Below are positions 1 through 37,291 of a DNA stretch of 37,291 nt, piece by piece. The stretch spans positions 1 to 37,291 of the forward strand of contig JAFXGX010000024.1 in the NCBI GenBank assembly GCA_017536695.1, written 5' to 3'. Numbering within the stretch: the first letter of the stretch is position 1; each line of letters begins with the position of its first letter. A program made the translations under genes and the position numbers. The notes beneath the pieces were generated by a model. The model had not been told where the DNA came from. It saw only the letters and a list, made by a program, of their open reading frames with translations, and did no database searches. This stretch comes from Bacteroidaceae bacterium. Its GTDB lineage: Bacteria; Bacteroidota; Bacteroidia; Bacteroidales; Bacteroidaceae.

Positions 1-1407
1 CGTCATTCTCTGTATCGTGTAATAGTATGACCAATAAGTGTTCAATTGCGACAGGTATTGCGCCTGTGCACTCTCGAGTTCATTGTTTGCAGTGTTGAAG
101 TCTGTGACACTCATCGCCCCTTTCTCGTAGCGTTTGTAGGCCATGAGATATGTCTCTTCGGCTATCTCAAGAGCACGACGTGATATACGGCACTGTGCAG
201 CCTGATTGTTGAAATACATCACCGTGGTACGGATTTCCTGTTCAAGGTCAATATTGGCCTGTTCAACCTGTATGCGTGTGAGCTCAAGTTGGGCCTTTGC
301 CACACGTTTCTTGCCTTTGCCCATTCCCCAATCACAGATAGGCAGGCTGAATGTGATACCCACAATCTCATTATCCTTCAGGTTGCTGTAGGCACCCCTG
401 AAGCCGTCGGCCGACTTTGTCAGTCCTACCTGCGCCTGCAAACTCACCTGCAAACCGCTGTTGGCCTTGGCGTACGCAAGGTTCTGACGGGCATTCAACA
501 TCTTGAGCTCCTGCTCCACGGAGTGTGTGGAATTGGTGAAGGCACGGCTGACGACATCGTTACAGTCAATTGAGATATCCGGCAGCTCGGTGGGAGCCAC
601 AAGCTCAATATCCTTGTAGTCAGTGATGTTAAGATACGAGAAAAGGCTGAAGAGATTGTTCTCGAGTGCAAGCCGGTTATAGCTGATGCTCATCTCGGCA
701 TTCAGCATCGACAGTTCAAGTTGCAGCAGCTCACCTTCAGTCACAAGTCCCAGTTCGAGCTTGCGGCGCGTCTTCTCATAGAGAGTACAGAGGTCCTTGT
801 GTTTTGCTGTGCTCTGCTTGAGGTTCGACTGTGCAGACAAGGCATTGAAATAGTATCTTATCACATTTATTGTCAGGTTCTGCATCGATTCCATGTAGCT
901 GCGCTTGGCAAACTCGAACTGCAACGGCTGCGTGCGCTTGTTCCAACGCATGGAGCTGTAGCTGCGCAGAGGCTGGTTGTAATAAAGCAGCAACGGCGTG
1001 GTGTTATAAACAGTCTCGTTGTAATCGAACTGGTCGAAGCGCGACAGGTCGGAACGCAATGAGACTGTACCATCCGCCCAAGGCAGATTCTGGTTCAAAG
1101 AAAGAGTCGCATAGTTATATAAGGAGTTATTGTCAACATAAGTGACACGTCCCGTCTGCGCGTCACGCGCCTCCACAATGGAGTGGTTATAGTTCATCAG
1201 GTTACCCGAGAGGTTGAGCGACGGAAGCCACGATGCCTTATATTGACGGAAACTCCAGTAGCTGCTCAAGAAAGAGAGCCCCGCCGATTTTGACGCATAG
1301 GACCCACGCTTTGCAATCTCTATGGCATCGGTGAGTGTCATTGTCTGTTGTGCATGGATAAACATCGGAAACATCAACAGCAGCATTATGGTATTGATTC
1401 TTTTCAT
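1..1407 (-). CDS. TolC-family outer membrane efflux protein (3' end cut by window)
   Basis: This reading frame stays open from an ATG at 1407 down to base 1, giving 469 codons, so only a short C-terminal piece can be missing (the family is usually 430-490 residues). It starts with a signal peptide (MKRINTIMLLLMF.. ending near HAQ). Its body has the TolC look: long amphipathic helices rich in Gln, Asn, Leu and Ala, two similar halves, a TLTDAIEIA start of the first helix, and a late LARIxxEQANIDLEQE-like stretch followed by the YLMAYKRYEKG segment typical of the last helix pair. In this family a trimer forms an outer-membrane channel and periplasmic tunnel that serves RND or ABC exporters. No exporter or adaptor gene is visible; they could lie beyond the left edge. 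The substrate is unknown. Family call is secure, specific role is not. Confidence 0.9.
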   Translation of the reverse strand, partial: MKRINTIMLLLMFPMFIHAQQTMTLTDAIEIAKRGSYASKSAGLSFLSSYWSFRQYKASWLPSLNLSGNLMNYNHSIVEARDAQTGRVTYVDNNSLYNYATLSLNQNLPWADGTVSLRSDLSRFDQFDYNETVYNTTPLLLYYNQPLRSYSSMRWNKRTQPLQFEFAKRSYMESMQNLTINVIRYYFNALSAQSNLKQSTAKHKDLCTLYEKTRRKLELGLVTEGELLQLELSMLNAEMSISYNRLALENNLFSLFSYLNITDYKDIELVAPTELPDISIDCNDVVSRAFTNSTHSVEQELKMLNARQNLAYAKANSGLQVSLQAQVGLTKSADGFRGAYSNLKDNEIVGITFSLPICDWGMGKGKKRVAKAQLELTRIQVEQANIDLEQEIRTTVMYFNNQAAQCRISRRALEIAEETYLMAYKRYEKGAMSVTDFNTANNELESAQAQYLSQLNTYWSYYYTIQRMT

Positions 1408-1429
1408 ACGGCTTTTATTGTTTTCATCA

Positions 1430-1461
1430 CGAAGTTAATGCCGCACAACAATCCGATGCAA
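1430..1461 (-). promoter_or_regulatory. Candidate promoter of the TolC-type gene
   Basis: On the minus strand a TAACTTCG box (1437-1430) resembles the Bacteroides -7 element TAnnTTTG with one mismatch. A TTG lies 21 bases upstream (1461-1459). The implied start of transcription is some 20 bases before the ATG at 1407. The match is imperfect, so this is a weak call. Confidence 0.35.
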
Positions 1462-1496
1462 GAGAAAAAAGGCTTTTCAATACTTTTTTGGGAAAA

Positions 1497-1515
1497 GTGT
1501 GCATATTTTGCACAC
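1497..1515. promoter_or_regulatory. Inverted repeat GTGTGCA-N5-TGCACAC, possible operator
   Basis: Two perfect 7-base arms (1497-1503 and 1509-1515) are separated by TATTT. The dyad sits in the AT-rich gap between the divergent TolC-type gene and rpsP, roughly 90 bases upstream of the TolC ATG. It has no T-tract, so it does not look like a terminator. A repressor or activator site is an inference from shape and location only. Confidence 0.3.
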
Positions 1516-1626
1516 GAACATTGATGCTTCTCGCATTAAAATAATCAACCGCACAAAAAAGTAGAAAGTAAGAATGTAAAAAGAAAAATAATCGCCAAAA
1601 AATAAACAAGTTAAGCAAAAAAGTAT

Positions 1627-1634
1627 TACCTTTG
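1627..1634 (+). promoter_or_regulatory. -7 box of the rpsP promoter (TACCTTTG)
   Basis: The octamer fits the Bacteroides -7 consensus TAnnTTTG exactly and lies 61 bases before the rpsP ATG. No good TTTG is found about 19 bases upstream, so the -33 half is weak. The predicted leader is about 55 bases. Confidence 0.5.
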
Positions 1635-1695
1635 CACCGCTCATACGGGATATGGGCTGACTCAAATCATTAATCCATTAAAAATCAATTAGAAA

Positions 1696-2247
1696 ATGGC
1701 AACAAAAATCAGACTTCAGAGAAGAGGCCGTAAGCACTACGCATTCTACTCTATCGTGATTGCAGATTCGAGATCTCCACGTGATGGAAAGTTTACTGAG
1801 AAGCTCGGTACTTACAACCCTAACACTAACCCTGCAACTGTAGAGCTCAACTTCGAGCGCGCATTGTATTGGGTAAACAACGGTGCTACTCCTACTGACA
1901 CTGTTCGCGGTATCCTTTCTCGCGAGGGTGTATACTTGATGAAGCACCTCCAGGGCGGTGTAAAGAAGGGCGCATTTGACGAGGCTGCAGCTCAGGCTAA
2001 GTTCGAGGCTTGGAAGACAGCTAAGGTAAGTGCTCTCAACGGTATCAAGAGCGCTGAGGAGCAGGCTAAGCGTGACAGCAAGAAGGCACGTTTGGAGGCA
2101 GAGAAAGAGGTTAACGCAGCTATTGCAAAGAAGGTAGCAGACAAGAAGGCTGCCGAGGCTCTTGCAAAGGCTGAGGCAGAGGCAGCAGCTGCTGCTGAGG
2201 CAGAGGCACCTGCAGAGGAGGCTACTGAGGCTCCTGCAGAGGCTTAA
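1696..2247 (+). CDS. rpsP: 30S ribosomal protein S16 with long C-terminal extension
   Basis: S16 binds 16S rRNA and helps assemble the body of the 30S subunit. Residues 1 to about 80 are a canonical S16 domain (start [18 protein letters not shown], then [16 protein letters not shown]). The remaining 100 residues are a Lys/Ala/Glu-rich tail predicted to be helical then disordered, ending in repeated AEAPAEE-like units. Canonical S16 is only 75-90 residues; extended tails are common in Bacteroidota. Codon choice is strongly biased (AAG, GCT/GCA, CGC/CGT, GTA) compared with neighbours, as expected of a highly expressed gene. It appears monocistronic: own -7 box at 1627 and a strong terminator at 2283. 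Confidence 0.98.
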
Positions 2248-2282
2248 TTTGCGAGACACTTTCTTGCAGTAATGCTCAAGAT

Positions 2283-2321
2283 AATCCCGTCATCCGAAAG
2301 GTTGGCGGGATTTTTGTTTTT
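2283..2321 (+). terminator. Rho-independent terminator of rpsP, overlapping the ogt 3' end
   Basis: A 7-base perfect outer stem AATCCCG/CGGGATT (2283-2289 and 2306-2312) continues into a nearly paired inner stem closed by a GAAA loop. A T-rich run follows up to 2321. The stem contains the stop codon and last codons of the opposing ogt gene. On the minus strand the hairpin is not followed by Ts, so it should act for rpsP only. Confidence 0.85.
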
Positions 2322-2766
2322 CAAGATTAAGCAGGAACTTCTTCCTCTCAATCCCGACAGCGAAGCCTGTCATCTTGCCGCCACTGCCCACTACCCTGTG
2401 ACAAGGCACCGCAAGCAGCAACCGGTTGCGGTTGCATGCCATGCCTACCGCGCGTGCCGCTTGGGGAGCACCTATGCGCCTTGCAATCATGCCATATGTG
2501 GCTACACTGCCGTAAGGAATACGCCTCAGCTCTCCCCACACTCTCAACTGGAATGGCGTGCCGCTCATCCGTATCGGAAAACTGAACTTTTCCGCCTTCC
2601 CCGCGAAGTACATGTCCAGTTCATCTTTGACCTGTTGCCCGAATTCATCCGTCGGCAGTTCTTCGCAGATGCTACCATCGGCAACAGCAATGGATGTAAC
2701 GCAGCGCTCTTCAACGGTTATGCACAGCATGCCTATCGGCGAGTCAATATTGAATGTTCCTTTCAT
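2290..2766 (-). CDS. ogt: Methylated-DNA--[protein]-cysteine S-methyltransferase
   Basis: A suicide repair enzyme that moves an alkyl group from O6-alkylguanine (or O4-alkylthymine) in DNA to its own cysteine. The protein has 158 residues, typical for the Ogt/MGMT class without the Ada regulatory domain. The active-site motif PCHR with following VVGS is present near residue 120, and the helix-turn-helix region with the RAVG.. arginine finger is just upstream (RAVGMACNRN). The C-terminal ends in the usual KKFLLNLE helix. It is convergent with rpsP and its last codons are shared with the rpsP terminator. The name ogt is by class; the exact orthologue symbol could differ. Confidence 0.93.
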   Translation of the reverse strand: MKGTFNIDSPIGMLCITVEERCVTSIAVADGSICEELPTDEFGQQVKDELDMYFAGKAEKFSFPIRMSGTPFQLRVWGELRRIPYGSVATYGMIARRIGAPQAARAVGMACNRNRLLLAVPCHRVVGSGGKMTGFAVGIERKKFLLNLEKQKSRQPFG

Positions 2767-2846
2767 GATGCTTGCTCTTTGCTGTCGCTAATATAGCGGT
2801 TTTGCGGCAAACATTCCTTATATTCCGTTTTTTTAGCAAGGCATGT

Positions 2847-2877
2847 TTTGCCAATAGCAATAATTGAACTATTTTTG
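2847..2877 (+). promoter_or_regulatory. Bacteroides-type promoter TTTG-N19-TATTTTTG
   Basis: A perfect -33 TTTG (2847-2850) and a perfect -7 TATTTTTG (2870-2877), spaced by 19 bases, precede the lipoprotein gene starting at 2906. The predicted leader is about 20 bases. This is one of the two best promoters in the window. Confidence 0.8.
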
Positions 2878-2905
2878 TTTGTAACAATACGAAATTTTTC
2901 CGAAA

Positions 2906-4141
2906 ATGCGAATTTATAGGACATATACCCTGCTCCTTATGCTTGTGGCTACGTTTGTGGCAGTATCGTGCGGCGAGGACAGGACACATGAATTCTTGGA
3001 GAAGACCGAGGAGAACCAATGGACCTACTCGATGATGAAGGATGTCTATCTGTGGGCCGATGAGATAAAGCAACCCGAGCGTTCACAATTTTTCAATACA
3101 ACGTCGAAGTTCTTCTCCTCGCTGTTGCACAAGAATGACAAATCATCCTTTTTTACCGATTCCGTATCGACAGGTTCCTACGGGCTAACCTTCTCGCTCA
3201 TGCGTGACCCGCTCGGTGTCAAGGCAAGCCGTTACTATGCATTGGTGCTTTATGTCAAGCCCGGTTCTCCCGCCGAGACAGCCGGTATCGAGCGCGGTGA
3301 ATGGATATCTACTGTCAACGGCAGTACAATGAACTCGGCAAGCGGCAAGCTCCTGCAGTCGGGCGAGGATATGGAGATAACCACAAGCTACATTGACTAC
3401 GATGATGAGAACGGGAGTCACTATTGGGTTGATGGCGACACCATTCAGATGCCTGCATCGCGTCTCTTCAACAGCCGGGCGATATACCTCGATACTATAT
3501 ATAATGTACGCGACAGCAAAATAGCATATATAGTGTGCGACAATCTCAACGGGGCCTCTTTCGCCAATGGGATGCAGGAGGCGTTGCTCGGTTTTGCTAC
3601 TGCTGATGTGACCGATGTTGTTGTCGACCTGCGTTACTGCAACGAAGGTACATTGGAGAATGCGAATGCCATGGCGAGTGCTCTTGTTCCTTCTTCGCTT
3701 GTCGGGACTCCTTTTGTTACCCTTAAAGGCAAGGATGGGGATTCAATATCTCATTACACAGAACAACCTGTAAACCTAAGTGACAAGAGGCTGTTCTTCA
3801 TAACAGGCCGCAATACCAAGGGAGCTGCCGAAATGCTCGTGGCATCGGTAAACGCTTCGCGAGGAATGCATGATGTCATTGTCATGGGTGCGCAAAGTGC
3901 AGGTGCGAATGTGCATACAGAGCGATACGATTCGCCATACGGTTTTTCTATCAACCCTGCCGTAGCGCTCATCTGTTCTTCCGATGGCGAGGAACTTCCA
4001 CGCACAGGAATAGCGCTTGACTACCCTATTGATGAGCTTAAGGAGAAAGAGCGTCTGCACAAACTCGGCAGCGAACAGGAATATATTCTACGTAATATCG
4101 AGTATCTTATCGTTAACGGCTCTCTTCCCGCGGATATTTAA
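2906..4141 (+). CDS. S41 (CtpA/Tsp-like) peptidase-fold lipoprotein, probably inactive
   Basis: A 411-residue lipoprotein with lipobox AVSC (Cys22). It then shows the N-terminal domain of Bacteroidales S41 lipoproteins (WTYSMMKDVYLWADEI), a PDZ domain around residues 92-160 (KPGSPAETAGIERGEWI) and an S41 core from about 205. In active S41 enzymes the nucleophile lies in SASASE and the general base in GKxV. Here the matching stretches read TKGAAE and AGANV, so the Ser is Gly306 and the Lys is Ala334. The fold and PDZ look intact and the frame is open, so this is a conserved-looking but catalytically dead family member rather than a decayed gene. It has its own promoter and terminator, hence a single-gene unit. 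A role as binding or regulatory protein at the envelope is inferred. Confidence 0.85.
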   Translation: MRIYRTYTLLLMLVATFVAVSCGEDRTHEFLEKTEENQWTYSMMKDVYLWADEIKQPERSQFFNTTSKFFSSLLHKNDKSSFFTDSVSTGSYGLTFSLMRDPLGVKASRYYALVLYVKPGSPAETAGIERGEWISTVNGSTMNSASGKLLQSGEDMEITTSYIDYDDENGSHYWVDGDTIQMPASRLFNSRAIYLDTIYNVRDSKIAYIVCDNLNGASFANGMQEALLGFATADVTDVVVDLRYCNEGTLENANAMASALVPSSLVGTPFVTLKGKDGDSISHYTEQPVNLSDKRLFFITGRNTKGAAEMLVASVNASRGMHDVIVMGAQSAGANVHTERYDSPYGFSINPAVALICSSDGEELPRTGIALDYPIDELKEKERLHKLGSEQEYILRNIEYLIVNGSLPADI

Positions 4142-4162
4142 GATAGTTTCCTTAAATAATTG

Positions 4163-4213
4163 AAAGACATCCTTCCATTGTGACTAACGATGAAAGGATG
4201 TCTTTTTATTTTC
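4163..4213 (+). terminator. Intrinsic terminator after the S41-like gene
   Basis: Perfect 12-base arms AAAGACATCCTT (4163-4174) and the complementary sequence (about 4193-4204) enclose an 18-base loop. A T-rich run follows. It lies 22 bases after the stop at 4141. Confidence 0.8.
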
Positions 4214-4357
4214 ATCCCTGCTTATCTGTGCCTATGCACCGGAATTCCGATTTCTGTATTATTATAAGAATATATTTTTTAGGAATTTAAACAGCTTCTA
4301 AAACATACTGCCTTGTTGCTGTGTTATTTTAGCAAATAACCCCAAAATCCAATCAAG

Positions 4358-4834
4358 ATGAGAAAGATTCTTCTATTCACAGCAACAGCAGCTACGCTGC
4401 TTATGTCATCGTGCAACTCATGCGGCGGGAGCGCTCCGCAAGGCGTCATTATTGAGACTGACAGCATCTACATGGTGGGCGATTCGGCCCTTGTCGATGA
4501 ACAGACATTCGTTTTTGAAGGCACATCGCCCATGAACGGGAACGCCGTAGCCAACGTATTGCTTGCCATCAGCACAGTAAACCTGAACAGCGACGGTACC
4601 TACAGCATCACGACCGATTATGTCGATGAAGGGCTTGCTACACAGAATGACAATGGCGAGGCGGTAATCATCACAGGCAATGACAGTACTATGACCGTCA
4701 TAGAGCTTGTGTCGGCAAACATGGGACCGACAATCAGTTTCATGATGCAACAGGACAGCTCGTTGGTTAAGGTGGACAAAAACGGTAAGCCTGCAAGTAA
4801 GAACCCTGCGCACAAGCTTAATCTGAAGAAGTAA
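4358..4834 (+). CDS. NlpE-like lipoprotein
   Basis: A 158-residue lipoprotein with lipobox MSSC (Cys19). Residues about 50-155 resemble the NlpE N-terminal beta-barrel-like domain: FEGTSPM at the first strand, LNSDGTYSITTDY in the place of the family's ADGTYTL motif, and a final DKNGKP..HKLNLKK strand. In E. coli NlpE senses envelope or copper stress, but here the CxxC that NlpE carries after its first strand is absent (the segment reads PMNGNAVANV). Two Cys (19 and 22) lie only at the lipid-anchor end. Function is therefore unknown. It starts a likely three-gene unit with the DUF4136 protein 21 bases downstream and the barrel protein. Confidence 0.6.
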   Translation: MRKILLFTATAATLLMSSCNSCGGSAPQGVIIETDSIYMVGDSALVDEQTFVFEGTSPMNGNAVANVLLAISTVNLNSDGTYSITTDYVDEGLATQNDNGEAVIITGNDSTMTVIELVSANMGPTISFMMQQDSSLVKVDKNGKPASKNPAHKLNLKK

Positions 4835-4855
4835 TTAACCCTAAATTTATATCTT

Positions 4856-5476
4856 ATGAGAAAACTGACATTCATCATGTTTGCTGCAGTGTGTGCTGTT
4901 CTTGCTTCGTGCCAGAAAGACCCCGACACTGACAAGCTGGACAACCATTATCTTGTCTACACCAATTACGACAGCAATACCGACTTCAAATCTATTGAGA
5001 GTTTCTATGTCATTGACAGTATCCTGATTATAGGCAACAGCGAGAAACCTGCCTATTGGAACAACAGCAACTCGCAGAAGATTGTGAACGCCTACAATGA
5101 CAAGCTCGAAGGGTGTGGTTACATCATGGTGCCTACTGCCGATGAAGCCGATGTAATACTGCAGCTGAGCTACATCAACAACACCTATTATTTCTCCTCG
5201 TTTGGCCCCGGCCCATGGTGGAGCAGTTATCCCGGTTACTGGAACTGGGGAGGTTGGGGGTGGTACTACCCTTACACCTTCAATTACAGCTACAGCACCG
5301 GTTCCATCATTGCGGAACTTGTCAACACCAATGCGCCCAATCCGCAGAACGACAAGCTGACGGTCATCTGGAACTCCTACATCTGCGGACTGCTCAACGG
5401 CAACAACCTGAGTCTGTCGCGCACGATGGACGCAATAAACCAGGCCTTTGTGCAGTCGCCCTACCTTGGGAAATAG
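4856..5476 (+). CDS. DUF4136 domain lipoprotein
   Basis: A 206-residue lipoprotein with lipobox LASC (Cys19). Residues about 30-200 match the DUF4136 layout: an early YDSNTDFKSIESFYV strand, a helix with KIVNAYNDKLEGCGY, then the ADVILQLSY strand, a central Gly/Trp/Tyr/Pro-rich loop (about 118-145) and a late DKLTVIWNSYICG strand. DUF4136 proteins are envelope lipoproteins of unknown function, common in Bacteroidota and Proteobacteria. It follows the NlpE-like gene by 21 bases and precedes the barrel gene by 43, so co-transcription is likely. The family call rests on pattern recognition. Confidence 0.75.
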   Translation: MRKLTFIMFAAVCAVLASCQKDPDTDKLDNHYLVYTNYDSNTDFKSIESFYVIDSILIIGNSEKPAYWNNSNSQKIVNAYNDKLEGCGYIMVPTADEADVILQLSYINNTYYFSSFGPGPWWSSYPGYWNWGGWGWYYPYTFNYSYSTGSIIAELVNTNAPNPQNDKLTVIWNSYICGLLNGNNLSLSRTMDAINQAFVQSPYLGK

Positions 5477-5519
5477 GAGTATATGCCTGAATAGTGTTAA
5501 TCTCTAAAAACAATCATTT

Positions 5520-6140
5520 ATGAAGACTATAAGCAAATTATTCTGCATTGCGCTGTTTGCCTGTGTATTGGCAGTGCCCTCGAGGGGCAAGGCGCAGATA
5601 TCGCTTGACAGTTATTACAACATTGACTGGCAGTTCAACATACCGCTTGGAAACGATTTCTCCAATGGTGCGAGCGGATGGGGCATGAACTTTGAGGGTG
5701 GCTATTACGTGACACCGCAGATTGCGGTCGGTGCCTTCCTTAATTTCCACACCAACAACGAGTACTTTTCGCGCAGGACGCTGGAGTTGAGCAACACCCT
5801 ATCGATGAACAGTTCGCAGCAGCATCAGATGTTCACACTTCCTTTCGGTGCGCTTGTGCGTTACAGGTTCATCGAGGCTGACCTCCAGCCTTATGTGGGA
5901 ATGAAACTCGGTGCATGCTATTCCGAGTTCAACAACTACTATTACATATTCATGAGTAGTCAGGACCGTTGGGGGTTCTACATGTCGCCCGAGGTGGGAT
6001 TCAACTGGTACCCATGGGCCAACAGCATAGGATTCCACTTTGCGTTGTACTACAGTTTCGCCACGAACAAGTGTAATCTGATGACCTATAAACAGGATAT
6101 ACTCAATTCCATCGGATTCAGATTAGGACTTGCATTCTGA
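5520..6140 (+). CDS. Small outer-membrane beta-barrel protein
   Basis: A 206-residue protein with a signal peptide (cleavage near Ala25). It is followed by alternating hydrophobic/aromatic strands of 9-11 residues rich in Gly, Tyr and Phe (WGMNFEGGYYV, AVGAFLNF, LPFGALVRYRF, LQPYVGMKLGACY, FYMSPEVGFNWY, GFHFALYYSF) and a final strand ending in Phe (SIGFRLGLAF), as outer-membrane barrels do. The strand count suggests eight, like OmpA/OmpX-type or 'outer membrane protein beta-barrel' domains. Ligand or partner is unknown. It is last in the unit with the NlpE-like and DUF4136 lipoproteins, which suggests an envelope role shared by all three. Confidence 0.75.
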   Translation: MKTISKLFCIALFACVLAVPSRGKAQISLDSYYNIDWQFNIPLGNDFSNGASGWGMNFEGGYYVTPQIAVGAFLNFHTNNEYFSRRTLELSNTLSMNSSQQHQMFTLPFGALVRYRFIEADLQPYVGMKLGACYSEFNNYYYIFMSSQDRWGFYMSPEVGFNWYPWANSIGFHFALYYSFATNKCNLMTYKQDILNSIGFRLGLAF

Positions 6141-6190
6141 GTACAAAAAACAGAGGTTCACTATTTGAAGTGAACCTCTGTTTTTTGTAC
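6141..6190. terminator. Bidirectional terminator, 21-base perfect arms
   Basis: The arms 6141-6161 and 6170-6190 are exact reverse complements with an 8-base loop. Each arm ends in a run of A or T, so the hairpin can work from both sides. It separates the convergent barrel gene (stop 6140) and the M16 gene (stop 6204). Confidence 0.9.
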
Positions 6191-6203
6191 AAGTATTATT
6201 TCT

Positions 6204-9014
6204 TTACTCCGCCGGAGTCATACTTACCTCAATGAAGTTACCCTGGTCAAGGATGTATTTCGCAAGCTGACGGATATCCTCCACTGTGATGTTCTTTACA
6301 ATATCCTCATAATTGCTGTATGTATCCCTGTTCTCGAAGTAATATGCATACAGCCAGTTCATCCATGCGCCGTTCTTCTTCTGGCTCTCCTCGAATGACT
6401 TGAGCATATAGCTGCGCACCTTCTCTACGTGCTCTGCGACCGGGCCCTGCTCTGCAATCTTCTCGAACTCGCGTACGATTATTGCTGCAAGCTCCTCGCG
6501 ACGCTCGGGCGCCATCTTGAAGTTAATCATGAGGGAATACTCTCCCTCGGGAAGCTCTGAGATTGAGCCGCGTACACCTACACCATATGTACCGCCCTCT
6601 TTCTCACGTACCTCTTCGGTGTAGACAATATTGAGCACCTGATTCAGGAAACTCATGATGAGCTTGTTCTTCTGCGAAGGCTCAATCTTTCCGCTGTAGA
6701 TGATGTTCTCGATTCCTGTCGGGTTCTCCATCTTGTTCTTGAAGTTGTTGCGGTAAACGCCGGTGCGTGTCTCAACTGTAGTCTTCTCAATCTTCTCTAC
6801 CCTGCCGTTGCATGGCAAAGCACCGATGTAGCGCTCGACAAGAGGCTTTATTGTCTCAAGGTCAACGTTACCTACGATGAAGAACATGTAGCCTGTGGCA
6901 TCGCTTGTGCGGTCCTTGTACATCTCGAGCACACGGTCATAGTCTACCTTGTCGACATCGGCGGCAACGAAAGGTCTTACACGCGGATGATTATTGTAAA
7001 GCGCTACAACCATGGTATCACTGAGTGCGGTATTCGGGTTCAGGTTCCTGTCCTTGAGGCTGTTGCGCATGCGTGTGGTATATGACTCGAATGCCTTCTC
7101 ATCCTTGCGTGGCGATGTATACTTCAGATACATTAGCTGGAACATCTCCTCGGCATCCTTGGGTGAACACCCTGCGCTGATGACATCGTAGAACGAACTG
7201 CTGCCTACGTTTGCCGATGCTGTACTGCCGCTCATCTTCTTGCTGAGCTGGTTTGCGTCGAATGCACCGTAACCGCCGATTGATGAGAGTGCCGGGAGCA
7301 TGCCGATGTTCTCCTTCTCGCTGTCGGGGTAACGGTTTGTTCCGCCAACCTTGTAGCCGCTGAGATTTATTATATCGGCCTGGAAGTCTGTAGGCTTGAG
7401 CACAACCTTTATTCCGTTTGAGAGAGTCCAGATTGTTGAACCCCACTTACCCTCCTCGCTCTTCACGACTTTGCCGCCTTGAGGAATTTTCTCGAGAAGA
7501 GGCGCATCAACGGCATTATCCTCGTATGGAGTGATTCTTGCGTTACCGACCATCTTGAGGAGCATCTCGATGTCTTTCTTGCCTGGGTATACCATGCCTT
7601 CACGCTCAGGAGCGAAAGAGACAGCCACGCGGTTGTCCTCGCGGTGCAGAGAAGGTATTACCTCATTGATTTCATCGAGTGTGAGTGAATTGATAATATC
7701 AATCGATAGCTGGTACTCCATCTCGGGAGCCATCATGTCAATCTCATCAAGGAAGTGACGCACACAGTTCTCGACATAGTAGTCGTTGGTACGCTTGTCA
7801 CGCTCGGCATACCATGATTCCATTCTTGCGAGCATGCTCTCCTTCATGCGGTTTAATTCGGGCTCGGTAAAACCGAAACGGCGTGCACGCTCAACCTCGG
7901 TGAATACCATGGGAATTGCCTCAAGTACCTGCTCGGGCTTGCATTGCACCATTATGGTAAACGCTTTCTTTGTCTCTGTCACGCCGAAACCACTGTAGCC
8001 TACTCCGGCACGCAAATATGGCGGGTTCTCCTTGCTCATGATTTCAGAGAAACGGCTGTTGAGCAATGAGATTGCAACAGAGCGCTTTGTGTTGTCGCGG
8101 ATATACTCCTTTGTGTTGCGCTGGTCGCGTGACGGGACATCGTGCTTGTACATGAACTGCAATATGTAGTTCTGCTGCTCCTTGTCAATCTGCTGCGAGA
8201 AAATCATCTCCTTGTTGTCCTCTACAGGGTAGTATATGCGCTCGGCGGGGTTCTTTGCCTTCTTTATTTTCTTGAATATCTTCTTGATTTTCTTTTCCAC
8301 ATCATCAACGTCAATGTCGCCGACAATTATAATACCCTGCAGGTCGGGGCGGTACCACTTCTCATAGTAGTCGCGCAGAGCCTGATGCGGGAAGTTGTCG
8401 ACAACCTCCATTGTACCTATCGGAAGGCGTTTGCCGTAGCGGCTGCCCGGGAAGATGTCAGCAAGCATGCGTTCCTGCATACGCATCATCGCAGTGTTGC
8501 GGCCGCGCCACTCCTCATGGATTACACCACGTTCCTTGTCAATCTCTTCGCCTGCGAGTGTAAGGCCGTCGGCCCAGTCACGGAGAATCCATAGACATGA
8601 GTCAATGGCACCCTCAACATCTACCGGTACATTGTTGATGTTGTACACAGTCTCATCGATTGAGGTGTATGCATTGAGGTCGGCTCCGAACTTCACGCCT
8701 ATGCTTTCAAGATAGTTGATGAGTGACTTGCCAGGGAAATGGTCGGTTCCATTGAAGCACATGTGCTCAAGGAAATGTGCCAGACCGCGCTGGTTCTCCT
8801 CTTCCTGTATTGAACCCACTTTCTGTGCGATGTAGAAGTTCACAAGATTCTCAGGGTTCTCGTTGTGACGGATGTAATAGGTGAGTCCGTTCTTCAGCTT
8901 GCCTATCCTTATCGAAGGGTCGACAGGAAGCTGCTCACCTTTCTGTTGTGCAATGGAGGGCAATGCTATGAGCAGAGCCGCCACCAGCAGCAATAGTGAA
9001 TTGATTTTTCTCAT
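6204..9014 (-). CDS. M16 family (pitrilysin/insulinase-like) zinc peptidase
   Basis: A 936-residue exported zinc peptidase with an N-terminal signal peptide (cleavage near residue 22). The inverted zinc motif HFLEH occurs at 80-84, and the third zinc ligand is Glu161 in KERGVIHEE, 77 residues after His84, as in pitrilysin. The protein has the two-half M16 layout: the active M16 domain about 30-260, then inactive M16_C-like domains to the end, including a late GGTYGVGV motif of the substrate-binding half. M16 enzymes of this single-chain size cut unfolded peptides in a closed chamber, here in the periplasm. It stands alone, with a long dyad-rich leader (9015-9298) upstream and a shared terminator downstream. 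Substrate unknown. Confidence 0.93.
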   Translation of the reverse strand: MRKINSLLLLVAALLIALPSIAQQKGEQLPVDPSIRIGKLKNGLTYYIRHNENPENLVNFYIAQKVGSIQEEENQRGLAHFLEHMCFNGTDHFPGKSLINYLESIGVKFGADLNAYTSIDETVYNINNVPVDVEGAIDSCLWILRDWADGLTLAGEEIDKERGVIHEEWRGRNTAMMRMQERMLADIFPGSRYGKRLPIGTMEVVDNFPHQALRDYYEKWYRPDLQGIIIVGDIDVDDVEKKIKKIFKKIKKAKNPAERIYYPVEDNKEMIFSQQIDKEQQNYILQFMYKHDVPSRDQRNTKEYIRDNTKRSVAISLLNSRFSEIMSKENPPYLRAGVGYSGFGVTETKKAFTIMVQCKPEQVLEAIPMVFTEVERARRFGFTEPELNRMKESMLARMESWYAERDKRTNDYYVENCVRHFLDEIDMMAPEMEYQLSIDIINSLTLDEINEVIPSLHREDNRVAVSFAPEREGMVYPGKKDIEMLLKMVGNARITPYEDNAVDAPLLEKIPQGGKVVKSEEGKWGSTIWTLSNGIKVVLKPTDFQADIINLSGYKVGGTNRYPDSEKENIGMLPALSSIGGYGAFDANQLSKKMSGSTASANVGSSSFYDVISAGCSPKDAEEMFQLMYLKYTSPRKDEKAFESYTTRMRNSLKDRNLNPNTALSDTMVVALYNNHPRVRPFVAADVDKVDYDRVLEMYKDRTSDATGYMFFIVGNVDLETIKPLVERYIGALPCNGRVEKIEKTTVETRTGVYRNNFKNKMENPTGIENIIYSGKIEPSQKNKLIMSFLNQVLNIVYTEEVREKEGGTYGVGVRGSISELPEGEYSLMINFKMAPERREELAAIIVREFEKIAEQGPVAEHVEKVRSYMLKSFEESQKKNGAWMNWLYAYYFENRDTYSNYEDIVKNITVEDIRQLAKYILDQGNFIEVSMTPAE

Positions 9015-9090
9015 ATGGTTAAAATTTAGTAAGATTGTATCTCTTTATAGTTTTATCGTTTTGGTATGTTCCAATGTTAGCGCGTGCAAC

Positions 9091-9227
9091 CTTTGCACAT
9101 AGTGCAAAGATACTACAAAGATATGAACAAACGAGCGAGAAACATGAAGTTTACTTCAATGTTTTTCACAGCGAGTGGAGCATATCTTCGCAGTTTACTG
9201 CAAAGAATTGAACAAACGAGAAAAAAC
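9091..9227. promoter_or_regulatory. Control region upstream of the M16 gene: repeated -7-like boxes and three dyads
   Basis: Two perfect minus-strand -7 boxes TATCTTTG lie at 9112-9105 and 9123-9116. Three dyads follow: CTTTGCAC-ATA-GTGCAAAG (9091-9109, overlapping the first box), GAAGTTTACTTC (9146-9157) and an imperfect one at 9186-9205. The second and third share the core AGTTTACT, 44 bases apart. A direct repeat of about 20 bases beginning CAAAGA occurs at 9116 and 9201. No -33 TTTG is well spaced. That this binds a regulator is inference. Confidence 0.5.
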
Positions 9228-9268
9228 AGACTTGTTGCGGATACATATGGGTAGTATCCGCAACAAGT
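9224..9268 (-). terminator. Intrinsic terminator of the zinc-ribbon protein gene
   Basis: Perfect 15-base arms (9230-9244 and 9254-9268) enclose a 9-base loop. On the minus strand a T6 run follows (9229-9224 region). It lies 30 bases after the stop codon at 9299. Confidence 0.85.
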
Positions 9269-9298
9269 GACCAAAAACCTGAATTGTCTGTATTGGGG

Positions 9299-9997
9299 TT
9301 ATTTCATATCTTCTCTCTTTATTATGAACGGTGCCGTCTCTCCCTGAATGGCAAGCAGCCTTGTCCTGTCAAGAGTCTCGAGGTCTTCCTCTTTTATTCT
9401 GTTGTAATTGTCGGCAGCATATTCAAGGCACTTCCTGAACATTCCTGCCTGACGGTAGAGGTCGGCAATGAGTATTTCCGGTATCCTGCAAAACTCTGTA
9501 AGGAACAGCACTGCCTCTGTAAACATTCTCGACTGCTCATATGTCGCCTTCTTCTCCTCTTCAGCCTGCGACGCGCGACGGTAGGTGTCGTTGTACTGCT
9601 GGACATACTGCATGAAAAGATATGACATGACCTCTGGCGGCAGCGATTCCATGAACTCCCTATCGGAACAGACGGCAGCGTATTCTTCAATATCCACCCG
9701 GCCGTCATCCAGCGGCTCGCTGCCGAATCCGCGTTCCGCTTCATTGATATCCACGAAATAGTAGTTGCCGCAGTGCGGACATCGCTGCATGTATGATATC
9801 TGCCAGTCATTGCATGCCTCTATCCTGCCGTCCGACCAGTACGTACACATATTACCGGTGTATGGCATCTTCCTCACACGTTTCTCGTTTTTGCAATGCC
9901 CGCATACAAAGATATAGTACTCGCTGTTGCCACCGTAGTTGTAATGGGGGAACATCCTCCTCCGTTTTTCGTGTTGCTCGCTTACGTAGAATTCCAT
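9299..9997 (-). CDS. Hypothetical protein with zinc-ribbon-like cysteine pairs
   Basis: I do not recognise the family. With the start at 9997 the product is 232 residues; an upstream ATG at 10036 would add 13 hydrophobic residues and is less likely because it runs into the AT-rich leader. Residues 27-80 carry CGHC (Cys32/35) and CPHC (Cys73/76), plus Cys51 and Cys62, a pattern fit for one or two bound zinc ions. From about 105 to the end it is helical and charged, with a Tyr/Gln-rich segment and a TPR-like stretch near 190-225 (YRQAGMFRKCLEYAADNY). No signal peptide, so cytoplasmic. It is transcribed away from the threonine aldolase gene and ends at a strong terminator, so it is a single-gene unit. 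Confidence 0.75.
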   Translation of the reverse strand: MEFYVSEQHEKRRRMFPHYNYGGNSEYYIFVCGHCKNEKRVRKMPYTGNMCTYWSDGRIEACNDWQISYMQRCPHCGNYYFVDINEAERGFGSEPLDDGRVDIEEYAAVCSDREFMESLPPEVMSYLFMQYVQQYNDTYRRASQAEEEKKATYEQSRMFTEAVLFLTEFCRIPEILIADLYRQAGMFRKCLEYAADNYNRIKEEDLETLDRTRLLAIQGETAPFIIKREDMK

Positions 9998-10147
9998 AAT
10001 GCACAAATAAAAAATGTGCAGTAAATATAATATCATAAAAAAACGGAAGTCAATACTTCATGGCGAAATTAACATCTATTTAACATTTAAAGATGCAGTT
10101 GATTGCCCAAACGGAATACTTGATTATGCATTGAACGTTTTTTTCAC

Positions 10148-10155
10148 TATCTTCG
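10148..10155 (+). promoter_or_regulatory. Candidate -7 box (TATCTTCG) of the ltaE-ProX unit
   Basis: One mismatch to TAnnTTTG, 22 bases before the ltaE ATG at 10177. A TATG lies 19 bases upstream as a poor -33. The same octamer recurs upstream of lepA, which gives it some support. Confidence 0.4.
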
Positions 10156-10176
10156 CAAAAAGAAAAAGATATTATT

Positions 10177-11223
10177 ATGATTAGATTCGATTCCGATTAC
10201 ATAGAGGGAGCGCATCCCTCAATCATCGAGGCTCTTGTAAAGAGCAATCTTGAACAGCATGTAGGCTATGGCTGTGACACATATTGTGAGCGTGCGCGGA
10301 ACATCATCCGCGAGCATTGCAAGGACAATACTGTAGGTGTGGAGTTCCTTGTAGGCGGTACACAGGCCAACGTGACAGTTATCGATGCCTTCTTGCGTAG
10401 TTATCAAGGCGTGATATCGGCTGACAGCGGACATATAAACGTGCATGAGACCGGTGCTCCCGAGGCTACCGGGCACAAGGTCATCGCTCTGCCCTCGCCC
10501 GACGGCCGTCTCTCGCTGGAACAGATTGCCGAGTGCTATCACAACCACTGGAACGACCATTCGCATGAGCACACAGTGCAGCCGGGCATGGTTTATCTCT
10601 CATGTTCAGCCGAGAATGGATTGATATACAGCAAGGCCGAGCTGACGGCCATTTCGGAGTTCTGCCATTCACATGGGCTCTATCTTTTTATCGACGGCGC
10701 AAGGCTGGGATATGCCCTTCAGTCCGATGCCTGCGATTTCACAATAGCTGACCTTGCCCGCCTTTGTGACGTATTCTACATCGGTGGTACCAAGGTTGGT
10801 GCGCTCTTCGGCGAGGCTGTCGTGTTCAAGGGCGAGGAGATGCACCGCAGTTTCCGCTATGCAATCAAACAGCATGGTGGCATGCTAGCAAAAGGACGTC
10901 TGCTCGGAATCCAGTTCGAGCAACTCATGAAGGGTGGCGATGATTGTCTTTACTTTAAGCTGGCACGCCATGCAAATACTCTTGCAGCGAGAATCCGTGC
11001 CACGTTCGAGAAGAAAGGTATCCCCATGTGGATACATTCAGAGACAAACATGCAGTTCCCCGTTCTTACAAAGGAGCAACAGGATATTCTTGGCAGCAAA
11101 TATGTTCCCGAGTTCTGGGGAAAATATGACGATACTCACGATGTCGTCCGCTTCTGCACAAGTTGGGCTACCAAAGAGGAGAATGTCGACGCACTATGCA
11201 AGGATATTGAAGAACTACTGTAA
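10177..11223 (+). CDS. ltaE: Low-specificity L-threonine aldolase
   Basis: A PLP enzyme that splits L-threonine or L-allo-threonine into glycine and acetaldehyde in the cytoplasm. It has 348 residues, the usual size (330-350), and belongs to the beta-eliminating lyase/fold-type I group. Recognisable parts are the start FDSDYIEGAHP, the glycine-rich GGTQANV (61-67) that holds the cofactor phosphate, DGARLGYAL with Asp173 that pairs with the pyridine nitrogen, and YIGGTKVGAL with the Schiff-base Lys206. The gene is followed after only two bases by a ProX/YbaK editing-protein gene, so the pair is probably translated from one message. Confidence 0.93.
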   Translation: MIRFDSDYIEGAHPSIIEALVKSNLEQHVGYGCDTYCERARNIIREHCKDNTVGVEFLVGGTQANVTVIDAFLRSYQGVISADSGHINVHETGAPEATGHKVIALPSPDGRLSLEQIAECYHNHWNDHSHEHTVQPGMVYLSCSAENGLIYSKAELTAISEFCHSHGLYLFIDGARLGYALQSDACDFTIADLARLCDVFYIGGTKVGALFGEAVVFKGEEMHRSFRYAIKQHGGMLAKGRLLGIQFEQLMKGGDDCLYFKLARHANTLAARIRATFEKKGIPMWIHSETNMQFPVLTKEQQDILGSKYVPEFWGKYDDTHDVVRFCTSWATKEENVDALCKDIEELL

Positions 11224-11225
11224 TC

Positions 11226-11723
11226 ATGAACATCGAAAGAATTGAAAAGGTGCTTGCATTCCTTAGTACCAACGGCCTTGAGCACACATATTATACGCAC
11301 CCCGAGGCTCCTACAATAGATATTGCACGCAAATACTGGCAGAAAGATGGCTCGAAGCATTGCAAGAACCTTTTCTTCCGTAACCACAAGGGCAACCGGC
11401 ACTATCTTGTTGTGCTCGACTGCGAGCGTGACCTTGATATCCACGACCTCGAGAAACGTCTGCATCAGGGGAAACTCTCTTTCGCCTCTCCGCAGAGAAT
11501 GGAAAAGTATCTTGGACTTGCACCAGGTTCCGTGTCGCCATTCGGGCTTATAAATGACACAGAGAATCATGTACATCTGTTCCTTGACAATAACCTCAGG
11601 AACGAGACATCGCTCAGTTTCCACCCCAATGATAACCGTGCGACGGTGGTAATATCGCAACAGGAATTCATGCGTTACCTCTCTATTGTGGGGAACACGT
11701 ATGAGTTCATAGAGATGTATTGA
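11226..11723 (+). CDS. YbaK/ProX-family aminoacyl-tRNA deacylase
   Basis: A free-standing trans-editing protein of 165 residues. The family removes wrong amino acids from tRNA; the ProX/PrdX branch hydrolyses Ala-tRNA(Pro). Branch marks visible here are HCKNLFFRN with Lys47 and Asn48, GSVSPFGLIND (101-111) and SFHPNDN with His133. The start ATG lies two bases after the ltaE stop, implying translational coupling. Substrate is inferred from the family and not shown by sequence alone. Its stop is separated from the opposing PAP2 stop by one base. Confidence 0.88.
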   Translation: MNIERIEKVLAFLSTNGLEHTYYTHPEAPTIDIARKYWQKDGSKHCKNLFFRNHKGNRHYLVVLDCERDLDIHDLEKRLHQGKLSFASPQRMEKYLGLAPGSVSPFGLINDTENHVHLFLDNNLRNETSLSFHPNDNRATVVISQQEFMRYLSIVGNTYEFIEMY

Positions 11724-11724
11724 A

Positions 11725-12429
11725 TCAATACACGAACGTGAAGAATGAGATTATAGGAATAAGCGCAAATGTGCCGAACATGGTTATCAGCAGCAGATAG
11801 ACGTCCGATACTTGGTAACCACTTCTTGTATACTGGTCCGATATCCAGTCCCTGCGCGACCCGCGTTGCATCTTCTTCTTTGTATAGGTATAGAGCCTGT
11901 ACATTCCCCAGCCTGTAAGGGTGCCGATGAGTGTTCCGGCAATGATGTCGCCCGGATAATGTACACCAAGATATATGCGGGTGAATGCGTTCATAGATGC
12001 CCACAGTATAAGAGATACAGAGAGAGCCCTGTTCTTTATAAGCAGAAGGATAAACACTGCAATGCCGAATGAATTTGATGCATGGCTAGAGGTAAAGCCA
12101 TAATCCTTGCCGCGGGTCTCTCCGACCACATCCACAATATACATCAATAGCGGGTCACGTGTAGGACGCCACCTCTCGAAGAAAGGCTTGCATATAGTCG
12201 ATGAGATAGTGTCGGTTATCGTCACGACAAGTGCTATGAACAGCAGCAGAATAAGGAAATCCTTAAGGCTGTTGTTCTTTATGAGTACGTATGCAAGCAT
12301 CAATGCAAGAGGAATCCATATTGCCATTGAAGTGTATACTTTCATCACTCCGTCCCAGAAGAGGGAATCGCTGCCATTGAGTGACAACAGCAGATATTTG
12401 TCGATGTCTATTAATGTGCTTAAATCCAT
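11725..12429 (-). CDS. PAP2-family membrane phosphatase
   Basis: A 234-residue integral membrane protein with about five or six helices. It carries the three PAP2 signature parts in order: KPFFERWRP (K-x6-RP), SSHASNS (the PSGH position, with the catalytic His) and TRIYLGVHYPGD (R-x5-H-x3-D). Such enzymes dephosphorylate lipid phosphates, for example undecaprenyl pyrophosphate or phosphatidic acid, on the periplasmic face. A BacA-independent recycling enzyme for undecaprenyl carrier is one reasonable guess. It starts 44 bases after the batE stop on the same strand, so it may be read through from the bat operon. Confidence 0.9.
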   Translation of the reverse strand: MDLSTLIDIDKYLLLSLNGSDSLFWDGVMKVYTSMAIWIPLALMLAYVLIKNNSLKDFLILLLFIALVVTITDTISSTICKPFFERWRPTRDPLLMYIVDVVGETRGKDYGFTSSHASNSFGIAVFILLLIKNRALSVSLILWASMNAFTRIYLGVHYPGDIIAGTLIGTLTGWGMYRLYTYTKKKMQRGSRRDWISDQYTRSGYQVSDVYLLLITMFGTFALIPIISFFTFVY

Positions 12430-12473
12430 TCTGTGGTGTTGTTTGTGCCTGTTCTTCTACCCTATCAACAATG

Positions 12474-13271
12474 TCAGATTCTTTCGATGTCGTTCTTCTT
12501 TACCCAACCGATGGTTCCGTCCTCAAGTTCAATCTCTTTCCAATCCTCTATCGAATCATCGGTTATTGTCACCTTGCGACCTTCGTGAATCTTCATCAGT
12601 GCAGTGCTTGAGCCTGGAGCGCTCATCATTGTTACCTCCTCTTTCATGACAACTGCCTGTGTGTTGTCGTTGAGCATGCTGTTCATATTATACGCAGCGA
12701 TGTTTGCAAATAGTGTAATGACCACTCCTGCTATTATCATTATGAGGCCGGTACGGCGTACTCCGTTCCTTTGTACAAGCAGGAACAGGAGAAGCCCGAC
12801 AAGTGCCGCAATGAACGCAACGACGGCGATTGTCGCCCATACATCGACGCTCAACAGGTTTACGATAGCATGGAACCATGCAATAAAGAAAAGGTCGTGC
12901 TGTTCCATTACCTCATCCTTTGTACGGCTCTGGGCAAACTCAAGGTTGGCCTTTATATCTTCATCAGTAGGGTCAAGACGCAATGCACGCTCGTAGTTGA
13001 GAATGGCCTTGCCTATCTCGTTCGAGCGAAAATAGGCATTCCCCAGGTTGTAGCGGAGAGGGGCCGTGGCACCGTTCTCTTCAATCACAGCCTCGTATAT
13101 CTCAATAGCCCTGCCGTACTGCTTCCGGTCATATGCCTCATCGCCGGCAATCTTTGTCAACGATGTGCTTGTGGCCTGCGGTAGGGGTTCTCCTTCAATG
13201 TTGCCGTTTTCGGAATAGGCAACAGAAATGTTCAATGCAATGAGCAACAGTATGTATGATAGTCTCTTCAT
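12474..13271 (-). CDS. batE: BatE: TPR and SH3-domain membrane protein
   Basis: The last gene of the bat operon, product 265 residues. Order of parts: signal peptide (1-20), TPR repeats about 38-110 (GDEAYDRKQYGRAIEIYE, then LRYNLGNAYFRSNEIGKAI), two membrane helices at about 142-166 and 173-193, and a bacterial SH3 domain about 205-265 (VTMMSAPGSSTALMKIHEG, ending GWVKKNDIERI). Bat proteins were first linked to aerotolerance in Bacteroides fragilis and are thought to form an envelope complex. The precise task of BatE is not known. It lies 68 bases after batD. Confidence 0.88.
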   Translation of the reverse strand: MKRLSYILLLIALNISVAYSENGNIEGEPLPQATSTSLTKIAGDEAYDRKQYGRAIEIYEAVIEENGATAPLRYNLGNAYFRSNEIGKAILNYERALRLDPTDEDIKANLEFAQSRTKDEVMEQHDLFFIAWFHAIVNLLSVDVWATIAVVAFIAALVGLLLFLLVQRNGVRRTGLIMIIAGVVITLFANIAAYNMNSMLNDNTQAVVMKEEVTMMSAPGSSTALMKIHEGRKVTITDDSIEDWKEIELEDGTIGWVKKNDIERI

Positions 13272-13339
13272 CTTTCAATAATTTAGGCTCTTCCTATGGT
13301 TTATATATGATATGGTTTCATTCAGCGGTTTACATGGCT

Positions 13340-15175
13340 TTATCTCGCCGAGCCGTTCTTTATGGAGTTCTCCATCTTGCTGATAACATTAATCGACATG
13401 GTGTACAGTCTCTCCATTGCCGCTTCCTTGTCGCCCGGAGCATAACGCGCGAACTCTCCTTCGCTCAGTATCTCCTGGAATTCGGTAACAAGTTCATCGC
13501 TTACGCCACGTGACAACAATGTGCTGGCAATGTTCTCCTTGGAAAGTTGCGACATCGGTATGCTGAGCTTGTCGCTTGTGTAGCCCCACATTGCCTTGAG
13601 AATCTCATCGTAGAATTCATTTACCTTGTTCTCCTTCATCAGCGTCTTTGCAACCTTGAGACGTCTTGTAGCGACTTTATTCGCCTTTTTGGTGCGCACC
13701 AGCGATGTGTTCGCATTCTCGGCCACCTTCTTGCGGTATATCACAAGGAAAAGGAGTACAAGCAATAAAGATATTGCATATGAAAGCATATAACGTGAGG
13801 AACCGAAGAAGATACTCTTCTCAGCTTTGCCCTCATCGCCATACTTGATGTGGCGTATATCGCTTGCCAGGACCTTGCCTTTCTCCTTGTTTATTTGTGT
13901 GTTGTCAATGAGTGTTACAGCGGCTTCACTACCCTTCTCTACCTCAACGGTATATTCTTGGGTCTTAAGTGTTTCATAGCTGCCGGTTGAAGTATTGAAG
14001 AAAGAAAGATGCGCCGATGGTATGGTATAAGTACCGCTTGCCTTGGGGGTTATGAGATACTCATACACCTTCTCGCCCTTGAAACCGTTGGCCGTGAGCC
14101 TGAAATTGTTTTCAATCACAGGGTCATATGACTCAAATTCGGTAGGTAGCTCAAACTGAGGATTGCCGAGAAGTCTCATGTTTCCGGTTCCTTTGACAAT
14201 GACCTTAAGGGTAAACTCACTGTTGGTCTTCAGTTTGGTGTTGTTTATGGTGCTCCCGATACTGAACTCTCCCACACCGCCTGAATAGTCTGCAGGCTTG
14301 CCGAACGGCAGTTTCTCAACCTCAAGAGAGAGAGGTTTTGTCTTGAGGACCTTCTTTACCTCGACATATCCCGAGAAGCCGCTGAACATCATTTCAAATG
14401 GGTCTACGCTGCGACGGTTCTGTACTGCCACCACAGCCTCGAAGTCAAGAGAGGGAATCTCAAGCTTTCCGCTCTGCTGGGGGAAAAGTACAAACTGACG
14501 CCACACGATTGTGTTGTAATTGCGTCCATTGTAGTGCTCAAGCTCGAACTGCTTCTCCTGCGGAAGCTCAACCTCCTGAATGTTGAAACCTTTGAGCTCG
14601 GGAGTCGGAAAACTGAGGTTTGTCAAGTTGACGGCCGAATATACCTTGTATGTAAGGAGTACAGCCTCCTGCTCATAGACCTTGGTCTTGCTCAGGGTCG
14701 CTCTCATGAAAAGGTCTTCGTTACTTATGTTGGCCGAGGTGTTGCTATGCTGTCTACTGTCGCCATTCTGTGCCGCGCTTGACGCCTTGTCTTCAGGTAG
14801 TACCTTTATAGACAATGAATTTGATGTGATATCTTTACCTTTTGCATTAATCTTTGCCGGCTGAATGGTGAACTCTCCTTCACTCTTTGGCAGCAGGATG
14901 TAGGTAAAAGTTACCGAGACCGAAGATGTCGTTTTTCCATTGACGCTGCTGTAGCTCTGCTGGGTAGATATATTCGGTCCTGAGAGTATGTCAAAGTCGG
15001 GCATGTCGGCTATTACAGGTTCTTTGGCATCGGTAGTGTTTACTGTGTATGTAAGCCTGAAATGCTGTCCTAAGACAACTGATTTTGGTGCAGAAGCCAC
15101 AAATGTGACATCATCGGCAAGTACATTGCCGATGACAGAGATAAATAACAATAATGTAAGTATTATCCTTTTCAT
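13340..15175 (-). CDS. batD: BatD: periplasmic multi-domain protein
   Basis: A 611-residue protein of the BatD ('oxygen tolerance') family. It has a signal peptide (1-21), several Ig-like beta domains in the periplasm (about 25-450), one membrane helix at 462-480 and a cytoplasmic helical tail (about 485-611) containing a YDEILKAMWGYTSDKL segment that recurs as a related motif in the 357-aa protein encoded upstream in the same operon. The large periplasmic part probably contacts the BatA/BatB VWA domains. It follows batC by 43 bases. Confidence 0.92.
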   Translation of the reverse strand: MKRIILTLLLFISVIGNVLADDVTFVASAPKSVVLGQHFRLTYTVNTTDAKEPVIADMPDFDILSGPNISTQQSYSSVNGKTTSSVSVTFTYILLPKSEGEFTIQPAKINAKGKDITSNSLSIKVLPEDKASSAAQNGDSRQHSNTSANISNEDLFMRATLSKTKVYEQEAVLLTYKVYSAVNLTNLSFPTPELKGFNIQEVELPQEKQFELEHYNGRNYNTIVWRQFVLFPQQSGKLEIPSLDFEAVVAVQNRRSVDPFEMMFSGFSGYVEVKKVLKTKPLSLEVEKLPFGKPADYSGGVGEFSIGSTINNTKLKTNSEFTLKVIVKGTGNMRLLGNPQFELPTEFESYDPVIENNFRLTANGFKGEKVYEYLITPKASGTYTIPSAHLSFFNTSTGSYETLKTQEYTVEVEKGSEAAVTLIDNTQINKEKGKVLASDIRHIKYGDEGKAEKSIFFGSSRYMLSYAISLLLVLLFLVIYRKKVAENANTSLVRTKKANKVATRRLKVAKTLMKENKVNEFYDEILKAMWGYTSDKLSIPMSQLSKENIASTLLSRGVSDELVTEFQEILSEGEFARYAPGDKEAAMERLYTMSINVISKMENSIKNGSAR

Positions 15176-15218
15176 CTATATTATAACTGTATTATATGCA
15201 AAGTTACACAATTCTCGT

Positions 15219-16025
15219 TTACCAGTTCTTCTCAAGGTCCATTTTTATGCCTTGTACAGCATTCTTCTCCTCCATTTCCTCGCGCAGTTCCTTTTCATCC
15301 TGCATCAGAGCTTCGAGCATACGCTCATAGTTCTCCTTATTGTCCTGCTGCTCCTGTTGTTGGTTCTGCTGCTGGTTCTGTTGTTGCTGCTCTTGTTGTT
15401 CTTGCTGTTGATTCTGTTGTTGCTCCTGTTGCTCTTGCTGCTGTTGCTGTTGGTCCTGATTCTGCTGATTCTGCTGCTGCTTCATCAGATATTGTACGAC
15501 AGCAAGATTGTAACGGGTATTCTCGTTTGCAGGGTCGTTGCGGAGCGCCTCTTTATATGCTGCCTCGGCCTCTTTGAGCATCATTCTCTGGTGGTGCACT
15601 AGCCCGAGATTATGGTTCGCCTTTGCGCTCATTTCCTTGTCACTGCTGCCTTTTGCCTCCTCGGCACTCCTGGATATCTTATCCTCGGCATCCGCATATC
15701 GCTCAATGATAATTGAATCGGGCACAAGGCCGTTCTTTACCTTATCACTGTTTATGTCCTGATAGTTCTTCATGATGAGGTTCGTACCAAGATTATATGC
15801 CGATACCGTATTTGTAGTATCCATGCTGTACGCCTTTCCATAGGAAATCATCGCATCTTCGTACAGGCTATCCTTGTGCAGTTCGTTACCTGAAATCAAA
15901 TGCTCGTTGACACTTTTTATAAGTGGCGAACCATACGCAACGAGGGAGTATGTAAGGTATGCAACAATCATTGCTGCCACTGCCACAAGTGATATATACA
16001 GATATTTTCTTTTAGCGTAGTTCAT
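15219..16025 (-). CDS. batC: BatC: TPR membrane protein with Gln-rich tract
   Basis: A 268-residue protein with one N-terminal membrane helix (10-30), TPR units in two blocks (about 42-80 and 130-180; the second reads ANHNLGLVHHQRMMLKEAEAAYKEAL), a Gln/Asn/Glu tract at 182-227 and a short charged C-terminal helix. The tract is encoded by imperfect CAG/CAA repeats (about 15345-15480) and may vary in length between strains. TPRs bind partner proteins, here probably other Bat components. It follows batB by 20 bases. Confidence 0.88.
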   Translation of the reverse strand: MNYAKRKYLYISLVAVAAMIVAYLTYSLVAYGSPLIKSVNEHLISGNELHKDSLYEDAMISYGKAYSMDTTNTVSAYNLGTNLIMKNYQDINSDKVKNGLVPDSIIIERYADAEDKISRSAEEAKGSSDKEMSAKANHNLGLVHHQRMMLKEAEAAYKEALRNDPANENTRYNLAVVQYLMKQQQNQQNQDQQQQQQEQQEQQQNQQQEQQEQQQQNQQQNQQQEQQDNKENYERMLEALMQDEKELREEMEEKNAVQGIKMDLEKNW

Positions 16026-16045
16026 GATTGAGTAAGCTGGTTTTC

Positions 16046-17071
16046 TTATCTTTTGTCCTCTCTCTTCCTTGAGGGGCGTGAAACATAATCTATTATAGCC
16101 ACTGAAACAGAGTCGGCAATGAGCAGCAACAGGGCGAGGAGAGCTATTGCAGCGAACTGCTCACGGAACTTTGTATATACCTCGGACTTCACTTCATCTT
16201 TTGTCAGTGTATCAAGTTCCTTACTTATAAGTTCCTGGGCGCTGTTGGTGTTATCCACTCTAATGTATGTTCCGTTTCCGGCTTTTGCTATGCCCATAGC
16301 CATTGCCTCATTCAGTCTGGTAACGACAATGTTTCCCTCCCTGTCGCGCAGGAACTCGCCTTTCTTGCCTAAAGGTATCCTGCCACCGTCTGCGGTTCCG
16401 ATACCCATTACATAAACCTTTATACCCTGTTCTGCCGCCATTCTTGCAGCCTCTTCCGCTCCGCCTTCATGGTTCTCACCGTCAGTGATGAGTATGACAG
16501 CCTTGCCAATCTTCTCATTTTCACTGAAACTCTTACATGCAAGGTTTATCGCCTCTCCGACGTTTGTTCCCTGGCGTTTGATGAGCGACGGGTTGACTTG
16601 GTTGAGGAACATGTTAGCCGACAGATGGTCGCTCGTTATCGGAAGCTGCACAAAAGCATCTCCGGCAAAGACAATGAGAGAGAACTTGTTCCCCTTGGTC
16701 TGCGATATAATGCGGGAGATAAGCCTCTTTGCCTTCTCGAGCCTGTTGGGCTCAATATCCTCGGACATCATCGAATTCGAGATGTCGAGTGCTACTACCA
16801 CTTCGACACCTCTGGAAACGACTGTCTCCTTCTTTGTGCCATATCGGGGGCGTGCAAGCACGAAGACCATAAGCACAAATGCGGCAAGCAGCAGCCAGAA
16901 TGTAATTCTCGAACGTAATACGGCGCTGCCTGGCAAGAGGGCTTTCATCAGTTCCTTGTCGCCATAAAGTTCTATATTCTTTCTTCTCCTGTAGTTAGAG
17001 TATATGTATACAGCTATGAGCACAGGTATTGCTAATAGCAGAAACAGGAATATCGGGTCTTTGAATATCAT
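16046..17071 (-). CDS. batB: BatB: von Willebrand factor A membrane protein
   Basis: A 341-residue membrane-anchored VWA protein. It has helices at about 5-25 and 55-75, a VWA domain at about 88-285 and a last helix near 310-330. The metal-binding MIDAS is intact: DISNS (Asp96, Ser98, Ser100), a Thr in RQGTNVG and Asp in LITDGENHEGG. VWA domains bind protein partners through a metal ion. BatB usually pairs with BatA, encoded 11 bases upstream. The domain order and the neighbourhood make the assignment firm. Confidence 0.93.
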   Translation of the reverse strand: MIFKDPIFLFLLLAIPVLIAVYIYSNYRRRKNIELYGDKELMKALLPGSAVLRSRITFWLLLAAFVLMVFVLARPRYGTKKETVVSRGVEVVVALDISNSMMSEDIEPNRLEKAKRLISRIISQTKGNKFSLIVFAGDAFVQLPITSDHLSANMFLNQVNPSLIKRQGTNVGEAINLACKSFSENEKIGKAVILITDGENHEGGAEEAARMAAEQGIKVYVMGIGTADGGRIPLGKKGEFLRDREGNIVVTRLNEAMAMGIAKAGNGTYIRVDNTNSAQELISKELDTLTKDEVKSEVYTKFREQFAAIALLALLLLIADSVSVAIIDYVSRPSRKREDKR

Positions 17072-17082
17072 ATCATCAGCAC

Positions 17083-18072
17083 TTACGGGATTCTTCTAAT
17101 AATTGTGTAGCGTAACACTATCTCGAGCAGCATGAAGAGTACTGCAGCCAAAGCGAACAGTTGGTAAAGTTCCTCATGTTCCTTGTACTCCTGCACGTTG
17201 AGTTTGGTGCGCTCAAGTGCATCGATTTCACTGTATATAGCACTAAGACTCTCTCTGTCGGTCGCGCGGAAATATTTACCACCTGTGGCAGAGGCTATGT
17301 TCTGTAATGTTGCCTCATCAATCTCGACAGGGACATTCTGCACACCGTAAGGTGTCGGGTAAGGCGCCTCTTTCTTGTCGGTTCCTACACCTATGGTGTA
17401 TATTCTTATGCCGAACTCCTTTGCCATCTCTGCTGCCGACTCGGGAGCTATCTCTCCTCTATTGTTCACACCGTCAGTAAGCAGGATAATCACTTTGGAC
17501 TTCGCCTGACTCTCCTTAAGACGGAGAACGCTGTTCGCTATACCCATGCCTATTGCTGTGCCGTCATCTATAATACCTTTTGCGGCAATGTCGCAATCGA
17601 CTGCCGAGAGCATGTTGGTCAACGCATTATGGTCCGTTGTCAACGGGCATTGCGTGAAACTCTCGCCGGCGAAGATAGTAAGGCCGATATTGTCATTCTC
17701 CCTACCCGCTATAAACACCTTTGCGACATCCTTGGAAGCCTCAAGCCTGTTCGGTTGCAGGTCCATCGCAAGCATACTGGTAGAAACGTCCGTAGCGAGC
17801 ATAATATCAATGCCTTCCACGTCCTTCTCTTCCCAGGAATCTATGGTCTGAGGGCGTGCAAGCACGATGATAATCATTGAAAGTGTCAACACCCTAAGTA
17901 CGAACGGTACATGGACAAGATAGTTCCTGAAGCTCTTTATCTTTCCCGCAAAAGGAAGTGTCGTGGAGACCTTCATCGAGGGCTTGAGCCTGCGGCCCAT
18001 GAGTATGTACCACAATACATATGCTACGAGCGGTATGAAGAGCAGAAGATATGCAATATTCGAAAAAATCAT
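17083..18072 (-). CDS. batA: BatA: von Willebrand factor A membrane protein
   Basis: A 329-residue paralogue of BatB with the same plan: membrane helices at about 5-24 and 55-73, a VWA domain at about 88-280 and a C-terminal helix near 305-325. The MIDAS motif DVSTS occupies 95-99, followed by the Thr in DDGTAIG and Asp in LLTDGVNNRGE. The gene starts 8 bases after the 357-aa protein gene and ends 11 bases before batB, as expected for an operon with coupled translation. Confidence 0.93.
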   Translation of the reverse strand: MIFSNIAYLLLFIPLVAYVLWYILMGRRLKPSMKVSTTLPFAGKIKSFRNYLVHVPFVLRVLTLSMIIIVLARPQTIDSWEEKDVEGIDIMLATDVSTSMLAMDLQPNRLEASKDVAKVFIAGRENDNIGLTIFAGESFTQCPLTTDHNALTNMLSAVDCDIAAKGIIDDGTAIGMGIANSVLRLKESQAKSKVIILLTDGVNNRGEIAPESAAEMAKEFGIRIYTIGVGTDKKEAPYPTPYGVQNVPVEIDEATLQNIASATGGKYFRATDRESLSAIYSEIDALERTKLNVQEYKEHEELYQLFALAAVLFMLLEIVLRYTIIRRIP

Positions 18073-18080
18073 CTCAATTC

Positions 18081-19154
18081 TTAACTAAACATGTTGTACA
18101 AATCTGTTGTCAGCAGGAATATCACGCCCAATACGATAACTGCAAGGATTACGACTGCCGCTATGAGCACCCTCTTGTGAAGCAATGAGCGTTCGTTCAC
18201 AATCTTGACTTCCGTAGGCTGGACAATATGCTCCTCGGCATTTTTGGTCTCATTCACAAACTCTATTGCATTTGTCATGTTGAGACGGTTCTCACGCTCA
18301 TCGGGTTTCATCTTGGCGAATTTCACCAAGTCGGCAACCTCAAGAATATCCTTCAGTTCCTTGATGCTCTCTTTATCCTTTATCTTGAGCAGCTCATCAA
18401 TGATTTCCGAGGTGGTCATCTCCTGTGCATCTATGCCGAAACGGTCGTGCATGTACTCCCTGAGTACATCAGTGAGTTGAGTGTAATACTCTTTCTCGTT
18501 ACCCTCGGCAGAGAGGGACTCGTTATTCCTTATCTCGTCGATTCTGTTGATGGCAATAACATGTGACGGCAGTTTAGGCTTGACCTTCACTATCCTGATG
18601 ATAGGTTTGTTCTTAACAAGACTTATAGTTGTCATAACCAATGCCACTGCTACAAGGATGAGGATGATTGCAAGATATATCGCATCGCGGAACTCTTCCC
18701 AAGTAAGCTGTACATCAACAACTTCCGCAGGACCTGCGATATTGTTGATGTTGGCGGTGTCAATCTCTACGCTGTATACATCAAGAATCAGCCTGTTCGA
18801 TGCAAATGTGTCCTTGTCAACAACGACCTCAAACGGAGGAATCTCGTATCGGGTACTGTCAAACGATGTTATCAGGTACTCCTGGATGTAGTTCTTCCTG
18901 CCGCCATCGACATTCTGGGAATACTCCTTTGACTCAAGAATCTCAATACCTTCGACAAGTTTCTCCTTTTCCAGCTCAGGAAGCACTACGTTGTAACCGC
19001 TGTCTATGCTCAATTCAAGCCTGGCTCTTGTCTGTTCGCCAATCCTCATGGCAAACGTATCGAGCTTGGCATTCAGAATCACATTCTGTGCAGTGGCTGC
19101 TGATATCTGTAATAGTAAAACAAGTGATATTATGTATAATACTTTCTTCTTCAT
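18081..19154 (-). CDS. Bat-operon protein with two membrane helices (DUF4381-like)
   Basis: A 357-residue protein with a signal peptide (cleavage near residue 22), a periplasmic beta domain (about 25-150) resembling the Ig-like units of BatD, a membrane helix at 157-180, a cytoplasmic helical part (about 195-310) and a last membrane helix at 329-349. The segment YYTQLTDVLREYMHDRFGI is like the core of DUF4381 and like the tail of BatD. Proteins of this kind commonly sit between the DUF58 and VWA genes in MoxR-type operons. The function is unknown; a structural partner of the VWA proteins is inferred. Confidence 0.8.
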   Translation of the reverse strand: MKKKVLYIISLVLLLQISAATAQNVILNAKLDTFAMRIGEQTRARLELSIDSGYNVVLPELEKEKLVEGIEILESKEYSQNVDGGRKNYIQEYLITSFDSTRYEIPPFEVVVDKDTFASNRLILDVYSVEIDTANINNIAGPAEVVDVQLTWEEFRDAIYLAIILILVAVALVMTTISLVKNKPIIRIVKVKPKLPSHVIAINRIDEIRNNESLSAEGNEKEYYTQLTDVLREYMHDRFGIDAQEMTTSEIIDELLKIKDKESIKELKDILEVADLVKFAKMKPDERENRLNMTNAIEFVNETKNAEEHIVQPTEVKIVNERSLLHKRVLIAAVVILAVIVLGVIFLLTTDLYNMFS

Positions 19155-19188
19155 TACTTTAAACGCAATTCATTAAAGCATGTCAGAG

Positions 19189-20058
19189 CTATCCGCGCTG
19201 AGCAAAAAGAGTCATAAGAGCCTTTACGTAATCTCCATCCGTGCTTATCGATACCGAGTCAACGCGGCTTCTGTTGAGCGTGTCCTCAAGTTTCGCTTTC
19301 TGTTCACGCCACCACTCCCTCTGTGCCGCCTGGACTTTTGATGAAGATGTGTCGACAAACATCTCTTCGCCGCTTTCCGAGTCGCGTACTTTGATGAGTC
19401 CTACTCTCGGGAGTTCTGCCAGACGGCGGTCGTACAGCTGTATCGCGACAACATCGTGCTTGCGGTTGGCAATAGTCATTGCATTGCGGAAATCATTGTT
19501 GTCAATGAAATCGCTGATGAGAAATGCGGTACAGCGCTTCTTCAAGGCATTGGTCAGATATTGCAACGGAACCGAGATGTCGGTTCTTGAGCTTTCAGGC
19601 TCAAAGTTGAGCAGTTCCCTTATTATATAAAGGATGTGCTTTCTGCCCTTCTGCGGCGGAATGAACTTTTCGACCTTGTCGGTAAAGAATATTACTCCAA
19701 TCTTGTCATTGTTCTGTATTGCAGCAAATGCTATTGTCGCTGCAATCTCGGTAAGCATGTCACGCTTGGTCTGTTTCACGGTACCGAAGTCAAGGCTCTC
19801 GGAGAGGTCGACAAGAAGCATGACTGTCAGTTCGCGCTCCTCCTCGAAAACCTTGATGAACGGCTTGTTGAAACGTGCTGTGACATTCCAGTCGATGTCG
19901 CGCACATCATCGCCGTACTGGTATTCGCGCACCTCGCTGAAGGACATACCACGCCCTTTAAAGGCCGAATGGTATTCTCCTGCAAAGATGTTATGCGAGA
20001 GACCGCGGGTCTTTATCTCAATCTTACGGACTTTCTTTATGAGATCACTTGTCTCCAT
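19189..20058 (-). CDS. DUF58 / VWA-like protein of the bat operon
   Basis: A 289-residue cytoplasmic protein with the DUF58 signature (YQYGDDVRDIDWNVTARF, then EEERELTVMLLVDLSESL). The latter includes a MIDAS-like DLSES. DUF58 proteins are constant neighbours of MoxR ATPases and are thought to be their VWA-type adaptors. The start codon overlaps the moxR stop by one base (TGATG at 20060-20056), which points to translational coupling. No membrane helix. Confidence 0.92.
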   Translation of the reverse strand: METSDLIKKVRKIEIKTRGLSHNIFAGEYHSAFKGRGMSFSEVREYQYGDDVRDIDWNVTARFNKPFIKVFEEERELTVMLLVDLSESLDFGTVKQTKRDMLTEIAATIAFAAIQNNDKIGVIFFTDKVEKFIPPQKGRKHILYIIRELLNFEPESSRTDISVPLQYLTNALKKRCTAFLISDFIDNNDFRNAMTIANRKHDVVAIQLYDRRLAELPRVGLIKVRDSESGEEMFVDTSSSKVQAAQREWWREQKAKLEDTLNRSRVDSVSISTDGDYVKALMTLFAQRG

Positions 20059-21053
20059 CAGGGCACTTCAACGCTGTTCAGAATCTGGCTTACAATCTCA
20101 TCGCTTGTCATGTTGCTTGCCTCAGCCTCGTAGCTCAGGCCTATACGATGACGCAATACATCGTGTGCAACAGCTCTCACATCCTCAGGGATGACATATC
20201 CTCTTCGCTTGATAAATGCGTAAGCACGAGCAGCTAAGGCAAGGTTGATTGATGCACGAGGTGAAGCACCGAAGGATATCATATCCTTCAGTTCGCTCAT
20301 GCCGTATTTCTCGGGGAAGCGTGTCGCGAATACGATATCGACAATATACTGTTCAATCTTCTCATCAAGATATACCTGACGTACGACCTTGCGCGCCTCG
20401 ACAATCTCCTCGGGCTTGAGAACGGGCTTGACCTCTATCTTCTCGCCTGTGATGTTCTGGCGGATGATTCTCTTCTCCTCGGAGAGCTCGGGGTATGATA
20501 TCACTACCTTGAGCATGAAACGGTCGACCTGCGCCTCGGGCAGCGGGTATGTACCCTCCTGCTCTATCGGGTTCTGTGTAGCAAGAACAAGGAAAGGCTG
20601 CGGCATCTTGAATGTCTCCTTTCCGATAGTTACCTGACGCTCCTGCATTGCCTCGAGAAGTGCACTCTGCACTTTTGCCGGGGCACGGTTAATCTCATCG
20701 GCGAGCACGAAGTTCGCGAATATCGGACCACGCTTTACCTTGAACTCCTCATTCTTCTGGCTGTATACCATTGTACCCACAACGTCGGCAGGCAAAAGGT
20801 CGGGTGTGAACTGTATGCGGCTGAAATCAGCATCTACCAGCTCCGAGAGAGTCTTTATCGCGAGTGTCTTTGCAAGACCGGGAAGACCCTCGAGGAGTAC
20901 ATGGCCGTCGGCAAGAAGACCGATGAGCAGCGACTCGACCAAATGTTTCTGACCGACAATCACCTGGTCCATTCCTGCCTGCAGATTGGTAATGAAACCG
21001 CTCTGTCTCTCAATCATCTCATTCAATTCTCGAATGTCTATTGTTGAACTCAT
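20058..21053 (-). CDS. MoxR-family AAA+ ATPase
   Basis: A 331-residue chaperone-like ATPase leading the bat operon. Walker A is LEGLPGLAKT (Lys62), Walker B is FVLADE (Asp119, Glu120), followed by the sensor-1 region LVLATQNP and a C-terminal lid with RRGYVIPEDV. MoxR proteins work with VWA and DUF58 partners, probably to assemble or activate protein complexes at the membrane. The gene has its own -7 box at 21096 and a 126-base gap from the gene upstream. Confidence 0.95.
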   Translation of the reverse strand: MSSTIDIRELNEMIERQSGFITNLQAGMDQVIVGQKHLVESLLIGLLADGHVLLEGLPGLAKTLAIKTLSELVDADFSRIQFTPDLLPADVVGTMVYSQKNEEFKVKRGPIFANFVLADEINRAPAKVQSALLEAMQERQVTIGKETFKMPQPFLVLATQNPIEQEGTYPLPEAQVDRFMLKVVISYPELSEEKRIIRQNITGEKIEVKPVLKPEEIVEARKVVRQVYLDEKIEQYIVDIVFATRFPEKYGMSELKDMISFGASPRASINLALAARAYAFIKRRGYVIPEDVRAVAHDVLRHRIGLSYEAEASNMTSDEIVSQILNSVEVP

Positions 21054-21088
21054 AGCTGTGTTATGTATTTATTATTTTAATTCCTTGT

Positions 21089-21096
21089 CAAAATTA
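21089..21096 (-). promoter_or_regulatory. -7 box (TAATTTTG) of the bat operon promoter
   Basis: An exact TAnnTTTG match, 36 bases before the moxR ATG, in the only gap longer than 100 bases within this minus-strand run. A properly spaced -33 TTTG is missing, so strength is unclear. Confidence 0.5.
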
Positions 21097-21179
21097 CCTC
21101 TTTGGCAACTCATTCAGTGTTAATTTTCCCAAAAGTGCCTTAACCATTGTTAGGCATAACATTATTTAACCCTGGGCAC

Positions 21180-22523
21180 TCATTTCTTTGGCTGCAATCT
21201 GGGTATCGACAGCTCCATTCCCACTGCAATGCCGTATGGTTTCTTCAAGTTATTGTGCTTTGCGATGTATGGCCATAGCTTTCTGCTGCCGTAGTAATCA
21301 TATGCAATCTTCGCAAGCCTCTCATCTTCGGCAACCACATGGACTGCAATATCGCCCTCTGTCACGTACAGTGTGGTATCTGCATCTGTAATATCCCTGT
21401 CGCTCCTTGCCGCAAGCTCATCAACCAAGATGAACGAGTATGCTGCATAATCCTCGCCCTCGTTTGATGCCTTAATCTCCTCTATTGGTGTTGCCGGCTC
21501 GGCTGTCGTTGCCGAGGCAACAGAATCCTCTATGATAACTGCGGGCTCATTCTTTGTCTCAGCAATAACTTCCTGGCTTGATACAATGTTCACGGCAATC
21601 TCTTCGCTTGTCTCATCTGATGCGTGATTCCTGCCCATCATTTTTATTGCAACAAATCCGCATACGGCACCTATTATAAAATAGATGGCAAAGCGCCATA
21701 TGTTGTTCCTCTTCTTGACAGGTGCTGCATCATTCTCTGTTGCATCATCCGGTTGCGCAGTAGCTGTATTCTCTGAAGTCTGCGAGTTTTCTTTTATATT
21801 ATCGCTTCCTGCTCTCTCTTCGTTTACGGGTTCCTCATCCCTTGTCTCTTCAGTGACATCATCTGAATAGTCTCCCATAGCCACCCCATCTGTTGTCTCA
21901 TCCAAAGTAGGCTCAACAGCTGCTGTATCTTCCTCTTCTTCTTCTTCGACTTCAACCCGCAACTCCTCTTCTGATGCAATAGGGCCTGCGACGTTGGAAA
22001 CGACATTGTCATCCTCATCCCTCGCTTGCTCCTCCTCAATCGGGATTGCGGCCTTTGGCTCATCGTGTCCGTTGCACTCATCCTCAAGAGGCATTTCTTC
22101 CTCTATTTCGGCAGCATTGAAAGGCGCAGGCATGTTTTCGCTGCTCTCTTCAGAAACAGCGTCGGAACCGTTTGCCTCATCATCGCTCTCATCCTGATAG
22201 TTGTCATCTATCTCTACAGGCTCGAACATGGCAAACGGACGGTTTACGCACTCCTTGAGGCTTTCGGCAGGAACGAATGTCAGTTTCCGATGTCCTTTGA
22301 TTTCTATTTTCTCTCCGGTATTCACATTGACGCTTGAGCGGTCGGCAACATCTGTGACCTTGAATGTTCCAAGGCCGTTAATCTTTACGATACCGTCCTG
22401 CTCGAGTCCTTCAATTATGATATCGAAGAGTGCTTTGGTAAAGAAATCCGCTTTTGCAACGGAAAGCCCGGCCTCCTTTGCGAGCAGGGCGCTTATGTCG
22501 GAATGATTCAATTTTTCACTCAT
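21180..22523 (-). CDS. HU-fold / membrane helix / LysM fusion protein
   Basis: A 447-residue protein with an unusual build. Residues 1-90 are an HU/IHF fold (NHSDISALLAKEAGLS.., INGLGTFKV). In its beta-arm the intercalating proline of HU is replaced by Val67 (NVNTG instead of NPxTG). Residues 105-268 form a very acidic, Ser/Thr/Pro-containing linker. A membrane helix follows at 275-295, with KKRNN before it, which favours an N-in topology. After another linker, a LysM domain occupies about 394-443 (VVAEDERLAKIAYDYYGS.., GMELSIP). This puts a DNA-binding-type domain in the cytoplasm and a peptidoglycan-binding-type domain in the periplasm. It starts 17 bases after a normal HU gene. Similar fusions are annotated as 'HU family protein' in Bacteroidota; the function is not established as far as I know. 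Confidence 0.88.
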   Translation of the reverse strand: MSEKLNHSDISALLAKEAGLSVAKADFFTKALFDIIIEGLEQDGIVKINGLGTFKVTDVADRSSVNVNTGEKIEIKGHRKLTFVPAESLKECVNRPFAMFEPVEIDDNYQDESDDEANGSDAVSEESSENMPAPFNAAEIEEEMPLEDECNGHDEPKAAIPIEEEQARDEDDNVVSNVAGPIASEEELRVEVEEEEEEDTAAVEPTLDETTDGVAMGDYSDDVTEETRDEEPVNEERAGSDNIKENSQTSENTATAQPDDATENDAAPVKKRNNIWRFAIYFIIGAVCGFVAIKMMGRNHASDETSEEIAVNIVSSQEVIAETKNEPAVIIEDSVASATTAEPATPIEEIKASNEGEDYAAYSFILVDELAARSDRDITDADTTLYVTEGDIAVHVVAEDERLAKIAYDYYGSRKLWPYIAKHNNLKKPYGIAVGMELSIPRLQPKK

Positions 22524-22540
22524 GACTAAACCTCCTCCGG

Positions 22541-22813
22541 TTATTTGAATTTATCCTTAAGTTTGTTGCTCGGACGGAAAGCCGGCTGAATCTTGGGCGG
22601 TACAAGAAAGCGCTGTCCGGTCTTCGGGTTTACCGAAACACGCTCCTTCTTCATCTTTGTCTCGATGACTCCAAAGCCCGAGATGTTTATCTGGTCGCCC
22701 TCTTTCAAGCGTTCAGTAACTACATTTACGAATGCGTCTACATTCGTAGCCGTTTCGGCGGGTGTCATCCCACACCTTTTCGACAGTCTCGTGATAAATT
22801 CCTTGTTGTTCAT
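22541..22813 (-). CDS. HU family DNA-binding protein
   Basis: A 90-residue nucleoid protein with the full HU fold: two N-terminal helices (FITRLSKRCGMTPAETATN, VNVVTERLKEGDQI), the strand INISGFGVIE and a beta-arm with the conserved VNPKTG including the DNA-intercalating proline. HU dimers bend and compact DNA. Lying between rimO (47 bases upstream) and the HU-LysM fusion (17 bases downstream), it is probably co-expressed with both, and a heterodimer with the fusion's HU domain is possible. Confidence 0.93.
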   Translation of the reverse strand: MNNKEFITRLSKRCGMTPAETATNVDAFVNVVTERLKEGDQINISGFGVIETKMKKERVSVNPKTGQRFLVPPKIQPAFRPSNKLKDKFK

Positions 22814-22860
22814 TCTCTTTAGCGTGATTAATCAACCTCAAACAATCATCCTCGCATTTG

Positions 22861-24162
22861 TTACTGTATAACCGTTCCCATAAGATCGAACTCTGTAGAA
22901 TCGGTAATCTGGACATCGTAGAAATTTCCGATAGCAAGCTCGCCTTCGTTTACGTTAATGAGAACCTCGGTGTCCACATCGGGAGAGTCAAATTCAGTAC
23001 GTCCGATATAATAGTCGCCCTCTATGCGGTCAATTATAGTCCTGGAGGTCTTGCCGACCTTCTCATCGTTGAGTCTTGTGGATATTCTCTGCTGAACCTC
23101 CATAAGCCTGTCAAGACGCTCCTGCTTTTTCTTCTTTGAAACACTGTCCCTGTAGTTCTCTGCTGCGTATGTGCCGTCTTCCTCACAATAGGCAAATGCA
23201 CCCAGACGGTCGAATCTTGCCCACTTTACGAACTCCATAAGTTCCTCGAACTCTTTCTCTCCTTCGCCGGGGAATCCCACCATCATTGTGGTGCGCAGAC
23301 AAATGCCCGGAACCTCCTGACGCATTCTCTCGACAAGCGCGTAGGTATCCTCCTTTGTGACATGTCGCTGCATCTTCTTGAGTACCTTTGTACTCACATG
23401 CTGCAATGCAATGTCAAGATACTTGCACACATTCTTTCTTTCGCGCATCACACGCAGAAGGTCGTAAGGGAAGTTTGACGGGTAAGCATAGTGCAGCCTT
23501 ATCCACTCCACCCCCTCGATGTCCGATATACGCTCTACAAGCTCGGCGATTTTCTGTTTCTTGTAGATATCAATACCATAGTATGTCAGTTCCTGAGCGA
23601 TTATCTGGAACTCCTTCACGCCCTTTGATACAAGGTAGTGCACCTCATCGAGTATCTCCTCAATCGGGCGTGACTTGTGAGGGCCCGTGATTATAGGAAT
23701 CGCGCAGTATGCGCAATGTCGGTTACAACCCTCTGAGATTTTCAGATAAGCATAATGTCCAGGCGTGGTAAGCACGCGCTCCTGAGCTATCATCTCGTTA
23801 TACTCGTTCTTGAGGTCGGCTATAAGCTCTGTCCAGTTGAACTTGCCATAAAACTTGTCGACCTGCGAGATTTCTTCACGCAGTTCCGTCAGGTAACGCT
23901 CCGACAGACAGCCCATCACATAGAGTTTTTTGAGATCGCCCTCATCCTTGCGCTGGCAGAACTCGAGAATCATGTTTATCGACTCCTGCTTGGCATCGCC
24001 GATAAAGCCGCATGTATTTATTACGGCAATCTCGCCACAAGGTTCCTCGCTGTCGTGGGTAACCTCATAGCCGCACTCCTCGAGCTGACGCATCAGGTGC
24101 TCCGAATCGACAAGATTCTTGGAGCATCCCATGGTTATTATATCTACACGGTTCTTTTTCAT
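22861..24162 (-). CDS. rimO: Ribosomal protein S12 methylthiotransferase RimO
   Basis: A radical-SAM enzyme that adds a methylthio group to the conserved Asp of ribosomal protein S12. The 433-residue product has an N-terminal UPF0004 domain with cluster cysteines Cys13 (GCSKNLVDSE), Cys51 and Cys85, the radical-SAM motif CNRHCAYC (146-153) and a C-terminal TRAM domain (about 365-433). The MGCSKNLVDSE start is diagnostic of RimO against MiaB. Its ATG overlaps the ftsY stop by one base (TAATG at 24164-24160), so the two are translationally coupled. Confidence 0.96.
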   Translation of the reverse strand: MKKNRVDIITMGCSKNLVDSEHLMRQLEECGYEVTHDSEEPCGEIAVINTCGFIGDAKQESINMILEFCQRKDEGDLKKLYVMGCLSERYLTELREEISQVDKFYGKFNWTELIADLKNEYNEMIAQERVLTTPGHYAYLKISEGCNRHCAYCAIPIITGPHKSRPIEEILDEVHYLVSKGVKEFQIIAQELTYYGIDIYKKQKIAELVERISDIEGVEWIRLHYAYPSNFPYDLLRVMRERKNVCKYLDIALQHVSTKVLKKMQRHVTKEDTYALVERMRQEVPGICLRTTMMVGFPGEGEKEFEELMEFVKWARFDRLGAFAYCEEDGTYAAENYRDSVSKKKKQERLDRLMEVQQRISTRLNDEKVGKTSRTIIDRIEGDYYIGRTEFDSPDVDTEVLINVNEGELAIGNFYDVQITDSTEFDLMGTVIQ

Positions 24163-25118
24163 TATCCAAAGAGTGAATCAACGAACTCCTCGCGGTTGAA
24201 TATCTGCAAGTGGTCAATACCCTCGCCGAGGCCGATATATTTTACTGGAATCTTGAACTGGTCGCTGATGCCAATGACAACACCACCCTTGGCAGTACCA
24301 TCGAGTTTGGTAATGGCAAGCGATGTGACCTCAGTCGCCTTTGTGAACTGCTTTGCCTGCTCGAAGGCATTCTGACCTGTAGAGCCGTCAAGCACCAGCA
24401 TCACGTCGTTAGGCGCAGTCGGAAGGACCTTCTGCATTACGTTCTTTATCTTGGTAAGCTCGTTCATGAGACCGACCTTGTTGTGCAGACGTCCGGCAGT
24501 ATCAATTATTACCACATCGGCGTTGTTAGCCACTGCTGACGCCAAAGTGTCATATGCGACCGATGCAGGGTCGGAACCCATGCCCTGCTTTATTACGGGC
24601 ACGTCGGCACGCTTTCCCCACTCCACCAGCTGTTCAACGGCTGCTGCGCGGAAAGTGTCGGCTGCGCCGAGGTATACCTTCTTGCCTGCTTTTTTGTACT
24701 GGTGTGCCAATTTCCCAATAGTAGTTGTCTTTCCCACTCCGTTGACGCCAACGACCATTATAACATACGGCTTACCGGGTGTCGTCGGAATGTTGAACGT
24801 ATCGCCACAGTCGTTGCTGTTGTTCTCCATCAATAGCTGTGCAATCTCATCCTTGAGCAGCTTATTGAGTTCATTCGTATTCATGAACTTGTCGCGTGCG
24901 GCACGCTTCTGCACGCGGTCAATGATTTTCAGTGTAGTCTCTACACCGACATCCGATGTAACGAGCACCTCTTCGAGGTTGTCCAGAACCTCATCATCTA
25001 TTTCGCTCTTTCCGGCAATCGCACGTGCAATCTTGCCGAATACACTCTCTTTTGTCTTTGAGAGGCCCTTGTCAAGAACCTCTTTCTTCTCTTTGCTGAA
25101 AAAACTGAATATTCCCAT
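24162..25118 (-). CDS. ftsY: Signal recognition particle receptor FtsY
   Basis: The SRP receptor GTPase that docks ribosome-nascent-chain complexes at the inner membrane. It has 318 residues, a short form without the acidic A domain of E. coli, as usual in Bacteroidota. Parts: helical N domain (1-90), G1 loop GVNGVGKTTT, DTAGR motif (G3), the TKLD motif (G4) and the closing GLGEGIDHLQIF. It is encoded between lepA (68 bases upstream) and rimO (1-base overlap). Confidence 0.97.
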   Translation of the reverse strand: MGIFSFFSKEKKEVLDKGLSKTKESVFGKIARAIAGKSEIDDEVLDNLEEVLVTSDVGVETTLKIIDRVQKRAARDKFMNTNELNKLLKDEIAQLLMENNSNDCGDTFNIPTTPGKPYVIMVVGVNGVGKTTTIGKLAHQYKKAGKKVYLGAADTFRAAAVEQLVEWGKRADVPVIKQGMGSDPASVAYDTLASAVANNADVVIIDTAGRLHNKVGLMNELTKIKNVMQKVLPTAPNDVMLVLDGSTGQNAFEQAKQFTKATEVTSLAITKLDGTAKGGVVIGISDQFKIPVKYIGLGEGIDHLQIFNREEFVDSLFG

Positions 25119-25186
25119 ATTCTCTTTCTTAAGTTATTATCCACTGCATGCCTGCAATCGCTGCACGGCTCTATGCAGAACTGTTA

Positions 25187-26968
25187 TCAATCAAGTTTCA
25201 GTACTGCGAGGAACGCCTTTTGTGGCACCTCTACATTACCAATCTGCTTCATGCGTTTCTTACCCTTCTTCTGTTTCTCGAGCAACTTGCGTTTACGTGA
25301 AACGTCACCTCCGTAACATTTTGCAGTCACATCCTTACGAACCTGCTTGATTGTCTCGCGGGCAATAATTTTTGTTCCAATGGCTGCCTGTAACGCAATG
25401 TCGAACTGCTGTCTCGGTATAAGGTCGCGGAGTTTCTCGCACATCTGACGGCCGAGGCCGTAGGCGTTGTCCACATGCGTAAGCGTGGAGAGTGCGTCCA
25501 CAGGCTCTCCGTTGAGCAATATATCGAGCTTGATGAGTTTTGAAGTCCTGAACCCGGCGGGATGATAATCGAACGATGCATATCCCTTTGATATACTCTT
25601 GAGCTTGTCGTAGAAGTCAATCACAATCTCGCCCAGCGGCAGGAGGAAACGTATATCCACACGGTTACCTGTAATGAACTCCTGTTTCAGCAGCTCGCCG
25701 CGTTTTGAAAGGCACAGTGTCATGATTGGACCTATGTAGTCGGCGCGCGTGATGATGCTTGCGTTGATGTACGGCTCCTCGATGTGGTCTATCAGAGTCT
25801 GGTCGGGCATGCCACCTGGATTGTGTACCTCCTTGGCCTCGCCCTGCTTGTCGTATACCATATACGACACGTTAGGAACAGTAGTGATAACGCTCATGTC
25901 GAACTCGCGGTCAAGACGCTCCTGAACAATCTCCATGTGCAGCAGTCCAAGGAAGCCGCAACGGAAACCGAAACCGAGTGCAGCCGATGACTCGGGCGTG
26001 AATGTCAGCGAAGCATCATTGAGCTGCAGTTTCTCGAGCGAGGCACGCAAGTCCTCGTAATCCTCGGCCTCTATCGGGTAAACACCGGCAAAGACCATCG
26101 GCTTTACCTCCTCAAAACCCGAGATTGCCGCAGCGCAAGGGCGTGCAATGTGCGTAATGGTGTCGCCCACCTTTACCTCGCGTGATGTCTTGATACCCGA
26201 AATTATATAACCCACGTCGCCTGTACGCAGTTCCTGACGTGGCGACAATTCCATTTTCAGAACTCCGATTTCATCAGCGTCGTACTCCTTGCCCGTATTG
26301 AAGAACTTTACCTTGTCGCCCTTGCGGAGTACTCCGTTGGTTATCTTGAAGTATGCGATGATTCCGCGGAACGAGTTGAACACCGAGTCGAAAATAAGTG
26401 CCTGCAATGGAGCCTCTTCATCGCCTTGCGGAGCAGGTATGCGCTCGACAACGGCAGCGAGAATCTCATCTACACCCATGCCGGTCTTTCCCGATGCCTC
26501 GATAATCTCATCGCGGTCACAGCCAAGAAGGTCAACAATTTCATCTTTTACCTCCTCAGGCATTGCGTTTATCATGTCGCACTTGTTTATGACAGGGATA
26601 ATCTCTAGGCCATGGTCGATTGCCATATACAGGTTCGATATTGTCTGCGCCTGTACACCCTGTGTCGCATCCACGACGAGCAGCGCACCCTCGCAGGCTG
26701 CGATAGAGCGCGAAACCTCGTACGAGAAGTCGACATGTCCCGGAGTGTCAATGAGGTTCAGAGTATATTTCTCGCCATTGTGCACATACTCCATCTGTAT
26801 GGCATGGCTCTTGATAGTGATGCCACGCTCTTTTTCAAGGTCCATATTGTCCAGCATCTGACCTTCGGTAATGTTGATTGTCTTGGTCGTCTCAAGAAGA
26901 CGGTCGGCCAAAGTGGATTTTCCGTGGTCAATGTGGGCAATGATACAAAAGTTTCTGATTTTTTCCAT
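25187..26968 (-). CDS. lepA: Elongation factor 4 (LepA)
   Basis: A ribosome-bound GTPase that can drive back-translocation and affects initiation and ribosome assembly. It is 593 residues, in the normal 595-600 range. G motifs: [10 protein letters not shown] (G1), DTPGHVDF (G3), NKCD (G4). The unique LepA C-terminal domain is present ([14 protein letters not shown] near the end). The frame starts at [14 protein letters not shown], the conserved N-terminus. It begins a unit lepA-ftsY-rimO-HU. Confidence 0.98.
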
Positions 26969-26997
26969 ATATTGTGAAACGTATTTTCGTTATACTG

Positions 26998-27033
26998 CCG
27001 CTTGCTGTCAAGCGGTTTTCGGGCGCGAAGATA
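26998..27033 (-). promoter_or_regulatory. lepA leader: -7-like box TATCTTCG and a hairpin
   Basis: A TATCTTCG box (27033-27026) has one mismatch to the Bacteroides -7 element. Between it and the ATG the leader holds a perfect 7-base hairpin CCGCTTG/CAAGCGG with a 4-base loop (26998-27015). There is no T-run, so attenuation by simple termination is unlikely. Confidence 0.4.
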
Positions 27034-27112
27034 CGAATAAAAATCTAAATATTATTATTATTTTATATATAAACGCTCATCTGAGGTTTCTGTTGCCAAA
27101 GAGGCAAGACTA

Positions 27113-27153
27113 CAAAACAAAGACAAAGCGAAGCCTTCAGGACTTCGCTTTGT
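27113..27153 (-). terminator. Intrinsic terminator of the AsmA-family gene
   Basis: Perfect 11-base arms (27123-27133 and 27143-27153) with a 9-base loop begin 22 bases after the stop at 27175. On the minus strand the stem is followed by a T-rich stretch (27122-27113). Confidence 0.8.
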
Positions 27154-27174
27154 AAATATTATTTGATATGTATT

Positions 27175-29691
27175 TTACTTTTTGAACAGGCCTTTTGCAG
27201 CTTTGAATATCTGCTCTGCTGCCTCTTTTTTCTTCTCCTCTTTTGTCTTTGTGGAGTCGCTTTTTGCAGCATTGTTCACATCAACGCCGAGCAGCTTTCC
27301 GACAGCATCCTTCGCAGCCTCCTTTGCCGCATTCTTCGCGAGCGCCTCGAGGTCAATCTTAACCTTCGGCGAAGTGAATGTTCCACCGATAGTCATATCA
27401 ACCGTACCAAGTCGCGCAACCTTGCCCAGAGTCTCTGGGATTGTAATCTTTCCGCGATAGTCAATTGTCTGGTCAAGACCTGTAGAACCGGAGATATTCA
27501 TCTTGTAATCAGCCAGCTTGATATCGAAAGGTTTAGTGTTGACACGACCGTCCTTGATTGTGAATTCAAGGTTCAAATCCTTCACGCGGGTATTCTTCAG
27601 CGATGGTTTCTGCAGTATGTCGGCCACATTCTGTATTACGGTTACGCCATCAAGGCTGATATCCTTTGTCGAGAGTTTACCGTTGCCTGTCATTGTCGGG
27701 ATGACGGGGCTCATGCTCTCATCGAGTTTTGTATTCAGGTTCATGTTTCCCGAGAATGTACCTGTCAAGCCATTGAAGACAGGAGCCAGTTTCTGCACCA
27801 TGTCAAGCTCTTTGTATGCCTGTGCGAACACTATCTCCGTGAGGTTAAGCGAGGCATTGAATTCAGGGACTGTCTCGGCCGGAGCATTGTAAAATCCGTT
27901 TACTACAATATTGCCACCCATCGTCTCAAGGGAGAGGTTCTTCATGTCAACCTTGCCGTCATGAATCATCAGGTTACCATTCACGTTTCTGAATGCCATT
28001 TTCTCGAACAGCAGCTCCTTGAAATCGGCATTCATTGTAAAGTCAAAGTTCTCGGGAACCCTTATCACTCCCATAGATGCCGTATCGGCAGGAACAGCAT
28101 CCGCATCAGCCTCGGCAACAACCGTGCTGTCCGTGCTCATGAAGTCGTTGAGGTTGAATCGGTTGCTCTTTACATTGAGGGTACCCTTAAGTGTTGTTCC
28201 CTTCAGGGCATAGCCCATGTAGTTTTCGAACTTGCTGTTGAGTGTGATATCGTTCTCGCCAATCATGACAGTCGTTTCATCAAGCTGCAGATATCGCGGT
28301 GTGAATGACATGCGTGAGTCCTTTATGTCGATTTTCGGCATATCCTCCATCAAAAGGGTCATCCCCTTCAGCCTTACATTTCCTGCTGCCTTTATCTTGT
28401 CGTACTGCTCCTTCTCAATGCTCGACATGCGTCCGTTGACACTCATATCGGCATCAATCACACCGTTCAGGGTCATATCCTCAAGAGGATAGATATCCTT
28501 AATCTTGCCAAGGTCAAGCACGCCCTTTGCAGCTACGTCGAACTGCATATCACTCATAGGAGTCTTCAAGGTTGCCGACACGCTGAACGGGTTGTTTGCC
28601 ATCACAAAACTCAAAGGAGCCACTTTGACCGTCGTGAGGTCTATTGCACCGCCGGGGTTTGAAACATTTGCCACGACATTGATTCTGCTTACTCCTGCGG
28701 GAAGTGACGGGTACTGGAACATCGCATCCTTGACGTCAAGGTCTACATTGAACTCAGGCACAATGCTGTCGCCCAGGAGAGAACCCTTCGCATATGCTGT
28801 CAATGTTGCCTGTCCGTCGGTCTTCAGGCCGTCGAAATCCTCGGTGTACATTGCCGGCACAAGCGAGAGAATCTCCTTGAAACCAATCTCGTTGCTGTTG
28901 AGTTTGATGTCCATGTCAATACCGCTATCTGTAAGAGCTACCCAACCGTCAACAGCAGCCTTTATTGCATTCAGCTGAAGAGTATTCTCCTCAAGTGTGA
29001 ACTTGTTGTTCTCGAGGTCAGCATCAATATTCATGTCAGCTGCAATCTGTGCCTTGTTCAGATATGGGACACCATCCATGCTGAAAGTCAGTGCCTCAAT
29101 GCAGGTTGCAAGCTCAAGCAGTGTACGCGAGCTGCCGAAGTCGCCTGTACACTCCGCATCCATATTGGCAACCGCTGCATACATGTTACCCTGACGGTCA
29201 TCATATATGAGATTAAAATCCTCAAGTGTCAGTTTCTGCAACTTTATGCGGAACGGAGAAGATTCCCCCTCTTCAGTTCCGGCACTCTCTTCACTCTCCT
29301 TCATTACATCCCAGTTGACGGTGCCATCGGGCATTACGATAGCCTTCACGGAAACCTCATCAAGCAGTACCTTCTGGATATCAAATCCTTCATCACCGAA
29401 GAGCGACATCACGTTTACCGCTGCCGTAATCTCATCGGCTGCCAAAAGTGTGTCATTCTCGAACTGCCCTACTCCTTTCAGGTAGAAATCCTCGAGGGTG
29501 AGAGAAGCCAATGGAAAATTCCTTATAAGACTTATGTCAAGATTGCCGAAATCGAACCGGGCATTCAGCATCTTGTTTCCTTCCTCCTTTATAAGTGCTT
29601 CAATCTTGTCCTTGAACAGATATGGAACACTTACAACCAGCAGAATCACTGCAAGCAGGAAAATGCCTGCAATTTTCAAGATTTTCTTCAT
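27175..29691 (-). CDS. AsmA-family envelope protein
   Basis: An 838-residue inner-membrane-anchored periplasmic protein. It starts with a membrane helix (about 5-27) followed by the AsmA N-terminal domain (residues about 30-170, with FDFGNLDISLIRNFPLASL and DGTVNWDVM) and a long beta-rich body with repeated 'D(I/V)KL / LKG' strands. The last part (about 560-800) matches the AsmA C-terminal region. AsmA-like proteins belong to the large bridge-like group thought to move phospholipids between membranes. The final 30 residues are Lys-rich and helical. It is a single-gene unit with a terminator and a TATTTTTG box at 29735. Confidence 0.9.
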   Translation of the reverse strand: MKKILKIAGIFLLAVILLVVSVPYLFKDKIEALIKEEGNKMLNARFDFGNLDISLIRNFPLASLTLEDFYLKGVGQFENDTLLAADEITAAVNVMSLFGDEGFDIQKVLLDEVSVKAIVMPDGTVNWDVMKESEESAGTEEGESSPFRIKLQKLTLEDFNLIYDDRQGNMYAAVANMDAECTGDFGSSRTLLELATCIEALTFSMDGVPYLNKAQIAADMNIDADLENNKFTLEENTLQLNAIKAAVDGWVALTDSGIDMDIKLNSNEIGFKEILSLVPAMYTEDFDGLKTDGQATLTAYAKGSLLGDSIVPEFNVDLDVKDAMFQYPSLPAGVSRINVVANVSNPGGAIDLTTVKVAPLSFVMANNPFSVSATLKTPMSDMQFDVAAKGVLDLGKIKDIYPLEDMTLNGVIDADMSVNGRMSSIEKEQYDKIKAAGNVRLKGMTLLMEDMPKIDIKDSRMSFTPRYLQLDETTVMIGENDITLNSKFENYMGYALKGTTLKGTLNVKSNRFNLNDFMSTDSTVVAEADADAVPADTASMGVIRVPENFDFTMNADFKELLFEKMAFRNVNGNLMIHDGKVDMKNLSLETMGGNIVVNGFYNAPAETVPEFNASLNLTEIVFAQAYKELDMVQKLAPVFNGLTGTFSGNMNLNTKLDESMSPVIPTMTGNGKLSTKDISLDGVTVIQNVADILQKPSLKNTRVKDLNLEFTIKDGRVNTKPFDIKLADYKMNISGSTGLDQTIDYRGKITIPETLGKVARLGTVDMTIGGTFTSPKVKIDLEALAKNAAKEAAKDAVGKLLGVDVNNAAKSDSTKTKEEKKKEAAEQIFKAAKGLFKK

Positions 29692-29727
29692 AATTATTAT
29701 GTTTTGTATAAATTTCGCGGTTTACCG

Positions 29728-29735
29728 CAAAAATA
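29728..29735 (-). promoter_or_regulatory. -7 box (TATTTTTG) upstream of the AsmA-family gene
   Basis: An exact TAnnTTTG on the minus strand, 37 bases before the ATG at 29691. It directly abuts the T-run of the upstream gene's terminator. The -33 element is not clear. Confidence 0.5.
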
Positions 29736-29789
29736 GATAAAAAAATCAAAACTCATCCACATTGCAGACATGCGGATGAATTTTGATTT
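29736..29789 (-). terminator. Intrinsic terminator of the GH20 gene
   Basis: A long stem of about 16 bases with few mismatches (arms 29743-29758 and 29774-29789, extended inwards by CAT/ATG) is followed on the minus strand by seven Ts. It begins 27 bases after the stop at 29817. Confidence 0.8.
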
Positions 29790-29816
29790 ATTTTAACAGG
29801 AAAGTGCAAGTTTCAT

Positions 29817-31493
29817 TTATTTGAAAACATGCTTTCCGTAGTCGACACCTTTCAGTTGGTAATACTTTGCCTCGCCTTGCAGACGCTGCAGAAAATCGTT
29901 GTAGTCACGTTTCTCGGCCGGAGTCCAACCAGCCTCGGCAACGGCAGCCAGTCGTGGAAGCATGAGATACTGCACAACCTCGGGCTCTTCGACCCATTCG
30001 GTCCAGAAATTGGCTTGCACACCCATATATTTCGGATGCAACTCCGCGGGAACATCATTCATAGGCTTATAGCTATAAACGCGCTCTACTGTCTCATCGC
30101 CGTAACCCTGCGAAAGGGGCTCTGTCTCAAGTTTTGACTGGCGACGATTAATATAGTAGGGAATCTGCGGAGAAAGGATTGTATTCATGCCGCGCTTTGC
30201 TGCATCCACCGCAGCTCTGTCAGCGCCGATCCATGCCATAATAGTGATGTCATCGCCAAGCGGTTCTGTATTGCCATGCAGCACCTCGTTCCAGAAAATG
30301 AGCTTACGCTGCTTATCGGCAGGTTTCTGTGCTATGTGCTCCTTGATTTGCCTGTAAAAATGTATCTGCAGGTCACGGTAGTTAGTTGAGCCAATCTCTT
30401 TGAGAAGTGCCTGACACTCTGCGTTACGTTCCCATTTTCCAGTAGGGCACTCATCGCCGCCCAAGTGTATGTAGCCGAACGGGAATAGTTCTATAAGTTC
30501 ATCAACCACATCCTTTGCGAACTGAACAGCCTTCGGATTGGCCACGTTTATTACATCGCCGGATACACCCTGCCACAACCATACCTCGTGCTTGTTCTCG
30601 GGGTCGCAAGAGAGGAACTCGGGGTAAGAGGCGACTGCCGCCTGTGAGTGTCCCGGGATATCCACCTCGGGGACTATCTCAATGAAACGTTCCTTTGCAT
30701 ACTCTACAATCTCTTTCACATCCTTGCGTGTATAATAACCGCCATAGCGCTGTCCGTCAGGCTTTACGTCACCCCAACCGAGCACCTTGCTGTCGCGCCA
30801 TGCGCCGACCTCTGTAAGTTTGGGGTATTTCTTTATCTCAATGCGCCAGCCCTGGTCCTCAGTGAGATGCCAATGGAAACGGTTCATCTTGTAAGCAGCC
30901 ATGACATCAAGGATTTTCTTTATCTCCTCCTTGCCATAGAAGTGACGTCCCTCATCAAGCATGAAACCGCGCCAGCCGAAACGAGGCTCATCTTCAATGA
31001 AGACGGCGGGTACACTCCACTCTTTCACGTTCTCGTCAGGCACACCAGCCATCACATTACGTGGCATGAGTTGCTTCAGTGTCTGGAATGCATAGAAGAA
31101 ACCGGCCGCTGTTGCAGCTGTAATATCTATTCTTTCAGGTGCGACAGAGAGCTTATATGCTTCAGCTCCCATGTTCTCATCAAGACTGAGTACAATGTGC
31201 GCATCGCCCTTTTTGTTGCTCTTGAGCACATCAAAACCAAGCTTCTTGCCATTCTTCAGTCTGTTCTTTACAACCTTGACACCTGTTGTTGTATTCATCT
31301 CCTTGACAAAATTCTCCACAACAGCATCGATACCACTCTCTTTGATTTTCGGATAGCAGACCACAACCTTTCCTTTGAAAAGGAATTTGCCATCGTTCAC
31401 TTTCATCACAGCGGGCTGTGGAATGAGTGAAATCTCCTGGGCAATGCCTGTAAGTGAAAACAGGCAAAGCAATGCAAACAGTATTTTCTTCAT
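29817..31493 (-). CDS. GH20 beta-N-acetylhexosaminidase
   Basis: An exported glycosidase that removes terminal GlcNAc or GalNAc from glycans; gut Bacteroidales use such enzymes on host mucins and N-glycans. The 558-residue product has a signal peptide (1-18), a GH20b domain (about 20-150) and the GH20 catalytic barrel (about 155-500). Active-site parts are RGFMLDEGRHF, NRFHWHLTEDQGWRIEI and HLGGDECP with the catalytic pair Asp347-Glu348; the Trp-rich ending (VQANFWTEWV) is also typical. No Cys lipobox, so periplasmic or secreted. No SusC/SusD pair is nearby, so it is not part of a visible polysaccharide-use locus. Confidence 0.95.
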   Translation of the reverse strand: MKKILFALLCLFSLTGIAQEISLIPQPAVMKVNDGKFLFKGKVVVCYPKIKESGIDAVVENFVKEMNTTTGVKVVKNRLKNGKKLGFDVLKSNKKGDAHIVLSLDENMGAEAYKLSVAPERIDITAATAAGFFYAFQTLKQLMPRNVMAGVPDENVKEWSVPAVFIEDEPRFGWRGFMLDEGRHFYGKEEIKKILDVMAAYKMNRFHWHLTEDQGWRIEIKKYPKLTEVGAWRDSKVLGWGDVKPDGQRYGGYYTRKDVKEIVEYAKERFIEIVPEVDIPGHSQAAVASYPEFLSCDPENKHEVWLWQGVSGDVINVANPKAVQFAKDVVDELIELFPFGYIHLGGDECPTGKWERNAECQALLKEIGSTNYRDLQIHFYRQIKEHIAQKPADKQRKLIFWNEVLHGNTEPLGDDITIMAWIGADRAAVDAAKRGMNTILSPQIPYYINRRQSKLETEPLSQGYGDETVERVYSYKPMNDVPAELHPKYMGVQANFWTEWVEEPEVVQYLMLPRLAAVAEAGWTPAEKRDYNDFLQRLQGEAKYYQLKGVDYGKHVFK

Positions 31494-31578
31494 TTTATAA
31501 ATATTGAATTATAGTTATCCTTTAAAGATACGAAATGTTAATATTATTCTGCTGATATTTGCCGCATTGTCCTTTCAA

Positions 31579-33459
31579 TCAACGAATATAAATCTTCTTG
31601 CCATTGGATATATATATACCTTGGCGCATTGTTGATTTTAGTTTACGTCCGGTAAAATCATATAGCTCTTCATCATAAATATCGTTGTGTATTTCATCAA
31701 CAGCGGTGCTGTTATCAGTACCGGGAAATGTCCCGGTCTGTTCAAAATTCGCAGTGTATGTTATATCCGTTGTTGCAGTAAAGGTATAAGGGTTTTCATT
31801 GCTTACCAAATCCTTTCCATTATACCAACCTGTGAAGTTGTAACCATCGTTTGCGCTTGCAGCAAGTGCAACCTCACTGCCTTTTATAACGCGTTTTGTA
31901 TCTGTTGCCTCGCCGTTGATTGTAACAGTTCCGCCATCGCCAGCTGTAACGCTGATTGTATATGTCATAGGCGCATTGCCGCCGCCGGTAATGTTGAACC
32001 CGCCACCATTCTCGGGAGACAGCGTTGTCAATGTATATGCCACGCCGCCAATCTCTTCCACGCGGATTATACCTCCACGCATAGAGCGCGTTGCGGTCTT
32101 GAAGTCCACATCGATGTTGCCCACATTTGTATCAGGCAATGTTACAGCCTTGCTGCCATCAAGCGCAGGAACATTATCGGCAAGTACATAACCGAATGTC
32201 TGTCCATAGTCGGTTGACATTGTTATGCGAAGACGGCTGTCTGCTGTAAAATAGTCGCTGTTCACACCCCAACTCACTGTCACTTGCTCACCGGCCGAGT
32301 AACTGTTCTTTGCCGGCGACATTGAAGCATTGAATGATGTCCCGCCAACAATCTGAACGGTTGCGTCCCAAACAGCATAGTTGCTATAAAATGGATTTGA
32401 AACCAAATAGTCGTATTCTGTATCTGAGGGCACATCGTTCACAAGAATTGCAATGTCATAAGAGCCTGCACTCATTGCAGGAATATCAGTACTGCTTTGT
32501 CCATAATAAAAATCATCATAGTATATGTCTGCTGTAAACTTTGGACTGTAATCAATGACATTGCTTGTCTGAGGTATCAAAGAGGCGAAATGCGGCATAT
32601 AGCCTCCTTCTATAATGTTGCCTACTGTAGAACTGCTGCAGCCTATTGCTGAATATGTAAGCATGTTGCCGTCAGCATCATTTGCATATACCGGTATGGC
32701 TATACAAGCACCTTGTGGTATCCTGTAGCTATCTTTCATATTTGCATTGTCGAACACGGGAGCGCTATTGCTGACTTTAACAGCATTATTTGCACTGCCT
32801 GCTCCTTTTTCTACAGCAAGGTCACGTATCTTCTTTATTGAAGGATATGAGAAGAAGTCATCTCCGCCGCTGTCCATCAGGCTTCCTTCACCTGTTGTAG
32901 TATGTGGAGCGCCGAACATGTGTCCAAGCTCGTGCGCCACGACCCATTTGTCGGTCTTTGAATATCCGCTTCCTTTGGTGTTGCTGCTGTACACGCCGCC
33001 CTCTACAGACAGGCCGCTGTTCTCGGCTGTAAGATCACGATGATGTACCCACATACCAACGTCGTATGAGTCGGTGCCTATCAAATCATTGGTATTTGTT
33101 GTTCCGTTGGCTTGCAATGTATAAATAAAAGCGTCACTATCTTCATTAGGGAAATAATCGGACTTTACAAGACGCTGGTCTTCAACAACATCAAAACAGA
33201 TTCCCAACGGAACAAACATCCTGTTGGCAAACTCCTCGCAATCTCTCCAAAACTGCAGCACATTGTTATAATCTTCATCCAAATCCTCGACATAGGCCGA
33301 ACGGGTTACAGGAATTGCAAGACGGTAATAACGCAATGTGTTATCGCTCGGAATGCTGCCGGATACAGAAGCCCGAGTATTCACCGACATCAGGTCTTGC
33401 CCAAAAGTATTGAATGTTGACAAAAAAAGAAATACTAAAATCAAATTAATTGCCCTCAT
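31579..33459 (-). CDS. Secreted M12B-like zinc metallopeptidase with repeat domain and T9SS-like tail
   Basis: A 626-residue exported protein. Signal peptide 1-20; a metzincin catalytic domain about 40-220 with HELGHMFGAPH (zinc ligands His176, His180, His186; base Glu177) and a Met-turn at Met195 (SLMD). This fits the reprolysin-like M12B set. Residues about 230-490 are beta-rich, Ig- or cadherin-like. A bacterial InlB-B/Flg_new-type repeat lies at about 499-574 (GDGGTVTING.., GYNFTGWYNGKD, TYTANFEQ). The last 40 residues (YDFTGRKLKS..GIYISNGKKIYIR) look like the C-terminal sorting tails of T9SS cargo. It has a near-perfect promoter at 33482-33512. Substrates unknown. Confidence 0.88.
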   Translation of the reverse strand: MRAINLILVFLFLSTFNTFGQDLMSVNTRASVSGSIPSDNTLRYYRLAIPVTRSAYVEDLDEDYNNVLQFWRDCEEFANRMFVPLGICFDVVEDQRLVKSDYFPNEDSDAFIYTLQANGTTNTNDLIGTDSYDVGMWVHHRDLTAENSGLSVEGGVYSSNTKGSGYSKTDKWVVAHELGHMFGAPHTTTGEGSLMDSGGDDFFSYPSIKKIRDLAVEKGAGSANNAVKVSNSAPVFDNANMKDSYRIPQGACIAIPVYANDADGNMLTYSAIGCSSSTVGNIIEGGYMPHFASLIPQTSNVIDYSPKFTADIYYDDFYYGQSSTDIPAMSAGSYDIAILVNDVPSDTEYDYLVSNPFYSNYAVWDATVQIVGGTSFNASMSPAKNSYSAGEQVTVSWGVNSDYFTADSRLRITMSTDYGQTFGYVLADNVPALDGSKAVTLPDTNVGNIDVDFKTATRSMRGGIIRVEEIGGVAYTLTTLSPENGGGFNITGGGNAPMTYTISVTAGDGGTVTINGEATDTKRVIKGSEVALAASANDGYNFTGWYNGKDLVSNENPYTFTATTDITYTANFEQTGTFPGTDNSTAVDEIHNDIYDEELYDFTGRKLKSTMRQGIYISNGKKIYIR

Positions 33460-33481
33460 GAGAGTCTTCTGTTTACATACG

Positions 33482-33512
33482 CAAAATTATATAAAATAAT
33501 ATAATTGTCAAA
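33482..33512 (-). promoter_or_regulatory. Bacteroides-type promoter TTTG-N19-TAATTTTG
   Basis: On the minus strand a perfect -33 TTTG (33512-33509) and a perfect -7 TAATTTTG (33489-33482) are spaced by 19 bases, about 22 bases before the metallopeptidase ATG at 33459. Confidence 0.8.
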
Positions 33513-33586
33513 CAATTCATTACGATTTGTCTACCTTGCTTTCTTTTTGTTGGAAACTGTTTTCAACAATATCTTTCAAACAGATT

Positions 33587-34888
33587 CTAATGATTTTCAT
33601 TGAATTTCCGTAGCCTCTCCTCGAGCATTGCATAATGGTGAGGCATTATATTCGATGAGCATGCTCTTATGCCCTTTCGTGTTCCCCCTGTCGTCGCAAG
33701 GTCAATGCCACTGATGCCATAGTACAACAACTCTTTGAGCAGTTCCCCACCCTCCATCTCCTTGTAACCGATAGTAAAGAAGAAACCGTCACTGACAGGC
33801 TCTTCATCATCCTTGTCATATGCAATGTGAAAACCGTTGCGCAGCAAAATATCCTTTATGCGTGCAGTGCGCAAAGCATACTCCTTTATATCCTCTACAA
33901 AGCGGTACTCCCCATCACAAGCAGCCTTTAGCATTGCCGCCATTGCACATTGTGCCGAATGCGAGACGCCCGAAGAGAATGAATAAAGGAATACATAAGC
34001 GAATGCAGCACCAAAGCGTGCAATGCCGTATCGCTCTTTGAGAGTGTCGTAATGACGCTCATAGAGCGCATTGCTTATGCAGGCCATTGCAATGCGTTGA
34101 CCGGCGTAACTGAATATCTTTGAAGCGCTTATAAGGATTACATAATTATCGGTATAATGTGACACGCTCGGTTGATAAGGCGGTTGGAAAGGTACACCCA
34201 GGTCCTTTCGGAAGTCCATGGTCATGTATGCCATGTCCTCAATGACAACAACATCATACTTCGTTGCCAGACGACCTATGATTTCAAGTTCCTCATCATT
34301 GAGACACATCCATGTAGGGTTGTTAGGGCTTGAGTAGAGCACTGCGCAGATATTTCCGTTCTTGAAATAGCTCTCAAGTTTATCTTCGAGAGCCTTACCA
34401 CGGCATTCGGCAATGTCGAACGATGCAATCTTGACGCCAATCACTTGTGCCTGCATCTTCTGCACAGGGAATCCCGGGTCAATGTAAAGCACTGTATCAC
34501 GCTTTTCATCAAGCTGTGAGGCAAGCATCAGCGATGCGAACGACGCCTGCATTGACCCTACTGTAGGAATGCAGCCGGCAGGACTTATATCAGTGTTTAC
34601 AAAAGCTTTAATGAAGCGCGATGCTTGCTCCTTTACCTCTGGTATTCCGTCTATTATGGGATAGACCGATGCAACTCCACGTTGCAGTGCCTCGCACTCG
34701 GCTTTTACGCCCACCGCAGAAGGCGGCAAACCAGGAACGCCCATTTCGAAATGGATGAACTCAATCCCTGTACGTGCCTCTGCAGCACGCACAACAGCGC
34801 CAATCTGACGTATTGACGCCGAGCGGATATCATCTATTTCCAACTCTTCTACTATTGAATCTATTATTTTTGAATCTACGATACACAT
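33587..34888 (-). CDS. PLP-dependent class I/II aminotransferase
   Basis: A cytoplasmic fold-type I aminotransferase of 433 residues. The cofactor lysine is Lys257 in LISASKIFSYAGQR; other marks are SSPNNPTW (substrate/cofactor Asn), the Asp in VVIEDMAYM and an Arg near GIRACSSN that would bind the substrate carboxylate. The early segment FIHFEMGVPGLPP replaces the usual LxxGxPDF region. The substrate cannot be told from sequence. The ATG at 34888 overlaps a possible small upstream reading frame by 59 bases; the N-terminal helix before FIHFEMG favours this start over the later Met. Confidence 0.88.
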   Translation of the reverse strand: MCIVDSKIIDSIVEELEIDDIRSASIRQIGAVVRAAEARTGIEFIHFEMGVPGLPPSAVGVKAECEALQRGVASVYPIIDGIPEVKEQASRFIKAFVNTDISPAGCIPTVGSMQASFASLMLASQLDEKRDTVLYIDPGFPVQKMQAQVIGVKIASFDIAECRGKALEDKLESYFKNGNICAVLYSSPNNPTWMCLNDEELEIIGRLATKYDVVVIEDMAYMTMDFRKDLGVPFQPPYQPSVSHYTDNYVILISASKIFSYAGQRIAMACISNALYERHYDTLKERYGIARFGAAFAYVFLYSFSSGVSHSAQCAMAAMLKAACDGEYRFVEDIKEYALRTARIKDILLRNGFHIAYDKDDEEPVSDGFFFTIGYKEMEGGELLKELLYYGISGIDLATTGGTRKGIRACSSNIMPHHYAMLEERLRKFNENH

Positions 34889-35030
34889 TCTTTATACCTC
34901 TTTTCTTTGAGTCGGCCTCTATCTTCTTGAGCATTCTCCTTGCCTTGGCCTTACCGAGCACTTTCTTTGCAGCCCGGGAAATACTCTTTCCTTTCTTTTT
35001 GTACAGAATGAATAACAGCAAGGGAATCAT
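34830..35030 (-). CDS. Possible small basic protein upstream of the aminotransferase
   Basis: A 66-residue frame with a short hydrophobic start (MIPLLLFILYKKKGK) and a strongly basic body (about 25 Lys/Arg). The first 45 codons use common codons of this genome (AAG, GCC, CTC, ATA), which is more than chance frames usually show. It ends inside the aminotransferase gene (59-base overlap), so it may be translationally coupled to it. I do not recognise the family, and it could be spurious. Confidence 0.35.
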   Translation of the reverse strand: MIPLLLFILYKKKGKSISRAAKKVLGKAKARRMLKKIEADSKKRGIKNVYRRFKNNRFNSRRVGNR

Positions 35031-35092
35031 AAAAACGGGAAATTATAGTAATAAATATAGTTCGTAAAAGGTTTTTATAACATTCAATTCCC
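35031..35092. other. AT-rich gap before the repeat field
   Basis: No gene is visible between the small basic frame and the first palindromic repeat at 35093. The stretch is AT-rich and may hold the promoter of the aminotransferase unit, though no clean -7 box was found. Confidence 0.4.
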
Positions 35093-35164
35093 TGTCATCC
35101 TGAGTGTAACGAAGGATCTCTATTAGCAACCGTTTTAGATGCTTCGCTACGCTCTAGCATGACA
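35093..35164. repeat. Palindromic REP-like element E1 (72 bases)
   Basis: Bounded by TGTCAT and ATGACA. The two ends are imperfect inverted repeats of about 28 bases, and each arm is itself a small hairpin (ATCCT/AGGAT and ATGCT/AGCAT). The same 72-base element recurs at 35851 and 35950. E1 is followed by a conserved 27-base spacer (35165-35191). Confidence 0.9.
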
Positions 35165-35191
35165 AATCCAATAATTATCCTCTCGCGGCTT

Positions 35192-35370
35192 TGTCATCCT
35201 GAACGTAGTGAACCAACGGTCGACACCCGGAGGGGCTAAAGTCAAGGACAATGCTTGCGTTTTCGCTTATTTGTCATTTCGAACGCATGTGAGACGTGTT
35301 GTTGAGGGCTTTGCCCGAAAAAATCTCTTATTTGTTTTTTTGAGATGCTTCGCTTCGCTCCAGCATGACA
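35192..35370. repeat. Disrupted palindromic element E2
   Basis: The left arm (35192-35212) matches E1/E5, and the right arm (about 35341-35370, ending ATGACA) matches too. The 72-base middle is replaced by about 130 foreign bases. These include another TGTCATTTCGAACG arm at 35272, a variant repeat family. It is followed by the same 27-base spacer (35371-35397). Confidence 0.8.
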
Positions 35371-35397
35371 AATCCAATAATTATCTTCTCGCGGTTT

Positions 35398-35497
35398 TGT
35401 CATCCTGAACGTAGTGAAGGATCTCTGTCTTGCACCAAGAACAACAAGCATACTGTTATAGATTCTTCGCTTTGTTACACTCCGCTCAAGAATGACA
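35398..35497. repeat. Palindromic element E3 (100 bases), next to the GIY-YIG stop
   Basis: It starts TGTCATCCTGAACG like E2 and E5 and ends GAATGACA. The ending arm (GATTCTTCG..CAAGAATGACA) belongs to a related sub-type. Its right end lies 11 bases from the stop codon of the GIY-YIG gene. Confidence 0.8.
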
Positions 35498-35508
35498 ATT
35501 CTCTGTCA

Positions 35509-35808
35509 TTACCACCCCAACGCCTCTGCTAAATCTTTTTTATCAGGATTAACTGTTGCAATAAGTTCATCCTTTTTCGCTCTTAGCCATCCTTTTAGGT
35601 GCTTTTCTCTCGCTATTGCTTCATCAACATCGGCAAACTCCTCATAATACAACAAGTCATGACATTTGTATTTTTGTGTAAATCCTTTTATTATCTCTTG
35701 CTTATGTTCTAAATATCTCCGGTAAAGATCATTCGTTATGCCAATATACAAAACTGTACGCGACTTGTTTGACATAATGTAGACCCAGTACTGATGAATA
35801 TTTACCAT
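35509..35808 (-). CDS. Small GIY-YIG nuclease-family protein
   Basis: A 99-residue protein made of one GIY-YIG domain: YWVYIM (residues 7-12) and YIGITNDLYRR (21-31) with the catalytic-type Arg30/31, a following helix, and EAIAREKHLKGW (63-74), as in the UPF0213/YhbQ-like group. Such stand-alone proteins may cut DNA, but few have been tested. The gene is tightly bracketed by palindromic repeats: E3 ends 11 bases beyond its stop, and E4 starts 42 bases upstream of its ATG. This makes a mobile or repeat-linked role plausible. Codon use is more AT-rich than neighbours (TTT, AAA, GAA), suggesting transfer. Confidence 0.9.
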   Translation of the reverse strand: MVNIHQYWVYIMSNKSRTVLYIGITNDLYRRYLEHKQEIIKGFTQKYKCHDLLYYEEFADVDEAIAREKHLKGWLRAKKDELIATVNPDKKDLAEALGW

Positions 35809-35850
35809 AGTCTTTTATACTTTTACAAATATCATATATTCTCTCGATCT

Positions 35851-35922
35851 TGTCATCCTGAGTGTAACGAAGGATCTCTATTTGTAACCGTTTTAGATGC
35901 TTCGCTTCACTCCAGCATGACA
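35851..35922. repeat. Palindromic element E4 (72 bases)
   Basis: A near-identical copy of E1 with the same bounds TGTCAT..ATGACA. It is followed by the 27-base spacer (35923-35949) and then E5, giving a 99-base period, the same as E1 to E2. Confidence 0.9.
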
Positions 35923-35949
35923 AATCCAATGATTATCCTTTCGCGGCTT

Positions 35950-36021
35950 TGTCATCCTGAACGTAGTGAAGGATCTCTATTAGCAACCGTTTTAGATGCT
36001 TCGCTACGCTCCAGCATGACA
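35950..36021. repeat. Palindromic element E5 (72 bases)
   Basis: The second member of the E4-spacer-E5 pair. The left arm and the reverse complement of the right arm align over about 28 bases with roughly four in five bases the same. The middle (CTATTAGCAACCGTTTT) is shared with E1. Confidence 0.9.
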
Positions 36022-36187
36022 ACCCAACAGCATTGCGTAACGCAGCCAACGAAAACAGCACCTTTGTTGTATAAAAGGCTCAATGACAAGGCTTGCGAAG
36101 TTTATGTAGTCAGGAGTTTAGTGAACCTAAATGACTAACTACATAAACAAGCATAACGCTGTAAGTGACCTTTTAGACAACAAAGTA
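36022..36187. other. Non-coding gap with a long imperfect hairpin
   Basis: No gene was found. The main structure is an inverted repeat GTTTATGTAGT/ACTACATAAAC (36100-36110 and 36138-36148) with an inner TTTAG/CTAAA pair. It lies 40 bases past the ettA stop but lacks a T-run on either strand, so a terminator role is doubtful. Confidence 0.5.
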
Positions 36188-37291
36188 TTAATCTTCCATA
36201 AGCTTACGATACCTGGCCTTCTTCGGTTCCTCAATGCCCAGACGACGCATCTTGTTCTCCTCGTAGTCAGAGTATGAACCCTCAAAGCTGAATACATTAC
36301 CGTCACCCTCGAATGCAATGATATGAGTACAGATACGGTCGAGGAACCAACGGTCGTGGCTGATTACAACTGCACAGCCTGCGAAGTTCTCAAGACCCTC
36401 CTCAAGCGCACGCAGTGTGTTCACGTCAATGTCATTGGTAGGCTCGTCAAGGAGGAGCACGTTGCCACCCTCTTTCAGAGCCATTGCAAGGTGCAGACGG
36501 TTACGCTCGCCACCTGAGAGCACACCGCACTTCTTCTCCTGGTCGGCACCCGAGAAGTTGAAACGTGAAAGGTATGCACGCACATTGATTTCCTTACCGC
36601 CAAGACGCATGAGCTCGTTACCCTGGCTCATTACCTCATAGACGGTCTTGTCAGCAACAATATCCTTGTGGTTCTGGTCAACGTATGCAATCTTTACGGT
36701 CTCACCAACCTCGAATGTACCCTCATCGGCAGTCTCAAGGCCCATAATCATGCGGAAGAGCGTTGTCTTACCCGCACCGTTGGGACCAATCACACCCACA
36801 ATGCCGTTAGGGGGGAGCATGAAGTTGAGGTTGCTGAAGAGATGCTTGCTGCCGAATGATTTGCCGATGTTGTCGGCAATGATGACCTTGTTACCGAGAC
36901 GTGGACCGTTAGGGATGAAGATTTCCAATTTCTCTTCGCGCTCCTTCTGGTCTTCGTTGAGCATGCGCTCATATGAGTTAAGACGCGCCTTACCCTTTGC
37001 CTGGCGAGCCTTGGGCGACATGCGCACCCACTCGAGCTCGCGCTCGAGAGTCTTGCGGCGCTTGCTTGCGCTCTTCTCCTCCTGCTCCATGCGCTTGGTC
37101 TTCTGCTCAAGCCATGAAGAGTAGTTACCCTGCCAGGGAATACCCTCGCCACGGTCAAGCTCAAGAATCCAGCCCGCAACGTCATCGAGGAAGTAACGGT
37201 CGTGGGTAACCGCGATTACGGTACCCTCGTACTGGTTCAGGTGCTGCTCCAACCAGTCGATACTCTCGGCATCGAGGTGGTTGGTAGGCTC
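36188..37291 (-). CDS. ettA: Energy-dependent translational throttle protein EttA (5' part missing)
   Basis: An ABC-F ATPase that binds the ribosomal E site and gates translation by energy status. The frame runs off the right edge, so the first ABC domain is mostly missing. The visible 367 residues start in EPTNHLDAESIDWLE, the end of the first Walker B/D-loop. They continue with HDRYFLDDVAGWILELDRG, the EttA-typical linker (WLEQKTKR.., MSPKARQAKGKARL) and the second ABC domain with GPNGAGKTT, LSGGERNR and LLLDEPTNDIDV, then end LMED. The order and the linker distinguish EttA from Uup and other ABC-F members. Full length would be about 555-560 residues. Confidence 0.94.
   Translation of the reverse strand, partial: EPTNHLDAESIDWLEQHLNQYEGTVIAVTHDRYFLDDVAGWILELDRGEGIPWQGNYSSWLEQKTKRMEQEEKSASKRRKTLERELEWVRMSPKARQAKGKARLNSYERMLNEDQKEREEKLEIFIPNGPRLGNKVIIADNIGKSFGSKHLFSNLNFMLPPNGIVGVIGPNGAGKTTLFRMIMGLETADEGTFEVGETVKIAYVDQNHKDIVADKTVYEVMSQGNELMRLGGKEINVRAYLSRFNFSGADQEKKCGVLSGGERNRLHLAMALKEGGNVLLLDEPTNDIDVNTLRALEEGLENFAGCAVVISHDRWFLDRICTHIIAFEGDGNVFSFEGSYSDYEENKMRRLGIEEPKKARYRKLMED

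What the first reader, a model, noticed from the sequence alone, without database searches (positions are those of the whole stretch)
21180..22523. HU-like domain fused through a membrane helix to a LysM domain: a possible nucleoid-to-cell-wall tether
Seen: an HU fold (1-90), an acidic linker (about 105-268), one membrane helix (275-295) with basic residues on the N side, and a LysM domain (about 394-443). Known: HU binds DNA, LysM binds peptidoglycan. Inferred: one protein spans the inner membrane and could tie DNA to the wall. Two more details fit a specialised job. The beta-arm proline that HU uses to kink DNA is Val67 here, and a normal HU gene lies just 17 bases upstream, so mixed dimers could anchor bulk HU-bound DNA.
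Basis: partly seen in the sequence, partly recalled or inferred. Interest (0 to 1): 0.78.

Follow-up and report, generated by a model that had tools for sequence, protein, structure and literature searches.

The report
Membrane-anchored paired HU envelope protein
A bacterial protein carries a DNA-packaging-type (HU) head, a membrane helix and a cell-wall-binding-type tail, and seems to work as one half of a matched pair with the small HU made by the gene next door, which may tie the chromosome to the cell envelope in some bacteria but probably not in relatives that have lost the DNA-gripping arms.

Summary
On the minus strand, 22523-21180 encodes a 447-residue protein with an HU fold (1-94), an acidic linker (net -48), one membrane helix (about 273-297) and a LysM fold (386-445). 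It is not a one-off: at least 78 of 392 genomes of the order, in 20 of 109 families, carry it. The "DNA-to-wall tether" reading is partly supported. The HU head here is near neutral (net -2, pI 5.6), so alone it is a doubtful DNA binder. The neighbouring HU ("HU1", net +9, keeps the intercalating Pro) is not the genome's only HU. It looks like a dedicated partner: of 109 HU-LysM proteins, 99 have HU1 directly upstream and 9 carry an HU1-like domain in the same chain (at least 4 changes on a tree). Where the HU-LysM arm is kept, HU1 keeps Pro in 90 of 90; where it is lost (at least 7 changes), in only 5 of 18. I infer an obligate asymmetric HU1:HU2 heterodimer anchored across the inner membrane. 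In the window's genus it probably holds DNA; in armless lineages the head must do something else. Closest known kind: CCDC81-type HU-HU-SPOR protein, also in this genome. New variant of a known kind.

The parts
21180..22523 (-). HU2-TM-LysM gene, 447 aa
   Evidence: homologues in at least 78 of 392 genomes of the order (counted by eye)
22242..22508 (-). HU fold (residues 6-94) with a full arm carrying Val67 in place of Pro
   Evidence: Pfam 1.1e-19; genome scan places PF00216 here; AF2 pLDDT mostly 84-89; Foldseek HU/IHF
22203..22238 (-). Conserved extension after the HU fold, residues 96-107 (PFAMFEPVEIDD)
   Evidence: Mostly invariant in 29 genus members; an NxPFxxF-type motif in 103 of 109 family members and 1 of 99 partner HUs
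21705..22199 (-). Acidic disordered linker, residues 109-273, net -48
21633..21707 (-). Membrane helix, about residues 273-297, preceded by VKKRNN
   Evidence: Hydropathy peak 278-296; AF2 helix 273-316
21186..21368 (-). LysM domain, about residues 386-446
22541..22813 (-). HU1, the partner HU, 90 aa, keeps the intercalating Pro63, net +9
   Evidence: a separate HU1 lies directly upstream in 99 of 109 family members

Best explanation
The two adjacent genes make one module. HU1 (soluble) and the HU head of HU-LysM (HU2, membrane-anchored) form an obligate, asymmetric HU heterodimer on the cytoplasmic face of the inner membrane. The acidic linker acts as a flexible, DNA-repelling spacer; the single helix crosses the membrane; the periplasmic linker and LysM reach and bind peptidoglycan. 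In the window's genus HU1 supplies most of the basic surface and the one intercalating Pro, so the pair probably holds DNA loosely at the envelope. Shown: domains, family, HU1 partnership in gene order and fusions, arm changes. Inferred: heterodimer contact, DNA binding, peptidoglycan binding, topology.
For: Architecture. Of 109 non-redundant HU-LysM proteins, 99 have a separate HU1 directly upstream; 55 of these 99 overlap it (starts taken as the first start codon, so some overlaps are overcalled) and the other 44 have gaps of 40 bases or less. Nine have an HU1-like domain at the N-terminus of the same chain; an HU2-like domain behind it is detected in 7 of the 9, weakly (17-19 bits) in four of them; the tree needs at least 4 changes between split and fused. 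HU1 keeps Pro in 90 of 90 members whose HU2 arm is intact, but in only 5 of 18 whose HU2 arm is lost (one mis-sliced row taken out). Charge is split: mean +6.8 for HU1 and -0.1 for HU2 in 89 separate arm-intact pairs. All 109 have their strongest hydrophobic segment between HU and LysM. HubP, with LysM-TM-acidic cytosolic part, affects the place of chromosome 1's origin through ParA1 (passages of PMC8789113), and FimV's LysM binds sacculi (passages of PMC12918733), so the plan is workable.
Against: No complex was modelled and no DNA or peptidoglycan binding was tested. HU2 is not basic, and a -48 linker beside it disfavours DNA. In three groups with separate partners (f26 six genomes, f75 three, G389; 10 pairs) the HU2 arm is deleted, and in 8 of these 10 HU1's Pro is gone too, so DNA binding is not constant. 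The arm/Pro correlation is not significant when only well-supported independent pairs are used (4 pairs, median p 0.25). K/R bias favours N-in in 82 of 109, is equal in 12 and opposite in 15. One genome (G367, L127) has HU2 without HU1. G320 and G372 (same genus) have an HU2 protein in which my profile finds no LysM. PDB relatives of the LysM include phage baseplate proteins and Kbp, so the LysM fold alone does not prove wall binding. [quoted passage not shown]
Confidence: 0.55

Rival explanations
1. The HU1:HU2 head is a protein-protein scaffold, as proposed for CCDC81-type HU domains (recalled), and any DNA binding is ancestral or incidental. The module recruits a cytoplasmic partner to the wall-facing membrane.
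For: Arm status changes at least 7 times while HU fold, helix and LysM are kept. HU2 lacks net positive charge. 10 of 34 members weakly match Pfam HU-CCDC81_bac_2, best 6.1e-5. The same genome has a CCDC81-type HU-HU-SPOR protein. A eukaryotic CCDC81b is proposed as a structural protein inside axonemal microtubules (passages of PMC11961760).
Against: In 90 of 109 members the HU2 arm is present and HU1 keeps Pro in all 90; HU1 is basic there. Such conservation suggests DNA contact in most sampled members (29 of the 109 are from the window's genus).
Confidence: 0.3
2. One reading: HU2 binds DNA itself, or mixes with the bulk HU, and ties bulk nucleoid to the wall.
For: HU fold with a complete arm including R62, K72, K76 and K80.
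Against: HU2 net -2 and pI 5.6; the neighbour looks like a dedicated HU1, and another HU exists elsewhere in the genome.
Confidence: 0.07
3. Sequestration: the membrane-anchored acidic protein titrates HU1 away from DNA (linker as DNA mimic) and releases it on an envelope signal.
For: Linker net -48; D/E average 27% of the cytoplasmic linker across 109 proteins.
Against: Linker length varies from 33 to 437 residues and the linker aligns poorly, not what a folded DNA mimic would show; the single-chain forms cannot release HU1.
Confidence: 0.06

Closest known systems
CCDC81-type prokaryotic HU proteins (Pfam HU-CCDC81_bac_1/bac_2) with SPOR domain, Bacteroidota; Burroughs, Kaur, Zhang and Aravind 2017, Cell Cycle
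   Same: Two HU-like domains, a hydrophobic segment, and a peptidoglycan-binding-type domain at the end. The own-genome example (334 aa) has bac_1, bac_2 and SPOR. Recalled, not read: the paper predicts a chromosome-partition role for the bacteroidete forms; only its title was seen, in a reference list.
   Different: HU-LysM uses LysM, an acidic linker, and normally a separate HU1 gene, with arms mostly present. The bac_1 domain is found in 120 of 148 order genomes (SPOR not checked there), and in 23 of the 28 of these that have HU-LysM (counted by eye), so one does not replace the other.
HubP / FimV polar landmark proteins of gammaproteobacteria
   Same: Single-pass protein with periplasmic LysM, one TM and an acidic, largely unstructured cytoplasmic region; HubP places the chromosome 1 origin via ParA1 (passages of PMC8789113, PMC12918733).
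   Different: Opposite order (LysM N-terminal), TPR/FimV end instead of HU, chromosome held indirectly; P. putida FimV has no effect on chromosome segregation. Analogy only.
HU / IHF heterodimers and single-chain IHF (PDB 2iie)
   Same: Two different HU-fold subunits; the natural single chains resemble 2iie in layout.
   Different: Neither HU nor IHF carries a membrane helix or wall domain (recalled).

Membership tests
HU/IHF superfamily (PF00216) | HU fold, two helices then a sheet with arms | tested here: met
   Pfam 1.1e-19; AF2; Foldseek, 38 matches at E<=0.001, all HU/IHF-type
Canonical DNA-bending HU | Intercalating Pro in the arm and a basic surface | tested here: not met
   HU2 has Val67 and net -2; partner HU1 meets both. 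The genome's other HU is basic but has Ile
Canonical DNA-bending HU | DNA binding | not testable with these tools
   Needs EMSA or ChIP
LysM domain (PF01476) | Sequence profile and b-a-a-b fold | tested here: met
   Window protein below the Pfam cut-off (15.6 against 20.9 bits), but 13 of 34 members match at E<=0.05, the family profile hits PDB LysM, fold predicted
LysM domain (PF01476) | Peptidoglycan binding | not testable with these tools
   No binding assay
CCDC81-type HU-TM-SPOR | HU-CCDC81_bac_1 and bac_2 domains | tested here: not met
   Window protein lists neither at E<=1 (filters drop most matches above 0.1); 10 of 34 members match bac_2 weakly; HU1 of the window matches bac_2 at 0.033, below its cut-off
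CCDC81-type HU-TM-SPOR | SPOR domain | tested here: not met
   LysM instead
HubP/FimV | N-terminal periplasmic LysM and C-terminal FimV/TPR domain | tested here: not met
   Order reversed, no such domain

The most novel reading that the evidence does not exclude
An order-wide module: an obligate HU heterodimer built into the cell envelope, in which one subunit spans the inner membrane and binds the wall while the partner supplies DNA intercalation, giving a direct physical nucleoid-peptidoglycan link. In several lineages the DNA-gripping arms were dismantled in both partners, and in some the pair was fused into one chain, converging on the CCDC81 plan: evolution caught turning a DNA-binding pair into a protein scaffold.
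Probability: 0.4. Interest if true: 0.82.

Novelty: new variant of a known kind. Interest (0 to 1): 0.6.

Why it matters
How the nucleoid is placed relative to the envelope in this order is little known (recalled). A conserved two-gene module with an HU head and a wall-binding-type tail is a concrete, testable candidate. The repeated, often paired loss of DNA-binding features offers a natural experiment on how an HU protein becomes a structural adaptor, the step proposed for the ancestors of eukaryotic CCDC81 (recalled).

Tried and rejected
Chance ORF or misannotation: rejected; the protein is conserved across 20 families. HU-LysM as replacement for the CCDC81 type: rejected; 23 of 28 genomes have both. 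Presence outside the order: one search of 247 genomes of the class (order members included) at E<=1e-18 gave 9 matches, 8 in the order; the ninth, G566 (L150), was an HU-only match in a 200-aa frame and was not followed up; weaker matches were not asked for. The one scan of genome contigs gave 7 loci, of which two (L035, L037; titled Deltaproteobacteria and Micavibrio) are short HU proteins without LysM. Viral contigs: none encoded a relative of the HU region. Literature for this architecture: nine searches (listings) showed no paper on it; passages were read; the library lacks most subscription journals and the Burroughs 2017 paper is not held. PMC10434189 names an HU and a LysM gene of B. 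thetaiotaomicron, but as separate genes. Rfam 19000-26000: nothing at gathering score. Promoter-like sites 10 against 5.4 expected, terminators 5 against 3.9: not used.

Rows dropped: L014 (cut by contig end); 123 loci collapsed to 109 by identical last 150 residues; G404, split over two contigs, not fetched; L114 and L119 (no LysM detected). L127 was counted as arm-lost through a slicing error (its arm reads SVNVKTG) and I removed it; L136 is 'intact' by gap count but was labelled lost. The second HU domain of L120 and L122 was not detected by profile, so their arm status rests on forced alignment. L063 was itself a row of the HU1 alignment, so its HU1 score is by construction; 34 of the found proteins are rows of the search profile A4. 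Regex arm finding failed for many rows and was replaced by HMM alignment.

Full report
What is there. The finding's interval is an ORF on the minus strand (22523 to 21180, 447 aa) that starts 17 bases after the HU gene 22813-22541, with GGAGGAGG between them. HU fold 1-94, acidic linker 109-273 (57 D/E, 9 K/R), one hydrophobic helix, and a LysM fold at the end are supported by Pfam, hydropathy and AlphaFold, and the HU part by Foldseek. LysM is under Pfam's cut-off for this one protein, but clearer for the family. The AlphaFold alignment held 6 sequences, mean pLDDT 56.9, with the linkers below 50. The neighbouring HU also matches Pfam HU-HIG above its cut-off, 30.4 against 26.2 bits, besides Bac_DNA_binding at 90.8 bits.

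How widespread. In the same genus 34 of 37 genomes have a match at E<=1e-3; the three without are under 90% complete. In the order, 392 genomes of at least 90% completeness were searched with a 34-row profile built partly from earlier hits. Counting by eye from its list, which is capped, and from fetched loci, 78 genomes in 20 of the 109 families drawn carry HU and LysM in one open frame. Not counted: G404 (split over contigs), G245 (stops inside), G320 and G372 (no LysM found by my profile). In a draw of 247 genomes of the class at E<=1e-18, 9 matched, 8 of them in the order; the ninth (G566) matched over HU only. The organism was not identified by name; the nearest named contigs are titled Bacteroidaceae and Bacteroides MAGs.

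The partner. From 123 loci I kept 109 non-redundant HU-LysM proteins. 99 have a separate small HU (HU1) directly upstream: 55 overlap the called HU-LysM start, 44 are separated by 40 bases or less. 9 have no separate HU1; their N-terminal domain scores as HU1, and a second, HU2-like domain is detected in 7 of the 9. These lie in family f83 (6 genomes), and in G262 (f1), G242 (f20) and G066 (f31). One (L127) has HU2 alone. A tree built without the arm columns needs at least 4 changes between split and fused. Other neighbours are less constant: rimO upstream in 63 of 106 loci with enough sequence, moxR downstream in 63 of 76. HU1 is thus the constant companion. It is not the genome's only HU: a second one lies on contig C28.

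The arms. At the position of the HU intercalating Pro, 90 members with an intact HU2 arm have V 75, I 8, P 5, E 1, F 1; in all 90 HU1 has Pro. The five Pro-bearing HU2s (L057, L058, L130, L131, L135) form one group in the tree (support 92). 18 members have lost the arm (19, minus L127, mis-sliced); in 13 of these HU1's Pro is also gone. Fewest changes on the tree: arm 7, HU1 Pro 6. On well-supported branches only 4 independent pairs exist; HU1's Pro follows the arm in 2.8 of 4 on average, never goes the other way, and the sign test is not significant (median p 0.25). I therefore call the joint decay suggestive, and rest the partnership mainly on adjacency and fusion.

Charge. Window HU2 domain net -2, pI 5.6; HU1 net +9, pI 10.1; the other genomic HU net +6, with Ile at the Pro position. 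Over 89 separate arm-intact pairs HU2 averages -0.1 and HU1 +6.8; over 10 separate armless pairs HU2 averages -4.6 and HU1 +1.6.

Topology. All 109 proteins have their strongest hydrophobic segment between HU and LysM; 105 have exactly one above the threshold, 2 have two and 2 fall just under it. K/R on the N side exceeds the C side in 82, equals it in 12 and is lower in 15. Periplasmic linkers are 31 to 156 residues long; a 31-residue extended chain would be about 11 nm, enough to reach the wall (distances recalled, not measured).

Mechanism. I favour an asymmetric HU1:HU2 heterodimer at the inner membrane, connected to peptidoglycan by LysM, with HU1 giving the DNA grip in species such as this one. 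Armless lineages show that the module persists without that grip, so a scaffold role is the main rival. HubP shows that a LysM-TM-acidic protein can place a chromosome origin (passages of PMC8789113), and FimV's LysM binds sacculi, though loss of FimV in P. putida leaves chromosome segregation unaffected (passages of PMC12918733).

Known kinds. The same genome encodes a CCDC81-type protein with HU-CCDC81_bac_1, bac_2 and SPOR; the bac_1 domain is present in 120 of 148 order genomes (SPOR not checked there). The idea of an HU-to-wall protein is therefore not new in principle (Burroughs et al. 2017, recalled; title seen). What I could not find in nine searches of the held library is this LysM form, its dedicated HU1 partner, its natural single-chain forms and the joint arm loss.

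Counts were mended to 78 of 392 genomes and 20 of 109 families; the CCDC81 count was narrowed to the bac_1 domain; the FimV result against a chromosome role and the HU-HIG match were added.

Noticed in passing
L060, L061, L062, L066: Short proteins (185-215 aa) with a C-terminal LysM, in order members where I found no HU-LysM; the two whose sequence I printed (L060, L066) have N-terminal CxxC pairs like a zinc ribbon and one hydrophobic segment (by eye): possibly another inside-to-wall design.
   Followed up: no
L115:1992-2993 (+), own genome contig C100: CCDC81-type HU-HU-SPOR protein, followed by a gene for a protein with CxxC pairs and an FHA-like look (by eye).
   Followed up: partly
L114, L119 (genomes G320, G372, same genus): HU2-like proteins of 462 and 535 aa beside HU1 and rimO in which my LysM profile finds nothing; the C-terminus may have diverged or been replaced.
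   Followed up: no
L127 (genome G367): HU2-LysM directly after rimO with no HU1 beside it; its arm is basic (net +7), possibly a homodimer-forming exception.
   Followed up: partly
L137:1492-1767 (-), own genome contig C28: The genome's other HU lacks the canonical intercalating Pro (Ile in place), so HU1 is the only one of the three PF00216 domains found here with Pro.
   Followed up: partly
L150 (genome G566, another order of the class): HU-like match in a 200-residue open frame, longer than a plain HU; not examined.
   Followed up: no
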